From contig JAIYDC010000138.1 of NCBI GenBank assembly GCA_027487685.1, forward strand, positions 1-64,000: DNA of 64,000 bases, given 5' to 3'. Below the pieces are notes generated by a model. The model was not told the DNA's origin. It saw nothing but the letters and a program-made list of their open reading frames with translations, and did not search any database. The position numbers and the translations under genes were made by a program. Shown one piece after another: positions 1 through 64,000 of this stretch (position 1 is the stretch's first letter; each line of letters begins with the position of its first letter). This stretch comes from Pseudomonadota bacterium. GTDB taxonomy: Bacteria; Bdellovibrionota; Bacteriovoracia; Bacteriovoracales; Bacteriovoracaceae.

Positions 1-1331
1 AGGAGATGGTACTCGTTGATCCAGACGGTTCCGCTCTCGAGCGACCTTGCAATCAATTTCGCCTGCTGATTATTTCTTGTCCAGACTGCCGCTGCGAGGC
101 CATAAACCGAGCGATTGGCCATACGAACTGCCTCATCTATCGTTTTAAAAGTAGTGATGGCAAGAACAGGCCCAAAAATTTCTTCTCTGAAGATTGTATT
201 GTCAGGAGTAACTTCGAAGATGGTCGGCCGGATGTAGTACCCTTTGTCCAGGTCACCTCCCGTCGCACGCTCTCCCCCAAAGAGGAGCTTAGCACCTTCC
301 TTTTTCGAGACATTGATAAACCCCATGATCGCATCGAACTGTTTCTTGTTGATGACGGGGCCGTAACCCGTAGCTGGATCTGTCGGAATGCCCACTTTAA
401 CCTCGGCGATCCGTCGAAGTAGCGCTTCCCTAAATTCCGGATAAATTTTTTCGTCAACAAATAGCCTTGTTCCGGAGTCGCATGCCTGGCCTGCGTGGTA
501 AAGGAAAGCGTAGAGAGCTCCGTCGACGGCAATTGAGAGATCCGCGTCGGCAAGAACGATGTTCGGCGACTTTCCTCCGAGTTCCAGTGAGAGCTTCAGA
601 AGATTATGGCTTGCCGACTGCATAATTCGTTTTCCAACAGCAGTGGAGCCGGTGAAAGCAACCTTGCGGACTTTCGAATGGTTAATAAGGAACTCACCCT
701 CCCTCGCCCCACCAGTGATGATGTTAACGACACCGGCCGGAATACCGACATCGCGAATGATTTCTGCGAGAATCGATGCTGTTCCCGGAGTCTCCTGCGC
801 TGATTTGAGAACGGTCGTGCAGCCAGAGGCAATGACAGGACCAATTTTCCACGCGGCCATGACGAGTGGAAAATTCCATGGAATGATCTGCGCACACACG
901 CCGACAGGTTCATAGATCTTATAATTCTGAGAAAAGCCGGCACGAGAGGCAGCTTCGTCTTGTACTTCAAAGGTAAACTTCCGGAGCTGGCCCGCGAGGA
1001 CCTTAAAGTAAGAAGCGGCATTGTGGACATCAGTCTTGGCCTTGCGGATGCACGAGCCGGAGTCAGCGATCTCGAGTTCTGTGAGTTCAACCCGTCGCTC
1101 TTTAATTTTTTCGCTGATCGCCTCCAAGAGATCGGCGCGCTTCAACTGATCTAGGGCACGCCAGGCATCAGAGTAGAAAGCTGTTTCCGCAGCTTCGACA
1201 GCCTCATTAATGTCGCGCTCGGAAGGGAGGTAGACTTTTGCAACGGGTTCGCCCGTGGCAGGATTTTCCGAAATGTAGCTATGCTCGCTGTTACGGAATT
1301 CGCCGTTGATAAACAGTTGAATTTCTCTCAT
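1..1331 (-). CDS. Aldehyde dehydrogenase family protein (partial, C-terminus off the left edge)
   Basis: NAD(P)+-dependent oxidation of an aldehyde to the acid; the substrate cannot be told from sequence. The frame is open from ATG at 1331 to the window edge (about 443 codons of a usual 480-500). Family landmarks are visible: PWNFPLVMAAWK with Asn153, the VLKSAQETP cofactor segment with Lys176, FTGSTAVGK near 226, the general-base Glu250 in LELGGKSPN, and the catalytic Cys284 in HAGQACDSG. The start is supported by an AAGGAG site just upstream. It is the last visible gene of a minus-strand run with thiolase (2894) and a small envelope protein (1704), so a role in carboxylic-acid or aromatic-ring-cleavage aldehyde oxidation is inferred. 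Family certain, substrate unknown. Confidence 0.93.
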   Translation of the reverse strand, partial: MREIQLFINGEFRNSEHSYISENPATGEPVAKVYLPSERDINEAVEAAETAFYSDAWRALDQLKRADLLEAISEKIKERRVELTELEIADSGSCIRKAKTDVHNAASYFKVLAGQLRKFTFEVQDEAASRAGFSQNYKIYEPVGVCAQIIPWNFPLVMAAWKIGPVIASGCTTVLKSAQETPGTASILAEIIRDVGIPAGVVNIITGGAREGEFLINHSKVRKVAFTGSTAVGKRIMQSASHNLLKLSLELGGKSPNIVLADADLSIAVDGALYAFLYHAGQACDSGTRLFVDEKIYPEFREALLRRIAEVKVGIPTDPATGYGPVINKKQFDAIMGFINVSKKEGAKLLFGGERATGGDLDKGYYIRPTIFEVTPDNTIFREEIFGPVLAITTFKTIDEAVRMANRSVYGLAAAVWTRNNQQAKLIARSLESGTVWINEYHL

Positions 1332-1341
1332 ATGTGTCTCC

Positions 1342-1704
1342 TTAGATATCTGTAAGTTTTAAGGTTATGATAGAGTTAGGCCGCTGACTGGCGCCCTTGG
1401 CATAGATGTCTCGAACTTTGCCTGATTCCAAATCGGATTCCTCACCCTTGGTAATGAGAACGAGTTCTTTTTCCTGCCGCTCATGGACGATGTAGGCGAG
1501 TGTCGTTCGCTTCTTGTCCTGTGGTCTGAGGGTCAGTTTCAAAATAAAAGTTCCTGCTGGAAATATGTACTCGCGGTTATGCTCGACTTTGGAGTCAAAT
1601 TTCCACGACTCCCCATCGACAGCAAAAGTCCCTGTCATGCGCCAGCAAGCGGCTGCAGGTAGGGAGACAGTCAGCAGAAAGGCAATCGCCGCATGTCTTA
1701 ACAT
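1342..1704 (-). CDS. Small secreted or lipoprotein-like protein of unknown function
   Basis: A 120-residue protein that I do not recognise. It begins with a signal peptide (MLRHAAIAFLLTVSLPAAAC) in which PAAAC resembles a lipobox with an atypical Ala at -3, followed by a beta-rich soluble domain. The longer frame opens at 1746, but the ATG at 1704 has a GGTGGAG site in front and gives a proper signal peptide, so I chose it. This ATG overlaps the thiolase stop by seven bases (ATGTTAA), which implies translational coupling. The aldehyde dehydrogenase starts ten bases after its stop. An envelope protein inside a CoA-ester catabolism operon is odd; function unknown. Confidence 0.7.
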   Translation of the reverse strand: MLRHAAIAFLLTVSLPAAACWRMTGTFAVDGESWKFDSKVEHNREYIFPAGTFILKLTLRPQDKKRTTLAYIVHERQEKELVLITKGEESDLESGKVRDIYAKGASQRPNSIITLKLTDI

Positions 1705-2894
1705 CTCTCCACCGACACCGCGATGCCCTGACCTACGCCAATGCACATCGACGCTAATCCCTTCTTAAGTTTCGGATCGTCCTGCATTTGATGCAAGAGA
1801 GTCGTGAGTATGCGGGTCCCGGAACCCCCGAGCGGATGGCCCAGGGCGATTGAGCCTCCGTTTCGGTTGACAAGTGAGGGGTCAATTTCGAGTTCTTTGA
1901 TGCAGCTGAGTGCTTGGACTGCGAAAGCTTCATTGAGCTCTATCACATCAAAATCCTCAAGGCGGTGATGGAACCGGCCGCACAGTTTCTTGACAGCACC
2001 GACTGGACCTAAACCCATGACGTTCGGGTGGAGTCCGTGTACAGCACCACCCGTGATACGGGCGAGAGGTTTAAGAGAATGGCGTTTAACAAAATCTTCT
2101 GAGCAAACCACCACCATGCTCGCGCCGTCGTTGATCGAGGAACTATTGCCGGCCGTTACTGTACCGTTCTTCCTGAAAGCGGGTCTTAGACGAGAGAGTT
2201 TTTCAAGTGAGGTATCAGCTCTAGGACCCTCGTCGGCATCGACGACATTTGTACCTTTTTTGTTTTCAACTGAGATGGAGAGGATCTCGTTTTTAAATTT
2301 TCCTTTATGTTGGGCCTCGACCGCTTTCTGGTGCGAGGCCAGAGCGAAACGGTCTTGGTCTTCCCGGGAGATACCATGAAGAAGCTGGACTTCTTCTGCT
2401 GTCTCACCCATTCCCAGGAGTGGAAAGAGCTCGGCCATTTTAGGATTTTCAAAGCGCCAACCGATCGATGTGTCCCAGATTTTCTGGGTCCGGTCAAACG
2501 GTTGCGCCGCCTTTGAAAGGACATAAGGCGCACGGGACATGCTCTCGGCCCCACCTGCGATGAAGCAGTCGCCGAAGCCCGCTGCGATCCGCCCATGGGC
2601 ATCCATCACGGCATCCAGGGATGACCCACACAGACGATTTATAGTCGTTCCTGTGACTTCATGGGGATATCCCGCCAAAAGGAGGGCCATGCGTGCAAGG
2701 TTGCGATTGTCTTCACCGGCCTGATTGGCGCATCCGATGATAGCGTCTCCTACTTCCCTGAGGTCGAAGTTGGCATTGCTCGAGAAGTCCTTAAGGAGCG
2801 CAGCAAGGAGGTCGTCGACTCGAACCGAAGAGAGGGCCCCGCCAAAGGCGCCTATCGGCGTTCGTTTTGCATGCACGATAAATGAGGTAGTCAT
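1698..2894 (-). CDS. Thiolase family acetyl-CoA acyltransferase (PaaJ/FadA-type)
   Basis: Thiolytic cleavage of 3-oxoacyl-CoA to acetyl-CoA plus a shortened acyl-CoA, or the reverse condensation. At 398 residues it is full length. The nucleophile Cys89 lies in NRLCGSSLDAV, His353 in GGSIALGHPLGGSG, and the acid/base Cys384 in CIGVGQG, the three signatures of a catalytic thiolase. The ATG at 2894 has AAGGATG upstream. It heads a run with the small envelope protein and aldehyde dehydrogenase. The Paa-type genes at 6690-11119 lie on the same strand 4 kb away, so it may perform the 3-oxoadipyl-CoA step (PaaJ), but ordinary fatty-acid FadA is equally possible from the sequence. Confidence 0.92.
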   Translation of the reverse strand: MTTSFIVHAKRTPIGAFGGALSSVRVDDLLAALLKDFSSNANFDLREVGDAIIGCANQAGEDNRNLARMALLLAGYPHEVTGTTINRLCGSSLDAVMDAHGRIAAGFGDCFIAGGAESMSRAPYVLSKAAQPFDRTQKIWDTSIGWRFENPKMAELFPLLGMGETAEEVQLLHGISREDQDRFALASHQKAVEAQHKGKFKNEILSISVENKKGTNVVDADEGPRADTSLEKLSRLRPAFRKNGTVTAGNSSSINDGASMVVVCSEDFVKRHSLKPLARITGGAVHGLHPNVMGLGPVGAVKKLCGRFHHRLEDFDVIELNEAFAVQALSCIKELEIDPSLVNRNGGSIALGHPLGGSGTRILTTLLHQMQDDPKLKKGLASMCIGVGQGIAVSVERC

Positions 2895-3069
2895 GAAGCA
2901 TCCTTAATGTTGTGGTCAAACGAATGCTAGCAATTTTGTCTCGAAATGAGAAAGCAAAGGTCAGTGGTGCTACGTGTAAGTAAGACCTTTAAGCTATTTT
3001 CCTCTTGGCGGCTGCCCTTTGAATGGCATAAAAGAAATCTTCGATTCCTCAAGACTAAGGATATTGTTC

Positions 3070-5352
3070 GTGAAAAAGTTCGTTCTGGCCCTTTCTCTCC
3101 TGACCCTGTCCCTTTCAGGTGAGGCTTATGAAGCGATGGTTCAAAAAGGTCAACTTCCACCGAACCTCGAGGCCCTGTTAGCGAAAGCTTCAGGTGAAAC
3201 TGGGGTGAATTTTCGCAAAGATGACTTTCAGCTGATCGAAGAGCGAACTTTAGCGACAAGCCGCTTTACGATGTATGTGCAAACCAATTCTCAGGTCCCT
3301 GTGGCCAAAACGGCAGTGCGGATATGGGCAGATAAGAACACTGGCGAGTTGATTCTCGCCGAGCTTCACCTTGATGAGTCAACCGCAACTAATAAGATGC
3401 TTCTTGCGGAGAAATTCCGCCGGGCCCGCTTCTCGGCGGGAGCACTCAAGTCGAACCTTCTCTCTAACCTTGTGTTCCTCTTGGTATCGACAGAAGTCGC
3501 AGGACATCCGACCGATAACCGGGTTCTATCCATGTCAGTTAAAGATCAATGGGAGAATGGAGACCTCGTTCGAGAGGCCACGGTGAGAGGTCGGCGTGGA
3601 ATCCATGTCATCAGTGTTTCTCTTCTTAAAAACAAAGTCCTTCGCCGCAGCTACCGGGAGTTTCCCCAGTCTGAGCGTGTAGCGCTTGAAGCTTACGTTT
3701 ACCCGATCTACGAAGAAGTCGAGGGGACTGGAGAGCGCTTGCCCTACGAGCTCAAAGAGCTTCGTCACATCGACGCCGAAGTCAGGGAAGCGGGGGACGC
3801 TCCTCTCGGAAGCCTCGGAGAAACAAAGTTCTCTGAAACCAACTACTCCCCGCTCCTCGCCGAAACCGTCCTCGGTGAGATGAATAACCTTTGGTCCGAG
3901 GTTTCACTCCGGAAGAAAGTCGAAGCAGCAACCTCCCAGTTACCTCTGCGTCCCAATACCTTTGATCGCGGCGTTCTCCTCCAGGGTAAGTATGCCACCA
4001 TTAATTTGCATCCTGCCGTTAAAGAAAAATTCCCCGAGGTAGCGTTTCCACTCGTTCCGACGATTAACCATCTTCTGGCCTGGTCCAATGAGACTGGCAT
4101 CTTCGAGGCAAAACCTATCCCTGGCCTTGCTGGTAAGGCGATAACCTCAGCAGAAGACCTTCTGACTCGGGTCCCATTCCGTCATCCCGAGCACGACGCG
4201 ACCGAGTACATTAACTCAGGTTCCGATGAAGTTCAGGTTTATTACGCTGTGACTGTGCTGATGGAAACACTCGTGAAGTTTGGCTTCACCGACAAAGAAC
4301 TCTCGGAAAAACCTTTCCACGCCTTCCTCTACGACCCGGATATCGGCATGAGAGACAATGCGTACTACTACGACAACACGATCAATTTCACCACCTACAG
4401 TGCTAACGCCATTAACTATGCTCGGGACAACTCAACCATTTGGCATGAACTGGGCCACGCTGTTATGGAAAGATTGATGGGGTCTCACTTGGGTTTTGCC
4501 GATTCGAAAAGTGGCTACGGAGGTTTGTCGGAAGGTATGGCGGACTTTCTGGCGCAGATTATTGTAGAGCACGAAACTCGAGGTGCTCATTTCCCTGGTA
4601 AGAAAAACTTTCGGATTCTAAACGAAACTGGCTTTTACTTGACGAACGAATACCACGATGACGGCGAAGCCTACGGCGGTGCCCTGAACGATATGTTCCT
4701 CGCTGCAATCGCTGGAGAAATCGATGGTCTTCACGCCTTCACTGACCTCACACTTGAGGCCATGCGCCTGACTCGCAATCACCCCTCCCTTTCGGCCGCA
4801 GCATGGTTTGAGCATCTCCTTTACGCTGATTCCCTGGGCAGTGAGGTCCGTCGGCCAGAGCGTTTCCGCGCTGCAATCCTCGAAGCTTTGAAGAAAAGAA
4901 ACTTTTCGTTTTCACGTACGTTTACACCAGCGGCCATGACGGTATCTGTTGACGGTCAAGACTTGACCAATGAGTCTCCAGGCAGCCGCGAAAACCCTAT
5001 CAACCTTTGCCAGGCGGTTCTTCCGGCCACATTCAATCTCCGGGTGGCACTTACCTCTGGGGACGCTGAGTTCATACGCTTCCCGGCCACGGTCAAAGTC
5101 GAATACCAAAAAGGTGCTCTCCAGGGCGCCATTAAGTGGGGCGGCGAGGCCAGGAATCCAGAAACCTTCGTTGTAAACTCTGCTGCTGAGATCGCCGATT
5201 TTCCCGTGCGTGCCCTTGGGTGTGATTCCGTTAACCAACCGGATGGAAGCTGCAAGGACTACGCCTACGTCCAGGTATTCAACCAGGACTCGGTCAAACC
5301 GATCGCGAAGAAGCGCTTCTACCTCAAGCTCAACCCTACCCCTTGCGAATAG
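3070..5352 (+). CDS. Secreted gluzincin-type zinc metalloprotease (M4/M36-like)
   Basis: Probable extracellular or periplasmic peptidase. The start is taken as GTG at 3070, preceded by AAGGA and giving a signal peptide (VKKFVLALSLLTLSLSGEA); an upstream TTG at 3019 in the same frame would spoil it. Residues of about 20-250 look like a propeptide. The catalytic core has HELGH (His459, Glu460, His463) followed 24 residues later by Glu488 in LSEGMADF, the HExxH+E arrangement of gluzincins. The C-terminal 150 residues (from about 620) form a Cys-containing beta-type domain. The exact peptidase family is uncertain: M36/fungalysin-like or a thermolysin relative. It is divergent from the thiolase operon and not obviously linked to the neighbours. 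A secreted protease fits a prey- or protein-degrading lifestyle. Confidence 0.85.
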   Translation: MKKFVLALSLLTLSLSGEAYEAMVQKGQLPPNLEALLAKASGETGVNFRKDDFQLIEERTLATSRFTMYVQTNSQVPVAKTAVRIWADKNTGELILAELHLDESTATNKMLLAEKFRRARFSAGALKSNLLSNLVFLLVSTEVAGHPTDNRVLSMSVKDQWENGDLVREATVRGRRGIHVISVSLLKNKVLRRSYREFPQSERVALEAYVYPIYEEVEGTGERLPYELKELRHIDAEVREAGDAPLGSLGETKFSETNYSPLLAETVLGEMNNLWSEVSLRKKVEAATSQLPLRPNTFDRGVLLQGKYATINLHPAVKEKFPEVAFPLVPTINHLLAWSNETGIFEAKPIPGLAGKAITSAEDLLTRVPFRHPEHDATEYINSGSDEVQVYYAVTVLMETLVKFGFTDKELSEKPFHAFLYDPDIGMRDNAYYYDNTINFTTYSANAINYARDNSTIWHELGHAVMERLMGSHLGFADSKSGYGGLSEGMADFLAQIIVEHETRGAHFPGKKNFRILNETGFYLTNEYHDDGEAYGGALNDMFLAAIAGEIDGLHAFTDLTLEAMRLTRNHPSLSAAAWFEHLLYADSLGSEVRRPERFRAAILEALKKRNFSFSRTFTPAAMTVSVDGQDLTNESPGSRENPINLCQAVLPATFNLRVALTSGDAEFIRFPATVKVEYQKGALQGAIKWGGEARNPETFVVNSAAEIADFPVRALGCDSVNQPDGSCKDYAYVQVFNQDSVKPIAKKRFYLKLNPTPCE

Positions 5353-5390
5353 GTTCGCGGGGGTAGATCTCCTTTAACCAAATCTTTACA

Positions 5391-5419
5391 GTCAGGCGCT
5401 CGTTTAACGAGAACCTGAC
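5391..5419. other. Imperfect inverted repeat between protease and porin genes
   Basis: GTCAGG-CG-CTCGT-TTA-ACGAG-AA-CCTGAC folds as an 11-bp stem interrupted by a 2x2 mismatch with a three-base loop. No T-tract follows, so it is not a standard intrinsic terminator. It lies 63 bases before the porin start and may be a regulatory stem-loop or operator. TTTAAC/TTTACA-type hexamers surround it at 5373, 5385 and 5403, but they are not evenly phased. Confidence 0.4.
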
Positions 5420-5481
5420 AAACATATCCTTCGGAAATTTTTAGAATACGCTCGCACTTTCTAATGATGAAGGAGTTCCTC

Positions 5482-6693
5482 ATGCAATTGCTGGTGATTC
5501 TGGCGGTGTTCGTTTCCACTATGACTTTCGCCCAGACGGAGCAGAGAATCACTCTCGCTGACGTTCAAAAACTGGTCGATGAAAAACTAGCATCTAAGTG
5601 GTACGAAAAGCTCTCCCTCCGCGGGTACGCTCAGTTCCGCTACAATCGACTGGCCGAGACCAATAGGAATTTGAACTGTCAGAGCTGCGATCGATCCATT
5701 GGCGACCAGCAGGGCTTTTTTATGCGCCGGGCCCGACTCGTTGTCTCAGGCCAGGTCCATGACCGTGTCTTCGTTTACATCCAGCCGGACTACGCCTCCG
5801 ATGCCACCAATCAAAACTACTTCCAGATCCGTGATGCATACTTTGACTACGGTCTAACTCCCACCAACGAGTGGCGGATCCGCTCTGGTATCTCCAAAAT
5901 TCCGTTCGGTTTTGAGAACCTTCAATCTAGCTCCAACCGCGCACCCCTTGATCGGGCCGATGCGCTCAACACCGCTGCACCCAACGAGCGGGACATCGGC
6001 GTGTTCTTGATGTACGCACCGACCGAGATGAGGAAGTTGTTTAAAGAACTTGGAACCGCCAATAATAAAGGGAGTGGTGATTACGGTCTTCTATCCATCG
6101 GTGCCTATAATGGTCAGACGCTCAATAGACGGGAGCGCAATAACGATCTTCATCGTGTCGTCCGCTTAACCTACCCTCATAAGTTTGGAAACGGTCAGAT
6201 CGTTGAGGCCTCCGTCCAGGCCTACGAAGGGAAATTCTTCGTAGAAAAAGTAACTGGATCATCGACAGGAAATGTTGATAAGGATTTTTATGACGGCCGC
6301 CAGGCGATAAGTTTTGTTCTTTACCCGAAGCCTTTCGGGATACAAGCTGAGTGGAACCAAGGCCGGGGCCCAAAGTATTCTCGTGCCCAGAATAAAGTCG
6401 TTACTGACGACCTTTCCGGTGGCTATGTTACGGCAAGCTACCAGATTGAGCAGGGTTCGAATCGCTACTTGCCGTTCGTTAGGTGGCAGGAGTTTGAAGG
6501 AGGAAGAAAACTTGAGAACGCAGCACTTGGGCGGGTTCGCGAGTGGGAGATAGGCAGTGAATGGCAACCTAATCCCGCTTTTGAGCTTACTGCATCTTAT
6601 GTGATCTCTGATCGGCTCTTTCAGTCACAATCAGGAAACCGTAGTAATGAGCAGGGTAACCTGGTTCGTCTCCAGGCCCAGTTCAATTACTAG
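5482..6693 (+). CDS. OprO/OprP-family outer-membrane porin
   Basis: Outer-membrane channel of the phosphate-selective porin type (Porin_O_P). ATG at 5482 is chosen because AAGGAG sits six bases before it; an in-frame ATG at 5464 lies on the wrong side of that site. The 403-residue product has a signal peptide ending near TFAQ, a short charged helix (residues about 22-45), then alternating beta-strand segments with aromatic belts, e.g. LSLRGYAQFRYNR and RRARLVVSGQVHDRVFVYIQPDYA, and it ends in Tyr as expected for an outer-membrane barrel. Two Cys (CQSC) lie in a loop near residue 65. The pst operon lies 4.5 kb away, so phosphate uptake is plausible but the substrate is not proven. It ends against the PaaH C-terminal gene, the stops sharing CTAG. 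Confidence 0.85.
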   Translation: MQLLVILAVFVSTMTFAQTEQRITLADVQKLVDEKLASKWYEKLSLRGYAQFRYNRLAETNRNLNCQSCDRSIGDQQGFFMRRARLVVSGQVHDRVFVYIQPDYASDATNQNYFQIRDAYFDYGLTPTNEWRIRSGISKIPFGFENLQSSSNRAPLDRADALNTAAPNERDIGVFLMYAPTEMRKLFKELGTANNKGSGDYGLLSIGAYNGQTLNRRERNNDLHRVVRLTYPHKFGNGQIVEASVQAYEGKFFVEKVTGSSTGNVDKDFYDGRQAISFVLYPKPFGIQAEWNQGRGPKYSRAQNKVVTDDLSGGYVTASYQIEQGSNRYLPFVRWQEFEGGRKLENAALGRVREWEIGSEWQPNPAFELTASYVISDRLFQSQSGNRSNEQGNLVRLQAQFNY

Positions 6694-7211
6694 ATGAGGT
6701 TAGATGCGACGTAGCGTTTGTCCTGGGTCTTCGTGAGGAGCTCTTCTAAAAGAGTCCTCACGAAAAGCTCCCTGCCAGCGCTCCATTCGAATGGCCCCTT
6801 CGGGTAATTCACTCCAAAGCGCATGGCCCGGTTAATGTCCTCTCTTCCCGCAACACCTTCCTCAAGTGCAAAGTGCGCCTCGTTGATGATCTGAACGATG
6901 GTTCTAGGGAAGATGAAGCCACAGGAGATGATTGAGACCTCTAAAGGCTTAAAACCGAGCTCTATCAACTTTTTAAGGATGTCGTCGTGGCGCTCACGGA
7001 AATGGACTTCGATCTTTTTTGCCTCATCACAAAAGAGGGCAGCGAAGGAGCCTGCTAGATTAGTGAACTCCGCGTAAAAATCCTGAGGATCGTAGCAGGA
7101 GAGGTCCATCACAACGATTTTTTCTGGATTCGCTCTAAGAATTTCCCGCTTCTCTTCCTTCGTACCGAACCCAAAGTTTAAAAGATAATTTTCAAAAGAT
7201 ACGTTAGTCAT
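6690..7211 (-). CDS. 3-hydroxyacyl-CoA dehydrogenase C-terminal-domain protein (PaaH C-terminal half)
   Basis: A stand-alone protein of 173 residues carrying a 3HCDH-type C-terminal domain. Residues about 1-85 are an unassigned alpha/beta segment with a Cys-containing IVVMDLSCYD; residues about 95-173 hold the typical FIFPRTIVQIINEAHFALEEGV and MRFGVNYPKGPFEW elements seen in the second 3HCDH domain of PaaH. It lacks a Rossmann NAD-binding region. The frame is open to 7307, but the ATG at 7211 overlaps the upstream dehydrogenase stop by eight bases (ATGACTAA) and gives a clean N-terminus. It probably assembles with the 7204-8064 product as a split PaaH. Its stop overlaps the porin stop on the other strand. 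Confidence 0.78.
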   Translation of the reverse strand: MTNVSFENYLLNFGFGTKEEKREILRANPEKIVVMDLSCYDPQDFYAEFTNLAGSFAALFCDEAKKIEVHFRERHDDILKKLIELGFKPLEVSIISCGFIFPRTIVQIINEAHFALEEGVAGREDINRAMRFGVNYPKGPFEWSAGRELFVRTLLEELLTKTQDKRYVASNLI

Positions 7212-8064
7212 AGGTGTAGAATCCCCGCTTGCTCTTACGGCCAAAGCGCTTTTCGTCGACAAGCTTCTTCTGCAAGGGATGGGGAGTAAATCTTGGCTCT
7301 CTCCCATAGGCTTCCCAAACGGAGCAGGTAACGGAGTAGTTCACGTCAATCCCGATAAGATCCATGAGTTCGAAAGGGCCCATCTTGAAACCGCCGATTT
7401 CTCTCAGAACCGAATCGACTTCTCTAAGAAGAGATTCATTGGCGTCGTTGCCCACGATCCGGAGGGGTTCTCCGTAGAAGTTCCTGGCGACACGGTTCAC
7501 GATGAAACCAGGGGAATCCTTGCATAGGGCCGGTTTCTTGTCCCGCTCATCGAACCAGCGGTATAGATCGTGGCAAAGAGCTTCATCAGTGTCAGGGCCC
7601 TTAATCACTTCAACCAGTTTCATGATGGTTGCTGGATTAAAGAAGTGAAGGCCTAGGAGCTTAGGCTTCCGGGAGGGAGACAGCGCCTCTGCCATCTGGG
7701 CGATAGGGAAGCTCGACGTGTTGCTGGCCAGAATGGTGTGGGGAGCAAAGAGTGCATCGAGTTTCCGAAAGAGTCCCTTCTTAATCTCGAGGTTTTCAAT
7801 GATCGCTTCGACCACGAGATCTGCGCTCGGATCCGTGGCCTCAAGAGATGAAATCGAAAGTCTCTCTTTCAAGGACTCCGCTCCAGCGAGCTTACCTCGG
7901 GCCACCAGCTTGTCCCAGGAGTCATGGATGTCAGAGAGGGCCTTACGCAGTTGGGTCTCTGAAGAGTCCACCAAGGTCACTCTAAGGCCGGCCTGAGTAA
8001 ACCATTGAGCGATGCCAGAACCCATGGTTCCGGCACCTATCACGACAATTTTTTCAAGCTTCAT
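7204..8064 (-). CDS. 3-hydroxyacyl-CoA dehydrogenase (PaaH/Hbd-type, NAD-binding half)
   Basis: NAD+-dependent oxidation of 3-hydroxyacyl-CoA to 3-oxoacyl-CoA. The 286-residue protein starts with a Rossmann fold (VVIGAGTMGSGIAQ, residues 7-20, then the Asp of LVDSSE), contains NTSSFPIAQMAE and LGLHFFNPATIMKLVEV with the catalytic His of GLHFFNP, and ends with one 3HCDH domain (GFIVNRVARNFYGEP). This is complete for a short-chain Hbd-type enzyme but equals only the first part of PaaH; the second 3HCDH domain is the next, overlapping gene. It lies two bases after the PaaA-like gene in a Paa-type operon, so 3-hydroxyadipyl-CoA dehydrogenase is the favoured role. Confidence 0.9.
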   Translation of the reverse strand: MKLEKIVVIGAGTMGSGIAQWFTQAGLRVTLVDSSETQLRKALSDIHDSWDKLVARGKLAGAESLKERLSISSLEATDPSADLVVEAIIENLEIKKGLFRKLDALFAPHTILASNTSSFPIAQMAEALSPSRKPKLLGLHFFNPATIMKLVEVIKGPDTDEALCHDLYRWFDERDKKPALCKDSPGFIVNRVARNFYGEPLRIVGNDANESLLREVDSVLREIGGFKMGPFELMDLIGIDVNYSVTCSVWEAYGREPRFTPHPLQKKLVDEKRFGRKSKRGFYTYD

Positions 8065-8066
8065 GT

Positions 8067-8882
8067 TTAGTGGGCGTATTCGACCGGCTGAGCGGCTTCA
8101 TTGTAGTTTGGAACAATGAGTCCCCATTCTGCGCACTTATCCGTGATTTCTTTGACGAAGGCCGCGCGTACGTCAGCGTTCGAGCGGTTTTTAAGACCCA
8201 GTTTTTGGTAGATATCGTTACCCTGGCCTGTGGACTTTCCGAAGGTGTTCATGACCCGCGGCCACCAGAGGTTAAGTCTTTCCTGGATAAATGCTTTTCG
8301 CGCCGGATCCTGTGCCATTTCCTTCACAGTCTTATCACCGTGGGCAAGGTGCATGTGCTCCTCTTTGCAGATGGTACCGATCGCGTTCTTCCAAGGAAGG
8401 TAAGACGAGTTCAGAGTATCTTCCAGGACATGCCCTGCGGCCCGGTCCATCAGGAAGTTAAAGAGGCAGAAGTCTTCCCAGTGAGTGATCTGGTAGTAGA
8501 AAATGTTGACACGCTTATCTTTCTTGGCACGAGAGAAGCCGATATTGGCCAGATCTTCCGGGAGACGCCAGTCGAACTCATGGGCAAGCATATGGTCGTG
8601 AGTTTTTTGACCGAGGTCATCTAGGATTTTATAAATGACATGGGCATGGCGCATTTCATCTTTGACGATTTGTGCCACGAGAACTCGCTCGTGGGCATTC
8701 GGTGCCTTGGCGATCCAGGGCATATAACCTAGGCCTCCAGCGTACTCCGAGTCCGCTTGCATCCAGAGGAGGTTCAGAAGATTTTTTCGGTAGATTTCCG
8801 GCATCTCGGAATCAGAATCAAAGGTGCGGCCATTTTTAATCTCTTCAAACAGTTTCAGGTCTTCATTTGTATATTCGCGCAT
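8067..8882 (-). CDS. PaaA/PaaC-family diiron protein, probable phenylacetyl-CoA epoxidase catalytic subunit
   Basis: Member of the ferritin-like PaaA_PaaC family; PaaA epoxidises the ring of phenylacetyl-CoA. The frame is open to 9032, inside the previous gene, but ATG at 8882 has GAGGAG in front and gives a normal 271-residue product. A complete diiron ligand set is visible: Glu46 (ADSEYAGG), Glu76-x-x-His79 (KDEMRHA), Glu136 (HWEDFCLF) and Glu175-x-x-His178 (EEHMHLAHG). It is flanked by PaaG-like isomerase (upstream) and the PaaH pair (downstream). PaaB, PaaC, PaaD and PaaE are not visible in this window, so either they lie elsewhere or this is a different oxygenase of the same fold, for example a divergent BoxB-like or single-subunit enzyme. 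Confidence 0.8.
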   Translation of the reverse strand: MREYTNEDLKLFEEIKNGRTFDSDSEMPEIYRKNLLNLLWMQADSEYAGGLGYMPWIAKAPNAHERVLVAQIVKDEMRHAHVIYKILDDLGQKTHDHMLAHEFDWRLPEDLANIGFSRAKKDKRVNIFYYQITHWEDFCLFNFLMDRAAGHVLEDTLNSSYLPWKNAIGTICKEEHMHLAHGDKTVKEMAQDPARKAFIQERLNLWWPRVMNTFGKSTGQGNDIYQKLGLKNRSNADVRAAFVKEITDKCAEWGLIVPNYNEAAQPVEYAH

Positions 8883-8895
8883 GGGTGACTCCTCG

Positions 8896-9684
8896 CTAGA
8901 TGCCTTTAAAATTTGCTTTTCGCTTTTCCAAGAAGGCGCTGACACCTTCCTTGTAGTCCTGGGAGAAGCCCAGGAATCGTTGTACATATTTCTCCCGGTC
9001 CAAAACGTCACCGAGTTCTTTTTCGTTGGCATGCTGAAAATTACGCTTCACCATCTTGACTGAGAGTGGAGCTAACTTATTGATCTCCTGTGCTAGGACT
9101 AGGGCCTCATCCAGAGGACTTTCAGCTATCCTATTAATGAAATTATACTCCAGCATGGACTCTGAGAGAAGGGGCTTTCCGAGGAGCGCAAATTCGACGG
9201 CTTTTGTGTACCCCATTTGTCTAACCAGCATAAAACTCAGTCCCGCGTCAGGTGCCAGACCAATCTGGCAAAATCCTGTAATAAACCGCACTCCCGGTGC
9301 AGCGACCTTCAGGTCGCAGGCCAGGGCCACGGAAAGGCCTGCACCAGCACAGACGCCGTTAATCGCGGCGATGACAAGTTTCTCCGACATCCGGATCGCC
9401 TCAATGAGAGGGTTCCACTCCGTTTCGATGGTATGACCAATGTCTACTGGTCCTTTCGAAGCGTCCACGCTGCGATCATTCAGGTCCTGCCCTGAGCAGA
9501 AGGCCTTGCCCTCTGACGTCAGAACGATCGAGCGGACAGTCGTGTCCCTGTTGGCCTCTCGGATTCCTGAGATGATGTCGAGCTTCCCTTGGATATTGAG
9601 AGCGTTGTACACCTGTGGGCGGTTAATAGTAATGACAGCGGTGCCATCAGCGGCATGGTACTTAATCGTTTCAAAGGTCTTCAT
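8896..9684 (-). CDS. Enoyl-CoA hydratase/isomerase, PaaG-like
   Basis: Crotonase-fold protein of 262 residues. In phenylacetate catabolism PaaG isomerises 1,2-epoxyphenylacetyl-CoA to the oxepin. Visible features: FCSGQDLNDRSV near residues 60-75, the oxyanion-hole segment INGVCAGAGLSVALACDL, and IGLAPDAGLSFMLVRQMG, where Asp replaces the hydratase Glu as is usual in PaaG and other isomerases. The C-terminus has the typical FQHANEKELGDVLDREKYVQRFLGFSQDYKEG trimer helix. Its ATG overlaps the stop of the preceding lipoprotein gene as ATGA, and the PaaA-like gene follows 13 bases downstream. Confidence 0.85.
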   Translation of the reverse strand: MKTFETIKYHAADGTAVITINRPQVYNALNIQGKLDIISGIREANRDTTVRSIVLTSEGKAFCSGQDLNDRSVDASKGPVDIGHTIETEWNPLIEAIRMSEKLVIAAINGVCAGAGLSVALACDLKVAAPGVRFITGFCQIGLAPDAGLSFMLVRQMGYTKAVEFALLGKPLLSESMLEYNFINRIAESPLDEALVLAQEINKLAPLSVKMVKRNFQHANEKELGDVLDREKYVQRFLGFSQDYKEGVSAFLEKRKANFKGI

Positions 9685-10025
9685 TGAATCCCCGGTATGA
9701 AATTGACGGGTTTAATTATTTCTTCTGGTTTCCCGCTCGCGGGCCTTGGGTAAATCGCGGCCCGGAGCTGACCTGTAACGCAAGCCTCGAGGTTTCGATC
9801 CAGGGGAATAGTGCTCGATAGAATCTTCGGAGATCCTGCTCGTCCTTGGGGGTCGATAGTTAGCTGGACTTGCATATTTCCTGAGAGCCGCTGAGTGAAT
9901 GTGTCACTTTCCTCATAGCACTGCTTTATCTTCCGATCGAGGTTTGCAAGCCCTGGGTCATTTGTATCCGAACTCGCGCATCCGAGGAGAGGGGCAAGAA
10001 TCAGGCTTAGACTAGTTCCCTTCAT
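9681..10025 (-). CDS. Lipoprotein with AgmX/TonB-C-like domain inside the Paa-type operon
   Basis: A 114-residue lipoprotein: signal peptide ending in LAPLLGC (lipobox Leu-Leu-Gly-Cys), a short linker, then a domain with LDRKIKQCYEE and VQLTIDPQGRAGSPKILSS...LEACVTGQLRAAIYPRP, the pattern of the AgmX/PglI or TonB C-terminal fold of myxobacterial and related deltaproteobacterial envelope proteins. The frame extends to 10169, but ATG at 10025 begins the signal peptide. The gene overlaps PaaF by 14 bases and PaaG by four, so it is firmly embedded in the catabolic operon. Why an envelope protein is co-translated with crotonases is unexplained; no function is known to me. Confidence 0.72.
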   Translation of the reverse strand: MKGTSLSLILAPLLGCASSDTNDPGLANLDRKIKQCYEESDTFTQRLSGNMQVQLTIDPQGRAGSPKILSSTIPLDRNLEACVTGQLRAAIYPRPASGKPEEIIKPVNFIPGIQ

Positions 10026-10800
10026 ACTTGGGCTCTCGCTTTTCAAGGAATGCACGCATGCCTTCCTTTTGATCCTTGGAGGAGAAGGTGAGGTAGAAGT
10101 TACGCCGCTCATACTCCATGCCATCCTTGAGCGAGGTCTCGAAAGAAATGTTGACGGCTTCCTTGGCAAGTCTCACTGCAACTGGCGCGCGGTTAGCAAT
10201 GATCTTCGCGACCTCAAAGGTTTCTTGAAGGAGAGTCTCCGCTGGGACAACTCGCGCCACCAGACCCGCGCTTTCCGCTTCATAGGCGTCCATCATCTCG
10301 CCGGTAAGGACGGCAAGCATCGCCTTTGACTTTCCTATGGCACGAGTCAGACGCTGGGTGCCCCCGGCACCTGGGATGGTACCGATCTTGATCTCTGGCT
10401 GACCAAAGCGGGCACTGTCGCCGGCAATGATAAAATCGCAGGACATCGCTAACTCACAGCCGCCACCGAGGGCGAAGCCATTGACTGCTGCGATCACCGG
10501 CTTCGTGATAAGTGCAAGCTGCTTCCAAGTCCTGAAACGGTTATCGTTGATCTGATCGATGGGGGTCGCCTCCACCATCTGACCGATGTCTGCGCCGGCC
10601 GCGAAGGCACGGTCGTTCCCGGTCAGGATGACCACGCGCACGTCCCGGTCGTCCTCAAGCATGAAGAGCGCTTCGACGACTTCGCCCATGAGGTCCGTCG
10701 AAAGTGCGTTTAAAACCTTCGGGCGGTTCAACTGAACAAGGGCAATGTGTTGGTGGTCACGGTAGTTTTTAGTGACGAGGATATTGTCGAAAGTTTTCAT
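10012..10800 (-). CDS. Enoyl-CoA hydratase, PaaF/crotonase-like
   Basis: Hydration of a 2,3-enoyl-CoA; in the Paa pathway PaaF acts on 2,3-dehydroadipyl-CoA. The product is 262 residues and both catalytic Glu of classical crotonase are visible, in GFALGGGCELAM and in FGQPEIKIGTIPGAGG, together with the oxyanion-hole segment AFAAGADIGQM. The frame runs on to 10869 but ATG at 10800 begins the conserved family N-terminus (MKTFDNILVTKNYR). It follows the EthD-like gene by one base and overlaps the lipoprotein gene by 14 bases. Crotonase identity is firm; the PaaF assignment rests on operon context. Confidence 0.88.
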   Translation of the reverse strand: MKTFDNILVTKNYRDHQHIALVQLNRPKVLNALSTDLMGEVVEALFMLEDDRDVRVVILTGNDRAFAAGADIGQMVEATPIDQINDNRFRTWKQLALITKPVIAAVNGFALGGGCELAMSCDFIIAGDSARFGQPEIKIGTIPGAGGTQRLTRAIGKSKAMLAVLTGEMMDAYEAESAGLVARVVPAETLLQETFEVAKIIANRAPVAVRLAKEAVNISFETSLKDGMEYERRNFYLTFSSKDQKEGMRAFLEKREPKYEGN

Positions 10801-10801
10801 G

Positions 10802-11119
10802 CTAGTCCCTGAGGATGATCTCTTCGGCGAAATGGACAGACACGAGGTCCCCAAACGTCTTAACCGCATCCTTTCCTGACTCCATCATCTCTGGCGTCTT
10901 CATGGCCGCTTTCCAGGCATCCTTTGAGTCGAACACCATCTCTACAACTTGCTGTAAATGAGAAGCCCCTGTGGGGCCCCCGAAGACTCTATTCACACGG
11001 ACCTCCCGGATTCCAGGAATCCTGAGGCAGATTGGGGTATGAATGTTCTTGAAATGCTCTTCGAGTTCGGCCCGATGGACCTCATCAAAGGCCTTGTAAA
11101 CGGCTATGACTTTATACAC
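10802..11119 (-). CDS. EthD-domain small protein
   Basis: A 105-residue ferredoxin-like (dimeric alpha+beta barrel) protein of the EthD family: MYKVIAVYK opening strand, EHFKNIHTPICLRIPGIREVRVNRV with the conserved His of the family, and a C-terminal VHFAEEIIL strand. EthD-like proteins occur with oxygenases and aromatic or ether degradation genes, but their chemistry is mostly unknown. It is the first gene of the minus-strand Paa-type operon, one base before PaaF, so its promoter should lie in 11120-11231, which I see no other feature in. Role inferred only as accessory to the pathway. Confidence 0.78.
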   Translation of the reverse strand: MYKVIAVYKAFDEVHRAELEEHFKNIHTPICLRIPGIREVRVNRVFGGPTGASHLQQVVEMVFDSKDAWKAAMKTPEMMESGKDAVKTFGDLVSVHFAEEIILRD

Positions 11120-11231
11120 AATTGCTCCCTGTGTCGTGATTCCAGTAAAGATGGGTCAACGATAGCTAGGAAGAGGAGCAAATGTCCATCCTGATCGGGG
11201 GTGCTCCTTAAAATATCACGATGAGACCGAG

Positions 11232-11996
11232 TTAGCCGAAGCGGCCTTCAATATAAGCGGCCGTCCGCTGCTCTTTCGGAGCGTTAAAGACCTGGGTTGT
11301 TTCACCCATCTCCACCAATTCTCCCATGTACATGAAGATTGTTTCGTCGGAGACACGCTTGGCCTGGTTCATGGAATGAGTCACAATGATGATCGAGTAA
11401 TCTTTCCGCAAGTCCCGGATAAGTCCTTCGATCGCTTCGATGCCTGCTGGATCGAGCGCTGAACACGGTTCATCAAGAAGAAGAAGCTTAGGCTTAAGGG
11501 GAAGAAGTCGCGCAATGCATAGCCTTTGTTGCTTTTCGAGCGAAAGACTGAGTGCCTGGCGGTTAAGCTGCGACTTCAGGTCTTCCCAGAGTCCGACGCG
11601 CTTCAATGATGACTCCACCATCTGGTCGAGGTCACTCGACTTCACGCTTTTCAAATGGGTGCGGGCGCCGAAGACGACGTTTTCATAAATCGTCAGCGGG
11701 AGCGGGTTGGGCTTTTGGAAAACCATTCCAACTTGTTTGCGCAATTCCGGTAGAGCCACGGAAGGGTGGTAAATGTCCTGACCAAAGATCTGGATACTCC
11801 CCGCATGGGAGACTTCATTACCTCGTTCGTTAACCCGATTGAGGCACTTCAGGAAAGTACTCTTGCCGCAGCCGGAAGGGCCGATGAGGGCAGTGATCTT
11901 AAACGACTGAATATTGAAGGTCAGGTTGTTCAGGGCCTGGAAGTTTCCGTACCAGAAGCTGAATTCGTTGGTGTTAACGACGTAGTTTCTATTCAT
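11232..11996 (-). CDS. pstB: Phosphate ABC transporter ATPase PstB, copy 1 (degenerate signature motif)
   Basis: ATP-binding subunit of the Pst phosphate importer, 254 residues. Walker A GPSGCGKST (39-47), Q-loop Gln94 in GMVFQKPNPLP, Walker B LLLLDEPCSALDP with Glu176, and H-loop His207 in VTHSMNQAKR are all intact. The ABC signature is not: the position of LSGGQQQR reads LSLEKQQR (151-158), so the two glycines that contact ATP gamma-phosphate are lost. The neighbouring PstB copy 2 has the opposite pattern, which suggests a heterodimer (see findings). It is the last gene of pstS-C-A-B2-B1, three bases after copy 2; no phoU follows here. Confidence 0.93.
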   Translation of the reverse strand: MNRNYVVNTNEFSFWYGNFQALNNLTFNIQSFKITALIGPSGCGKSTFLKCLNRVNERGNEVSHAGSIQIFGQDIYHPSVALPELRKQVGMVFQKPNPLPLTIYENVVFGARTHLKSVKSSDLDQMVESSLKRVGLWEDLKSQLNRQALSLSLEKQQRLCIARLLPLKPKLLLLDEPCSALDPAGIEAIEGLIRDLRKDYSIIIVTHSMNQAKRVSDETIFMYMGELVEMGETTQVFNAPKEQRTAAYIEGRFG

Positions 11997-11999
11997 AAC

Positions 12000-12755
12000 T
12001 TACCCGAATAACCCTTCAATGTAATCCTTGGTCCGTGAGTCCCGGGTCTCTCCACCGAAGAGGCGCTCGTTGCGGTCAAGGTCAAGGACCTGTCCGTGGA
12101 GCATCATCGCCGTGCGGTCGCCGAGGCGTTTGGCCTGATTGATAACATTCGTGACCATCACAATAGTCATATTCTTTTTAAGTTCGTGGAGGACAGCTTC
12201 GATCTTCATGGTCGTGACCGGGTCAATAGCGATAGAAAACTCGTCAAGACAGAGGACTTCCGGGTGATGGGATAGGGCGCGGGCGATGGTCAGGCGCTGC
12301 TGCTGACCGCCGGAGAGCTTCGTTGCAAGCGTGTTAAGTCTGTCCTTCACCTCGTCCCAAAGGGCCGCCTTCCTGAGGCAGTCTTCCATGATGCTATCGA
12401 GCTCAGCTTCGTTCCCGCAGCCTGCCATCCGAGGAGCAAAGGTCACGTTTTCTTTGATCGTCATTGGCAGCCCAACCGGAAGGGGTGAGACCATTCCAAT
12501 GCGCCGACGAAGAAAAGTCGAGTCTTCGTCTTTATAAATGCTTTCGCCGTCGAGGAGGATGTCGCCTTTGAGCCGGACCTCATTGTTGAAGTCCGTCATC
12601 CGGTTAAGCGCTTTTAGGAGGGAGCTCTTACCGGAGTTTGCCGGGCCAATAATGGCGAGAACTTCGTTTTGGTAAACATCGAGACTGAGATTTTCGATGA
12701 TTGTCTTGTTTCCATAGCCAAGGGTTAAGCCCTTGATTTCGATTTTCTTTTTCAT
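12000..12755 (-). CDS. pstB: Phosphate ABC transporter ATPase PstB, copy 2 (Q-loop and H-loop degenerate)
   Basis: Second PstB-type ATPase, 251 residues from ATG at 12755. This start has GAGGAA nine bases upstream; an ATG at 12764 lies directly on that site. Walker A GPANSGKSS (37-45), an intact signature LSGGQQQR (147-154) and Walker B CLDEF with Glu172 are present. The Q-loop reads GMVSPLPVGLP, with Pro91 where PstB has Gln, and the switch His is Asn203 (VTNVINQAKR). Alone it would be a poor ATPase. Its gene begins two bases after the pstA stop and precedes copy 1. The divergence from PstB is well beyond normal ortholog variation, so it is a paralogue retained for pairing, not a recent duplicate. 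Confidence 0.9.
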   Translation of the reverse strand: MKKKIEIKGLTLGYGNKTIIENLSLDVYQNEVLAIIGPANSGKSSLLKALNRMTDFNNEVRLKGDILLDGESIYKDEDSTFLRRRIGMVSPLPVGLPMTIKENVTFAPRMAGCGNEAELDSIMEDCLRKAALWDEVKDRLNTLATKLSGGQQQRLTIARALSHHPEVLCLDEFSIAIDPVTTMKIEAVLHELKKNMTIVMVTNVINQAKRLGDRTAMMLHGQVLDLDRNERLFGGETRDSRTKDYIEGLFG

Positions 12756-12757
12756 GC

Positions 12758-13627
12758 TTACCATTTCCTCTTCGTCCGAAAATAACTCCGGAGTACGACG
12801 GAGATTGAGTTCACCGAAAGAATGAGAAGGATTAATACCAGCGCCGTTGCGTAGGGGTAAGCTTCAGGCATGCCGACAACTTGGGTCGATATGGTGAAGA
12901 GGTGCATTGATAGGGACATGCACTGATCAAATACGCTCTGAGGAAGAAAAGGGAGATAGAAGGCCACTCCGGTGAAGAGAATCGCCGCCGTCTCACCTGC
13001 TGAGCGTCCTACGGAGAAAACGAGACCGGTGAGAATGCCTGGAAGAGAATTCGGAAGGACGATATAGCGGATGGTCTGAAGCTTACTGGCCCCAACATTC
13101 CAGCTCGCCTCACGGTAAGAGTGGGGAACTGCCTTGAGGGATTCAAGGGTTGAAGTGATGATCACCGGCAAGTTCATCACGGCCAGAGTAAAGGAGGCGG
13201 CGAGTATGCTGGTGCCCATGTTCAGAAAGAGAACAAAGGCGCCGAGTCCGAAGAGGGCGTGAACGATACTTGGTACGCCGGCGAGGTTCAGGATCGCGAG
13301 ACGGATGAGGCGTGTGAGTGCACTGTCGGAGGCATACTCTGAAAGATAGATAGCGGCGACAACGCCCAGGGGACACGACACAAGGACACTAATGATGACT
13401 AACCAGAAGGTTCCGATGATGGTGGGGAAAATTCCGCCGGCCGTCATCCCCTGAACTGGATCCTGAAGCAGAAAGTCCAGGGAAAGGGCCGGTAAGCCCT
13501 TAATGAAAAGCCAAAACATAATCACCAGGGCGGGCAAGAAGAGAAAGAAAGTAATGGTGCTTAGGAGGTTGCGAAAGCGTCGCTCTTTAATTTCTTTTTT
13601 AAGGAGATGGATGCTCGGGTGGAACAT
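12758..13627 (-). CDS. pstA: Phosphate ABC transporter permease PstA
   Basis: Inner-membrane permease of the Pst importer, 289 residues. An N-terminal membrane helix (FRNLLSTITFFLFLPALVIMFWLF) is followed by TAGGIFPTIIGTFWLVIISVLVSCPLGVVAAIYLSEYA, typical of PstA, and the EAA cytoplasmic loop YREASWNVGASKLQTIRYIVLPNSLPGILTG that docks the ATPase. Five further hydrophobic segments reach a basic C-terminus (SYFRTKRKW). It starts two bases after pstC ends and is followed by PstB copy 2. The single EAA loop must accommodate an asymmetric ATPase pair. Confidence 0.95.
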   Translation of the reverse strand: MFHPSIHLLKKEIKERRFRNLLSTITFFLFLPALVIMFWLFIKGLPALSLDFLLQDPVQGMTAGGIFPTIIGTFWLVIISVLVSCPLGVVAAIYLSEYASDSALTRLIRLAILNLAGVPSIVHALFGLGAFVLFLNMGTSILAASFTLAVMNLPVIITSTLESLKAVPHSYREASWNVGASKLQTIRYIVLPNSLPGILTGLVFSVGRSAGETAAILFTGVAFYLPFLPQSVFDQCMSLSMHLFTISTQVVGMPEAYPYATALVLILLILSVNSISVVLRSYFRTKRKW

Positions 13628-13629
13628 AG

Positions 13630-14562
13630 TTACTTCCTTCTGCCTCTGATGAGGTAGTCCGCTGTAATGTTCACGGCAAATGAAAGAGTGAAGAGGACAA
13701 GGCCAATGGCGAAGAGGGCCTGGTAGTGTTCGCCACCCTTTGGCGATTCGCCGAGCTCGGCCGCGATCGTCGCGGTCAACGTCCGCGCCGGATCAAAGAG
13801 ACTTTTCGGGATCTGGATTGAGTGGCCGGTGGCCATAAGAACTGCCATCGTTTCGCCGAGGGCACGGCCTACTCCGAGGAGGGCCGCTGCCATGAGACCA
13901 TTTTTCGCAGCCGGGAGAAGGACGCGGGTGGCGACTTCCCATTTCGTGGCACCCATCGCCTCTGCGGCTTCACGGTAAGTCTCGGGCACCGCCCGAAGCG
14001 CGTCTTCGCCGACAGATACAATAAGCGGCAGCGACATCAAAGCTAAAATAATCGAAGCGTTAAGCACGTTGAGTCCGATCGGAACTTTAAAGACGTTGAT
14101 AATCAGCGGGTTGATCATCATGATGGCAACAAAGCCCCAAACCACAGATGGTATGGCGGCCAGGAACTCGATGAGGATCTTATAGATCTCGCGCATCCGG
14201 GGGCTGCAGAATTCGGAGATGTAGAAGGCGCAGGCAAGACCCAAAGGAACAGCGATTAGCATGGAGAGCACACTCACGCAGACAGTTCCTACTATGAGTG
14301 TCACGATGCCGTAACTGATCTTGCTAACGGAAGCTGGGTTCCAGGAAGTGGAACCGAAGAACTCCATGAATTCGAATCTTCCGATAAGGAAAGGATACGA
14401 CTCTCTCAGAATGAAGAAGAGGATCGCGGCGATCAAGACGATGGAGCTGTAGCCCCCCGCCTTGATAATGAACTCAATCACCCTTTCGGACGTTGGTTTA
14501 CTTCTTTTCTTTTGCCGCCACTCCATCGCCACCGGAGCTGCTTCCATTGACTTGATCTGCAT
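13630..14562 (-). CDS. pstC: Phosphate ABC transporter permease PstC
   Basis: Inner-membrane permease partner of PstA, 310 residues from ATG at 14562; the frame extends to 14694 inside pstS but the internal ATG lies four bases after the pstS stop and gives the expected N-terminus. A cytoplasmic Lys/Arg-rich leader precedes the first helix (IIKAGGYSSIVLIAAILFFIL). The EAA loop is YREAAEAMGATKWEVATRVLLPAAKNGLMAA, and GRALGETMAVLMATGH is characteristic of PstC. PstC lies between pstS and pstA as in most Pst operons. Confidence 0.95.
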   Translation of the reverse strand: MQIKSMEAAPVAMEWRQKKRSKPTSERVIEFIIKAGGYSSIVLIAAILFFILRESYPFLIGRFEFMEFFGSTSWNPASVSKISYGIVTLIVGTVCVSVLSMLIAVPLGLACAFYISEFCSPRMREIYKILIEFLAAIPSVVWGFVAIMMINPLIINVFKVPIGLNVLNASIILALMSLPLIVSVGEDALRAVPETYREAAEAMGATKWEVATRVLLPAAKNGLMAAALLGVGRALGETMAVLMATGHSIQIPKSLFDPARTLTATIAAELGESPKGGEHYQALFAIGLVLFTLSFAVNITADYLIRGRRK

Positions 14563-14566
14563 AGAA

Positions 14567-15424
14567 TTACTTCTTTGGTACGGGTACGTAACCAGATTTG
14601 ATGATGATCTCTTGGGCAGCGGCCGTGTTAGTCCAGTCCATGTAAGCTTTAACTTCAACGGACGGCGTACCAGAGGTGTACATGTAAAGCTCACGAGCGA
14701 TCGGGTAGGTCTTGTCGGTTGCTGTTTCGAGCGAAGGGGTCACACAAGCTGCCTCTTTTGTCTTAGACACACACAAGGACTTAATCCCTTTCGTGAGGTA
14801 GCCCATTCCCGAGTAACCGATCGCGCAGGGTGTTTTTTCAACCAGATCAGCAGCTTCGCGAGAACCGTTCAGGTCCATTGAGCCCATTTTGAAATCCCTA
14901 CCTTCGCCGAGGATTGCCTCCCTGAAGTACTGATAAGTTCCAGAATTAGACTGGCGTGAGATGCGGATAATTTTATTATCCTGGCAGCCTGGAACGACTG
15001 TTCCCGGGCGGACGTCAGACCAGGTTTCGCACTTGCCCCCATCACCGTAGATGCAGGCAATCTCTTCGATGGTAAGACCTGTGAGTGGGTTGGCAGGGTG
15101 AACGAAGACTGCGAGGGCGTCGAGACCGATCACAAATTCCTGAACTTCTTTGCCAGAATTTTTAAGCGCTTGGGCTTTCTCTTCATCTTTAATCTTTCTC
15201 GATGAGTTCGCGATGTCGACAGTCCCATTGATGAGTGCTGCGATTCCCGTACCGGAACCTCCGCCAGAAACAGCGATGGCAACTACTGGTTGAATTTTCT
15301 TGTACTCTTCCGCCCAGGCCTGGGCGAGGTTTACGACCGTATCGGAGCCCTTGTTTTGTATGATTTTGTGTTCACGCTTTGAGCAGCTCACGATAATAGC
15401 AAGAGAGAGAAGAAAAACTTTCAT
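14567..15424 (-). CDS. pstS: Phosphate-binding lipoprotein PstS
   Basis: Periplasmic phosphate receptor, 285 residues. A short lipoprotein signal peptide ends in AIIVSC. The phosphate-binding signatures are visible: NKGSDTVVNLAQAWAEEY, SGGGSGTGIAALINGTVDIANSSR, and SRQSNSGTYQYFREAILG. Four extra Cys (CIYGDGGKC region, near VPGC, TPCAIG, SLCVSKTKEAAC) suggest disulfides. It is the first gene of the operon and so the likely target of phosphate control; a pair of 11-bp-spaced direct repeats sits about 90 bases upstream. Confidence 0.95.
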   Translation of the reverse strand: MKVFLLSLAIIVSCSKREHKIIQNKGSDTVVNLAQAWAEEYKKIQPVVAIAVSGGGSGTGIAALINGTVDIANSSRKIKDEEKAQALKNSGKEVQEFVIGLDALAVFVHPANPLTGLTIEEIACIYGDGGKCETWSDVRPGTVVPGCQDNKIIRISRQSNSGTYQYFREAILGEGRDFKMGSMDLNGSREAADLVEKTPCAIGYSGMGYLTKGIKSLCVSKTKEAACVTPSLETATDKTYPIARELYMYTSGTPSVEVKAYMDWTNTAAAQEIIIKSGYVPVPKK

Positions 15425-15505
15425 CGAGTTTCCTTTATAATTGAATGCAGTCCAAAAGTGGGATGATATTAATGACTGACCTTGAGAAATGCTACTTTTT
15501 GAGCA

Positions 15506-15524
15506 TTCTTAACCGAGTCTTAAC
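15506..15524 (-). promoter_or_regulatory. Candidate Pho-box: direct repeats upstream of pstS
   Basis: On the minus strand GTTAAG-n5-GTTAAG occurs with exactly 11-bp spacing, 82-100 bases before pstS. PhoB/PhoP-family regulators bind direct repeats at about one helical turn. The hexamer differs from the E. coli consensus CTGTCA and is nearer the TTAACA of PhoP-type boxes. The site is shared with the divergent TSUP permease promoter region. Inference from spacing and position only. Confidence 0.4.
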
Positions 15525-15564
15525 GATGACGTGATGCTTCGGGTTGTAAGAATGGAATTTTTTT

Positions 15565-16338
15565 ATGGTTAGTGACGATCTTCTTGTGCTTTGCCTCTCG
15601 GCCTTTGCTGCGGGTTTCATCGATTCTATTGTCGGCGGCGGCGGCATGATTCAGCTACCTGCGCTCCTTCTCACTTTGCCGTCCCATCCCGTTGTAAGCC
15701 TCCTTGCGACCAATAAACTCGTTTCCGTAACTGGGACGGCCGTTTCGGCCTACCGTTATGGCCGGCATATGCCGTATATTCGCCGCATAATCCTGCCGGC
15801 CATCCTCTGCGCCTTTATCTCCTCGTTTTTAGGCGCATGGGTTGTTTCTCTGGTCAAGAGCGAGCTCCTAAGACCATTATTTTTGGTGTTACTTTTCTTG
15901 GTTTTTTTGACGACTATCCGAGGCCAGCACTTCGGGACCGTGGATCATCTGTCTCAAACGGAAGTTCCCCTTTGGAAACCTATGGCAATAGGATCAATTC
16001 TAGGATTCTACGACGGCTTTTTTGGTCCGGGTACAGGAAGCTTTCTTATCCTCGCCTTTGTTGGGCTTCTCAGCATGACCTTCGTCCAGGGATCCGCGTA
16101 CGCCAAAGTGGTTAACCTTACCACCAATCTTGCCGCCCTCTTGCTTTTTGCCTTCCGTACCGAGTTTCAATTTCAATACGCGATACCGATGATCTTGTTT
16201 AATGTGGGAGGTGCCCTACTGGGTGTTCGGTTAGCTCTCCTGAAGGGAAACGATTTTGTACGAGGCTTACTGCGGGCCGTGGTTTTTGCCACCATCCTGA
16301 AGTTAGGTTTTGATGTCGTACGAGACTACCTGTTCTAA
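15565..16338 (+). CDS. TauE/SafE (TSUP) family permease
   Basis: Integral membrane protein of 257 residues with about eight hydrophobic segments in two related halves. FAAGFIDSIVGGGGMIQLPALLL at the N-terminus and GFYDGFFGPGTGSFLILAFVGLL in the middle are the paired TSUP signatures. Family members export or import sulfite, sulfoacetate or other small organic anions; the substrate here cannot be assigned. It is divergent from pstS across 140 bases and its stop codon overlaps the HPPD stop on the other strand (shared CTAA). Confidence 0.88.
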   Translation: MVSDDLLVLCLSAFAAGFIDSIVGGGGMIQLPALLLTLPSHPVVSLLATNKLVSVTGTAVSAYRYGRHMPYIRRIILPAILCAFISSFLGAWVVSLVKSELLRPLFLVLLFLVFLTTIRGQHFGTVDHLSQTEVPLWKPMAIGSILGFYDGFFGPGTGSFLILAFVGLLSMTFVQGSAYAKVVNLTTNLAALLLFAFRTEFQFQYAIPMILFNVGGALLGVRLALLKGNDFVRGLLRAVVFATILKLGFDVVRDYLF

Positions 16339-17390
16339 AGGTAACCTCGCGCCATCTGATCTCGTTCGATAGCGTCAAAGAGCGCCTGGAAGTTACCGTT
16401 CCCGAAGCCCCAATGATTTTTGCGCTGGATGTACTCGAAGAATAAAGGGCCTACATAAGTGTCAGAAAAGATCTGCAGCAGGTATCCCTCAGAGTCACCA
16501 TCGACCAGAAGGTTGAGCTTCTCAAGAACCGCGAGGTTCTCGGTCACTTTGAAGGGCCTTTTCGGAATATCCTGGTAATAGGTCTCTGGAACTTTCAAAA
16601 ACTGCACACTTCGCTCCCGAAGCTCTGCGATGGTAGAAATAATGTCGGGGGTCATGAGAGCGATGTGCTGAACACCAGGACCCTTATGGACATCCAGAAA
16701 CTCCTGAATCTGGGACTTTCCTCCCTCTTTCTCCGGTTCGTTAATGGGTATAATAATCGAATTGTCGGCGAGTTGGACGACCTTAGAGTTCAGGCCGGTC
16801 TTGGTGCCCTTGATGTCGAAGTAGCGGGTTTCCACGAAGCCATAAGTGCGTTTATAAAACTCTACCCAATGCTCCATCTGTCCCTTTGGAACGTTGTTCG
16901 TCAGGTGGTCGATGCGCGAGACTCGGGTGCGCAGAGGTTGGGCGGCGCTGTCATTTGAAAGAGTCTGCATCCAGGGCCTGAACTCATGAGCGGGCCGTTC
17001 TACGAATTCATTAACCACGTCACCGAAGCCCTGGATCATGGCCGTTTTGGTAACACCGTTCTCAGTCTCCTGGATCCGCAAATCTTCAACCAGCTTTGCG
17101 CCGTTTTTTAGGGTGACCTCAAGTGCCCGCTCCACACTTTCAACGGCGAAGGACATTTTTGAAACGCCTTCACCATGTCCCTTGAAATACCTCCGGGCGC
17201 GATCGTTCTCGTTTCTTGAGGCCTTGATCAGGAAGCGAACCTGACCTTGGGTAAAGAGTCGAGCGTCCTCGCTGGAAGCAGTTTCTACAAACCCCAGCGT
17301 GTGGAAAAGCTTAACCGTCGGCGACTCGAAGGAGTCCACAGTAAACTCTAGGTGATCAATGCTCTTAAGACCGGCCGGGTTTTGCGACAT
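16335..17390 (-). CDS. hpd: 4-hydroxyphenylpyruvate dioxygenase
   Basis: Converts 4-hydroxyphenylpyruvate plus O2 to homogentisate and CO2 in tyrosine catabolism. The 351-residue protein is a two-domain vicinal-oxygen-chelate enzyme; the iron ligands are visible as His162 (RIDHLTNNV), His242 (GVQHIALMT) and Glu319 (LFFEYIQRKNH), and the C-terminus has the GFGNGNFQALFDAIERDQ gate helix of HPPD. GGAGATGTT precedes the ATG. Homogentisate dioxygenase is not in the window. Indolepyruvate oxidoreductase lies just upstream on the other strand, so both arylpyruvate-consuming enzymes are neighbours. Confidence 0.96.
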   Translation of the reverse strand: MSQNPAGLKSIDHLEFTVDSFESPTVKLFHTLGFVETASSEDARLFTQGQVRFLIKASRNENDRARRYFKGHGEGVSKMSFAVESVERALEVTLKNGAKLVEDLRIQETENGVTKTAMIQGFGDVVNEFVERPAHEFRPWMQTLSNDSAAQPLRTRVSRIDHLTNNVPKGQMEHWVEFYKRTYGFVETRYFDIKGTKTGLNSKVVQLADNSIIIPINEPEKEGGKSQIQEFLDVHKGPGVQHIALMTPDIISTIAELRERSVQFLKVPETYYQDIPKRPFKVTENLAVLEKLNLLVDGDSEGYLLQIFSDTYVGPLFFEYIQRKNHWGFGNGNFQALFDAIERDQMARGYL

Positions 17391-17449
17391 AACATCTCCT
17401 CAAAAAAACTTCGAAAAATCTTTTCCTGAATAAGGCCGAAAGTCAAAAC

Positions 17450-17953
17450 CTAGCGGCGGGATTTTTTCTTGCCGACACCGGGGTGGAGGGAGAAGCAGTC
17501 CTCTTGAACAATGGGCTGGTAATAATCGGCACCTTCTTTCAGGATCTCGGCCGTGGTGCTCTCTACAGCGCAAATCTCGACCCTAACCCCTTCTGACTTC
17601 AGGTGGTTCACGAGTTCCACGTAGTCGGAGTCACCAGAGAGGATGATGATGGCGTCAACCTTACTCGAAAGCTGCGTAGCAGTGATACTGAGAGGAATAT
17701 CGGCCGACTTGTGGCAGGGCCTGACTGAACCGTGATACTTGGTGTGAAGGCGCTCGGCGAGCTTAGAAGAAATGTTCTTGCCCTCGCGGAAGTAGATCAA
17801 GCGGTTAAGACCCCGGCCCCTGAGGAGCTTGGGAATCAGCACGTCGAAGTTAATCATAGTGCTCTGCTTATACTCACTTTCCAGAGAACGCTCGATGTTA
17901 TTCCCATCTACGAGAATGGCGACGGATTGAGCGATGATAATATGTTCTTCCAT
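17450..17953 (-). CDS. NYN-domain (LabA/DUF88-type) putative ribonuclease
   Basis: PIN-like NYN domain protein of 167 residues, from ATG at 17953 with AAGGA eight bases ahead (a GTG at 17974 lies upstream of that site). The acidic residues of the fold are visible in VAILVDGNNIERSL (Asp/Asn), in VDAIIILSGDSDYVELVNHLKSEG (Asp pair) and in RVEICAVESTTAEILKEGADYY. Family members are metal-dependent RNases, mostly of unknown target. The C-terminus is short and basic (GKKKSRR). It sits between hpd and the divergent indolepyruvate oxidoreductase, without evident functional link. Confidence 0.85.
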   Translation of the reverse strand: MEEHIIIAQSVAILVDGNNIERSLESEYKQSTMINFDVLIPKLLRGRGLNRLIYFREGKNISSKLAERLHTKYHGSVRPCHKSADIPLSITATQLSSKVDAIIILSGDSDYVELVNHLKSEGVRVEICAVESTTAEILKEGADYYQPIVQEDCFSLHPGVGKKKSRR

Positions 17954-18046
17954 TAGATAAGTCCTTGAATTCACTTTTTGTTAATTGCTGAAATGGTTGA
18001 GGGGAGGTATAACGAACTGTCATTTTCACCTCGATGGAACTAAACA

Positions 18047-21000
18047 ATGAGCTATAAGATTCTCAATGGCAACGAATTACTCATCCAAGGCGCGCTTGAG
18101 GCAGGGTTCAATCTCTACACTGGTTACCCTGGCTCACCTTTAGCAGACTTCTTTAATATTCTCCACGAAGAGCGTGATGAGCTTCAACGAAAAGGCGCAC
18201 GCGTCGTGATTGCTAACTCGGAGGCCAACGCTGCAGCCATGGCGGGTGGGGCGAAAATGGCAGGACAGAACGTTCTCGTTGCCATGAAGTCCATGGGTCT
18301 CCATGTTGCATCTGACGCCTTGAGCGTTGGAAACTTTGCCAATCCCGGTGCTGAGACCAAGGCCGGAGTCGTCGTCGTCGTAGGGGACGATCCCTGGTCC
18401 ATTTCTACGTCTACTCCTGCCGACTCGCGCTATCTCTTTAAGCACCTCCATATGCCGTTCCTGGAGCCGTCTTCGCCTCAAGAGCTGAAGGATTGGATGG
18501 CAGCGGCGTTAGAGCTCTCTCAGGAGAGCTCTGTTTACGTTGGTCTGCTACTCACAACGTTCATGGCCGAAGGCGGGGGACGCGTCTTAACGGGACCAGA
18601 GAAGAAACTCTCACCGGATCTCGTCACACTCGATCCCTCAAAATTTAACCTCTCCGCCAACGTCATGGTTCCGCCGAACTCTCTTCTTGCAGATCGGGAT
18701 ATGATCCGGAATCGCTTTCCACGGGTTTCAGAGGCACTCGCTCGGCTCTCCCTCGATCAGGTCAGCGGAAATCTTGGTTCCGAAGTGGCCATCATTTCTG
18801 CTGGAGGAGTTTTCGAGACGCTGAAGCAGGTGCTCGAAGAATCAAATCTGCTGGAGAAGTTCGCTGTTTACAAATCCGCCACAAGCTACCCCTTCAACGA
18901 GACCCAGCTCCTTCCGTTCCTTAAAAACCGGAAGTCGCTCATCGTGGTGGAAGAGAAGCGCGGCTTTCTCGAGGGAGAGGTGCGTGCGCTCCTTGGGAAG
19001 CATGGTCTGGGTATGACAGTCTACGGTAAAGAGTTTGGCGACCTCGAAGGCTTCCCTGCCTTCGGAGGCCTTACCTATGAGCTCATCTATCAAAAGTTGA
19101 ACCTGCTCCTTGATGTTTTGAACTTCCGTCCTGAGGATGCGAACTGCGCTCTCCCCGTAAAACTTAACCTCCCGTTGCCTAAGCGCCTGCCAACCTTTTG
19201 TCCGGGCTGTCCGCATCGGGAAACTCTCTCTATTATGAAGGATGTTCGCGCATCCCTCGCCGATAAGAATGTCGACCTGATCTCCCACGGGGATGTGGGG
19301 TGTTACTCGCTCTCTTTCCTCGAGCCATTCAAGGAGATGCACGACCTGTCGGCCATGGGCCAGGGTGGGGCCCTTGGTGCAGGAGCTGACCTCTTCACGA
19401 CAAATCCCTCAGTGGTACTAATGGGGGACTCAACGTTTTTCCATTCCGGCATGACGGCGATCTCGAACTCTGTTCAGATGGGTCACAATATCACTTACAT
19501 CCTGCTCGATAATGACAATACTGCGATGACGGGGCATCAGGTTACTCCGCGCACCGGAATCTCCGTCGAGGGTGAGGTGAGACCTCGGCAAAGCATCATC
19601 GATGTTGCTCGCTCGCTTCGAGTCGACGTCGCCATCGAGGTGAATCCTTCTGATCGCTATTTCTACAAAAACCTTCTGCTGGAATACGTCCAGAAATCTG
19701 GTGTTAAAGTCATCGTCTCAAACAAGGAATGCGGTCTGACCTTTCACGGCCGTAGAAAGCGCGAAGAGAGGAAGCTCTTCGCCGGCGGTGGAACTGAGCC
19801 CGTGCGTGAGTTCTATCAAATTAACACCCTCGCCTGTGAGGATTGCCGAGCGTGTGTCGAGATGACCGGATGCCCTGGGCTCACACAGACGAATGACGCC
19901 TATGGCACGAAAGTCGCTATCGACCCTCAGATCTGCGTTTCAGATTCCTACTGTACTAAAATCAAGGCCTGTCCGAGCTTTGAGCTGGTGAAAGTTTTCG
20001 ACTATCACCCAACCAAGTACAAGGACTCTGTTGCGGGGGCGAGTAGTTGGCAACACTTGCCCGTTCCCACTTCGGTAAAATCTCTTGAGACCGTCGCGGC
20101 GGGGGCCGACTTTCGGGCCATCGTCATTGGCGTCGGCGGCTCTGGGGTCACCACCATCTCTCGCATCATTGCCGAGGCTTCCTCGGAAATGTCTGGACGA
20201 GATGACCTTAAGTTTAAATTTATGGATCAAAAAGGTCTCGCCCAGCGAAACGGTTCGGTCATCAGTCACCTCGCGATCTATGGGTCTAAGAAGGTTCATG
20301 GTCCGGTCGTGCCCATCGGGACCGCAGACCTTGTGGTGTCTCCCGACCTTCTCGAGGGCTGTCGGGCGGTTGAATACCTTGGGCCTCAGGGTCTCCTGAT
20401 CGTCGATGAGGAGTTTCAAGTTCCTCTCTCCATCCTTCTTGACCGCGGGATTGACGCTCAAGTCACCACACCCGAAGCACTTAAGCGCGAACTCCGCGAG
20501 AAGCTTGGTGATCGTGTCATCCTAGCGCCTCTGAAGCAGATGAGCTTTGAGCGCTTTCAGCGGCCAGTCTATGCCTCGGCGATGATCCTTGGTATTGCGT
20601 TCCAGGCGGGACGACTGCCGTTCGCGGAACCTGACCTGGCACGAGCGTTTAAGAGTGCGGTACCGAAGTCTGAGTTTGAATCCAACTGGGAAGCCTTTCA
20701 AATGGGCCGGGACTGGTTCTTGAATCGACAGAAAGCGGCGCGCGCGGAACTAGACCAGAGGGATCTTTTGAGCGAGAGCGTTCGGCTCGCAGCTTATCCT
20801 TGGCAGTCACAAGAGAAGTTTGTGAATGGCCTCGCTGCCCATTCCCGAATTTTGAAGGAGCTTTTCCCAGAGCTTCCTGAGGAACACTTGCGACAGTACG
20901 TTCATGACCTTCTGGTCTTCGACCAAGGGAGGAATATTGCCGCCTTCACCGAAGAGGCCCGCGAACTTAAAAAGAGCTACACCGGCCATGACCTGGCGGT

Positions 21001-21412
21001 CGCCCTGCGGACACTCGCCAGGACCTACTGGATTAAAGATGAAGTCTTCGTCTCCCACCTTATGATCTCTCCCTTAAAAGTGGCCACTGATCATGCGCGC
21101 TACGGAAAACTTGGATCGACCTATAAGGTCGTTCATATTAACCGCCCGGCCTTCGTTCTCTTTGGTAGAAAAATCGAGTTCGACTTTTCTCCCAAGCGTT
21201 GGATGCTACTCACTATGCGCCATCTACGAATCCTTCGTGTCCTCATGCCCCAGTGGCACAGCACTGAGCGTGAGATTTCCCTAAGAATCCGCAAGGAACT
21301 CCTTGGGACTCGGGTTTCGAGTCGAAGACTGCTTGAACTCGATAGCGTGAAGGGATACCGCGAGGTCCGCTATAAATCGGCCGCTCAATACCTGGACAAG
21401 ACTCATGTCTAA
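18047..21412 (+). CDS. Indolepyruvate ferredoxin oxidoreductase, fused alpha-beta type (IorAB)
   Basis: Oxidative decarboxylation of arylpyruvates (indole-, phenyl-, 4-hydroxyphenylpyruvate) to arylacetyl-CoA with transfer of electrons to ferredoxin. The 1121-residue chain carries: the pyrimidine-binding domain (GYPGSPLADFF, about 20-200), the TPP domain (FCPGCPHRETL then GDVGCYS and MGDSTFFHSGM...DNDNTAMTGHQ, about 385-500), a Cys-rich iron-sulfur segment (597-650; CEDCRACVEMTGCPG and CVSDSYC...CPSF, as in the fused bacterial enzymes), the gamma/beta domain (VIGVGGSGVTTISR near 685), and a C-terminal DUF6537-like region. Its end overlaps the Nudix-MBL gene by eight bases. HPPD and Paa-type genes nearby point to aromatic amino-acid catabolism. 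Confidence 0.94.
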   Translation: MSYKILNGNELLIQGALEAGFNLYTGYPGSPLADFFNILHEERDELQRKGARVVIANSEANAAAMAGGAKMAGQNVLVAMKSMGLHVASDALSVGNFANPGAETKAGVVVVVGDDPWSISTSTPADSRYLFKHLHMPFLEPSSPQELKDWMAAALELSQESSVYVGLLLTTFMAEGGGRVLTGPEKKLSPDLVTLDPSKFNLSANVMVPPNSLLADRDMIRNRFPRVSEALARLSLDQVSGNLGSEVAIISAGGVFETLKQVLEESNLLEKFAVYKSATSYPFNETQLLPFLKNRKSLIVVEEKRGFLEGEVRALLGKHGLGMTVYGKEFGDLEGFPAFGGLTYELIYQKLNLLLDVLNFRPEDANCALPVKLNLPLPKRLPTFCPGCPHRETLSIMKDVRASLADKNVDLISHGDVGCYSLSFLEPFKEMHDLSAMGQGGALGAGADLFTTNPSVVLMGDSTFFHSGMTAISNSVQMGHNITYILLDNDNTAMTGHQVTPRTGISVEGEVRPRQSIIDVARSLRVDVAIEVNPSDRYFYKNLLLEYVQKSGVKVIVSNKECGLTFHGRRKREERKLFAGGGTEPVREFYQINTLACEDCRACVEMTGCPGLTQTNDAYGTKVAIDPQICVSDSYCTKIKACPSFELVKVFDYHPTKYKDSVAGASSWQHLPVPTSVKSLETVAAGADFRAIVIGVGGSGVTTISRIIAEASSEMSGRDDLKFKFMDQKGLAQRNGSVISHLAIYGSKKVHGPVVPIGTADLVVSPDLLEGCRAVEYLGPQGLLIVDEEFQVPLSILLDRGIDAQVTTPEALKRELREKLGDRVILAPLKQMSFERFQRPVYASAMILGIAFQAGRLPFAEPDLARAFKSAVPKSEFESNWEAFQMGRDWFLNRQKAARAELDQRDLLSESVRLAAYPWQSQEKFVNGLAAHSRILKELFPELPEEHLRQYVHDLLVFDQGRNIAAFTEEARELKKSYTGHDLAVALRTLARTYWIKDEVFVSHLMISPLKVATDHARYGKLGSTYKVVHINRPAFVLFGRKIEFDFSPKRWMLLTMRHLRILRVLMPQWHSTEREISLRIRKELLGTRVSSRRLLELDSVKGYREVRYKSAAQYLDKTHV

Positions 21413-22751
21413 AATCATCGACGCCGTCTCTGTCGTACTCACTTGCGGAGATGAGATCTTCGCCATTGAGCGGCAGTACTTCTTGAGCGCATTTCCTGGT
21501 TACTGGGCCTTCCCCGGAGGAAAAGTCGAGGCCAGCGACGCCCTCGAGTGTCCCGAGCACCCGCACCTGGCGTCTTTTGACCGACGCCTTTTCGGTGCCG
21601 TTGTCAGAGAGATTCGCGAGGAACTAGGTTTCGATCTCAGACTCGAACTCGCACAGGGGCGCGTCTCTGCCGTCTGCGAGTTAGGCCTCGCGGTCACACC
21701 GGACTTCAATCCCTACCGATTTTCAACTTACTTTTATAAGATCGAACTGATGCAGAAACCAGCGTTTGTCGTAGATCGAAATGAAGCACGGACCGCCGAG
21801 TGGGTGAGGGCCGATGAACTCTTTCGTCGCTATAACGAGGGCCGTCTTCTGGCGGTGCCGCCAATCGTGAAGGTTATCCTGGCCCTGGGTCAAGACTTGG
21901 GAGTCCGCTCCATCCCGGATATAAACTTTGCCTACGATGCTGATCGCTTTGTGCCTTGGATTGAGTCCCTCAAAGGGATTCGACAGCTGATGCCTCTCTC
22001 CCATACCCTCCCGCCAGCGACTCGCACCAATGCCTTTGTCATTGGCGATGTGGTTAAACTCGTGGTTGACCCTTCACCACGGGACGACGTTGAGTACGAA
22101 AAGTTCGTGCGCACACTCGCACTCTTTGGCAGTGACAAGATCTTCCTTACCCACCACCACCCGGATCACTACGAACGCTCTGATCGCCTCGCACGTGAGC
22201 TTAATTTACCAGTTCTCCTGAGTGCATACACTCGTAACCGCATCCTGGCCTCAAAACCCGATTTCTTTGATGGAATCTCCGTTGAAATCGTGGTCGAAGG
22301 GGACCAAGTGACGAGCTGGCTAGGCCGTAAAGTCATGGTAATGGAGATCCCGGGTCACGACGAGGGCCAGCTGGCACTCTATCCTGATGATCTAAGCTGG
22401 TTCCTAGCGGGCGACCTCTTCCAGGGAATCGGGACTGTTGTCATTGGCGGAGATGAGGGAGATATGAAGAAATACTTCGCCACACTTGAGCGAGTTATCT
22501 CACTCGCCCCGAGAATCGTATTCCCTTCTCATGGGATCGGCTTGGGTGGAACAAATATTATCGAAAAAACTCTTGCCCACCGGCGGCTTCGGGAAACTCA
22601 GGTCCAAGAGCTACATAAGAAAGGGCTCTCTCCGGAAGAGATGCTGCCGACGATTTATGCGGAGGTTAAGCGCGAGTTATGGCCTTACGCTCTCGAAACT
22701 ATCAAGAAGCATCTGAAAAAGCTTGAATCCGATGGAGTTCTCAGCAAATGA
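21405..22751 (+). CDS. Nudix hydrolase fused to an MBL-fold (LACTB2-like) hydrolase
   Basis: A 448-residue two-enzyme fusion. Residues 1-160 are a Nudix domain: GYWAFPGGKVEASD, then about 20 inserted residues, then AVVREIREELGF (Glu69, Glu72, Glu73), i.e. a Nudix box split by an insertion as in NUDT19-like proteins. Residues 200-380 are a metallo-beta-lactamase fold with all ligands: His250/His252/Asp254/His255 in THHHPDH, His318 in PGHDEGQ, Asp337 in AGDLF, and the last His in PSHGIG. Residues 390-448 resemble the winged-helix tail of LACTB2-type proteins. Substrates are unknown; Nudix members of this branch often hydrolyse CoA or nucleotide esters, which would suit the CoA-ester genes here. 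Translationally coupled to the oxidoreductase by overlap. Confidence 0.88.
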   Translation: MSKIIDAVSVVLTCGDEIFAIERQYFLSAFPGYWAFPGGKVEASDALECPEHPHLASFDRRLFGAVVREIREELGFDLRLELAQGRVSAVCELGLAVTPDFNPYRFSTYFYKIELMQKPAFVVDRNEARTAEWVRADELFRRYNEGRLLAVPPIVKVILALGQDLGVRSIPDINFAYDADRFVPWIESLKGIRQLMPLSHTLPPATRTNAFVIGDVVKLVVDPSPRDDVEYEKFVRTLALFGSDKIFLTHHHPDHYERSDRLARELNLPVLLSAYTRNRILASKPDFFDGISVEIVVEGDQVTSWLGRKVMVMEIPGHDEGQLALYPDDLSWFLAGDLFQGIGTVVIGGDEGDMKKYFATLERVISLAPRIVFPSHGIGLGGTNIIEKTLAHRRLRETQVQELHKKGLSPEEMLPTIYAEVKRELWPYALETIKKHLKKLESDGVLSK

Positions 22752-22752
22752 A

Positions 22753-22773
22753 GCGGGCCCCGAAGGGGCCCGC
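22753..22773. terminator. GC-rich hairpin between convergent genes
   Basis: GCGGGCCCC-GAA-GGGGCCCGC is a perfect 9-bp stem with a three-base loop immediately after the Nudix-MBL stop and just before the end of the minus-strand small gene. It lacks a clear T-tract on either side, but its strength and position suit a bidirectional terminator. Confidence 0.65.
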
Positions 22774-22775
22774 GA

Positions 22776-22994
22776 TTAGTTAAGAAGATTTTGCTGAACG
22801 TAGAGCCTGTAGATCTTGTCTTTTGTTCGACGGATAGAGAAATTTCCAGTTTCCTTTTGTTCAATAAGAAACTGGTAATACTCGGGTCGTGTGTCCGCGA
22901 TCTCGAGCACAGATTTGCCTTCGAACTCGCCGAAGTCTATCACGACCTTATCTTCCTCAATGATGCCCGTTAACGGACTCTGTTCCTGCGCCAT
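22776..22994 (-). CDS. Small conserved-looking protein with a GK-type helix-turn motif
   Basis: A 72-residue soluble protein. The core VVIDFGEFEGKSVLEIADTRPEYYQFLIEQ resembles the short DUF3820-like or exonuclease-associated motif (FGKYKGKxxxEIxxxxPxYxxWL) in which Gly-Lys and a Tyr-rich helix recur; the tail RRTKDKIYRLYVQQ is basic. A GGAGGGA site (complement of tccctcct) precedes ATG at 22994. The codon use is normal and the reading frame is well closed by the hairpin at 22753, so I consider it a real gene. The function is unknown. Confidence 0.68.
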   Translation of the reverse strand: MAQEQSPLTGIIEEDKVVIDFGEFEGKSVLEIADTRPEYYQFLIEQKETGNFSIRRTKDKIYRLYVQQNLLN

Positions 22995-23088
22995 TTATTC
23001 CCTCCTTAGAATTCACTGGTTCAGTCTCTACCTTGAAACTGTTTCGTATCCTTTGATTATGGAAAGATTGTGATGACTTTGGAAAGAG

Positions 23089-24108
23089 CTAGTTTTTGTA
23101 AAATTGCTTCAAAAATACGACCAATGCACGGAACTCCTGAGGGTAGTCATCGGCCATGAGCTTCTTCACCAAATCGAGTGACTGAAAAAGTGAAACACCT
23201 GGCCGATAGGGGCGCTCACTCGTCATGGCCACAAGGATATCGAAGACTGATACCAGCGTGCTTTCAACTCCGAAGACGATCTCTTGATCGCGCCGACGCT
23301 TAGACTTTGCTACGAGGTCTTTGAGCTTATCGTTCATGAAGTGGTGGTGCCGGATGATAGTCAGGTAATTCTTTGACAGCGGAATGCGTCCCTCAAGGAG
23401 ATCAAAGGAAAAATCCGCATGACTACCGAAGAGCTGCTGATCCCGCGTCGTCATTGTCTTAAGATCGTACTTCTCATCGGGAATCATCGACATGCCTATG
23501 TCTTTAAAATAGCTCGTCAAAAAGAGATTCTCCATCTCCTTTTCGTGGAAGAGGTGGATCGACTGCATGAAGGCAAGGAGGATCATTGATGAGAGCATTG
23601 GCTGCGAAAGGGTGAAGTGGAAGTTCTCTCTCATTAAGGTCTGGTAGAATTGCGGCTGATGGCGCTTGTTCTCCAGCAGGAACTTTCCCAGGTTCTGGGT
23701 GCTTTGGAACTGGACCATGAGAAGCTCGTCGTCGTAGGGGTTTTGGTAGAGACCGCCCATATTCAGGGAGATAAGCTTTAAGTCCTTCACTCCGTTTTGG
23801 ATCGGATCTCCGACGGAAAGAGAGCGCGTGATCTTGATCAGCGCCGTCTGGAGGTTGTTCTTGATTTCACCGACGTCTTCGGAGTAGGCGTAAACCTCTC
23901 GGTAGTTGTTCTTGATCAGGATTGAGATCTGATCCTTCGTAGGGACTGAGCCCTCGTTAATGACCGGAGAGAAGGCCCCACTCTTGTAGATGTAGACTGG
24001 GTTCCGGAGTTTCTTCGCCAGGTAAAGCTCCCCAACGAGAATGGGACGCAGCTTGAGGCAAAGCCGATGCTGATCGATGTATGACATTGAGCTTTGAGCG
24101 AGTGACAT
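23089..24108 (-). CDS. Degenerate HD-GYP-like protein
   Basis: A 339-residue cytoplasmic protein. The N-terminal 140 residues form a PilZ- or DUF-like alpha/beta domain with YLAKKLRNPVYIYKSGAFSPV. Residues about 145-339 follow the HD-GYP pattern, but the catalytic HD is LTSYFKDIGMSMIP (His replaced by Lys) and HHExxDGxGYP is reduced to IIRHHHFMNDKL. Downstream SVFDILVAMTSERPYRPG matches the HD-GYP YDALTSxRPYR element. Phosphodiesterase activity on c-di-GMP is therefore doubtful; a binding or signalling role is possible. The ATG at 24108 with AGAGGT ahead is preferred over a GTG at 24147. It follows ddl and thrS in a minus-strand run. Confidence 0.72.
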   Translation of the reverse strand: MSLAQSSMSYIDQHRLCLKLRPILVGELYLAKKLRNPVYIYKSGAFSPVINEGSVPTKDQISILIKNNYREVYAYSEDVGEIKNNLQTALIKITRSLSVGDPIQNGVKDLKLISLNMGGLYQNPYDDELLMVQFQSTQNLGKFLLENKRHQPQFYQTLMRENFHFTLSQPMLSSMILLAFMQSIHLFHEKEMENLFLTSYFKDIGMSMIPDEKYDLKTMTTRDQQLFGSHADFSFDLLEGRIPLSKNYLTIIRHHHFMNDKLKDLVAKSKRRRDQEIVFGVESTLVSVFDILVAMTSERPYRPGVSLFQSLDLVKKLMADDYPQEFRALVVFLKQFYKN

Positions 24109-24162
24109 CCCGGTACCTCTGAGGTCTATTATAGACTCGATCGGCACTAGGCGGAGAAAAAC

Positions 24163-25161
24163 TTAAAGCGCCTCGAGGTGCTGGCGGAGGTAGTTCGGGA
24201 AAGAGTGTCCGTTGGCTTCAAGCATCTTTGGGAACATCGAGATCGAAGTGGATCCTGGGAAAGTGTTGATCTCGTTTAGGTAAACTTTGCCATCTTCGAG
24301 GAAAAAGTCGATCCGAGAAAGGTGCCGGATTTTGAGACCTCGATAAAGTCTAGTAGCATAGTCGGTTATCGTGCGCACTTGCTCATGGGTTACGTCGGGG
24401 GCCCTGACAAAAGTCTTCGATTCACTCGCTGCAGAGTACTTCTCTTCATAGGTGTAGAAGGTGGAGGAAGGAGTCACGATCTCCCCGGGGTAAGATATCT
24501 GAACTTTGCCGTCGTACTCATAGGCCGAGACCTCAAGTTCCCGGGGCCGCATGCGCTTTTCTATTAGAACGAAGGGAGAGAGACCGAAGGCATCGGCGAC
24601 GGCCTTCCGGACGTCCCCACCGCTGGGGATCATATAGCAACCGACAGACGAACCTTGGTTCGACGCCTTGACCACGACCTCGCCATGGAGACGATGGAAC
24701 TCGAGCACACGCTCAAGATTCTCAGGGCTTTGGTCAGCAATGAAGACGTAGGGAGTGTTGGCCACGCCAAGTGCAGTGGCCCAAAGCTTCGTGGTGATCT
24801 TATTAAAGCAGATCTTCGAGGTCTCAGAATTGCAACCGAAGTAGGGGAGGCCTATCATTTCGAAATAGGACTGAAGGTCACCGGTTTCGCCAGGGTGGCC
24901 ATGAATACAAGGGATAGCGACGTCGATCCGAGTGCCTGGAGCACCGTCCTGATCAAAAGCACGTAAGAAGCGTTTCCCGTCGAGGAGGTATTTTTTCCCA
25001 GAGCGGTCAACCCACTGGCCTTGCTTATCAATCTCGATCCAAATCACGTTGATACTGGGGATCTCTTTGAGACACTCCTCGTAATATTTCACGGATCGCA
25101 AAGAGATCTCGTGCTCAGAGCTTCCGCCTCCGCACAGGAGAAGAATATTTTTCAATGGCAT
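24163..25161 (-). CDS. ddl: D-alanine--D-alanine ligase
   Basis: ATP-dependent joining of two D-Ala for peptidoglycan synthesis. The 332-residue ATP-grasp protein shows LCGGGSSEHEISLRS at the N-terminus (Glu that orients the first D-Ala), IPCIHGHPGETGDLQSYFE, the ATP-binding VVKASNQGSSVGCYM loop and the metal-binding LSRIDFFLEDGKVYLNEINTFPGST with its Asp, Glu and Asn ligands. The start ATG lies two bases after the thrS stop, with AGGGG in front. Length and motifs are those of an active Ddl. Confidence 0.95.
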   Translation of the reverse strand: MPLKNILLLCGGGSSEHEISLRSVKYYEECLKEIPSINVIWIEIDKQGQWVDRSGKKYLLDGKRFLRAFDQDGAPGTRIDVAIPCIHGHPGETGDLQSYFEMIGLPYFGCNSETSKICFNKITTKLWATALGVANTPYVFIADQSPENLERVLEFHRLHGEVVVKASNQGSSVGCYMIPSGGDVRKAVADAFGLSPFVLIEKRMRPRELEVSAYEYDGKVQISYPGEIVTPSSTFYTYEEKYSAASESKTFVRAPDVTHEQVRTITDYATRLYRGLKIRHLSRIDFFLEDGKVYLNEINTFPGSTSISMFPKMLEANGHSFPNYLRQHLEAL

Positions 25162-25163
25162 AC

Positions 25164-26918
25164 TTAACCCCTCAGTGGCGCTGGAACCTTCTCAAGATCA
25201 AGCGCATCGAAATGACTCACCAGAGCTGATTGTGCCATAGTTTCGGATTTTTGCTCCCCATATTTGCGGACGGCGATGGTCTTTTCTTCGATCTCTTTGT
25301 CCCCGAGAACCAGCATGAAAGGAATTTTCCCTGTCTGTGCCTGGCGGGTTTTAAGTCCCATGGACTCATTCCGGTCGTCGACACGGACCCGGAAGCCTTT
25401 CGCGCGTAACTCGCGCTCGAACAACTTGGCAGCTTCGAGGTGTAGTTCGTTTTTCACCGGAATGATCACCGCCTGCTCTGGTGAAAGCCAGAACGGGAAC
25501 GCTCCACCGACATGTTCCAAATAGACTCCGATGAAGCGCTCGAGTGAGCCGAGGAGGGCACGGTGAATTACAACTGGCCGCTCAAGCTCCCCTTTATCGT
25601 TAGTAAACTTCAGGTCGAAGCGTTCAGGAAGTTGGAAGTCGAGCTGGATGGTTCCAAGCTGATGGTAGCGACCGATGGCATCTGCCACCTGGATATCAAT
25701 TTTTGGCCCATAGAAAGCTCCGTCACCCTCGTTGACAAAATACTCCCTGCCGGAGGCATCTAGTGCGGCCTTAAGTGCTGCCTCAGCTTGGTCCCAGGCC
25801 TCGTCGGAACCGACACGCATTTCTGGCCGGGTTGAGAAGCCGATCTTAATCTTCTTGAACTGGAAGTGCTCGTAGCCGATGAAGAACATGTCCATGAGGG
25901 TTTTGATTTCTCCCTGGATTCCGGCGGTGGAGATAAAGATGTGCGCGTCGTCCTGGCAAAAGGTTCTCACTCGGGTGAGACCCGCGACAACACCGGACTT
26001 TTCATAGCGGTGGAGCCTCCCGAAGTCCGCGAACCGAAGTGGAAGATCTCGGTAAGAATAGCGGTGATGGGAGAACATTAACATATGGCACGGGCAGTTC
26101 ATCGGCTTCAGGGCAAACTCGCGCTCGTCGATGTTCGTGAAGTACATATTCTCTTTGTATTTTTCGTAGTGTCCGGAAGTATGCCAAAGGTCAACATCTA
26201 GGACCTGTGGCGTGATGACTTCCTGGTAGTCATAATTTTTGTAGATCCGTCTCATGAAATCAACTAGTCCATTGTAAATCATCGCCCCTTTGGGCATAAA
26301 AAACGGGGACGCAGGTGCCACGGGATCGAAGATGAATAACTCTAACTCCTTCCCAAGCTTCCTATGGTCACGCTTCTTCGCCTCTTCAAGCATTGTGAGG
26401 TGCTCTCGGAGCTCCTCTTTGCTCGAAAAGCATGCGGCATAAATCCGCTGGAGCATAGGCCGTTGCTGATCCCCGCGCCAGTAAGCACCTGCAGTGTGGA
26501 GGAGCTTAAACCACGGCGTCAGCTCTCGGGTAGACTCCACATGGGGGCCGGTACAGAGGTCAAAAAAACTATCTCCCTGAGTGTAATAAGAAATGATCTC
26601 ACCATCAGGAATGTCCCTTATCAGTTCACATTTCAACTTTTGTCCGCGCTCGGCGAACAGCTTCATTGCTTCGTCGCGGTTCACCTCGTGACGAACAACC
26701 GGGGACCCGCGCTTGATAATCTCTTTCATCTTTTCTTCGATGGTCTTTAGGTCATCTTCGGAAAGTTTTTTTTCCATTTCGATATCGTAGTAAAATCCGT
26801 GCTCGATGGTCGGACCGATGCCGAGCTGGACCTTATCGTTAGGGTAAAACTCCATGATCGCCTGGGCCATAAGGTGGGCTGTGGAGTGCCTTAAAGTGTC
26901 TAAATCATACTTGGCCAT
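25164..26918 (-). CDS. thrS: Threonine--tRNA ligase lacking the N-terminal TGS domain
   Basis: Charges tRNA-Thr. The protein is 584 residues instead of about 640 because it begins directly in the editing domain: HSTAHLMAQAIMEFYP (editing His pair) and the second motif CTGPHVEST with its Cys. The class II catalytic core follows (motif 2 region RFADFGRLHRYEKSGV near 300, zinc ligands Cys in MNCPCHML and His, motif 3 HRALLGSLERFIGVYLEH near 470) and then the anticodon-binding domain (IIPVKNELHLEAA...GKIPFMLVLGDKE). TGS-less ThrRS enzymes exist in some bacteria. AAGGA precedes the ATG, so truncation by a wrong start is unlikely. First gene of thrS-ddl-HD-GYP. Confidence 0.96.
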   Translation of the reverse strand: MAKYDLDTLRHSTAHLMAQAIMEFYPNDKVQLGIGPTIEHGFYYDIEMEKKLSEDDLKTIEEKMKEIIKRGSPVVRHEVNRDEAMKLFAERGQKLKCELIRDIPDGEIISYYTQGDSFFDLCTGPHVESTRELTPWFKLLHTAGAYWRGDQQRPMLQRIYAACFSSKEELREHLTMLEEAKKRDHRKLGKELELFIFDPVAPASPFFMPKGAMIYNGLVDFMRRIYKNYDYQEVITPQVLDVDLWHTSGHYEKYKENMYFTNIDEREFALKPMNCPCHMLMFSHHRYSYRDLPLRFADFGRLHRYEKSGVVAGLTRVRTFCQDDAHIFISTAGIQGEIKTLMDMFFIGYEHFQFKKIKIGFSTRPEMRVGSDEAWDQAEAALKAALDASGREYFVNEGDGAFYGPKIDIQVADAIGRYHQLGTIQLDFQLPERFDLKFTNDKGELERPVVIHRALLGSLERFIGVYLEHVGGAFPFWLSPEQAVIIPVKNELHLEAAKLFERELRAKGFRVRVDDRNESMGLKTRQAQTGKIPFMLVLGDKEIEEKTIAVRKYGEQKSETMAQSALVSHFDALDLEKVPAPLRG

Positions 26919-27263
26919 GGAATTGTCCTTTCTCTCGGCAAGGTTTTACGGAACGGTTAAGCTCCTCAACATTACCAACCTAACTTCGTTCAATCAACGA
27001 GTTAGAGCTCACTTAGAATTGAAATCATAGTGCTGTAAGAAAACTAGATTATTCCGGCCAATAATCCAGGGTGCAGGTGAAGGGAATTGGACTCGAGTGA
27101 GTAAAGTCTTACATATCGCAAGTGATTAAAATCCCTTAGTAAAGAGGGTTTCTCGGGGTCATCTTGAGACACTTCTTGCTTTTTTGTCAGGGATGGGGTT
27201 TAACCTCAGATCTGTTGAATTGTAAGATCAGGCTATTCTTACATCACCCTTTAGGAGCTCCTC
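26919..27263. promoter_or_regulatory. Divergent intergenic region with four TGTAAGA sites
   Basis: This 345-base gap separates thrS (minus) from the TPR/winged-helix regulator (plus). It holds four exact copies of TGTAAGA: 27034-27040 and 27221-27227 on the plus strand, 27107-27113 and 27237-27243 on the minus strand. The last two form an inverted pair (7-bp arms, nine-base spacer) ending about 20 bases before the regulator start, where AGGAG serves as ribosome site. About 0.04 copies would be expected by chance in both strands, so a repeated operator is likely. No gene is seen in it. Confidence 0.6.
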
Positions 27264-28523
27264 ATGGAAACCATCCAATCTCCGTCTATCGAAACCATGA
27301 TGACCAGAGCAGTGGTTGACTTAGACAAGGATGACAAGTTTCTCTCCCATCTTCCGATTGACTCCTCCCGTATCGAAGGCCAGGGCCACTACCGCCTCGC
27401 GAAAATTTATTATGACAAAGCTGATTTTGAGAAAGCCGAGGATCATTTCCTTGAGGCACTCAAGCGCACCGAACTTCCGCAGGACGCATTTGCGATGTTC
27501 AAGATCTACGGATTCTTAATCCGGATCTACTCCGAAAGCCTGAATGAGCGCGAGGCAAACAAATATATCCAGCTCTCGTCTGAGCTCGTTGATCAGATCG
27601 TCGGATTTGTTCCCTCTCTCACCGCTGAGTACTTTTACAATGCAGCGGTTGTTAATACTTATCGCGGCGAATTCTCTGAGGCGCAAAAGAATTTTAATCA
27701 GGCCTACCGGAAAGCACAGACCGAGAACGAACCCGAGCTCATGGCAAAGTCGCTCTATGCCATGGCGACGAACGCTTACCAGATGAAGAACTTTCATGAG
27801 ACCATAGTCTATCTGAACCAGCTCAATGAACTTCTGAACATCCTCAAAAAGGGCTACCTCAAGGGGTCGATGCATCTTCTCTGGGGGAATGCCCTGAGAG
27901 AGCTTGGCGAGTATGCGAACTCTCTCGGCCAGTATGACCTTGCGATGAAGCTTCTCCACTCAAAGCGCTGCTGGAACATGCATAACTACGTTCTCTTGAA
28001 CAAAGGGATCTCGCTCAAGAAGATGGGTGAGTTCTCAAAAGCACTTTTGCTTTTTGGTCTCGCACAGAACTCCCTGGACGATGACTACTACAAGCGCCTT
28101 CAGCAGCTAATCCTGATGGAAGTTGAGGACGTTAATGACTCCTCGGTTGACCTCTATCTCGATCGACATAACCGAGTGATTCACGAAAAAGCCCTCGGAG
28201 TCATCGACTTCAAGCACCGGTTCGTTCTCCTTGAGATCCTTTTCTTGTTGGCGCAGACGCCGGGAACTTACTATAATAAGGAAGACCTTGCGAAAATGAT
28301 CTGGAAGGATGAGTACAATCCACTGATCCACGATAAGCTGATTTATACCTCGATCAGCCGGCTCAGGAAACTGATTGAGCCGAAGGGAATCAAGCGGCAG
28401 TACATCCTTCGTGGCAAAGATGGTTATACTTTTAATCCCCGTGTAAACGCCCGTTTCCATAAAGAGAACGAAGTTGTTAAGCAGAAGAATATTGCGAATA
28501 TTGAGATTAGTTCTCCCGTTTAA
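27264..28523 (+). CDS. TPR-repeat protein with C-terminal OmpR/PhoB-type DNA-binding domain
   Basis: A probable transcription regulator of 419 residues with unusual order. Residues about 25-310 are helical TPR-like repeats (YRLAKIYYDKADFEKAEDHFLEAL, YNAAVVNTYRGEFSEAQKNFNQAY and LLNKGISLKKMGEFSKALLLFGLA). Residues about 315-405 carry a winged helix: FKHRFVLLEILFLLAQTPGTYYNKEDLAKMIWKDEYN, TSISRLRKLIEP and YILRGKDGYTFNP, the recognition-helix and wing pattern of the PhoB family. There is no receiver domain, so control would be by ligand or protein binding to the TPRs. AGGAG precedes ATG. The upstream region has four TGTAAGA sites, suggesting autoregulation. The next gene overlaps its 3' end. Confidence 0.85.
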   Translation: METIQSPSIETMMTRAVVDLDKDDKFLSHLPIDSSRIEGQGHYRLAKIYYDKADFEKAEDHFLEALKRTELPQDAFAMFKIYGFLIRIYSESLNEREANKYIQLSSELVDQIVGFVPSLTAEYFYNAAVVNTYRGEFSEAQKNFNQAYRKAQTENEPELMAKSLYAMATNAYQMKNFHETIVYLNQLNELLNILKKGYLKGSMHLLWGNALRELGEYANSLGQYDLAMKLLHSKRCWNMHNYVLLNKGISLKKMGEFSKALLLFGLAQNSLDDDYYKRLQQLILMEVEDVNDSSVDLYLDRHNRVIHEKALGVIDFKHRFVLLEILFLLAQTPGTYYNKEDLAKMIWKDEYNPLIHDKLIYTSISRLRKLIEPKGIKRQYILRGKDGYTFNPRVNARFHKENEVVKQKNIANIEISSPV

Positions 28524-29085
28524 TCTTCTTGTTGGAGGAGCCCTGGCGGCGAATGTCGTATCCTCAGACCGGTTTCTCTTAAAAATTCTTGATCGAAGCG
28601 TGTCACTTCAGGACATCACTTACCAGCAGAGAAATCTTGAAGCTTTGCGGTGCATTTACAATGACTCCGTTGTCGTCCAGTTTCTGGGGCCCTCTTTCGT
28701 CAAAGGTGTGGGCGACTTCATCCTTGGCTTTCCTTTGGGTGATGATGAGGCGCGAAAGTACCTGCATAGTCAAGAGCCACTCCTTAAGCAGATTCGTTAT
28801 TTTTTCAAACTCTTGCGTTACTCAGAAGATCAGCGTACCGACGTTTCTTTCAAGCTCAAGAAACTCATCCGTGCTAGTGCCAAAGAGAACAAGTGCAACA
28901 AAGATGTTCTTTACAATAGATCTCTTAAGACCAACTTCATCTCACTGCTTGAAACCGAGCTCTACCTGCGAACTCGTTATGGAAATCAACTTAAGGTCAA
29001 CCAGCCGTTCGATGTCGTCAGACCCTCGATCGAGCTCTTCATCGAGTCTCTCGATAAGCAGTTCACTCATGAGTATTATTGGTAA
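28501..29085 (+). CDS. Secreted protein of unknown function overlapping the regulator gene
   Basis: A protein of about 194 residues I do not recognise. The frame opens at TTG 28474; TTG at 28501 gives a tidy signal peptide (MRLVLPFNLLVGGALA) and is preferred, but no ATG is available and the ribosome site (AGAAG) is weak. The mature part is helical and charged: DRSVSLQDITYQQRNLEALRCIYNDS resembles the short helical part that opens SurA-like periplasmic proteins only vaguely, with two Cys (RCIY, NKCN). Overlap with the regulator (stop 28523) and with the following GNAT gene implies one transcript. Start uncertain. Confidence 0.62.
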   Translation: MRLVLPFNLLVGGALAANVVSSDRFLLKILDRSVSLQDITYQQRNLEALRCIYNDSVVVQFLGPSFVKGVGDFILGFPLGDDEARKYLHSQEPLLKQIRYFFKLLRYSEDQRTDVSFKLKKLIRASAKENKCNKDVLYNRSLKTNFISLLETELYLRTRYGNQLKVNQPFDVVRPSIELFIESLDKQFTHEYYW

Positions 29086-29515
29086 ACTCGCTGGGCCCGA
29101 GGCTCCCTGCTCCGAGGTCACTTCACTTGACTGTGAGCTTTTTCCAAGACCTTGGAACTTGGAGCAGTGGGGATCACTCTCTAGAGACAGATTTTTGCTT
29201 TTCACTTGGAGGAGTCAGGAGTCACGCCTCCTAGGATTTGCGCTTTACGGTGTCGCCCCCGGTGATGACGTTGCACATTTGTACAAGATTCTCTTGCGCC
29301 CTGAGTACAGAGGCATGGGGGAGGCCAAGGCCTTCTGGTTGGCCATCACAGAAAGACTTCGAGGCCGGGGTTATGCGAGTGTTTATCTAGAGGTTGAAAG
29401 CCTAAACCACGTAGCTATTCGATTCTATGAACGCGCTGGGTTCCGCCACCTACGAAGGGTCAGGTCTTATTACTCCGATGGGGGTGACGCTTTAATGATG
29501 AATTTAACGCTGTGA
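29069..29515 (+). CDS. GNAT family N-acetyltransferase (RimI-like)
   Basis: Acetyl-CoA-dependent N-acetyltransferase of 148 residues. The acetyl-CoA-binding segment ILLRPEYRGMGEAKAFW (the R/QxxGxG/A loop is present as RGMGEA) and the C-terminal EVESLNHVAIRFYERAGFRHLRRVRSYY are typical of RimI-type GNATs. The same frame is open back to 28589, but that part lies entirely over the preceding gene; ATG at 29069 gives the usual family length. The acceptor (ribosomal protein, peptide or small molecule) cannot be told. Confidence 0.85.
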   Translation: MSIIGKLAGPEAPCSEVTSLDCELFPRPWNLEQWGSLSRDRFLLFTWRSQESRLLGFALYGVAPGDDVAHLYKILLRPEYRGMGEAKAFWLAITERLRGRGYASVYLEVESLNHVAIRFYERAGFRHLRRVRSYYSDGGDALMMNLTL

Positions 29516-29533
29516 AAGAAAGGTCTTTAAAAA

Positions 29534-29562
29534 TTGCACTTTTGAATCAGTTTTGTTATTAC
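29534..29562 (+). promoter_or_regulatory. Candidate sigma-70-type promoter for rimP-nusA operon
   Basis: TTGCAC (29534-29539), a 17-base spacer and TATTAC (29557-29562) lie in the gap between the GNAT gene and rimP. The -10 matches only four of six consensus bases. Position and spacing are right; no experimental support. Confidence 0.3.
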
Positions 29563-29638
29563 TATGGCCTGTCTTAGATTTCGTTATTAGCGGTTAGGGT
29601 GGATTTTTCCTCCCTTTTTTTTTATGGGCCCCGGGAAC

Positions 29639-30163
29639 ATGGATATCAATCAAGAGCGATCTGGTCTAGAGAAAAAGTTCTACCACCTGTGCGACCCTGT
29701 CGTGCAGGAAGCGGGCTACAGACTCTATGATCTTGAGTATGTTTCTACTCAGAAACTCGTTCGACTTTATATTCAAGATCCTCGAACTGGCTCGGCGCTG
29801 ATCGAAGACTGTGTGAAGGTGGACAACGCCCTCACTGAGCCTTTCGAGAAAGAGACCTGGATTCCGGAGGACGTCGTTCTTGAGGTCTCATCACCCGGAG
29901 TCTACCGCCATATGGCCAACCTTGAACACTTCAAGATGAGCATCGGCGAGTATGTCGCCGTAGTTGTCATGGGTCAGCTGACGGATGATCAAATCGCAAA
30001 CGCTCCTAAGGGGATCAAGGGCGAGAAGAAATTCCGAGGCAAGCTCATTGAGGCCACAGCAGAGACCTTTAGCATTGAAGTTAAGAGTTTTCCCCTCGTC
30101 CTGTCTTATAAGCAGGTCAAGAAAGTTAATTTAGATCCCGATTTAAAATCGGTGAAAGAATAA
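29639..30163 (+). CDS. rimP: Ribosome maturation factor RimP
   Basis: Assists 30S subunit maturation. The product of 174 residues shows the N-terminal alpha/beta domain (LEKKFYHLCDPVVQEAGYRLYDLEYV, LVRLYIQDP, IEDCVKVDNALTEPF and VVLEVSSPGVYRHM) and the C-terminal SH3-like domain (FRGKLIEATAETFSIEV...LSYKQVKKVNL). Residues between about 115 and 130 are a loop longer than in E. coli. An ATG at 29624 is an alternative start; neither has a strong ribosome site, and I prefer 29639 for lacking the T-run directly upstream. The order rimP-nusA-infB-rbfA-truB is the conserved bacterial operon. Confidence 0.92.
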   Translation: MDINQERSGLEKKFYHLCDPVVQEAGYRLYDLEYVSTQKLVRLYIQDPRTGSALIEDCVKVDNALTEPFEKETWIPEDVVLEVSSPGVYRHMANLEHFKMSIGEYVAVVVMGQLTDDQIANAPKGIKGEKKFRGKLIEATAETFSIEVKSFPLVLSYKQVKKVNLDPDLKSVKE

Positions 30164-30174
30164 GGAGAGTATTA

Positions 30175-31590
30175 GTGAACTTTTCAGAGTTAAGCCGAGT
30201 CATAGAGCAGTTAGGTAAAGACCGCGGCATCAAGAAAGATGTCGTTGTGGGTGCTATTGAACAAGCTTTCCTTGTTACCGCTAGAAAGAAATTCGGAATC
30301 CAGGGTGAGTACGAAGCCCGCTACAATGAAGAAGATGGCGAAGTAGAAATCTTCCAGTATAAAAATGTCGTCGATAAAGTTCGTGACTCTATTGTCGAAA
30401 TCGACTTCGAATCGGCCAAAAAGCTAGACGAAGGTTGCGAACTTGGGGACCAGCTTGGTCTTAAGATCGAAAATCCGGGCTTCTCTCGGGTCGACATTCA
30501 GACGGCTAAGCAGATTATTTTCCAGAAAGTCCGGGACGCGGAAAGAGATATCCTTTTCTCTGAGTTTAAGCACCGTGAGGGAGACCTTGTGACGGGTATC
30601 GCTCGCCGCTTCGAGAAAGGCAATGTGGTTATCGATCTCGGAAAGTCCGATGCGATTCTCCCTAAGAAAGAGATCATCTTCGGCGAATCTTTCAAGCCGG
30701 GTGACCGCATCCAGGCTTACCTTTCAGACGTTGTCATGACCAACCGTGGGCCAGAAATTCGCCTGACTAGAACGTCACCCATGTTCCTCGTTAAACTCTT
30801 CGAAGTTGAGGTTCCGGAAATAGCTGATGGGACGATCGAGGTGAAGGCAGCGGCCCGGGAGCCGGGCCACCGAGCGAAGATCGCCGTTATGACTAAGGAT
30901 CGAGATATCGACCCAGTAGGTGCCTGCGTTGGTATGAAGGGATCTCGGGTACAAAATATCGTCAATGAGCTCCAGGGCGAGAAGATCGACATTGTCCGAT
31001 GGAACGAAGACACAGAGACTTTTGCGCGCTCGTCTCTCGCTCCGGCCGAGATCCAGTCCGTTAACCTGAACCACGATGAGCATGTTATTGACGTTATTGT
31101 CGAAGATGATCAGCTTTCTCTGGCCATCGGTCGCCGGGGTCAGAACGTCCGTCTTGCCGCTATGCTTACGGGCTGGAAAATCAATATCATCTCAAAGGTC
31201 AAGCTTCAGGAGCGGATCAAACTCGCTGTTGAGAATCTTGTTCAGCTGCCTAATGTCTCCGAAGCGACGGCACAAGTCCTCGTTCAGAAAGGCATCATGT
31301 CAATCGTTGACCTCTCGGCCGCAACTGCGGAAGATGTTGCCCGCTATCTCGGTAAATCCGTCGCTGATGCAAAGCTTATGGTAGAAACGGCTGCAGGCGC
31401 TTTGGAAGATGCGAACATTAAGTCCGACCTTGAAGAGGGAGCAGAGATAATCTCGGCTTCTGCGGTTCCAAATCAGAGCGGCTTTAAGCGCTCTGAACGA
31501 AGTGAAACCCGCAAGGGTGACGACGTTTCGAAGTTCTCCGAAGCTGAGCGCAGGCTTCGCGAAGAACTTGCTGCGTTTAAGTTAAAGTAA
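30175..31590 (+). CDS. nusA: Transcription termination/antitermination factor NusA
   Basis: RNA polymerase-binding elongation factor. The start is GTG at 30175 with AAGGAG ten bases ahead. Of 471 residues, 1-125 are the N-terminal RNAP-binding domain, about 130-200 the S1 domain (GDLVTGIARRFEKGNVVIDLGKSDAILPKKE), then KH1 and KH2 (VGACVGMKGSRVQNIVNELQGEKIDIVRW and AIGRRGQNVRLAAMLTGWKI), followed by a helical AR-like part with a helix-hairpin segment and a charged tail. It sits in the standard rimP-nusA-infB order, 11 bases after rimP. Confidence 0.96.
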   Translation: MNFSELSRVIEQLGKDRGIKKDVVVGAIEQAFLVTARKKFGIQGEYEARYNEEDGEVEIFQYKNVVDKVRDSIVEIDFESAKKLDEGCELGDQLGLKIENPGFSRVDIQTAKQIIFQKVRDAERDILFSEFKHREGDLVTGIARRFEKGNVVIDLGKSDAILPKKEIIFGESFKPGDRIQAYLSDVVMTNRGPEIRLTRTSPMFLVKLFEVEVPEIADGTIEVKAAAREPGHRAKIAVMTKDRDIDPVGACVGMKGSRVQNIVNELQGEKIDIVRWNEDTETFARSSLAPAEIQSVNLNHDEHVIDVIVEDDQLSLAIGRRGQNVRLAAMLTGWKINIISKVKLQERIKLAVENLVQLPNVSEATAQVLVQKGIMSIVDLSAATAEDVARYLGKSVADAKLMVETAAGALEDANIKSDLEEGAEIISASAVPNQSGFKRSERSETRKGDDVSKFSEAERRLREELAAFKLK

Positions 31591-31635
31591 AAGATAATAA
31601 GTTATTTGGTGATGAAGCTATAATCGGAGAAAAGA

Positions 31636-34308
31636 ATGGCAAAAAAAGTTTACGAACTTGCCAGTGAGATTGGAGTTGGGGCCCTCGACCTTGTCGAAAA
31701 GCTCAAGGGAATGGGGTTTAACGTCAGGAACCACATGGCGAGCCTCACTGACGAGGAAGTTGTCAAGGCCAGGTCGGCTTACGAGACCCCTGAGAAGAAG
31801 TCTCCTCCGGTCAAGAAGGCCGTGGTGCGAAAAGTCGTCAAAAAAGATGCTCCGGGCAATGAAGAAGTTGTTCCTCCTGTAGTGATTGAAGAGGCTCCCG
31901 AAGTACCGGTGACAGCTAAGGTTGCCGCACCGGAAGTCGCTGGAAGCGCACCGGTCGAGGTGCAAGCCGACGACAAGCCGAAGTTAGTCACAGTAAAACG
32001 TAAGACTAAGGCTCAGAAAGAAGAGGAAGATAAGCGCGCAGTTGAAGCTAGAGAAGAAGCTCATGCCGCTGCAGAGAGAGCTGCGATTGAGCAGGCCGCC
32101 CGGGCCGCTCAGGCCGATCAGCCAAGGCCCGCGACAGCCTTCAATACCACCCAGAAAATCCGCGACCCTAACAAAGACTACTACGAAGAAAAGCGGCACT
32201 CCTTTACTCCGATCTTTGTGCCCGAAGAAAAGAAGAAAGAAGAGCCAGGAAGACCTGGAGAGAATCGCCTCCAACCTCGCAGACCTCTTGATGAGCCTGT
32301 TGAAACCGAGGAAGAGAAAGATAAGAAGCGGATGGGTGACCTTGCGGCTGCCGTCAAAAAAGGCGTTGGTGCCGGTAAACGCGATCTAACGGTTATCCGT
32401 GCCGATGAAGAGCTCAAGTACGCGACCGCTCTGGTTGGAAAAGCAATCTACACACCAGCAAAGAAGAAAAAAGTGTACACTGGACCGACTCAGAAAACGG
32501 TACTCACCGAGATTAAAGAATCGAAGCGGTTTATTACGATTAACGGCATTGTCACCGCCGAAAATCTGGCGGAGAAGCTTAGCGTGAAGTTCGACTCCTT
32601 CATTAACCGTCTTCTTGAGATAAATCTCCTGGTCAGGCCCGATGACTACATCGGTGTGAAACTCGCGAGTCACATTGCCGCCCTCTATAATTACCGAGTT
32701 GAAGACGTCGCCTTCAAGGAAGATGAAGTTCTCGACAAAAAGGAAGGCGAGGACAAGAGTGTCTTCCCGGTCCGAAACCCGATCATTACCATCATGGGTC
32801 ACGTTGACCATGGTAAGACCTCGCTCCTCGATTATATCCGCAAAGCCAAAGTAGCAAGCGGTGAGGCCGGAGGAATTACTCAGCACATCGGCGCGTACTC
32901 TGTTCCTGTTAAGAATTCTATCCTGACGTTTTTAGATACTCCTGGTCACGCTGCTTTTGCGGCCATGCGCCAGCGGGGTGCTAACGTTACTGACATTGTT
33001 GTCCTCGTTGTTGCCGCGGATGATGGTGTTATGCCTCAGACAGTTGAGTCGATACGGTTTTGTAAAAACGCAGGCGTGCCTATCATTGTTGCCGTTAATA
33101 AGATTGATAAGCCGTCAGCGAATCCTGATAAGGTTAAGCAAGGTTTAACCGAGTTTGAACTCCTTCCCGAGGATTGGGGTGGATCAACTCAGTACGTCCA
33201 TGTTTCCGCCCTCACCGGTGCGGGTGTTGACAGCCTTTTGGAAGCGATTCAGCTTCAAGCCGAGATTATGGAGCTCCGTGAGAATCCGATTGGACCTGCT
33301 GAAGGTGTTGTGATCGAATCGAAGATTGAGGTAGGGCGTGGGCCTGTCGCAACGATTTTGATCCAAAAGGGTACCCTGACTAAAGGGGATGCAATCGTCG
33401 TAGGAGAAACCTCCGGTCGTGCACGATCGCTTATGGATTTTGCAGGGAAAATGCTCAATTCCGCCGGGCCTTCTACCCCGATTCAGATCCTGGGTCTTGA
33501 AACCGTTCCTTCACCAGGGGATATTCTCAACGTTGTTAAGAATGAACGGGAAGCTGCGAAGATCGTTGACAACAGAATCAACGACCGGAAAGAACTTGAA
33601 AACACCACGATTGAGGCCAAGAAGGTGTCCCTTGAGGACTTCTTTGCGAGCGCTCAAAATAACTCAGAAGCTGAGAAGAAAGTTCTTAAGCTCGTCATTC
33701 GCTCCGATGTTCAGGGGTCCTTTGAGGCGATCCGATCAGCGGTTCAACAGCTTGGGAATAGCGAAGTCTCGGTTGAGGTTATCGCTGGAGGCGTAGGTGC
33801 CATCACGGATAATGACGTTAACCTGGCAGCTTCGACCAAGGGCTTTATCTTCGGCTTTAACATGCGGCCGGTGACAACTGCTCGACGAATTGCCGAAGAA
33901 AAGGGCGTCGACATCAAGACCTATTCGATCATTTATGAACTCATCAATGATGTGACTCTTGCCCTTGAAGGCATGCTCACTCCAGAAAGAGTCGAGAAGT
34001 ATATTGGACGCGCGCAAGTCCGCAATACATTCTCCATCCCAAAGGCGGGAACAATCGCTGGTACGGCAGTTGTAGATGGGAAGATCGAGCGCGGATGCAA
34101 CATCCGTCTCCTCCGCGATGGAAAAATAATCTACGACGGCAAGCTCTCGACGCTTAAGCGCTTCAAGGATGATGTTAAGGAAGTTAAAAACGGTTACGAG
34201 TGTGGTATGTCGCTTGAGAACTTTAATGACATAAAGGTAGAAGATTTGATCGAAGCCTACGTCATGGAAGAGAAGAAGCGTACCCTTATCTCTGACGCCA
34301 CTCTCTAA
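31636..34308 (+). CDS. infB: Translation initiation factor IF-2
   Basis: GTPase that delivers initiator tRNA to the 30S subunit. The 890-residue chain has the N-terminal IF2N helix-turn (VYELASEIGVGALDLVEKLKGMGFNVRNHM), an Ala/Lys/Glu-rich linker of about 250 residues, a second IF2N-like domain (about 300-355), then the G domain: GHVDHGKT (388-395), DTPGHA, and NKIDKP, followed by domains II-IV with the formyl-Met-binding C2 domain. CGGAGAAAAGA precedes ATG. The low-complexity linker is variable in the family. Confidence 0.97.
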   Translation: MAKKVYELASEIGVGALDLVEKLKGMGFNVRNHMASLTDEEVVKARSAYETPEKKSPPVKKAVVRKVVKKDAPGNEEVVPPVVIEEAPEVPVTAKVAAPEVAGSAPVEVQADDKPKLVTVKRKTKAQKEEEDKRAVEAREEAHAAAERAAIEQAARAAQADQPRPATAFNTTQKIRDPNKDYYEEKRHSFTPIFVPEEKKKEEPGRPGENRLQPRRPLDEPVETEEEKDKKRMGDLAAAVKKGVGAGKRDLTVIRADEELKYATALVGKAIYTPAKKKKVYTGPTQKTVLTEIKESKRFITINGIVTAENLAEKLSVKFDSFINRLLEINLLVRPDDYIGVKLASHIAALYNYRVEDVAFKEDEVLDKKEGEDKSVFPVRNPIITIMGHVDHGKTSLLDYIRKAKVASGEAGGITQHIGAYSVPVKNSILTFLDTPGHAAFAAMRQRGANVTDIVVLVVAADDGVMPQTVESIRFCKNAGVPIIVAVNKIDKPSANPDKVKQGLTEFELLPEDWGGSTQYVHVSALTGAGVDSLLEAIQLQAEIMELRENPIGPAEGVVIESKIEVGRGPVATILIQKGTLTKGDAIVVGETSGRARSLMDFAGKMLNSAGPSTPIQILGLETVPSPGDILNVVKNEREAAKIVDNRINDRKELENTTIEAKKVSLEDFFASAQNNSEAEKKVLKLVIRSDVQGSFEAIRSAVQQLGNSEVSVEVIAGGVGAITDNDVNLAASTKGFIFGFNMRPVTTARRIAEEKGVDIKTYSIIYELINDVTLALEGMLTPERVEKYIGRAQVRNTFSIPKAGTIAGTAVVDGKIERGCNIRLLRDGKIIYDGKLSTLKRFKDDVKEVKNGYECGMSLENFNDIKVEDLIEAYVMEEKKRTLISDATL

Positions 34309-34317
34309 GGATCATTT

Positions 34318-34677
34318 GTGGCCGGACGTGGGAATAAGTTTTCTAAGATAAAATATGAGGAGCGGATACGCGATGAGATTAATCTTGCCCTTCGGCGAGA
34401 ATTTGCGGACCCGCGCCTAATGAATGTTTCTGTGACCCACGTCGAGCTCACTCAAGATTACTCTCATTGCAAAGTTTACTGGGACACGTTCAATGCCACC
34501 ACTCGTGGTGATGCAAAGTCGGCGATCGAAACCACCACAGGCCGGATGCGGAAGCTCCTCGCGGAGAAGATGGAAATCCGTCATACACCCGAGATACACT
34601 TCATCTACAACTCTCAGTTTGAGGACGCTATAAAGATCGACCAGCTGTTGAAAAATGCAACGGATGAAGCTGAATAA
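34318..34677 (+). CDS. rbfA: Ribosome-binding factor A
   Basis: Cold-shock and 16S-processing factor that binds the 30S subunit. The product is 119 residues from a GTG start that has AAGGA eight bases ahead. The type II KH fold is recognisable: YEERIRDEINLALRREFADPRLMNVSVTHVELTQDYSHCKVYW, TGRMRKLLAEKMEIRHTPEIHFIYNSQFEDAIKIDQLL. The N-terminus (MAGRGNKFSKIK) is basic. It lies nine bases after infB and overlaps truB, as in the conserved operon. Confidence 0.95.
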   Translation: MAGRGNKFSKIKYEERIRDEINLALRREFADPRLMNVSVTHVELTQDYSHCKVYWDTFNATTRGDAKSAIETTTGRMRKLLAEKMEIRHTPEIHFIYNSQFEDAIKIDQLLKNATDEAE

Positions 34678-35659
34678 AAAGCAGCCTCTTTTTCCTCCGC
34701 TCGTATTCAATGTCTTTAAGCCCGCTCGGATTTCCTCCTACGATGTCGTTCGTCACTTTAAGCGGCATCTGCCGCCAGGATTCGGGAAAATCGGGCACTT
34801 CGGAACACTCGATCCGTTCGCCTCAGGAGTCCTGATGATAGGGATCTGTGGAGCGGCCAGGTTAAATGACCTGATCCATGAGTTTCTGCCCAAGACCTAC
34901 CTGGCGGTGGGAAAGCTAGGAATTGAGACTCCGACCGGAGATTACACGTCCGAAATAGTGCAAAAAGACGAGTCCCAGTACCTCACTCGCGAGATTGCTG
35001 GTTTTTCCCAGGACTTCATTCAAGAAAAGCTCCGGGAAAAATTCGTCGGTGACTATTGGCAAGCGCCTCACAAGTATTCTGCTGCCAAGTTTATGGGGAA
35101 GAACCTTCACGAATGGGCCCGAGAAGGCGTCGAGGTCAAAAAAGAGGCCGTGCTTAGGCAAGTTTATAAAATTGAGGTCGCACGCTACGCATTTCCCTAT
35201 CTCTGTGTCCGAGTTGAGGTAAGCTCCGGAACCTACGTTCGGACACTCTTTGCGGATATGGCCAACTATCTCGGGACCCTCGGCTCTTTGATCTCACTCG
35301 TTCGGGAAAGTGTCGGTCCGGTCACCACGGCCAGCGCAATTCACATGCGTGACTGGCCGAAAGACAAAGATCCGGCCTTCATGGGACGGGGGCTCTCAGT
35401 TCATGATGTTCTTCCCTTCACGACGTACCGCCTGGATCAGGCCAAGTCGCAAATTTTCCGTAACGGTGGATTCTTAAGGCCTCAGGAACTCGGCCCTGTT
35501 GCCCTCTCATCTCCCTCTGATCGTTATTATTGGATGCTAGATGAGAGCAACGCCTTGCTTGGCCTCGGAGAGAAAACTTTTCCCACAGAAATTAAGCCAA
35601 AGATAAACTTTCATTCAGAGGTGCCAACTGCGCCTTCAGACGATCGTGACCCTGAATAA
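34655..35659 (+). CDS. truB: tRNA pseudouridine-55 synthase TruB
   Basis: Forms pseudouridine 55 in the tRNA T-loop. Motifs visible: VFKPARISSYDVVRHFKR, HFGTLDPFASGVLMIGIC with the catalytic Asp, Tyr-containing YLAVGKLGIETPTGDYTSE, and the VEVSSGTYVRTLFADMANYLG stretch. At 334 residues it is full length with a C-terminal PUA-like part. The ATG at 34655 overlaps rbfA by 23 bases; an in-frame ATG at 34664 is an alternative. Its 3' end overlaps plsC on the other strand by 68 bases. Confidence 0.94.
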   Translation: MQRMKLNKKQPLFPPLVFNVFKPARISSYDVVRHFKRHLPPGFGKIGHFGTLDPFASGVLMIGICGAARLNDLIHEFLPKTYLAVGKLGIETPTGDYTSEIVQKDESQYLTREIAGFSQDFIQEKLREKFVGDYWQAPHKYSAAKFMGKNLHEWAREGVEVKKEAVLRQVYKIEVARYAFPYLCVRVEVSSGTYVRTLFADMANYLGTLGSLISLVRESVGPVTTASAIHMRDWPKDKDPAFMGRGLSVHDVLPFTTYRLDQAKSQIFRNGGFLRPQELGPVALSSPSDRYYWMLDESNALLGLGEKTFPTEIKPKINFHSEVPTAPSDDRDPE

Positions 35660-36368
35660 CTTTTTCCCAGCAGGCCTCGGCGAACGCGTCCGGAGTTGAA
35701 AATCCCTTGGGATCGATTTCTTTGTGAACCACAATCCCCAAGTGACGTCCTGGGACCACTAATCCTTTTGGCGTCAGGACACCGCGGGTTCCGTACACGC
35801 TCGTTGGTATGACCGGAATCCCTTCGTTATAAGCAAAGAAAAGAAGTGTTTTTTTGATGTCTGTATAGGGTCTAGGAAGTGCGTTCTTAGACCGTGTTCC
35901 CTCAGGATAAACGCCGAGACCAATCTTATGCTTAAGGATTCGTTTTTTCGCTTTCTCAAAAACCTGTCGTCGTGAACTTGTGCTGGAGCGAGAAACCGGA
36001 AGGGCACCCGAGATCCATGCCATCCATCCAAAGAGTGGAATATTAAGCACTTCCTTTTTCATAATCGGAGGGGCCTGATAGACAGAAACGATAAGGGGAA
36101 TATCGATGAAACTCTGATGGTTGGCGACATAGATACCGTTACAAGGAACTCCGCGGTAGTCCTGGGATCGGTAATCTTCAACGACGTCAACGTGCGCTTG
36201 GCAAGCGTAGCGAAGAACGATGGCGCTAAAGAATCCCCAGACTGGACACACGATCTTGAGACGCCGCCGAAGATTGAAAGGGAGGGCGACTAGGCAGGCC
36301 GGAACTAGGACGAACAGGAGCATGAAAAGGCCGACGAAAACAGCTTTTATTTGGATGAAAATTTGCAT
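35592..36368 (-). CDS. 1-acyl-sn-glycerol-3-phosphate acyltransferase (PlsC-like)
   Basis: Acylates lysophosphatidic acid at the inner membrane. The 258-residue protein begins with a hydrophobic segment (VFVGLFMLLFVLVPACLVALPF), then motif I as NHQSFIDIPLI (His and Asp of NHxxxxD), motif II region GALPVSRSS, motif III YPEGTRSKN, and motif IV VIPTSVYGTRG. The last 68 bases overlap the 3' end of truB in antisense, so both C-termini are constrained. Family firm, acyl preference unknown. Confidence 0.92.
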   Translation of the reverse strand: MQIFIQIKAVFVGLFMLLFVLVPACLVALPFNLRRRLKIVCPVWGFFSAIVLRYACQAHVDVVEDYRSQDYRGVPCNGIYVANHQSFIDIPLIVSVYQAPPIMKKEVLNIPLFGWMAWISGALPVSRSSTSSRRQVFEKAKKRILKHKIGLGVYPEGTRSKNALPRPYTDIKKTLLFFAYNEGIPVIPTSVYGTRGVLTPKGLVVPGRHLGIVVHKEIDPKGFSTPDAFAEACWEKVIQGHDRLKAQLAPLNESLSLA

Positions 36369-36488
36369 CCGGTCATTCTACTTAGAAACTGCGATCAGAC
36401 AACAAACGGGGTCGATCTTTTTGTTCTAATTTACTGGTATTTGGGGTAGTATTTAGAAGAAATAACAGGAACCAATGAGGAGTAAATC

Positions 36489-37367
36489 GTGTCAACCAGC
36501 TTAATCGCCATGGGCGTTGCTATTTTTCTGGTTATCAACCTGGTCATTGGCCTTGCCGCTCTAAGCTTGCTCTTCGGAACTTTCGAGACTCTTTTCGGAA
36601 AGCCTAAGCTCACCATCCTCCGTGCTACTCAAAGTGGTAATTTCTTTGCTTTTGGTTTTAAGTGGAATTCCTCTAAGGAACCAGTCAAGATCAATTCCAT
36701 TGGTCTGCGTCTTTTTAATCCTTTTGGGAACCCAACACAGGTTGAGGTTTCGAAAACTTTTGATGCAAAAACTTCTTCATTTGCTACAGAAGTTGATATG
36801 GGGCCAGGATTCATCGAACTCCTCGGCGCTCAAAATTTCGACTTCGCTGTGGTTCAGGTCGTCATTCAATCGACCAAAGAAGGGATAGCCTGGCAGTTCG
36901 ACATGAAAGGTCCTAAATTCCGTAAACTGGTCTCTGAGGCCAGCCTCTCGGTTGATCAATTTATTAAGCAAAAGACTCTGGACGCTGATAAAGGCTCTAA
37001 ACCTCCTATCGATATTCCCATCCGAAGTTTTATTGCTGACACTGTCCCTGGCAAGGGCTCTCAACTCGCGATTCCAACTAATCCTGCTTTCGCTGCCCAA
37101 TTTGCTGGAACTTCTGGAGCACCCGCGGCGGGAGCTTCGGGTGCCGCGCCGGCGCCGGCAGCGGAAAATTTTAAAATCGCCAAGGTCTGGATCGAACCCG
37201 GCTGTATCGTTTGTAACGCCTGTGAAGACATCTACAAAGATGTCTTCGAGGTCCTGGCCGATACCTGCATTATCCGTCCCAATGCTCCTCTCGATGACGG
37301 TCTTCGGGTTCAAGAAGCTGCAGAAGCTTGTCCTGTGGAAGTCATTAAGTTCACCAAAGCTTCTTAG
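36489..37367 (+). CDS. Membrane-anchored single-cluster ferredoxin-like protein
   Basis: A 292-residue protein unlike any I know. GTG at 36489 has GAGGAG six bases before it. Residues 6-35 are one membrane helix (IAMGVAIFLVINLVIGLAALSLLFG), 40-190 an uncharacterised beta-rich domain, 200-225 an Ala/Pro/Gly linker, and 226-292 a ferredoxin domain with Cys239-x2-Cys242-x2-Cys245 and Cys281-Pro, the ligand set of monocluster [4Fe-4S] or [3Fe-4S] ferredoxins. The N-in topology would place the cluster outside unless the helix is reversed; the absence of a positive N-terminus leaves this open. An electron-transfer role at the membrane is inferred. It is transcribed alone and ends in a strong terminator. 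Confidence 0.8.
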   Translation: MSTSLIAMGVAIFLVINLVIGLAALSLLFGTFETLFGKPKLTILRATQSGNFFAFGFKWNSSKEPVKINSIGLRLFNPFGNPTQVEVSKTFDAKTSSFATEVDMGPGFIELLGAQNFDFAVVQVVIQSTKEGIAWQFDMKGPKFRKLVSEASLSVDQFIKQKTLDADKGSKPPIDIPIRSFIADTVPGKGSQLAIPTNPAFAAQFAGTSGAPAAGASGAAPAPAAENFKIAKVWIEPGCIVCNACEDIYKDVFEVLADTCIIRPNAPLDDGLRVQEAAEACPVEVIKFTKAS

Positions 37368-37383
37368 TTCATCTTAAAAAAAC

Positions 37384-37420
37384 GCATAAAAAAAGGCCCA
37401 GAAAGGGCCTTTTTTTATGC
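37384..37420. terminator. Bidirectional intrinsic terminator
   Basis: GCATAAAAAAAGGCCC-(AGAAA)-GGGCCTTTTTTTATGC is a long dyad with a GC core and A/T tracts on both sides. It can stop the membrane ferredoxin transcript (plus) and the convergent M14 peptidase transcript (minus). Confidence 0.9.
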
Positions 37421-37435
37421 TGCTGATTGAGATTT

Positions 37436-38125
37436 TTACTTCAGCTTCTCCCAAACGAGGTCGCTGGAGAGGAACTTTTTAAGACCGTCTTCATTTTCAT
37501 GCCAGATCTCTTTGAGTGACTCTCGGTGAGTCTTGAGCTCAGGGCATTCGTAGGTGAGAACGGGGGAGCCGTACTTTTCGACGGCGAAAGTTCCAAGAGA
37601 TCCTGGAGTTGGGTAGCCAATATCTGAGGCCATATCGTAATGGTTGAATTGGTGAATGAACTCTGCCACGTCTTTACAGTCACCGTTATAATTCAGGATA
37701 GGCTTCCACGTATGGAAGGAAAGAATAAGACCAGGTCGGTACTTATCGAGGAGCTTCACCAGGAACTGGTTTTCTGGTTCTGAAAGTGCCTTTGGCCCTG
37801 GATTATACTTGGCCTCTTTGTAACCACCAGACCAGTCCTTTGTCGGAAGATTCCGATTCAGGTCAACCAGGTGTGCGTTGACTCGCGTCTGGTTCTTGTA
37901 GCCGTCCACGTTGAGGATTGGAATAACAATCATCGGAAGATCCTTCAACGAGTGCTCATTTTTAAGCCAGGAGAAGAGTTCTTTCAGAACGTAAACGCCT
38001 TCGACCTCATCTCCGTGGACGCCGCCGATGAGATAGAGATACTTCTGGGCCTTAATGTCGGTCTTGAAGACCGTTATATGATGGCCTTCAAGCGAAGCCC
38101 CGCTTTCGAGTTCAGAGAAGATCAT
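37436..38125 (-). CDS. M14-family zinc carboxypeptidase (MpaA-like murein peptide amidase)
   Basis: Predicted to cleave the gamma-D-Glu-meso-diaminopimelate or a similar bond in murein peptides, or a C-terminal residue of peptides. The 229-residue enzyme has the zinc ligands of M14 (His37 and Glu40 in GGVHGDEVEG, then His in SFHTWKP), substrate Arg-Asn in LNRNLPT and the catalytic Glu in VLTYECPEL. No signal peptide is present, so it acts in the cytoplasm, as MpaA does in recycling. It is followed two bases later by the PTPS-like gene start on the same strand in reverse order (that gene is upstream). The MpaA role is inferred from size and cytosolic location. Confidence 0.88.
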   Translation of the reverse strand: MIFSELESGASLEGHHITVFKTDIKAQKYLYLIGGVHGDEVEGVYVLKELFSWLKNEHSLKDLPMIVIPILNVDGYKNQTRVNAHLVDLNRNLPTKDWSGGYKEAKYNPGPKALSEPENQFLVKLLDKYRPGLILSFHTWKPILNYNGDCKDVAEFIHQFNHYDMASDIGYPTPGSLGTFAVEKYGSPVLTYECPELKTHRESLKEIWHENEDGLKKFLSSDLVWEKLK

Positions 38126-38127
38126 AT

Positions 38128-38619
38128 TTATTCCTTATGCACATAAACTGCTGACTGACCTGGAGTTTCTTCTACTTCCACCTCGAGAGTGGTGAAGGAG
38201 AAGCCAAAGCGCTGGAGCACCTTCTGTCTTATTTCATCACACACATAGACGGCAATGCGCTCAGCGCTCGTATTAGAGATGGGCAAGAGCAGAACGTCAG
38301 ATGCTGGAATGGAGAAGATCGATTCATCTGGAGTATGGATGACCAGATTTTTATTCTCCGAGTAGATCTTCAGGTGCTTGTTGTCTTTGGGTATCAGCAG
38401 TTTGTGGTCCAGGGAGTCACACACCTCCCGAACGATGGGCTTGATGTCGAGGAAGTCGAAGACCATGTCACCCTCAAGCTGAGGCGCCTCGCCCTTGACT
38501 TGAATGCGGTAGTTATGGCCGTGCAGAGGCTCTCGAGTTCCGTTTTCGAAAATCATGAAGTGCGAAGATGCAAAATTAAAGTATTGCTTATAAACTCTAA
38601 TCGAAAATGGAAGACTCAA
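38128..38619 (-). CDS. 6-pyruvoyltetrahydropterin synthase homologue with PTPS-III (ExxHGH) signature
   Basis: A COG0720/PTPS-fold enzyme of 163 residues. The zinc-ligand His residues are in FASSHFMIF and LHGHNY. QueD has a catalytic Cys as CxxxHGH; here the position is Arg (REPLHGH) and a Glu is found three residues before HGH, giving ExxHGH. That is the signature of PTPS-III, which replaces FolB by making 6-hydroxymethyl-dihydropterin for folate. The frame runs upstream to 38754 without an ATG; TTG at 38619 with AGGGAA ahead gives normal length. It is divergent from the RNase HI gene. Confidence 0.82.
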   Translation of the reverse strand: MSLPFSIRVYKQYFNFASSHFMIFENGTREPLHGHNYRIQVKGEAPQLEGDMVFDFLDIKPIVREVCDSLDHKLLIPKDNKHLKIYSENKNLVIHTPDESIFSIPASDVLLLPISNTSAERIAVYVCDEIRQKVLQRFGFSFTTLEVEVEETPGQSAVYVHKE

Positions 38620-38719
38620 AGGTCTATTCCCTGTTGGGGTTAATCGAACAAAAGATACTACCGCGTTAAAAACTTGGCAAAGGGATAAAGGTCTCTTTTG
38701 CTCTCGGTCAAAGGTAAGA

Positions 38720-39379
38720 ATGAAGAAAAAGCATCTACGAGCACTAAACTCCATCGAAAATTGGCTTCAAAAACAAAAGATTGACACCCAGGAGCTTGCT
38801 CAAGGCTTTAATTCCATACGTACTGTAATTGAGGGTTTGTCTGAAACTGAGCAGGTCGACAGCGCTGAGACCCTTCCACCCCCCCTAGAGCTTGTGGCCG
38901 ATCCCTCGGCCCTCGCCCTTTACTCCGATGGTGGCTGCCGTGGAAACCCTGGCCCTGGTGCTTACGCCTTTGTGATTCAAGACGTTACTGGAGCACTCTT
39001 GACTGAAGGGGTCGATTTTGAAGGAAGGACGACTAATAATCGGATGGAACTCTCAGGGCCGATTCGTGGCCTCTCTGAGTTGCGCGATCTCCTTCCAGAC
39101 CTCGGTAAAGACGCCCCCTCTACCCGAGTCAAGGTCATGACAGATTCTAAGTACGTCGTGGATGGGATGAAAAGTTGGGTTCAGGGATGGAAGGCCCGGG
39201 GATGGAAGAAGGCCGACGGTAAGACACCGGAGAACCTAGAGCTTTGGCAAGAACTCGACCGAGTCCGGCAGTTCTTTTTGGTTGTCGATTGGGTCTGGGT
39301 CAAGGGTCACGGTGGCCATCCTCAGAACGAGTACTGCGACCGGAAGGCCAATGAGGCGATGGATGAAAACGGCGCTTAG
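38720..39379 (+). CDS. Ribonuclease HI with N-terminal extension
   Basis: Cleaves RNA in RNA-DNA hybrids. The catalytic residues are visible in order: Asp70 (LYSDGGCRGNPGPG), Glu110 (NNRMEL), Asp142 (MTDSKYVVDGM) and Asp207 (NEYCDRKA), with the handle His197 in KGHGGH. About 62 residues precede the domain (MKKKHLRALNSIENWLQKQK and a Glu-rich linker); this extension has no match I know. The end overlaps the following substrate-binding gene by 17 bases. Confidence 0.92.
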   Translation: MKKKHLRALNSIENWLQKQKIDTQELAQGFNSIRTVIEGLSETEQVDSAETLPPPLELVADPSALALYSDGGCRGNPGPGAYAFVIQDVTGALLTEGVDFEGRTTNNRMELSGPIRGLSELRDLLPDLGKDAPSTRVKVMTDSKYVVDGMKSWVQGWKARGWKKADGKTPENLELWQELDRVRQFFLVVDWVWVKGHGGHPQNEYCDRKANEAMDENGA

Positions 39380-40175
39380 TCTGGTTGCTCTTTGGCTCCT
39401 CTCCCTGACATGCCACGCGACCTGTGGTTTCAAGCCTAGCGTTCAAAAAGTCGTTTCACTCTCAGGCCCTATCACTGTACTCCTTAAAGAGACTGGGCTT
39501 CTTCGGGCCACGGCCGTGAAGGGAATTTCGATCTTTAGCCCCATTCAGAAACGAGATTTTAGGGGGACTATTTATCCAGGGGGACTTTTCCTCGCGCGCT
39601 CAACCCTAGCCGAGTTTGCAGGTGGTGTAGTCTTCTACGACTCGGGCCGGGAGCTGCGAAAAATACTGATGACTCAGCCGGGAATCCGCACCATCGAAGT
39701 TAATAGCCGGGATCTTCTTCCGCTCGAGGTTGTCGATCGATCCATCGATCTCTTACGCGGACTAACCCACGGGTGCGAAGACGGTTTCAAAGCTTTCCGA
39801 GATCGGGCCCGAGGTCTCCAGGATGAACTCCTCCGGAGCATTCCTAAGGGTTTTAAGGTCGTTTTCTTCCTTGGCCGCTTTACGGGTGATCGGGCCCCGG
39901 AGCTTGTGATGGCCAACGACGGAGCGGTTAAACTTCTTCGCCGCGAAAAGGGAATCGCTACTTACCCGTCGGAGCTTGCTTACGTCAATTGGTCGGCACG
40001 CATCTTGGCGTCCCTTCCGGCAAAAACTCTCTTCGTTGGCCTCGTTGATCCATCAATGGATGGTGAGCAGCGGCTCGTGAAGTCGGGGGAACGCTGGACT
40101 GTCACCTTCCCCGGGATCCTTGTACCAGGAAGCACCCAGCTCGCAGGCCTGGTCTACTGGGTGCGGGGACTTTAG
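39363..40175 (+). CDS. Periplasmic binding protein of a BtuF/TroA-like metal-chelate transporter
   Basis: Substrate-binding protein of 270 residues from ATG at 39363 (GAGGCG six bases ahead), starting with a signal peptide (MKTALSLVALWLLSLTCHATC). KVVSLSGPITVLLKETGLLRATAVKGI and the following GGVVFYDSGRELRKILMTQPGI resemble the N-lobe of BtuF/FecB-type proteins, with a long middle helix around residues 130-150. It is separated from its likely partners, the ATPase (41191) and FecCD permease (41760), by an M48 lipoprotein gene on the other strand. The substrate (cobalamin, haem, siderophore or metal) is unknown. Confidence 0.72.
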   Translation: MKTALSLVALWLLSLTCHATCGFKPSVQKVVSLSGPITVLLKETGLLRATAVKGISIFSPIQKRDFRGTIYPGGLFLARSTLAEFAGGVVFYDSGRELRKILMTQPGIRTIEVNSRDLLPLEVVDRSIDLLRGLTHGCEDGFKAFRDRARGLQDELLRSIPKGFKVVFFLGRFTGDRAPELVMANDGAVKLLRREKGIATYPSELAYVNWSARILASLPAKTLFVGLVDPSMDGEQRLVKSGERWTVTFPGILVPGSTQLAGLVYWVRGL

Positions 40176-41129
40176 CTATTTTCTCTCCTGACGATGGGCC
40201 GAGACGAGTTCCTGGGCCAGCCTTTTGATTTGCAGGAAGTCTGGGGTTACGGTCACACCACCTGTGGTTTTGATCAGGTTTCTCATCTCTGCTGCTTGTG
40301 ACACACGTTGATCAGAGGAGGGGTGGGATGCCATGGCATCAGAGATCCAGGAGAGAGCTCCGTTCTGACCCTTTTTGGACTCCTGTTCCATCGCCATCAA
40401 TTTCTTGTAGAAGTCACCGACCTTCTCTTTGTCATAACCGGCGTTCGTGGCGTACCGGAAGCCCACTCTGTCACTTTCGAGCTCGTCTTCCTGGGAGTTC
40501 TTCATGAAGGCATACTTCTGTACGAACAGACCTCCGGCCACGCCAACTGCAGCACCACCGCCGATGAGCTTGGCCTTGCACTCAAGATCTTTCGGGTCGC
40601 AGAGCTTTTTACTGGCAAAGTAGCCCGCTGTCCCCAGTACCGCGGCACCGATAGCACCGAAAGCGATCGTCTTTGACTGCTCTTTTTTAGCGACATACAT
40701 CCGCTCGGCGGTGTGCCTGGCCGTGACGTGCCCGATCTCGTGGCCCAGAACGCCAGCTATTTCTGCCTCGGAGTCGGCCATAGCGATAATCGGTGTGGTT
40801 ATGTAGATTGTGCCAGCCGGGAGTGCAAAGGCGTTCACCTGTGGGGCATCGACAACGGTAAATGTATAGGTGTAGGGGTTACCGTGAAGCTTGTTGGCAC
40901 TCACGAGCTTCTGGCCTAGTCCTGTGATATAACTCTGAAGCGCTTTATTCCTGGCCGGAGGGTATTCCTTACTCATTTCTCCTAGCGCCTCCTGGGTCAG
41001 CTTTTTCTCTTCTTCCACCGTTAGGGCGGCCCTCTGGCCGGCGTTATTGCCTTCCCGGTACCGGTCGGAACTCTTTGAGGCACAGGCGCTAACAACTACC
41101 AGAAGCAGGCCAAGAAACGTCTTCTTCAT
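40176..41129 (-). CDS. M48-family metalloprotease lipoprotein (BepA/LoiP-like)
   Basis: Outer-membrane-quality-control type peptidase in the envelope. Of 317 residues the first 16 form a lipoprotein signal (VVVSAC, Cys16). The catalytic HEIGH (His130, Glu131, His134) in GVLGHEIGHVTARH is followed by the third ligand in EDELESDRVGFRYA, an arrangement of M48B/C enzymes. Residues 145-185 contain a Gly/Ala-rich hydrophobic stretch and two Cys. Its stop codon abuts the stop of the binding protein on the other strand (TAGCTA). The gene lies inside the importer locus but has no clear link to it. Confidence 0.9.
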   Translation of the reverse strand: MKKTFLGLLLVVVSACASKSSDRYREGNNAGQRAALTVEEEKKLTQEALGEMSKEYPPARNKALQSYITGLGQKLVSANKLHGNPYTYTFTVVDAPQVNAFALPAGTIYITTPIIAMADSEAEIAGVLGHEIGHVTARHTAERMYVAKKEQSKTIAFGAIGAAVLGTAGYFASKKLCDPKDLECKAKLIGGGAAVGVAGGLFVQKYAFMKNSQEDELESDRVGFRYATNAGYDKEKVGDFYKKLMAMEQESKKGQNGALSWISDAMASHPSSDQRVSQAAEMRNLIKTTGGVTVTPDFLQIKRLAQELVSAHRQERK

Positions 41130-41190
41130 ATTTCACCTCTAAAATCTAATTAACAGCTCTTGGGGAAGAGGTTAAAATGAATGCATAAAT

Positions 41191-41772
41191 ATGTACAGAT
41201 TTGCGGTTCATGATCCTGCCCTTCTTCCTCACGCCGGCTGTCGGGTGGATGTCTCTGTTGAATCTGGTGAACTCGTGGCCATCGTCGGAGATAACGGAGT
41301 CGGGAAGACAACGCTCTTGCAGCGTATTTTTCGTGATAACCGTGAAACGGTCGGACTTGTGCCCCAGGCAGGTCTGGACTTTTTTTTTGACCGAACGTTG
41401 GGGAAGCTCCGGAAGCTCTATCAATATACGGGAGTCAATCGTGACCGCTTCGATCTCTCTTGGGAGGCGTTCAATCTCCATCGGAAAGAAGACCGTTATC
41501 TTTCGGGTCTTTCTGGTGGGGAAGCTCAGGCCTTAAAGCTCTGCCTGGTTCTTTCTATCGAGAGGCCAGTCTACTTCTTGGATGAGCCCCATCAGCACCT
41601 TGACCCTTTGGCCCGCCGGTGCATGGCCGAGCTTATGGGTGAACTCAGAAAGGAGGGGAAGGGAATCGTTCTGGTCGAGCACAATCTTGAGCTGTTGCCG
41701 AGGCCTGCGACTGTTATCCAGTTGCTTCAGCGTGAGAACCTTCTCGTGGTCGGAGACACATGGACTATCTGA
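41191..41772 (+). CDS. ABC transporter ATP-binding protein (BtuD/FhuC-like, short)
   Basis: ATPase of 193 residues, smaller than the usual 250-270. Walker A IVGDNGVGKTTLLQ (about 32-45), signature LSGGEAQALK, Walker B VYFLDEPHQHLDP and the H-loop VLVEHNLELL are all intact, so it should be active. It lacks the C-terminal regulatory part. ATG at 41191 has no clear ribosome site and is divergent from the M48 gene. The permease starts 13 bases before its end. Its partner binding protein is the gene at 39363. Confidence 0.85.
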   Translation: MYRFAVHDPALLPHAGCRVDVSVESGELVAIVGDNGVGKTTLLQRIFRDNRETVGLVPQAGLDFFFDRTLGKLRKLYQYTGVNRDRFDLSWEAFNLHRKEDRYLSGLSGGEAQALKLCLVLSIERPVYFLDEPHQHLDPLARRCMAELMGELRKEGKGIVLVEHNLELLPRPATVIQLLQRENLLVVGDTWTI

Positions 41773-42629
41773 TTGTACGACTGATCTGTGCCGTTCTCGC
41801 AGGTGCTATCCTCTCCCAGGCCGGTAGCTTGATTCAGCTGGGTACGCGGAATATTCTTGCGAGTCCGTCGACCCTCGGCTTCGACGGTCTTGCCGTTCTG
41901 TGGGTGCTCGTGCTTCACACAGGTCTTATCCTTGTGGGAAGTGAGCCAACCTTTGCCCTGACCATCGGTCTTGGGACGGTGCTATTTCTCGCCGTCGGGC
42001 TCTTTTTTTCCTCATTCTTCCAAAAGAATCTGCGGATTGAACGCCTGATCCTGATTGGACTCACCTTTAACCTCCTCATCGGGGCAGTCTTCTCCCTGTG
42101 GCAGTTTCTTTTCGTTGCTTTTAACTGGCCCTTTCCGGTTGAGCTTTGGTTTGGCCACTTCCGCTTTTCTAATCCCGAGAGTGCCCTTGTCCTTTTGGCA
42201 GTTGAAGTCTCTATCATTGCAGGCTGGGCCTTTTTCCGAAGGGAGTTCATACTCTTCTCTTTAGGGGAAGCTGTTTCTGGGAACCTGATTTTGAGAACTG
42301 GTCGCCTCTACCATTACATGTTCCTTGCGATTTCCCTGGGAACTTTTGTTGTTGTCGCTCTTTTTGGCGCCTTTTCCTTCCTGGGACTTGTCTTCCCTAT
42401 CGTTGCACGTAAGTTGTGGTTCAAGCGCTTCGATCTAACAGGTGAGTTTCTTATCGGTGCCCTCGTCAACGGATGTTTACTGATGGCCGTGGATCTTGGT
42501 TGCTATCTCTTTCCGGTTTTTGGGGCAGAGATTCCGGTTGGTCTCATCGCCTGTGGGGTAGGCGCACTGAGTCTTATCTTACTTCTTTGGAAGTTTGATA
42601 ATCGTTTGGAAATATTGGCAAAGAAGTAA
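41760..42629 (+). CDS. FecCD-type permease of an iron/cobalamin-like importer (short form)
   Basis: Integral membrane permease of 289 residues with about eight hydrophobic segments; standard BtuC/FecD proteins have ten in about 330 residues. Family motifs: [27 protein letters not shown] matches the N-terminal QTLLRNPLASPxxLGxxxGA pattern, and the EAA-like loop is [27 protein letters not shown] precedes the ATG, which overlaps the ATPase gene. Importer genes, in order, are binding protein, M48 (opposite), ATPase, permease. Confidence 0.85.
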
Positions 42630-42678
42630 GTTTCAAGTTATCCTCATAATGTTTTTAATCAACAAAGGACGATTTCTA

Positions 42679-43428
42679 ATGAAAAGAACGCTGTTTTTTT
42701 TAAGCCTCATCCTCTCGGCGCTGGTACTGACTTCTTGTAACGGCAATGACCCGAAGAAGATCGATCTCAAGTCAGAAGACGACAAAACTTTCTACGCGAT
42801 GGGGTTCATGCTCGGAGGAAATCTCCAGCGCCTGACTCTCACAGACGCCGAGCTCGGTGCTCTCTACAAAGGGATCTCCATGGCCGCGAAGAACGAGAAG
42901 TCTGAAGTCGACATGGCCAAATACCAGAACCGTATCCAGGAAGTCTTCAAAGCACGCATGGATAAAGTTGCTTCCAAGGAAAAAGAAGCAGGTAAGGCCT
43001 TCGTTGAAAAATTCGTCAAAGATGAGTCTGCTACTAAGACGGCTTCTGGTCTTGCCTACAAGGTCATGAAGGAAGGTACTGGAGCAACTCCTATGGCGGA
43101 AGATATTGTAGAAGTCCATTATCACGGCACACTGACTGACGGAACTGTCTTTGACTCATCTGTTGAGCGCGGTAAGACGATCTCTTTCCCACTGAACCGA
43201 GTCATCAAAGGTTGGACTGAAGGCCTTCAGACCATGAAGGAAGGCGGCAAGTCTAAGTTCGTCATTCCAGCTGATCTCGCCTATGGAGAGGCCGGTGCCC
43301 CACCGAAGATCCCAGGTGGCGCAACTCTCGTTTTCGAAGTCGAACTTTTCAAAGTGACTAAGGCAGCAGAAGCCGCTAAGGCAGCTGAAACTCCTAAGCC
43401 AACAGTGCCTGCTCCTAAGAAGAAGTAG
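42679..43428 (+). CDS. FKBP-type peptidyl-prolyl isomerase lipoprotein (FkpA/Mip-like)
   Basis: Periplasmic folding catalyst anchored as a lipoprotein. ATG at 42679 begins a signal peptide ending LVLTSC; the frame is open to 42595 but that part is not needed. Residues about 30-115 match the FKBP_N dimerisation helix domain ([13 protein letters not shown]), and about 125-230 the FKBP domain ([47 protein letters not shown] and [23 protein letters not shown]). An Ala/Pro/Lys tail ends the chain. The following strong terminator fits a single-gene transcript. Confidence 0.93.
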
Positions 43429-43455
43429 TCTTTAGATCTTAAAGAATCAATGTAA

Positions 43456-43483
43456 GGGACCGGGAAACCGGTCCCTTTTTTTT
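43456..43483 (+). terminator. Intrinsic terminator after FKBP gene
   Basis: GGGACCGG-GAAA-CCGGTCCC followed by eight T is a textbook rho-independent terminator 28 bases after the FKBP stop. Confidence 0.93.
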
Positions 43484-43836
43484 AGGGTATGAGCAGCGAG
43501 TACTTGGGGCCTTAGTCCTTCACAAAACAATGTGTCCCCAGAAAGACCAGTCATCAAATTCAATTATTCTCTAATCGGCCAGGAACAACTCGACAATAGC
43601 TTCGACTTCGGTTGATTCATGAGCTGCCTTCCTCTTAGACCTTACTCGTTCGCTTAGATAAAGAGTTATTGCTCCCAGTCTGTGAACCTAGGGTATGAAC
43701 CGATACTCAAGACCTACGTCTCTCTTAGCGAAGTAAATCAAGGTGTTATTGTCTGCGCAACTGTTGCTCTGTCGGAGTTGATTCAAGCTTAATTCAGAGG
43801 GCCGGAGCTTGAGGGGGAGTAGTGAGAGTGAAAGGC
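43484..43836. other. Gene-free gap with approximate direct repeat
   Basis: About 350 bases between two terminators hold no credible gene. AGGGTATGA occurs at 43484-43492 and 43690-43698, each followed by a similar CGAGTACT/CGATACT segment, giving an imperfect direct repeat about 205 bases apart. On the minus strand a 39-codon frame ends at a stop near 43579; it has many rare-type codons (AGA, ATA, CTA, AGG) and is closed upstream by a stop, so it is at most a relic. The gap may be decayed foreign DNA. Confidence 0.4.
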
Positions 43837-43866
43837 AAAAAAAAAGGGCAGCCGAAGCTGCCCTTT
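43837..43866 (-). terminator. Intrinsic terminator for the first HExxH metalloprotein
   Basis: On the minus strand GGGCAGC-TTCG-GCTGCCC is followed by nine T. It lies 13 bases beyond the stop of the metalloprotein gene. Confidence 0.92.
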
Positions 43867-43878
43867 GGGAGGGAGGAA

Positions 43879-44781
43879 TTACTTTGATGGCTTAAACCAG
43901 CAGAGTGGACGTGTTCCAATCTTGTGACCCAGAGATCCGTGGCAAGTCGCTTTCACTTCATCTGTCTGAGAAACATCTTCGTTCATGTTGATGTCACAGA
44001 GCGAGCCTTGAAAGTAAGTATCAAGACGACACTGGGCCTTCGGGTGGTTATGGTCAGTGCTTGAAACAACTGCTGCATCAGGAGTATCGAATTTTGTTTC
44101 TGGGAGTTTTGAGAGTGAAGAGAAAAGATCTGCAACAGATTTTCCTGCCATAGATGTTCTTATACACAAAGCTGTATCCACGCGGTTGCTCCGGTAAGTG
44201 CTCTTGCAAAGATCAGTAACGCTTTTAGGTACATTCATGTTCTTAACGATAGCTTCGTTATTGTCGTTGATCCATGTTTTACGAAGACACTTGAGGGTCG
44301 CGAAGTAATCCGCTTGACCTTCATTAGACGCCCAGGCTGAAGATGTATCGCCACCCCACCAGCCGCCGCCGCCCTTCTTAGGAGCGCCGCCAATGTGGTG
44401 ACCAATTTCGTGACATACCACTAGTGACATACCGTCTTTTGTAATAGTTTCGTGACGGGCCAAGCCTCCAAACATCGCTACTTTCCAAGTCTTTCCACTC
44501 TGGGAAGCGTAGGCGTTTACAGTACCGTCAGTCCAGTTTCTTTCGATGCTGAGAGTTGCGCCCATGCTCGCGATGATAGGAGCATAAATGACTTCAACTT
44601 GGTCGATGGCCTTTTTGAATTCGCTTTCTGAAATGCCACCGTTGATAGATTTTTGAGAAACGGAGATGTACATGTCGTTTTCCGGGAGGAAGCCGCCCTT
44701 AGCATTTTCGGTACATGTTACAGCTGAACCAGCAAGAGTTAGACCTACAGCCATGGTCATCATTTTCATCGACTTATTCAT
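43879..44781 (-). CDS. Secreted HExxH metalloprotein, paralogue A
   Basis: A 300-residue secreted protein with a zinc-protease motif: VVCHEIGHHIGG (His124, Glu125, His128) followed 26 residues after His128 by Glu154 in SNEGQADYFATLKC, suggesting HExxH+E. The start is ATG at 44781, with GGAGG in front. The signal peptide MNKSMKMMTMAVGLTLAGSAVTC ends near a Cys shared with the paralogue. The C-terminal part has many Cys (CRLDTYFQGSLCD, KATCHGSLGH, RPLCWF). A Gly/Trp-rich insert follows the HExxH helix. I do not recognise the family; the paralogue at 45285 shares well over half its residues. Protease activity is inferred. Confidence 0.82.
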   Translation of the reverse strand: MNKSMKMMTMAVGLTLAGSAVTCTENAKGGFLPENDMYISVSQKSINGGISESEFKKAIDQVEVIYAPIIASMGATLSIERNWTDGTVNAYASQSGKTWKVAMFGGLARHETITKDGMSLVVCHEIGHHIGGAPKKGGGGWWGGDTSSAWASNEGQADYFATLKCLRKTWINDNNEAIVKNMNVPKSVTDLCKSTYRSNRVDTALCIRTSMAGKSVADLFSSLSKLPETKFDTPDAAVVSSTDHNHPKAQCRLDTYFQGSLCDINMNEDVSQTDEVKATCHGSLGHKIGTRPLCWFKPSK

Positions 44782-44971
44782 TTTATCCTCCGTGATCACT
44801 AAGACACCATTGTGTTAGGATTTTGTTAGTTGGCAGTGATTCTTTCTTTTTTTTGTTGAAGTCGTCTAGTCAGATTTATGGTTGAGTTAAGAGTGTAAGA
44901 AGATGTTGGAAAGCATTGCGGAAGACCTTGATAATACGTCGATTATGAGGTTCACGAATGAGGAGATTTTA

Positions 44972-45283
44972 ATGTATCACATCTCGTTTTATGTCCCCGA
45001 GACCCATGCCGAAGAGGTTAAAGAAGGTATGTTTACAGCAGGTGCCGGGAAAATCGGCACCTATGACCGCTGCTCATTCGAGATCCGCGGAACAGGCCAG
45101 TTTCGGCCTCTCCCTGGGAGTTCTCCCTTCCTTGGGACTACCGGTGAGGTGGAGCGGGTAGTAGAGCTCAAGATTGAGATGGTGTGCGAGGAATATGCCC
45201 TGGCCGCAACCATCGCCGCACTTAAGCAGCACCACCCCTATGAAACACCTGCCTATTTCGTCATCGAGGCCCTGAATCTATAA
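44972..45283 (+). CDS. YqfO/NIF3-C-terminal-like small protein
   Basis: A 103-residue protein of the CutA-like fold inserted in NIF3/YqfO proteins: MYHISFYVPETHAEEVKEGMFTAGAGKIGTYDRCSFEIRGTGQFRPLPGSSPFLG and the end AALKQHHPYETPAYFVIEAL are diagnostic. Stand-alone versions occur in many proteobacteria and their function is unknown. The frame is open from 44903, but ATG at 44972 has GAGGAG eight bases ahead and gives the standard length. The gene sits between two paralogous metalloprotein genes on the opposite strand and its stop is one base from paralogue B's. Confidence 0.88.
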   Translation: MYHISFYVPETHAEEVKEGMFTAGAGKIGTYDRCSFEIRGTGQFRPLPGSSPFLGTTGEVERVVELKIEMVCEEYALAATIAALKQHHPYETPAYFVIEALNL

Positions 45284-45284
45284 A

Positions 45285-46220
45285 TTACCTGGAGGGCCTA
45301 AACCAGCACAGTGGCCTCTTACCAACACTGTGACCAAGAGACCTATGGCAAGTGGCCTTTACTTCATCAGTCTGGGAGAGGTCTTCATTCATGTTGACGT
45401 CGCAAAGTGAACCCTGGAAGTACGTGTCGAGACGGCACTGAGGCGCTGGATGGTTATCATCAGTCGCCCAGACGGTCTTTGAATCTGGACTGGTGAACTT
45501 GGCTTTCCTTATCTTGCTCATCGATGAAAATAGATCAGCGACTGACTTCCCGGCCATTGAGGTTCGAATACAAAGTGCCGCATCTAATCTGTCGTTGCCG
45601 TGGGCCCTTTTACACATTTCCTCCACCGTCTTAGGGGCGTTCAGGGATCTTACAATCGCCTCGTTGTTGTCATTGATCCATGCTTTCCGAAGACACTTAA
45701 GAGTCGCAAAGTAGTCGGCTTGACCTTCGTTTGATGCCCAATTAACAATTGGGCCTCCAATTTTTTTGGGAGCTCCGCCGATGTGATGACCGATTTCGTG
45801 GCAGACGATGAGCGAGAGGCCGTCTTTTGTAATTGCCTTGTGGCGAGCGAGGCCGCCGTAGATTAAAACATCCATCGAGCCAAAGAGCTGCATGGCGTAG
45901 GCGTTCACAACGCCATCGGCCCAGAACCTTTTGATGTTGAGTTTACTACCCATGCCGGCAACGATGGGAGCGTAGACGGCTTCAATTTGGTCAATCGCTT
46001 GGTGAAACTGGGCTTCGGTAACAGACCCTTTTCTTTGGCCAAAACCAAACAGTGGCTTAACACCTACTTCGGAGGCCGTACCAGGGATTGTGACTTCCAC
46101 TGGAATGTAGGCATCGTTTTCAGGTAGAAGGCCACCTTTACCGTTTTCCAAGCATGCTAATGCCGTACCTGTGAGGGAAAGGCCAGCAACTAGGGCCATC
46201 AGTTTCATTGACTTACTCAT
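45285..46220 (-). CDS. Secreted HExxH metalloprotein, paralogue B
   Basis: A 311-residue paralogue of the protein at 43879. The motif IVCHEIGHHIGG is conserved, as is SNEGQADYFATLKCLRKAWINDNNEAIV and the Cys-rich C-terminus (CRLDTYFQGSLCD, KATCHRSLGH, RPLCWF). It lacks the Gly/Trp insert and has an extra segment near residue 45-65 (VTIPGTASEVGVKPLFGFG). The start ATG at 46220 has the same GGAGGATAAAATGA context as paralogue A; an ATG at 46235 lies over that site. The signal peptide ends TGTALAC. The pair is a duplication with the YqfO gene in between. Confidence 0.82.
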   Translation of the reverse strand: MSKSMKLMALVAGLSLTGTALACLENGKGGLLPENDAYIPVEVTIPGTASEVGVKPLFGFGQRKGSVTEAQFHQAIDQIEAVYAPIVAGMGSKLNIKRFWADGVVNAYAMQLFGSMDVLIYGGLARHKAITKDGLSLIVCHEIGHHIGGAPKKIGGPIVNWASNEGQADYFATLKCLRKAWINDNNEAIVRSLNAPKTVEEMCKRAHGNDRLDAALCIRTSMAGKSVADLFSSMSKIRKAKFTSPDSKTVWATDDNHPAPQCRLDTYFQGSLCDVNMNEDLSQTDEVKATCHRSLGHSVGKRPLCWFRPSR

Positions 46221-46414
46221 TTTATCCTCCGCCATTTCAATTTATAAACGCTTGAAGTGGGGGAGTAAGTAGCATGGTGCGTCAAATCAATCAAGACAGA
46301 TCCTTTCCGTCTGGTATATTCTACATTTAGGTCCCGTCTCCCTGCGTGACTGAAAGACTCTGTTTCTAAGTATTCCGGCAGCATCAACCGATAAATCCTT
46401 GAACCGAGGTTTTT

Positions 46415-46816
46415 ATGAAACTCATCCTTTTGTCCTTTTTCTTAGTCCCTTTGGCCATGGCGGAGAACGCAAGCGCTCCGCCCACGCGAGAAGTTTCGAT
46501 CATCGTGACCAAGGAAGGCTACTACCCAAAGACTCTCTCCATTTTTGAGGGAGAACGGGTGAAGTTCTACGTGACCTCAACGGTAGAGGATCCCGACTGC
46601 CTCATCGTCGAATCCCATAAGGTTTTCATGGCCGCGAACAAGGGGAAGGTCTCTGAAGCCGAGGCCGTTTTCGATAAACCAGGCCAGTTTGCATTCTATT
46701 GCCCAAGCTCGAAGAACGACGGAAAAATCGTGGTGCTCCGGAAAGCGGCACCGAAGCGCGAAGTCGCCTCAGAACGAAAAACGGAAGGATCCCAGTGGAC
46801 GCCGAAAGAATATTAA
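46415..46816 (+). CDS. Secreted cupredoxin-like protein
   Basis: A 133-residue protein with signal peptide (MKLILLSFFLVPLAMA) and a single beta-sandwich domain: SIIVTKEGYYPKTLSIFEGERVKFYVTSTV then PDCLIVESHKVFMAANKGKV and FDKPGQFAFYCPSSKNDGKIVVL. The pattern is that of cupredoxin-like domains (EfeO- or CopC-type), with candidate ligands Cys near 55, His near 60, Cys near 98. A full type-1 copper set is not certain. It precedes the CpaF-like ATPase by 15 bases. Confidence 0.75.
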   Translation: MKLILLSFFLVPLAMAENASAPPTREVSIIVTKEGYYPKTLSIFEGERVKFYVTSTVEDPDCLIVESHKVFMAANKGKVSEAEAVFDKPGQFAFYCPSSKNDGKIVVLRKAAPKREVASERKTEGSQWTPKEY

Positions 46817-46831
46817 AGGTGAATCCTACGT

Positions 46832-47962
46832 ATGAGTAGCGTTTTTCAAGACGCCATTGCCAGTCTCCTTTCACCGATCAGCGACCTGCTGAAGGATCCA
46901 TCTGTTTCAGAGATCATGATCAACGGACCTCACGAGATTTTCATAGAGAAAAAGGGCCTGGTTTACCGAACCCCGAACCGATTCACTGACGATGAATCTC
47001 TGATGGCCTCTATGCGGGCCATCGCTCAGTCAGTTGGTCGCGTCATCGACGCTGACAATCCACGGCTCGATGCCCGATTGCCTGACGGCTCGCGGATCGC
47101 GGTCGTGATTCCACCCATGGCCAAGTGCGGAACTACGGTGGCCATCCGGAAGTTCTCTGAAGAAAAACTGGGTTTAAAAGACCTTATAAACTTCGGTTCT
47201 CTCTCCCCCGATGGGGCACGCTTCCTCGATTGCTGTATGCACCTCGGGAAAAATACCCTGGTGAGCGGAGGAACGGGCTCGGGTAAGACCACCATGCTCA
47301 ACGTGCTTGGGGGCCGGATGCCGAAGACCCAGCGGCTCCTGATTATTGAGGACGCAGCAGAGCTTCAAATCAAGGCTGAGCACGTGGTGCGCTTTGAGAC
47401 ACGCAAAGAGAACAAAGAGCGCGGAATCAAGGAAGTCTCTATCCGTGATCTGATGGAATCGGCACTCCGGCTCCGTCCCGACCGGATTATCGTCGGAGAG
47501 GTGCGAGGCCCGGAAGCACTCGATCTCTTAAACGCCATGGGTACCGGCCACGAGGGGTCCATGGGCACAGTCCACGCTAATAGTCCGATCGATGCCTGCA
47601 CCCGTCTAGAGACGCTGTGCCTGATGGGCGAGAATCGGATCCCGGCCGATGCGATCCGTAAGATGGTTGGGAGTGCGCTGCAACTTATTGTCCAATGCTC
47701 CCGCTATCACGACGGAGGCCGTCGGACGTCCCACATCTCAGAAGTCCTCGGGGTCGACCAGCACGGCCGTTATGTGGTGCGAGATATTTTCCGCTGGATG
47801 CAGACTGGAAAAGACGAGAACGGAAAATTCATCGGGGAGATGATTCCAACCGGCTACGTCCCCAGCTTTTTTAGCGAATTCATTGCCAACAAACTTCCGT
47901 TCCCGAAGACTAACTTTAAGCCGCCTGAGTGGGCACTCTCGATACTCAAAAAAGCCGCCTAA
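46832..47962 (+). CDS. CpaF/TadA-family secretion ATPase
   Basis: Hexameric ATPase of Tad pilus or type II/IV-like secretion. The 376-residue chain has the N-terminal domain (MINGPHEIFIEKKGLV, then RLDARLPDGSRIAVVIPP), Walker A GGTGSGKTT (146-154), an Asp box (IIEDAAELQI), Walker B region RIIVGEVRGPEALDLL, and the His box GTGHEGSMGTVHANSP. No other Tad gene is visible nearby, so its partner machine lies elsewhere. It is 15 bases after the cupredoxin gene. Confidence 0.93.
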   Translation: MSSVFQDAIASLLSPISDLLKDPSVSEIMINGPHEIFIEKKGLVYRTPNRFTDDESLMASMRAIAQSVGRVIDADNPRLDARLPDGSRIAVVIPPMAKCGTTVAIRKFSEEKLGLKDLINFGSLSPDGARFLDCCMHLGKNTLVSGGTGSGKTTMLNVLGGRMPKTQRLLIIEDAAELQIKAEHVVRFETRKENKERGIKEVSIRDLMESALRLRPDRIIVGEVRGPEALDLLNAMGTGHEGSMGTVHANSPIDACTRLETLCLMGENRIPADAIRKMVGSALQLIVQCSRYHDGGRRTSHISEVLGVDQHGRYVVRDIFRWMQTGKDENGKFIGEMIPTGYVPSFFSEFIANKLPFPKTNFKPPEWALSILKKAA

Positions 47963-48020
47963 AGTCTTTTCAACGCTAGTATGGCGAGTAGAATAGAGGC
48001 TCATCAAAGGAGCCTCTACC

Positions 48021-49301
48021 ATGAGTACGATCAAGAAAGTCCACGCGCGCCAGGTCCTCGATTCCCGCGGAAACCCGACCGTTGAAGTTGACGTCACTAC
48101 TGACCGCGGATTCGTCGGCCGCGCCTCCGTTCCATCTGGTGCCTCCACCGGTAGCCGGGAGGCCCTGGAACTTCGGGATGGTGATAAGTCCCGCTATATG
48201 GGTAAGGGTGTTCTCCATGCCGTGAAGAACGTGAATGATCTTATTGCCCCGAAGCTCATCGGGAAGAGTGTCTTCGACCAGCGGGCGATCGACCACCTAA
48301 TGCTGGAGCTTGACGGAACTGAGAACAAGGCCAAGTTAGGTGCCAATGCCATCCTTGGCGTATCGATGGCCGTGTGCCGCGCTGGCGCCCTCGAAAAGGG
48401 GAAGCCCCTGTACCTTTACCTCCTTGAAGACCTGAAGGTTCCAAATCCTGTGGGCAAGCTCCGTCTTCCGACTCCCCTGATGAATATTATCAACGGTGGC
48501 GCCCATGCCTCGAATAATCTTGATATCCAGGAGTTCATGATTGTGCCCCACATGCGCAAGAGTTTCTCGGAAAACTTCCGCGCAGGCGTCGAAGTTTTCC
48601 ATCACCTGAAAAAAGTACTCTCTGAGAAGGGGTATTCCACCAATGTCGGCGACGAGGGTGGCTTTGCCCCAGACCTTAAGGGCCATGACGAAGCGATCAG
48701 CTGCATCCTGACGGCGATTCGAAACGCGGGCTACGAACCAGGTGTTGATATTTCTCTCTCCCTCGACTGCGCCGCCTCCGAATTCTACAAGGACGGGAAG
48801 TACGTTATGCAAGGGAAGGCCTACACCTCGGAGGAAATGATTGGCTACTATGAGAACTTTATGCAGACGGCTCCCATCTATTCCATCGAAGACGGCTTCG
48901 ATGAGAGTGATCAGAAAGGCTTCATCGCTTTCCAGGCCAAGCTTGGGAATCGGCTCACTAACGTCGGGGATGATCTCTTTGTGACCAATGCGAAAATCCT
49001 GAAGCGTGGGATCGACCAGAAAGAGGCGAACGCCATCCTGGTTAAGGTGAACCAGATCGGCTCCCTCACCGAGACCTTCGATACCTTGAAGCTCGCTTTT
49101 GACAACGGCCTGAAAGCGATCATCTCTCATCGCTCCGGTGAGACCGCAGATGCTTTCATCGCCGACCTGGCCGTCGCTTGTGGAGCGGGCCATATCAAGA
49201 CCGGCTCGGCTTCCCGCTCCGACCGGATGGAGAAGTACAACCAGCTCCTTCGGATCGAAGAAGAGCTCGGTGCACGGGCCCTCTTTGAACCCGTAAAATA
49301 A
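48021..49301 (+). CDS. eno: Enolase
   Basis: Interconverts 2-phosphoglycerate and phosphoenolpyruvate in glycolysis. The 426-residue protein has the substrate-binding [40 protein letters not shown] loop, the [19 protein letters not shown] segment, catalytic Glu in [10 protein letters not shown], and the magnesium site and Lys of [27 protein letters not shown] and [12 protein letters not shown], ending with [15 protein letters not shown] precedes ATG. A strong hairpin follows. Confidence 0.98.
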
Positions 49302-49304
49302 TGT

Positions 49305-49340
49305 AATCCTCCAGAAGGGCCAATGCTCTTCTGGAGGATT
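49305..49340 (+). terminator. Long hairpin after enolase
   Basis: AATCCTCCAGAAG and CTTCTGGAGGATT form a perfect 13-bp stem with a ten-base loop four bases after the stop. No T-tract follows, so it may be a terminator, an mRNA-stabilising stem or a bidirectional element. Confidence 0.6.
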
Positions 49341-49472
49341 CTGCCCGAATTTGTAGCTTGTCTGTGGGAATTCACGGGAGTAGAAGGACAAAGTTTTTGT
49401 TTGTCTTGAATCCCGCAGCACCGTACAATAAATAAGAGTGCTTTGGACCTATTGCCCTCACCTGGAGGTCCC

Positions 49473-50072
49473 ATGAACGCTAAGTTATTCGTCGGTCTGA
49501 CTTTTTTTCCAGAAAATAGCTTCGCCAAAAACATCGAGAGCTTTCGCTCCCGCTTTGATGACAAGTACCATAGTAATCCCTACCTTCATTTGCCGATCGT
49601 TCCGCCTTTCGAGATCGATGTCACGGAAGTTAAAAAACTCACCCAAGAGCTGACCGAGGAGCTGGAGTCGTTCTTCTTCGAGAACACCCAGCACCACGTC
49701 CTGAGCTTCACAGGAATTGACGTCCACGAGTATAAGAAAAATAAGCTCCTCTATCTAAAGCCGCAGATCGAGGAAGAACTTGCTCTCTGCCAGGAGTCGC
49801 TCTTCGCTATTTGCCAGTCCTATATCACTGACCGTGAGAAGAAGATGAAGGACAGCAAGACCTTCCTCACGATCGGCCGCTACCATGACCCCATCAATCT
49901 CCATTCGTCCATTGAACTCGCCCGGAAAGAGTTCCAGGAATTCACGGGCCTTCCATTTCAGTCAATTTGCCTTTTCTCGAAGAAAAATGGTGTCTGGTAC
50001 CGCGAAGCTGATCTCGTGAGCTTCGAGCGGCCCGCGAATAGTTTTTTGCAATCAAGCATCGTTCCCCTATAA
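49473..50072 (+). CDS. 2H-phosphoesterase-like (LigT family) protein, degenerate motifs
   Basis: A 199-residue protein with the LigT/2'-5' RNA ligase-like outline. ATG at 49473 has GGAGG ahead. The first motif HxT reads His39-Leu-Pro41 (YLHLPIVPPF) and the second Phe131-Leu-Thr133 (TFLTIGR), so the second His is lost. Typical middle strands (VLSFTGIDVH) and the C-terminal SICLFSKKNGVWYREADLVSFE are kept. Catalytic activity is doubtful. The following outer-membrane gene starts eight bases after its stop. Confidence 0.72.
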   Translation: MNAKLFVGLTFFPENSFAKNIESFRSRFDDKYHSNPYLHLPIVPPFEIDVTEVKKLTQELTEELESFFFENTQHHVLSFTGIDVHEYKKNKLLYLKPQIEEELALCQESLFAICQSYITDREKKMKDSKTFLTIGRYHDPINLHSSIELARKEFQEFTGLPFQSICLFSKKNGVWYREADLVSFERPANSFLQSSIVPL

Positions 50073-50079
50073 TGGTGGG

Positions 50080-51267
50080 ATGAAGTTACTCTTTAGCTCT
50101 TTCCTGCTCCTTAGCGCAGGGGCCGTCTGGTCTCAGGTGAGCTATGTACCACCGGCCCGGATTCTCGGGGAGAAGGGGACTCAGTTCGGGGCCACTGCGG
50201 ATTATTTCCGCTCTTCCAAGCGCGTCGATACCGAGGGCACGACTTCCGAGTTTCCTGCTGGAGAGTCCTTTTCTCGATTTGAATCCGACATCTTTGGTCA
50301 GTATGGCCTGACGGAGAATTTTCAGGTCGGTGCTGGCGTCCATCTGCGGCAAAACTTTTTTAACTTCACCGAAGAGGCAGATGAAGATGAGACGCAGACG
50401 AGTTCAGGTTTAGAGTCAACTTTCTTTAACGGTGCTTATGGATTTAAGGCCGTGGGTCAGATGCAATACACCCTCGAGGGCCTCTTCCGCTGGCGCCCTT
50501 ACCGGAATGACGAGCCTGAGTTCCGTGACCAGGGAAATCTCATCCTAGGCGACGACGGTACCGAGGTCGCCTTGGGTGTTGCTGCCACCTATTCCTCGAA
50601 GCGGAAGCGGAACTTTCTCTCCGCCCGCTTTGGCTACCGGGACCCGGCCCGGGACCTTTCTCCCGAGCTCTACTGGCAGATCGAGGGTGCCGTGACCTGG
50701 CCCTATATAGCCCTTGTGGCCGGAGTCAACGGTGTGACCTCACTGGATAATGATCCCTATGAGAACGAACCCGGCGACAGGCCGACCTATAATACCGGAA
50801 ACACCTTCCTCTATAGTAGTGTGAACCGAGAGTGGATCGCTCCCTACCTTGGCGCCAACGTGAGTCTTGGTAAATTATGGCGACTCGAGTTCCGGGGGAC
50901 CCAGGTGAATAGTGGCCGCTCGACGGACCTAGGCACAGGTTTCGGAATCTCCCTCGTCCGCCGGGTTGACCTCTACAACCGGGACCTTCCGGACAGAGCG
51001 TTTAAGGACTACGACTTCGAGGGCGCTGTGACACGGGTTTCGCCGAAGAAGGGCTACCTCGTGATCGATAAAGGTCTAGCCGACGACGTCCAGAAGGGAA
51101 TGAAGATCGACTTTTTCGAGTTTGACTACGTCGGAGGGAACATCCTCCTCGCACGGGGGATCGTCATCCAATCCAAGGCCGAGACTTCCATCGTGAAAAT
51201 CACCCACCGTTACAACACCACTAAGACTCTGAAGGAGGGCATTGTCGCCCGAGGAACCTTTAGATAA
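50080..51267 (+). CDS. Outer-membrane beta-barrel protein of unknown function
   Basis: A 395-residue protein with signal peptide (MKLLFSSFLLLSAGAVWS) and repeating amphipathic strands ending in aromatic residues (FGATADYF, FQVGAGVHLRQNFFNF, FLSARFGYRDP, LELRGTQVNSGR-like segments), typical of a barrel of twelve to sixteen strands. Residues about 325-395 form a separate domain (EGAVTRVSPKKGYLVIDKGLADDVQKGMKIDFFEF) resembling an OB or FlgT-C-like fold. It does not end in an aromatic residue because of that domain. Function unknown. Its 5' end follows the 2H-like gene closely. Confidence 0.75.
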   Translation: MKLLFSSFLLLSAGAVWSQVSYVPPARILGEKGTQFGATADYFRSSKRVDTEGTTSEFPAGESFSRFESDIFGQYGLTENFQVGAGVHLRQNFFNFTEEADEDETQTSSGLESTFFNGAYGFKAVGQMQYTLEGLFRWRPYRNDEPEFRDQGNLILGDDGTEVALGVAATYSSKRKRNFLSARFGYRDPARDLSPELYWQIEGAVTWPYIALVAGVNGVTSLDNDPYENEPGDRPTYNTGNTFLYSSVNREWIAPYLGANVSLGKLWRLEFRGTQVNSGRSTDLGTGFGISLVRRVDLYNRDLPDRAFKDYDFEGAVTRVSPKKGYLVIDKGLADDVQKGMKIDFFEFDYVGGNILLARGIVIQSKAETSIVKITHRYNTTKTLKEGIVARGTFR

Positions 51268-51375
51268 CCGACCTAACCACTTGCTCCCACACAGGCAGTT
51301 TTTATGCAGTTGAGGCCGATCCGGAATCGGTTAGAATTAATAGTACGACCTCAACTCACTTGAAGGATATAGCTC

Positions 51376-52110
51376 ATGAAGCTCTTATCGGTGTTGCTCC
51401 TTAGCACTCTTGTTTCCGGTTCCGCCCTGGCGAAATCGTTTTCGAGTAAGTACGCACAGTTTGAACTCCCGGCCGGCTGGGAATGCGCCCTCGAGGGCTC
51501 CGAGTACGTGTGCCAGAGCGAGAACGCTGACCGAAAAAAAGAATCGATCATTATTCTTGCGGCCAAGATCCGCGGTGAGCAGGATAACCTTGACGAGTAC
51601 ATGGCGTACCTGAAGAAGACCAAGGAGTACAACCTTCCTGGTGGGAAGAAGCAGGTCTCCGAGCCGAAGAACACCAAGCTCAGCCGCATCAATGATCACC
51701 AGTGGGTGGACGCCCTCCACCTGGCCTCGGAAGTCCCGGGCTTTTACACCCGCTATGTTGCGACAGTTAAAGAAGACCTTGGGATCGCCGTCACATTCTC
51801 GGTGAGTAAAGACCTTTACCCGACGTACCTTCCGATCATGGAAAAACTTATCTCGACTCTAAGAGTGTTCCGGCAGAAGGCGACGGATCTTTCGAACCTC
51901 CCTCGCAAGGGGTCTGAAGATCCTAATTTTGCAGACGCCACCTTTAACCCTACGGCCGCGATGGATCTTCAGGTGAAAAAGACCAAGAAGCGCGCGGGCG
52001 GCTCATCTGGGGATGATGATATGATGTTGATCATCGCCGTGGTGGTGGTTGGTGCGGTGGGGATGTTGATTGCTAAGGGGCGGAAGAAGAAGGGTGGGAA
52101 GAAGAAGTAG
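51376..52110 (+). CDS. Secreted protein with PsbP/DcrB-like domain and C-terminal membrane anchor
   Basis: A 244-residue protein: signal peptide ending VSGSALA, a soluble domain (about 20-165; KYAQFELPAGWECALEGSEYVCQSEN, IIILAAKIRG, FYTRYVATVKEDLGIAVTFSVSKDLY) of the PsbP/DcrB/DUF1795 kind, a low-complexity linker (AGGSSGDDD), one hydrophobic helix (MMLIIAVVVVGAVGMLIA) and a Lys-rich tail (KGRKKKGGKKK). The tripartite end resembles a sorting or anchoring signal, with no LPxTG or PEP motif. Periplasmic domain tethered to the inner membrane is inferred. Terminator follows. Confidence 0.72.
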   Translation: MKLLSVLLLSTLVSGSALAKSFSSKYAQFELPAGWECALEGSEYVCQSENADRKKESIIILAAKIRGEQDNLDEYMAYLKKTKEYNLPGGKKQVSEPKNTKLSRINDHQWVDALHLASEVPGFYTRYVATVKEDLGIAVTFSVSKDLYPTYLPIMEKLISTLRVFRQKATDLSNLPRKGSEDPNFADATFNPTAAMDLQVKKTKKRAGGSSGDDDMMLIIAVVVVGAVGMLIAKGRKKKGGKKK

Positions 52111-52137
52111 AAGCTAGCCAATTTATTGTGCCATTTC

Positions 52138-52163
52138 AAGGCCCCAACTCAGGGGCTTTTTTT
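52138..52163 (+). terminator. Intrinsic terminator
   Basis: GCCCC-AACTCA-GGGGC followed by seven T, flanked by complementary A/T; ends the preceding single-gene transcript. Confidence 0.85.
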
Positions 52164-52295
52164 GTTGTAAGCGATCGAAAACATGTCGGTGTAATTGCCG
52201 AGGGGCTCTGCCATCGGAGGGGCGACTTATAATTAAATCAAGATTCTAATCGAGTGTCCGATAAGATCTGTAGGTCTTTGTCGAAGAGAGAAATT

Positions 52296-54248
52296 ATGAA
52301 GAACTGGAAGATGATGATACTTGCCTTGATGTCATTATGGAATGGCAGTGCGCTCTGTGATGTTCCTCCTGATCATGGCATGATAAATAACGCAACGGAG
52401 CAACAGCGAAGGCTCGAACCAAATAATGGGTTGGTGGTCGTGGAAGTCGGGGGCTCTCAACCTCCAGTTAATGTGAACGATGGGCAGGGTGGTGCTCCCA
52501 TATATCAGGATGAGTTTGCAGGCGCTCCGAGAATGACAGCTAATCAGGCAAATGCACAAAGACGAAGGGTAGATCGTCAGTTAGCGAGGCGACGAAATCC
52601 AGCTGCTGCTGCTGCCCAACCTCCCGGAAGGACTCCAAGGCCAGTAACACCCGGAGCTGTGGGAGCTGAACCCGGAGCTGTGGGAGCTGAACCCGGAGCT
52701 GTGGGAGCTGCACCCGGAGCTGTGGGAGCTGAACCCGGAGCTGTGGGAGCTGCACCAGGAGCTGTGGGAGCTGCACCAGGAGCTCCCACAGCAACTGCCA
52801 ACTGTACCCCAGCGCCCACCCCGACGGCACCGGTATCGAATCCCGGAAACAGTACTACAAACAAAGCAATCATATGCCTTACCGAATTTCGAAAAAGGGA
52901 TCTCTGCGATCCTACCACCAACCGAGCGCTGATCACCGAGTGTGAGCACTTAAAGACCATCGCCGAGCAAGTTAAAGACGACAACGAAACCAGCGGCTTC
53001 GGCGTCGTCGATCCTCGTGAATCCCGCCGCGAATCCATGGACAAAAAGATTACCTGTAACCTCCGAGCAAGCTACACAGTAGACTACCGGGCCTGTGTCC
53101 GAGCGCTGAACCTCTACAACGCAGTTGTAGTTGCCGAGCTCGCTATGAACACCACCCAGCGAATCCAAACAGATCTCCGTAACCAAGACCTTCAGCGTGA
53201 TGTTACCCAACGCGCGGCCCAAGGTGATACCCAAGGTGCAGCGATGGATGCCAGCATTCAAAGCCAACAGCAGCAGCGGAGCCAAAACCAAGTCAAACTC
53301 ATGGCCTTCGGAACCGCAGTGGTCGCTCTCGGTGGGGCCGTAGTGGGCTTCCCGGGCGAAAGTGCCGCTGTCGCTTACTGCGGGAACTGTCAGCCCACAG
53401 TCCGCTCAAACCGCTCCTCCATCCTCGGGAACTCAGAGGCCAAGTCCGCACTCATCATGGCCGCCGCCGAATACGCTTCCAAGGCGATCGCTGCAGGCTT
53501 TGCCATGAGAGGAAACGAGAGCAACATCGCCGCGGTAGAAGCCGCGAAGAAGGCCACGGAGCAAGAGCAACAGGACCTCATGCTCGAGCCCTGCCAGTTT
53601 AATCCTACCGATCCTGCCTGTCTTCGAAGTGGTAATCGAGTCGCCGGCAGCGGGTCCTTCCGGACCGGCGATTTCGACATGGGCGGTGGCGGCGGGAACA
53701 ACGCCTTCAATATGGATCCCGAAGCTACAGAAGTAACCGATCCAGTCGCTGGAACGAACCTCGATGCCAATAACCCGGTGGCCGGGGTGAACTCGCCATT
53801 CGTAGACAGTGCAAAAATTGCAAATGACATTCTAAATCCTGCCGGAGCAGCACAAAGCCAGGCCAGTGGCGGAGCTCAAGGTGGTGCTGCCGCTGGTGGT
53901 GGTGCCGGCGGTGGAGCAGGAGGCGGAAGCGCTTCCCTAGGGAGCGATCTTCAGGGTAAAGATAACGACGGTGATAAAGAAGCTCAGATCAAAACCAGCA
54001 AAGTCTCTGGTATGTACGGCGCTGCCGGCGGGGGAGGCTTTAAGGGTGTCTCTGGCGGTAAGGACGAAGCGAACCCATTCAATAGCCTTTTTGACCAGCA
54101 AGGAGGTCCTGCTGGAGGTGTTGAGGAAGACCGCTCGATCGCGTCCGGTGACATCGATGGGAAGGCCTCTGGACTTTTCGAGAAAATTTCACGACGCTAT
54201 ACTCAGATCCAGGCCGACAAAAGGATCGAGGCCAAAAACCTCGAATAA
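52296..54248 (+). CDS. Large secreted Ala/Gly-rich protein with heptapeptide repeats and C-terminal SxFE-RY motif
   Basis: A 650-residue protein of no family I know. ATG at 52296 (AGAGAG ahead) begins a signal peptide (MKNWKMMILALMSLWNGSALC). Residues about 119-160 are six tandem PGAVGAE/A heptapeptides. A Cys-rich part follows (CLTEFRKRDLCDP, ITECEHL, KITCNLRASY, YRACV), then two hydrophobic stretches (LMAFGTAVVALGGAVVGFP and ALIMAAAEYASKAIAAGFAM), a paired CQFNPTDPAC, a long Gly/Ala-rich region, and the end DIDGKASGLFEKISRRYTQI. That end resembles DINSSSASIFEVLTIRYQRS of the protein at 56758, which has the same overall build. Secreted or envelope location is inferred. It is followed three bases later by the thioesterase gene. 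Confidence 0.78.
   Translation: MKNWKMMILALMSLWNGSALCDVPPDHGMINNATEQQRRLEPNNGLVVVEVGGSQPPVNVNDGQGGAPIYQDEFAGAPRMTANQANAQRRRVDRQLARRRNPAAAAAQPPGRTPRPVTPGAVGAEPGAVGAEPGAVGAAPGAVGAEPGAVGAAPGAVGAAPGAPTATANCTPAPTPTAPVSNPGNSTTNKAIICLTEFRKRDLCDPTTNRALITECEHLKTIAEQVKDDNETSGFGVVDPRESRRESMDKKITCNLRASYTVDYRACVRALNLYNAVVVAELAMNTTQRIQTDLRNQDLQRDVTQRAAQGDTQGAAMDASIQSQQQQRSQNQVKLMAFGTAVVALGGAVVGFPGESAAVAYCGNCQPTVRSNRSSILGNSEAKSALIMAAAEYASKAIAAGFAMRGNESNIAAVEAAKKATEQEQQDLMLEPCQFNPTDPACLRSGNRVAGSGSFRTGDFDMGGGGGNNAFNMDPEATEVTDPVAGTNLDANNPVAGVNSPFVDSAKIANDILNPAGAAQSQASGGAQGGAAAGGGAGGGAGGGSASLGSDLQGKDNDGDKEAQIKTSKVSGMYGAAGGGGFKGVSGGKDEANPFNSLFDQQGGPAGGVEEDRSIASGDIDGKASGLFEKISRRYTQIQADKRIEAKNLE
52650..52775 (+). 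repeat. Six tandem 21-bp repeats encoding PGAVGA(E/A)
   Basis: CCCGGAGCTGTGGGAGCTGAA and near-identical copies are repeated six times in frame inside the secreted-protein gene. The only differences are in the last codon (GAA or GCA) and third positions of the first. Near identity suggests recent expansion and likely copy-number variation between strains. Confidence 0.93.
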
Positions 54249-54250
54249 CC

Positions 54251-54664
54251 ATGACTGAGAATACGACATTTGAATACGAAGTGCTCATCCGTGAGTTCCA
54301 TCTAGATAGTTTCGGGCACGTGAATAACGCTGCCTACGTCATGCTTTATGAGGAGGCCCGCTGGGACTTCATCAACAAGAATGGCTTTGGCCTGGATCAC
54401 ATCCAAAAGTATCAGGTAGGGCCGGTCATCCTTGACCTCTCCGTGCGCTTTAAGCGTGAGCTTAAAAACCGAGAGCTCATCAAAATTACCTCCCGTACCA
54501 TCGAAATCCTTAGTCCGAAGATCATGGTGCTCGAGCAGGCCATGGTACGGGCCGACGGAAAGATCGCTTCCGAGGCGAAGTTTACCGTTGGGTTCTTTGA
54601 CATGCGCGAGCGCAAGCTCACTGACGCGAGCCCCGAATGGCTCCGGGCATGCGGAGTCAAATAA
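54251..54664 (+). CDS. Acyl-CoA thioesterase (4HBT/YbgC-FadM type)
   Basis: Hot-dog fold thioesterase of 137 residues. YEVLIREFHLDSFGHVNNAAYVMLYEEARWDFI contains the Asp-x4-HVNNAxY element typical of 4-hydroxybenzoyl-CoA thioesterase-like enzymes. Its ATG starts two bases after the stop of the large secreted protein, so it is on the same transcript, which is odd for a cytoplasmic enzyme. Substrate unknown. A hairpin follows. Confidence 0.9.
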   Translation: MTENTTFEYEVLIREFHLDSFGHVNNAAYVMLYEEARWDFINKNGFGLDHIQKYQVGPVILDLSVRFKRELKNRELIKITSRTIEILSPKIMVLEQAMVRADGKIASEAKFTVGFFDMRERKLTDASPEWLRACGVK

Positions 54665-54667
54665 GAA

Positions 54668-54689
54668 GGGCCCAAAAATGGGCCCCTCT
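54668..54689. terminator. Hairpin between thioesterase and Pro/Tyr-rich protein genes
   Basis: GGGCCC-AAAAAT-GGGCCC forms a six-bp GC stem just after the thioesterase stop; only a short C/T-rich tail follows. It probably separates two convergent transcripts. Confidence 0.55.
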
Positions 54690-54721
54690 CGTTGCTAAAT
54701 GATTTCAAGTTCAAAAGAAGC

Positions 54722-55858
54722 TTAGTAACTTCCCTCATCGCAGTATCCGTCCCCATCATTATCAGAGCAGTCGCTCCTTTCGTCTGGGTAGGTCGTGTTG
54801 TCGTCTTGAGTGGACCCCTGATAATAAGAGTCATCGTAGCTTGGCGTTGAGTAGTCAAAGCCGTAGTCACGGTAGGTCTCAGCACAGAAGTAACGGTTGT
54901 CGTTCATTTGGTAATTGAGCTGATCACGCTGGACGGAGCAGCTGTCATAGCCCGAGTTACAGATCTGATTCCAGTAAGTCTGAACGACCCGGTGATCGTA
55001 CTGATCAACGAGTTGGTAGTTACAGGTATCAACTGTTGAGTAGCGGTAGCGGTAACCGTTGTAGACGTAGTAAGGGTAGTTGTCGATCGTCCAGTAGCCG
55101 TTGTTGTAACCTGTGGTAGACCAGAAGATCCAGTGAGCATAAATGTAGTTTGGAGACGTCCTGTAGGCGTAATTGTACCAGTCGGAGGTATGGTAGTAGC
55201 GAACCGAGTGGTAGTACGGAGTTCTGTACGGGACGTGGTTGTAAGGCGAGTAACGGTATGGGTTGTAACCGTAGGGCCTGTGGTAATCCGGTCCACCGTA
55301 GGTATTAGGTCTTGGACGGTACTGAGGATAAGGACGGGTAACAACCGGCCCTCTTGGGTTTGGATTATAGCGTGGTCCCCGAGGTCTTGAATCCGGGTAA
55401 GGACGGTATGTGCCGCCACCTGGGTTCGGGTTGTAGCGTGGCCCGCGTGGCCGTGAATCAGGGTATGGACGGTAAGTGCCGCCGCCTGGATTCGGGTTAT
55501 AGCGTGGCCCGCGAGGTGTTGGGTTAGGGTTTGGACGGTAAGTACCGCCGCCTGGGTTTGGATTCGGGCGGTAGGTACCGCCGCCTGGATTTGGGTTATA
55601 GCGTGGTCCCCGCGGTGTGGAATCTGGACTCGGACGATAAGTACCGCCGCCTGGATTCGGTGATGGCCGATAGCCACCGCCGCCGCCCCCTGGATTAGGG
55701 TTGTAGCTTGGGCCTCGAGGAGTCGAAGGTCCTGGTGATGGTCGGCCTTGTCCACGATCCGGGTTAGGATTGTAGCGCGGTCCCCGGGTCTGGGCTTCGG
55801 CCTCAGTTCCTACGACTAACGTCGATAGAAAAAGAGCGATGGCAATAAACGACTTCAT
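54722..55858 (-). CDS. Secreted Pro/Gly/Tyr-rich repeat protein
   Basis: A 378-residue protein. ATG at 55858 (GGAGA ahead) begins a signal peptide ending GTEAEAQ; an upstream in-frame extension to 55957 is not needed. Residues 25-168 are about six copies of RGPRYNPNP alternating with GGGTYRPxP spacers, a disordered, aromatic-rich stretch. Residues about 175-330 are Tyr-dominated (HRPYGYNPYRYSPYNHVPYRTPYYHSVRYYH), and 300-360 carry several Cys (CNYQLV, ICNSGYDSCSV, FCAET). The end DCSDNDGDGYCDEGSY resembles an acidic Ca2+-binding loop. Composition recalls extracellular matrix or adhesive proteins; this is inference only. Confidence 0.78.
   Translation of the reverse strand: MKSFIAIALFLSTLVVGTEAEAQTRGPRYNPNPDRGQGRPSPGPSTPRGPSYNPNPGGGGGGYRPSPNPGGGTYRPSPDSTPRGPRYNPNPGGGTYRPNPNPGGGTYRPNPNPTPRGPRYNPNPGGGTYRPYPDSRPRGPRYNPNPGGGTYRPYPDSRPRGPRYNPNPRGPVVTRPYPQYRPRPNTYGGPDYHRPYGYNPYRYSPYNHVPYRTPYYHSVRYYHTSDWYNYAYRTSPNYIYAHWIFWSTTGYNNGYWTIDNYPYYVYNGYRYRYSTVDTCNYQLVDQYDHRVVQTYWNQICNSGYDSCSVQRDQLNYQMNDNRYFCAETYRDYGFDYSTPSYDDSYYQGSTQDDNTTYPDERSDCSDNDGDGYCDEGSY
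55355..55786 (-). repeat. Imperfect repeats encoding RGPRYNPNP and GGGTYRPxP units
   Basis: The 5' third of the Pro/Tyr-rich gene consists of units of variable length around a nine-residue RGPRYNPNP core (six copies, one with Ser for Arg). Third-position differences between copies show some age, unlike the 21-bp repeats at 52650. Confidence 0.85.
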
Positions 55859-56080
55859 AATGCTTCTCCATTTATGAGTAAGAGTCAGTAGTATCTCAGT
55901 ACCCTTAATTCGAATTTTTTGAAACGTGTTTTTACTTACGGCCATGGCTGAGGCCACAGGATTTTAAGTCATGAGAAGAACGTGGATTTAATCTTAACTC
56001 AAGAAATTTTTACAGACCCTTCTGTAAGGTCGGTCCATCTGAAGAGAGATGCTGGGGCCAGAGTGACCCTGAAAAATGAC

Positions 56081-56761
56081 TTAAGGAAGATCAACGTTGA
56101 GCATGAAGCGCTGATAAATCTCCTCCGCTTGGTCCAAAAGAACACTCTTCAGAATCAGCTCGCTCTCGAAAATGTTTTTCCGAAAGAGTGTAAAATTGTA
56201 AGATTCGAGAAGACCAACAGAGAGTGGAGAGTAGGAGAGGTGCCAAAGCTCGGGAGCGACACCTCCGCGGTCGGTTTCATAGGGACGATAGAACCCGTAG
56301 GCCTCTGAGGCCGCGATCCGTTCATCAAGCCAATTGTGGAGGGGGGCCGCCGGGCCATCTTGTGTCACCTCGGAGGGAATGAGTTTCACATCGCCCTTAA
56401 TTTGGGTTCTTTCATCGAAAACATCAATGTCTGTGCCCCAGTGGTGGCGAGATCCCCCAGGGACTGCGGACCAGCGGAGGATGGCAAATATGATCTCTGT
56501 AGGTGACATCACTTCGAAGACGAGTGGCCTTCCGCTCTCATCTAGAAGTGGACGTTGTCCAGAGGCCTTGGCGTTCCAAATGCTCTCTTGCCGCTGATAG
56601 TCCCGGAAGGCACTGGCGACTGAAAGTTCAAACCCTGCGTCTCTCGCATCTTCTCTGAGTCTAAGGAAGTCTCTAAGCATATCTTTGTGAAGGAGATGAT
56701 TCGTCCCTTCAAGGCAAACCAGGTGCTCCTGAGTCTTCCCTAAAAGGAGGTCCACATTCAT
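56081..56761 (-). CDS. M15-family D-Ala-D-Ala carboxypeptidase (VanY-like)
   Basis: Peptidoglycan-modifying carboxypeptidase, 226 residues without an evident signal peptide. Motifs: SVASAFRDYQRQESIWNAK, zinc ligands His106 and Asp113 in SRHHWGTDIDVFD (SxHxxGxxxD), and the third His in PELWHLSYSP. Its ATG overlaps the stop of the large secreted protein upstream (ATGA), so the two are translationally coupled. A lack of signal peptide means that it could act in the cytoplasm (LdcA-like recycling) or be exported in some other way. Enzyme type is firm, location uncertain. Confidence 0.88.
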   Translation of the reverse strand: MNVDLLLGKTQEHLVCLEGTNHLLHKDMLRDFLRLREDARDAGFELSVASAFRDYQRQESIWNAKASGQRPLLDESGRPLVFEVMSPTEIIFAILRWSAVPGGSRHHWGTDIDVFDERTQIKGDVKLIPSEVTQDGPAAPLHNWLDERIAASEAYGFYRPYETDRGGVAPELWHLSYSPLSVGLLESYNFTLFRKNIFESELILKSVLLDQAEEIYQRFMLNVDLP

Positions 56762-59139
56762 GGGCCCGCAGGTCTCGTGGCAGGAGCACCGGCAGCAGCA
56801 GGTGAGGCCGTAGTAGGCTCTTCAAACAGCCGCCTCATCCCGCTTCGTTGATAACGGATCGTGAGAACCTCGAAGATACTGGCCGAAGAAGAGTTGATGT
56901 CGCTGCCATTCGCGCTGTAGTCGAGATTTTGGTTCATAGCAGCTGCGACTTGATTACTCTGTAAGGCCGCATCTTCTGCCGAGATACCGAATTCAAGGTT
57001 TTCGGGTTGAGGGCGACCTGCCCCACCGCCGACGGCCTGGGTATTGCCTGAAACCGCATTTGGCGACGTTGGTTCTTCGAGTTCTCTCTCTAGGGCCCGC
57101 GCTGCTTCTCCGGCATTTGACGGCATGTTAGATGAGTTATTTCCGAGAAGACCACTGCCGCTCACGCCTAAACTTCCACTTGCTTGCCGAAGGCGGTTCT
57201 CAAGATCTGCCGTTGCTTTATTTTTATTCTTGCGCAGATTAGCGAGCGCTGGATGGGCCTCCACTTTCTTCTTCAGGGCCTCAAGCCTTGCCGCCTGACT
57301 TGCGAGGGCACCACTGTTAACGTTACCGGCACTTGTCGAGCCATTTGCCACTTCATTCAGAGGCTGGAGTGAGGAGTTTAGCATCGACATGGTTCCCGCA
57401 CCCACTCCAGTGAGGCCGCCTGCACTGACCTTCATGCACGTGTTGGTCTTACGGCAAGAGCAGGCCACGTCCGCCTTGTTTTGGTTGTTGATACAGATCT
57501 TGGCGTTATTGGCAGGCTTTGCGAGGTAATTTGTCTCAGTGAGATTTTTCCCGGCCCAGAGGTTTTTACAAACCGTCGAATTGTTCCGCGCACTGTTGCG
57601 CTGGTTGTCGGCAGTGTAGCAGTAACACTCCGGCTTACCTGGGTCGCTTCGATCTTCAGATTTACATGTGCTGATCGCGCCGGAGGCACTCTCGAATTCG
57701 GATTTCATTTTCCGCAAAAGAGCGGCCCTCTTCTTCGAAGCTTCGGCTTGGCTGCCGGCATGGCTCATCATCACAAGCGACATCCCTGCCATGAGGCCTG
57801 CGAAGATTGTGCGAGTGATGGGCGTGATATAATTTGCGGCAAACATGCCAGCGGCTGCACCGGCCACAGCACCCACCCCTATCCCTATGAAATCAATTCC
57901 CTTACCTTCGTGCTGACGAAATACCTGAGCCGCGTTGGTGTCCACACTGTTTGATTTCTTTTCCTCGGCGTGAGCACTTGGTATCGGTGAAACATTCGTC
58001 ATCACGGTTAAGGTGAAGGCCTTGAACAGGTCGAAGTAGTCTTGATTCTCAACTTCAAACTCCCTGAACTCTGATTTCATTTCGGCATAGTACTCTAGTG
58101 TTGGGGAGGAGTGTGAAAGGGTCATGGCATAGCGGTTGACGAAAAGAGAGGCGAAGTCGGTTGAGTTTTCTATGTTGGATGTGAAGCGGTGGGCGAAGAC
58201 TGGAGAGCGGTCACCATTAATGTAGTATTCAAAGAGGCCTGCTTCAGCAGGCATTAGCATAGTTGTCGCGTTTGTTCCTGATACTGGCGTTCTGGATTCC
58301 CAATTATTCTGTGGAGTACCTACAGCATAAATTTTCGTGGCCGGGCTCCCTGTTGGTGATCCCCCCTCTGGCGCAGACATGCTTGCTGCAGCCGGCCTAC
58401 AAATATTCGCCAACCTACTAGTATTAGTCGTATCATCCGCAATAATCTCAAGCCCCGAGATCACCGCCGATGCCGTGAACGCGAGTCCCGCGATCATGTA
58501 CGTCATTTTCTTAAAGTTCGCAGCTTGGGCCAGAGAGTCCTCCGCTTTGGCCAGCATCTCAAAAGCCTGCCCTTGAGCAGTATTGCTCGCCTGGCGAATT
58601 TTATCTTTATCCCCATTAGCATCCGTTGGGTTAACAATCTTTCCCCAATCTTCTTTGATCTTCGCAAGTCGACTTCTGTGCTGGTAGTTCGCCCAATTGT
58701 CTCCGATGACAAATGCGGCAGAGCCTGCGACCATCGTCCAAAATGAGGCAGAAGCACAGGTTGAAGTGGCGGTGGAAGTGGCACCCACAGCAACCGCCAA
58801 TGGCCCCGCCACCGCGGCCGCATTCCCAATCGTACTCATAAACCCACTAGAACTCTTAAGTCCCGGAGCTTCCCCCGCCGAAACCTTCTGATCAAATTCC
58901 TGAAGCGCATTCCGCTTAATACAATCCGCATCCCCATTACAACTCGCTGTCGCGTTCATCACCCGTGCCGTCTCATCTTTCGTCAGGCATCGGTTCAGGT
59001 TACTGTCGAACTGCATCCCCGTTGGACACGACTGGTCCGCCCGGACGGTCTCTACCAGAAGCGAGAGGTTGGGACTCACCGGACCGACGATGAGTTCAAG
59101 GCAGAGGAGGAGGGTGATGAACCGGAAAGTTGACTTCAT
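56758..59139 (-). CDS. Large secreted Cys-containing protein with Ala/Ser-rich linkers and C-terminal SxFE-RY motif
   Basis: A 793-residue protein I do not recognise. The signal peptide (MKSTFRFITLLLCLELIVGPVS) is followed by a small Cys domain (CPTGMQFDSNLNRCLTKDET, CNGDADCIKRN), a hydrophobic pair (AAAVAGPLAVAVGATS and FWTMVAGSAAFVIGDNW), a soluble domain with TM-like segments (MTYMIAGLAFTASAVISG, then FIGIGVGAVAGAAAGMFAANYITPITRTIFAGLMAG), a Cys cluster (CKSEDRSDPGKPECYCYT, KICINNQNKADVACSCRKTNTCMKV), and long helical, Ala-rich linkers. The end DINSSSASIFEVLTIRYQRS matches the protein at 52296. The order of elements is also similar in the two. Its stop overlaps the VanY-like ATG. Possible envelope scaffold; no function known. 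Confidence 0.75.
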   Translation of the reverse strand: MKSTFRFITLLLCLELIVGPVSPNLSLLVETVRADQSCPTGMQFDSNLNRCLTKDETARVMNATASCNGDADCIKRNALQEFDQKVSAGEAPGLKSSSGFMSTIGNAAAVAGPLAVAVGATSTATSTCASASFWTMVAGSAAFVIGDNWANYQHRSRLAKIKEDWGKIVNPTDANGDKDKIRQASNTAQGQAFEMLAKAEDSLAQAANFKKMTYMIAGLAFTASAVISGLEIIADDTTNTSRLANICRPAAASMSAPEGGSPTGSPATKIYAVGTPQNNWESRTPVSGTNATTMLMPAEAGLFEYYINGDRSPVFAHRFTSNIENSTDFASLFVNRYAMTLSHSSPTLEYYAEMKSEFREFEVENQDYFDLFKAFTLTVMTNVSPIPSAHAEEKKSNSVDTNAAQVFRQHEGKGIDFIGIGVGAVAGAAAGMFAANYITPITRTIFAGLMAGMSLVMMSHAGSQAEASKKRAALLRKMKSEFESASGAISTCKSEDRSDPGKPECYCYTADNQRNSARNNSTVCKNLWAGKNLTETNYLAKPANNAKICINNQNKADVACSCRKTNTCMKVSAGGLTGVGAGTMSMLNSSLQPLNEVANGSTSAGNVNSGALASQAARLEALKKKVEAHPALANLRKNKNKATADLENRLRQASGSLGVSGSGLLGNNSSNMPSNAGEAARALERELEEPTSPNAVSGNTQAVGGGAGRPQPENLEFGISAEDAALQSNQVAAAMNQNLDYSANGSDINSSSASIFEVLTIRYQRSGMRRLFEEPTTASPAAAGAPATRPAGP

Positions 59140-59338
59140 GAAATCCTCAAGGTTTTAAGTTCTTTGAATTATTATAACTTCAAGCACTTCTCTCTCCCTA
59201 GTGCGAAGACTTTTCCCATCCCCAAGGGATTTTAAGACGTCCCATGACCCCAGTGGTTCCAGAGGGTTAGGATGTCTTTTTGCCATAGGCACTCCAAGGG
59301 TTCCTGAGCTAGAATGTTGACATTAAAAGTTGGCACAA

Positions 59339-59944
59339 ATGACTAAGTTCTTCCTCCTCTTACTCGCTCTCCCCCTGAACCTCTACGCCCTGGACCTTAA
59401 GGTCGGCGATATCCTGCTTCAGCCCCTGGACTGCTCGTCCTGTGATCTTATCGAGGTCCAGGAAAGGACCATCTACTCTCATATGGGACTCGTCATTCAG
59501 GTCGTGCCGCGGATTGAAGTCATTGAGGCCTTAGGCTCGGTTAAGCGGCTGCCTCTGGCCGAGTTCGCCAAGAAGACTGAATCCGGCGAGCGCCTCGCAG
59601 TCATCCGTTTCCGAAACGATGATCTTGTTGCCTATCTCGGAGCGAACCAGGCCCGCCTCTCCCAGTACTTTGATCAAAGCTTCAGAGGTCTTCCTTACGA
59701 CGTTGAATTTTTATGGAATAACGTCGGCCCAGATGGGAAAGAGAAACTTTACTGTTCCGAAATGATCACTAAGCTCCTCTCGTCCTTCACTGGTGTGGAG
59801 CTTCCCATTAAGCGCATGCGCTTTGACGTGAACCGCGACGCCTGGGTCGAGTATTTCCGTGGCACTCCTCCCGATGGCAAGTGGGGCAATTCCCCGGGAG
59901 ACTTCGAGCGCTCTGATCTTTTCTATCTCGTCGGAGAGCTATGA
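59339..59944 (+). CDS. YiiX/YebB-like permuted NlpC/P60 cysteine peptidase
   Basis: A 201-residue secreted member of the permuted papain-like (DUF830/YiiX) NlpC/P60 group. ATG at 59339 begins MTKFFLLLLALPLNLYALD; a TTG at 59330 is upstream in frame. The catalytic pair is visible: His in IYSHMGLVIQ near residue 48 and Cys in KLYCSEMITKLL near 140. Conserved VGDILLQPLD and GSVKRLPLAEFAKKT are typical. Its stop overlaps the epimerase ATG (ATGA), which fits peptidoglycan-peptide processing: peptidase releases peptide, epimerase acts on L-Ala-Glu. The substrate is inferred. Confidence 0.82.
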   Translation: MTKFFLLLLALPLNLYALDLKVGDILLQPLDCSSCDLIEVQERTIYSHMGLVIQVVPRIEVIEALGSVKRLPLAEFAKKTESGERLAVIRFRNDDLVAYLGANQARLSQYFDQSFRGLPYDVEFLWNNVGPDGKEKLYCSEMITKLLSSFTGVELPIKRMRFDVNRDAWVEYFRGTPPDGKWGNSPGDFERSDLFYLVGEL

Positions 59945-60921
59945 AGCTCTGGCTCGAGAAGCTGCGCCTCGACCTCACGGTCAACTGGAAACTTTCGCGC
60001 AATCAAACGACGGTGAAGGAGAACTTCCTCGTCTACCTCGAGACACCTTTGGGGATTTTCCGCTCTGAGATTGCTCCCAACCTCCGCTACGGCGAGAGCA
60101 CCGAAAATATCCAGCGAGCGTTTGACGAATGGTCCCACTCCGTTGACCTCTTAACGATCACCGACTTAAATTCTCTCATGCTCGCCACCCAGAAACTTAA
60201 ACTCCACGCCCTGTCATTCGGCGTTGAATCAGTCCTCGTCTCTTTCTTGGCCCGGCAACAAAACCTCTCGATTACCCAGTTCTTAAACCTCCCTGCACCC
60301 CAGATTCGAGAAACATCTTTTTCTATGCCCATCATGCCGGTTGGCGAGATCGCTCCGTACCTGAGGCCCTTGTCCCGCTTTAGGTCATTAAAAATCAAGG
60401 TCAACGCCGAGACTGCTGTGGATATGCTGAGTGAAATCCGCAAGGAGACCAAAGCCCGTTTGCGCGTTGACGGGAACGAGGCCTGGACAGACTTCGATGA
60501 ATTCCTTCGCTTCCAGGAATCACTTAAGGGTATGAACATCGAATTAATCGAGCAACCATTCCCGTCCTCCATGGCGGCCGAATACCGGGAACTCAAGGTC
60601 CGGACTCCCTACAAACTCCTCGCCGACGAATCCATAGAAGACCTCGGTGACTTCGCTGAGCTCTCCCGGCAGTTTCATGCGGTTAACATCAAGCTCATGA
60701 AGGCCGGCTCCCTGGTGCGCGCGCGGGATCTCTTGCTCGAAGCAAAGTCTCATGGTCTTGAGGCCATGCTCGGTTGCATGATCGAGACGACGATTGGAAT
60801 TTCTTACGGAATGCTTTTTACGGGTATGGTGGAGTACGTTGATTTGGACGGGTTTCTGCTGGTGAAGGATGAGCCCTTCCACCTCGTATCCGAAGCGGAA
60901 GGACTCTTAAAGCTTATCTAG
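59941..60921 (+). CDS. Dipeptide epimerase (L-Ala-D/L-Glu type), enolase superfamily
   Basis: A muconate-lactonising-subgroup enolase protein of 326 residues. Catalytic Lys153 in LKIKVN with Lys151, metal ligands Asp177 (RVDGNEAW), Glu204 (LIEQPF) and Asp229 (LADESI), and the second base Lys251 (NIKLMKAGS) are all present, and the end carries VDLDGFLLVKDEP, a DxDG motif typical of dipeptide epimerases. o-Succinylbenzoate synthase is a less likely alternative. Coupled to the YiiX-like gene by ATGA overlap, and it converges on slyD with stops sharing CTAG. Role in murein dipeptide recycling is inferred. Confidence 0.85.
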   Translation: MKLWLEKLRLDLTVNWKLSRNQTTVKENFLVYLETPLGIFRSEIAPNLRYGESTENIQRAFDEWSHSVDLLTITDLNSLMLATQKLKLHALSFGVESVLVSFLARQQNLSITQFLNLPAPQIRETSFSMPIMPVGEIAPYLRPLSRFRSLKIKVNAETAVDMLSEIRKETKARLRVDGNEAWTDFDEFLRFQESLKGMNIELIEQPFPSSMAAEYRELKVRTPYKLLADESIEDLGDFAELSRQFHAVNIKLMKAGSLVRARDLLLEAKSHGLEAMLGCMIETTIGISYGMLFTGMVEYVDLDGFLLVKDEPFHLVSEAEGLLKLI

Positions 60922-61391
60922 TGGTGGCCCTGGCCGTGAGCGCCGTGAGCGTGACCGTGAGACATTTCGTCTTCAGTCGCCGGGCGCATGCCCATGATCT
61001 CGACGTCAAAGAAGAGGTCTTTGCCGGCCATAGGATGGTTGCCATCGACTGTCACTTCTTCGGTCTCGATAGTCATGATGGTGAAAACCGGAGAGTGCTG
61101 ATCATTGTTGACCTGGAACTGATCGCCAACCTGGAGATCTGCGTCCGGTGGAAACTGAGTCCGCTTAACTTTCACCACGAGCTCTGGGTTGATATCACCA
61201 TAGGCATCTGTGGCCTTAACTTCAATTTTGCGCTTATCGCCAACGTTCATGAGAGCAATAACCCGCTCAAGGCCCGGGATAATCTGCTGGGCGCCTTCGA
61301 GGAAATAAAGTGGCTCGTCACCGATAGAGGAGTCCAGGGTGGTTCCCGTCTTATCCGTCAAGGTGTAGTGGAAGCCAATAACACGTTTCAT
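60918..61391 (-). CDS. slyD: SlyD-like FKBP-type prolyl isomerase with His-rich tail
   Basis: Peptidyl-prolyl isomerase and metal-handling chaperone, 157 residues. FHYTLTDKTGTTLDSS, EPLYFLEGAQQIIPGLERVIALMNVGDKRKI and the insert-in-flap domain (AYGDINPELVVKVKRTQFPPDADLQVGDQF) are typical SlyD features. The C-terminus is HGHAHGAHGQGHH, short but rich in His, suitable for nickel or other metal binding. Start codon has no rivals. It overlaps the epimerase stop by four bases. Confidence 0.93.
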   Translation of the reverse strand: MKRVIGFHYTLTDKTGTTLDSSIGDEPLYFLEGAQQIIPGLERVIALMNVGDKRKIEVKATDAYGDINPELVVKVKRTQFPPDADLQVGDQFQVNNDQHSPVFTIMTIETEEVTVDGNHPMAGKDLFFDVEIMGMRPATEDEMSHGHAHGAHGQGHH

Positions 61392-61410
61392 AGTAACTCC
61401 AAGTTTAAGG

Positions 61411-62328
61411 TCAGCTAATCTTTCTGACTATTGATAAGCAAAGCTCTTTATTTCGGGAACGCTCTTCAATCTGGTCAACGGTGAGTTTCGCAAAGACACC
61501 GGAAACAAGGGAGAAGGCCTCCCCGGTCGTATCGAATCTCCTCTCAAGAGGCAAGGGAATTGAGAACGTTTCCCGGAGATCACTCCAGAACTTTTCTTCC
61601 ACTGCTGCTACGGCCACGTAATGCCCCTCCAAAGTGCGATAGAGAGAGTAGCATGGATAGGCGCCATTATGCAGGAATTTTGTCTTCTTTTGATCCCTTA
61701 AAGTCTTCGACCAGAAGGGGTGAAGGATCGCATCTGCCGTATCGTGAAGATAAGAGACTGATTTAACAAATTGCTTAGTCCGCATGACTTCGATGATATT
61801 CGCTAGGAGCTGTGTCGCAACTTGCTGGCCGAAGGCGATTCCGGCCACTGGCAGGAAAGGAGGCGGCACAATCGCAGCGTCTTCATGGGCCACGTGAAGG
61901 GAGAGATAGCCGCTGATCGCTAAGGCGTTGAGGTCATGCATCGCCTTGTTATGCGTCGATGAAGCCTCGAGCTCAACTACCGCGAGTTCGAATTCACTGA
62001 GTGTGGCATCTGAGAGACCCAGCGTCTCGCGCAGTTTGGGCCCCAGTGAAAGAAGCAATCCCTGAGATCCTTTGAGGAGCTCAAGGACCTGTGCCTTCGC
62101 ATCCGGGCCCTTGAAATCCAAACGGACAATCTGCTTTTTCTGATTGAGCTCGTCGTACCAGTTCTCAAAGCTCTGGTCGAAGGCCGAGAACATGCCAGAA
62201 AGGAAGGGGTCCTTGTGCTTGATGTCCTCAACCTTGATGACTTCGGCCCCGAGGTCCGCCAGAATTTTCCCTGCCAAGGGCCCGGGTAAACGGTGGGTGA
62301 AGTCGAGAATCCGGATACCCTTAAGCAT
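61411..62328 (-). CDS. CaiB/BaiF-family CoA transferase-like protein
   Basis: Family III CoA-transferase of 305 residues, somewhat shorter than the usual 390-430. LKGIRILDFTHRLPGPLAGKILADLGAEVIKVEDIKHKDP is the diagnostic N-terminus; the catalytic Asp of the family would lie in LEASSTHNKAMHDLNALAISGYLSL. The C-terminal half is reduced. The frame runs to 62370, but ATG at 62328 has AAGGA ahead and overlaps the upstream gene by eight bases. Substrate CoA ester is unknown; racemase (Amacr) relatives are possible. Confidence 0.82.
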   Translation of the reverse strand: MLKGIRILDFTHRLPGPLAGKILADLGAEVIKVEDIKHKDPFLSGMFSAFDQSFENWYDELNQKKQIVRLDFKGPDAKAQVLELLKGSQGLLLSLGPKLRETLGLSDATLSEFELAVVELEASSTHNKAMHDLNALAISGYLSLHVAHEDAAIVPPPFLPVAGIAFGQQVATQLLANIIEVMRTKQFVKSVSYLHDTADAILHPFWSKTLRDQKKTKFLHNGAYPCYSLYRTLEGHYVAVAAVEEKFWSDLRETFSIPLPLERRFDTTGEAFSLVSGVFAKLTVDQIEERSRNKELCLSIVRKIS

Positions 62329-64000
62329 TCGGGGCGTCCTTCGGTCGGAAGAGTTCGTTGAAGTGCTCAAGGCCCGTGCCGCTCACTTCACAAGCATTCG
62401 AAGTACAGATTTGATATGAGCCATCTTTACGATCATGGTAGTCCATGATGAAGCGTGAAAAGAAGTGCGAGCGGATTTCAAGAAACTCAGGCTTATCCAG
62501 CCATTCGACCGGAACTTCGACTTTACGGAACAGGTGAAGCGGATACGTCAGTGCCCGTAGTCCCTCGCCATGACCCAGCGGATTTGTGAGAATGAATTGT
62601 CCGAAATCCTCGATCTTGGCCTTGAAAACCTCCGCCGGCGAAAACTCTGCCCGGAACACGCTGAGACGCGCCAGGAGGTGAACCAGGGTCATGGCACTTG
62701 AGCGGTAGGACTGATCGAAGAGAGGCGCCTGAAGGTTGTCCACTCCAGGAGTCGGCGCTGCCACCGACGTAAGATAGATTTCCCCATCCACGACAAAGTT
62801 TTTCAGGATAAAGTCTGAAGTCTCGAACGCATTCGTCTTAAACGTCTCGTTTCCGGTGATCTCGTAGAGCCTGAGTTGCGCATCAGCGAAGTTCACATAA
62901 TCTTCAAGGTAGAGGGCCTGTCTCAGAATTGTGTTGGAGTGCCGCAGGACATGCTTGCCTGTCTCGTCCGTATGAATAAATTCCTTAAGGCAAGGCTCCA
63001 CTGTGAGTTTAATAAGTTCAAACGCCTGGTTCTGAATGACGTCGATGGGACAGTACTGAACCACGTCAGTGAGGGCCGATAAGATGAGATAGTTCCAGGC
63101 CGCGAGCCCCTTTCTATCCGTCGCCGGGGGCATCCGAAGCTTCCTCTGCTCCAGCAGCCGCCGACGGATTTCCCGGACTTCCTGCCATCCGTCTTGAGTG
63201 TAGAACTGCGCTTTATGCTCGGGGTTGAGTGAGAGGACATTTAGGCCATGGGAGAAGTTTCCCTTCTCCGTAATATTAAACCACCCAAGGTACTGTTCGA
63301 GTTTAATCTTCTGTTCCGGCGGAGCTTCTTCAAAGCTCGCTTCGAACTCTTCTTTTGAGAAGGTAAAGTAGAGACCCTCTGTTCCCTCGGAATCGGCGTC
63401 CTGGGCACTGAAGAAAAAGTTCTCGTCCGCCAGCATCTCTGTTTTCAGGTAATCAAGGGTCTGAAGGATGCCGTCAAAAATCGTTGGTGCAGGATAGAAC
63501 TGGGAGACCTTGGCGAGGACCTTTAAAAGGCCTGCCTGGTCATAGAGCATTTTTTCAAAGTGCGGCACGAGGAATTTATCATCCGTCGAATAGCGGTGAA
63601 TTCCGCCCTTGGCATGATCGTAGAGGCCTCCGAGGAGCATGCGTTCGACTGTTTCAACAATGTGCTGACCCTGGTCCTGCGGAATCATGCCTTCGAGGAT
63701 CTGCTCCGCGGCCCATTCATAAAAAGAGAAATGAGGGAACTTTGGTGCCTGTCCATAGCCACCATTCGTCGCATCCGCATAGGTCTTAAGGGCATTAAGG
63801 ACAGCTGACGGCGCAGGGAAGTGGTTCTTATACTCGATCCGCTTCTCCAAGACCTGAGGCTTACGTATCTCCTCCGAGAGTTTGGTGGCCCCCTCAAGAA
63901 TCTGAGCTGGATTCGAACGCCAAGCCTCCGCGATCTGCTTGGCCAGGTCCAGGAACCCAGGCATTCCCTGGCGGGGCTTGTCAGGGAAGTAGGTCCCGGC
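62321..64000 (-). CDS. DUF255/YyaL-like thioredoxin-domain protein (partial, N-terminus off the right edge)
   Basis: The C-terminal portion (about 560 residues) of a Spermatogenesis-associated-protein-20/YyaL-type protein. The frame stays open to the window end, where the sequence reads AGTYFPDKPRQGMPGFLDL, the GGTYFPxxPRxGxPGF element that follows the thioredoxin domain. Downstream YGQAPKFPHFSFYEW, GIHRYSTDDKFLVPHFEKMLYDQA and SAQDADSEGTEGLYF belong to the (alpha/alpha)6-barrel, glycosidase-like part of the family. The biochemical role is unknown. An apparent ATG at 63964 is internal. The CaiB-like gene overlaps its 3' end by eight bases. Confidence 0.9.
   Translation of the reverse strand, partial: AGTYFPDKPRQGMPGFLDLAKQIAEAWRSNPAQILEGATKLSEEIRKPQVLEKRIEYKNHFPAPSAVLNALKTYADATNGGYGQAPKFPHFSFYEWAAEQILEGMIPQDQGQHIVETVERMLLGGLYDHAKGGIHRYSTDDKFLVPHFEKMLYDQAGLLKVLAKVSQFYPAPTIFDGILQTLDYLKTEMLADENFFFSAQDADSEGTEGLYFTFSKEEFEASFEEAPPEQKIKLEQYLGWFNITEKGNFSHGLNVLSLNPEHKAQFYTQDGWQEVREIRRRLLEQRKLRMPPATDRKGLAAWNYLILSALTDVVQYCPIDVIQNQAFELIKLTVEPCLKEFIHTDETGKHVLRHSNTILRQALYLEDYVNFADAQLRLYEITGNETFKTNAFETSDFILKNFVVDGEIYLTSVAAPTPGVDNLQAPLFDQSYRSSAMTLVHLLARLSVFRAEFSPAEVFKAKIEDFGQFILTNPLGHGEGLRALTYPLHLFRKVEVPVEWLDKPEFLEIRSHFFSRFIMDYHDRKDGSYQICTSNACEVSGTGLEHFNELFRPKDAPNA

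Follow-up and report, generated by a model that had tools for sequence, protein, structure and literature searches.

A tandem pair of PstB homologues with complementary motif changes, predicted to form an asymmetric phosphate-importer ATPase

The pst operon in the 64,000-nucleotide stretch of DNA analysed here (the window) closes with two adjacent pstB genes, termed copy 2 and copy 1, and a complete set of ATPase motifs in one chain was found in neither copy. The two sets of changes are complementary, occur together in neighbouring gene pairs spanning at least seven phyla and leave each copy with the motifs altered in the other. Judged from these motifs, the copies probably constitute an obligate PstB heterodimer on PstC-PstA, in which one ATP site is of the consensus type and the other degenerate.

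Operon layout and family assignment

The genes lie in the order pstS-pstC-pstA-copy 2-copy 1, with the following features, all on the minus strand:

15507..15524 (-), Pho-box-like direct repeat (GTTAAGA-N4-GTTAAGA), located upstream of pstS at a distance of about 85-100 bases
14567..15424 (-), pstS, TIGR02136 at 220.6 bits against a cut-off of 206.6
about 13630..14565 (-), pstC permease, TIGR02138 at 283 bits against a cut-off of 196.45
12758..13627 (-), pstA permease, TIGR00974 at 251 bits against a cut-off of 193.45
12000..12764 (-), pstB copy 2, 254 amino acids, TIGR00972 at 276.9 bits against a cut-off of 343.2
11232..11996 (-), pstB copy 1, 254 amino acids, TIGR00972 at 325.5 bits against a cut-off of 343.2

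The open reading frame of pstC reaches back to a GTG at 14694, and an ATG near 14565 was chosen by inference as the likelier start; alignment with the pstC homologue in locus L039 begins at residue 44 of the long frame. The last 7 bases of pstA are shared with the start of copy 2, and only 3 bases separate copy 2 from copy 1, a spacing which suggests that translation of the three genes is coupled. PstS, PstC and PstA, encoded in the same operon as the two ATPases, all score above their family cut-offs, from which phosphate is the predicted substrate, and the same pst gene order was seen in distant carriers. TIGR00972 was the top family for both copies and matched them end to end. As its curated cut-off was reached by neither, they are referred to here as divergent PstB homologues rather than as certified equivalog members. 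Single-chain AlphaFold2 models were confident (pLDDT 89 for copy 2 and 93 for copy 1) and had E. coli PstB (9k3s/9k3x) as their best structural match, with TM-scores of 0.87-0.92, so that both copies are modelled as complete ATPase folds. Elsewhere in the window, about 8 kb from pstS, the plus strand encodes a member of the phosphate-selective porin O/P family (Pfam PF07396) at 5464-6693.

The direct repeat upstream of pstS consists of 7-base units with an 11-base spacing and recurred at the corresponding position in each of the 11 related loci in which the upstream stretch was read far enough. Pho boxes are seven-base repeats with 11-base spacing; since the layouts match, the repeat is a putative Pho box and the pst operon is likely to be under phosphate control.

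The operon is without phoU, and a search of the window's genus for a dedicated PhoU found none. In the window's genome (G000) a PhoU domain was found only at the C-terminus of a Na/Pi cotransporter-like protein (contig C21, L326:430-2103, plus strand). In most of the distant carrier operons examined, a PhoU-containing gene lies near pstS or the pair; these PhoU-like reading frames were spotted with an approximate E. coli PhoU query, with the domain confirmed by Pfam in one. A PhoU-domain protein of about 360 amino acids is encoded beside the asymmetric pst operon at L056:1004-2089 (plus strand), and similar long genes occur in other distant carriers. Its C-terminal part has a weak likeness to arsenate reductase and low-molecular-weight phosphatases (PDB 2ipa, E 0.003) and, in this single protein checked, apparently lacks the catalytic Cys.

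Division of motifs between the two copies

Both reading frames of the original prediction were recovered at its coordinates, on the minus strand, and its description of copy 1 was confirmed on translation: Walker A and B, Gln94 and His207 are intact and the signature reads LSLEKQQR. In order, the motifs of copy 1 are GPSGCGKST, MVFQKPNP (containing Gln94), LSLEKQQR, LLLLDEPCSALDP and VTHSM (containing His207), and those of copy 2 are GPANSGKSS, MVSPLPVGLP, LSGGQQQR, LCLDEFSIAIDP and VTNVI. For copy 2, the perfect LSGGQQQR signature and the replacement of the Q-loop Gln by Pro and of the switch His by Asn all stood, but the numbering given (Pro91 and Asn203) did not, as it fits a start at Met4; with translation starting from the ATG at 12764, the replacements become Pro94 and Asn206. 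The D-loop of copy 2 is also changed (SIAID against SALD), a feature absent from the original prediction. Copy 2 retains the Walker A Lys and the Walker B Asp-Glu.

Co-occurrence of the changes across phyla

Across 110 non-redundant pairs, defined as adjacent copy 2/copy 1 pairs after removal of duplicates and drawn from at least seven phyla, the replacements in copy 2 were invariant, with Gln to Pro, His to Asn, the PLPVGLP loop and the LSGGQQQR signature each present in 110/110. In the copy 1 signature, the first Gly was replaced by Leu in 110/110 and the second by Glu in 108/110, while the Q-loop Gln was retained in 110/110 and the His in 109/110. The Walker A Lys and Walker B Asp-Glu were present in every pair in each copy. 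The arrangement is that of a degenerate site in all 110 pairs, in that the signature is altered in one chain only (copy 1) and the Walker-side changes, to the Q-loop and H-loop, fall in the opposite chain (copy 2), with the Walker B Glu kept. These counts do not represent 110 independent events, because the pairs are related by descent and have an operon in common. Likewise, the correlation between the inter-pair distances of copy 1 and copy 2 (r = 0.94 across the 110 pairs) is expected from joint inheritance and would arise even without contact between the copies.

Copy 2 lay upstream of copy 1 in 140/140 loci containing both, with a median gap of 17 bases. By adjacency, 118 pairs were complementary (114 with copy 2 lacking both Gln and His, and 4 lacking Gln with the His kept), four were intact/intact, two had a partial partner and one carried a variant H-loop in copy 1 (L179). 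A third, degenerate copy followed copy 1 at two loci. Third PstB-like genes near the asymmetric pair were seen at L041:5582-6304 and L045:6531-7286 (both plus strand), with the Q-loop, H-loop and signature all changed (LTTSMILQ; LSIGQQQL).

The comparison across Bdellovibrionota called for in the original prediction found both defects together in all carriers, and the same held in many phyla besides. Orthologous operons with copy 2 alone, which would have spoken against the pairing, were not encountered: the loci showing only copy 2 were contig ends (L217, L185, L060, L042 and L029 each stop at a contig edge) or belonged to genome G865, in which copy 2 and copy 1 sit on different contigs. Locus L235, a candidate for copy 2 without a partner, was rejected on finding copy 1 on another contig (L304). 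Losses were clade-wide and not scattered, in contrast to the pattern of independent motif loss in individual species.

A scan of one genome per species recovered relatives of copy 2 at 51-60% identity in Verrucomicrobiota, Acidobacteriota, Planctomycetota, Poribacteria, Rhodothermales, Nitrospirales, Accumulibacter, Chromatiaceae and Magnetococcales, and copy 1 adjoined these wherever the contig continued. All these relatives carried the copy 2 changes. A copy 2 profile was then searched in phylum samples, with class membership assigned from a gap in bit scores (complete copy 2-type proteins at least 398 bits, the next class at most 317 bits) rather than from a curated cut-off. Carriers of copy 2-type proteins numbered 9/192 genomes in the Bdellovibrionota sample, 28/247 in Acidobacteriota, 22/246 in Planctomycetota (one being a contig-end fragment of 362 bits), 24/299 in Pseudomonadota and 4/195 in Verrucomicrobiota. 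The asymmetric pair is far more general than one sequence could reveal. Within the window's genus, both PstB copies were missing from the assemblies of G004 and G010, which are 86-87% complete.

Milder pairs and evolutionary history

Milder forms of the pair were found beside type A. In type B pairs, from Acidobacteriota and Planctomycetota, the copy lacking the Q-loop Gln (the Q-less copy) has Ala in the Q-loop, Asn in the H-loop and an LSGGQ signature, with partner signatures of LTGE, LSGE, LSAE or LSLE. In type C pairs, mainly from Chloroflexota, the Q-less copy combines a Q-loop Ala with VPH and LSGGQ, and the partner, with LSLG, LNPG or LALG, sometimes lies several kb away in the opposite direction. 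Where Chloroflexota Q-less copies had no partner beside them (L244-L252), most of the genomes contained a signature-deficient copy at another location.

In trees built with the motif columns omitted, the Q-less copies of types A, B and C formed one clade (SH-aLRT 95; FastTree support 1.0), which in the FastTree topology included one third-copy sequence. Among the signature-deficient partners, types A and B grouped together. Repeated independent loss of the signature was hinted at by FastTree and a quick tree, but a single clade of type A, B and C partners was not rejected by the AU test (p 0.863), and convergence is thus not claimed. With one Q-less clade, and a single partner clade that the test allows, the simplest reading is that one ancient asymmetric pair gave rise to all three types, as far as the sequences indicate. 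The only signature-deficient copy to branch elsewhere was an Oscillospiraceae partner with LSSGQ (L086). This locus (L086:591-1367 and 3998-4756, plus strand) is a separate pst locus with two PstBs, one carrying LSSGQ and the other lacking both the Lys of Walker A (GPAGSGVTT) and the Glu of Walker B (LLDRP).

Selection and genomes with no other PstB

Both genes are under strong purifying selection: dN/dS within the genus, drawn from genus pairs with unsaturated synonymous change, was about 0.05 for copy 2 and 0.04 for copy 1. The contention of the original prediction that random decay would not give complementary defects was borne out by these values, together with fixation of the same residues in 110/110 pairs. 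Relaxed constraint or decay following duplication, by which motifs may be lost from duplicated ATPases, is accordingly extremely improbable, given dN/dS near 0.05 for both copies, replacement residues that are invariant across phyla (such as the PLPVGLP loop) and the several carriers without any other PstB. Sequencing error was rejected on the grounds of the same dN/dS and of conservation in the 110 pairs.

The window's genome yielded no third PstB-like gene with a score comparable to those of the pair. Other PstBs were searched for in 23 genomes reached through the loci, with matches accepted down to E 1e-60, and a PstB over the family cut-off was present in eleven of them. In eight type A carriers (G216, G218, G219, G223, G224, G226, G229 and G230) the pair alone was found at E 1e-60, and in G212 and G233 only a weaker ATPase of 224-227 bits was found besides the pair. 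With no other PstB in those carriers, the pair has to do the work of Pst there, if the assemblies are complete.

Proposed heterodimer and alternative explanations

In an ABC dimer, each ATP site combines the signature of one chain with the Walker side of its partner (PMC7756269). As copy 1 is without the signature and copy 2 without the Gln and His, neither homodimer would have a complete site, and the joint occurrence of the complementary motifs lends support to the heterodimer originally proposed. In such a dimer, the Walker side of copy 1 and the signature of copy 2 would form one complete, hydrolysing site, and the Walker side of copy 2, without the Q-loop Gln and switch His, would face the LxLE signature of copy 1 in a degenerate site. 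With Walker A and B intact in copy 2, ATP binding at the degenerate site is probably preserved, and the bound ATP is probably kept unhydrolysed; slow hydrolysis there is possible, as the Walker B Glu is kept, unlike in many degenerate sites. One hydrolysis event per import cycle would be expected. Each copy would face its own permease. The dimer may be stabilised, and coupled to one permease, by the degenerate site together with the PLPVGLP loop that is invariant in copy 2. That the copies form a heterodimer, that one site is silent, that one ATP is used per cycle and which permease each copy contacts are inferred from motif geometry. A broader proposal, that this widespread Pst clade is obligately asymmetric and uses one ATP per phosphate in an exporter-type cycle, with PLPVGLP as a coupling element and the silent site as an ATP-occupied clamp or sensor, is put forward tentatively and is somewhat less likely to hold in full than to fail.

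It could instead be that one copy is a homodimeric motor and the other a pseudo-ATPase regulator sensing ATP or phosphate, perhaps in place of PhoU, an arrangement compatible with the lack of a detected dedicated PhoU in the window's genus and with the unequal roles played by the tandem PstBs of Enterococcus (PMC12096839). This is unlikely, however, as either homodimer would contain two incomplete sites (through the signature in copy 1, and the Gln and His in copy 2), and the presence of a PhoU-containing gene next to the pair in most distant carrier operons examined indicates that the pair is not a PhoU substitute. Two PstB homodimers working side by side despite their changed motifs would be less probable again. 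Single motif changes are tolerated by some ABC proteins (PMC7756269) and both copies have undamaged Walker A and B motifs, but here the changes are multiple, invariant and divided between the copies exactly as the geometry of the composite sites would have it. All motifs are moreover kept both in the non-asymmetric tandem pair of E. faecalis (PMC12096839) and in the four intact tandem pairs of the present survey. A heterodimer of copy 1 and copy 2 is hence the preferred reading.

Relation to known systems and implications

The pair resembles E. coli PstSCAB (cryo-EM structures 9k3s, 9k3x and 9k3y) in fold, in 41-45% identity, in pstS-C-A-B logic and in its putative Pho-type control element. 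The E. coli structures contain one PstB present as two copies, identical chains with all motifs, whereas here two different chains have the motifs divided between them. Neighbouring pstB genes within one pst operon also occur in Firmicutes such as Enterococcus faecalis and Bacillus subtilis, where they encode the tandem PstB1/PstB2, but E. faecalis PstB1 and PstB2 each keep all ATPase motifs (PMC12096839), which neither copy does here. The authors of the E. faecalis study noted no earlier published study on the relative contributions of tandem pstB paralogs (PMC12096839). PstBA and PstBB of B. subtilis have been modelled as a mixed dimer, with no report of motif asymmetry in these PstBs found in that paper (PMC11466899).

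One consensus and one degenerate site, predicted here from sequence, is an arrangement shared with the heterodimeric exporters TM287/288, BmrCD, TAP, MRP1 and Pdr5, degenerate sites being known in exporters (PMC7756269), and the degenerate-site signature of yeast Pdr5 (LNVEQ; PMC7756269) resembles the LSLEQ/LxLEQ of copy 1. In these exporters, however, the ATPase domains are fused to transmembrane domains and the Walker B Glu is often changed, whereas the PstB copies are separate chains in which the Glu is kept and the Q-loop and H-loop are lost. The original prediction likened the pair to the exporter design, and the predicted asymmetric layout does match; the design is not exclusive to exporters, since the fused ATPases of the importers RbsA and NupO also have one degenerate site of two (PMC11466899). 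The PstB pair differs from these type II importers, in which both ATPase domains lie in one chain and the Walker A Lys is lost. A search of open-access papers yielded no account of PstB pairs with a degenerate site.

The question of why some ABC transporters retain one dead ATP site has been addressed mostly in exporters. If the proposed heterodimer is correct, a known exporter design is matched in phosphate import. The importer concerned is well understood and has a simple substrate, two separate and swappable ATPase genes, and canonical symmetric relatives within the family, so that the value of a degenerate site becomes directly testable through mixing and exchange of subunits. The pst operons of Accumulibacter, Planctomycetota, Acidobacteriota and others may at present be misread as encoding two ordinary PstBs, and neither PstB of such operons is likely to be functional alone.
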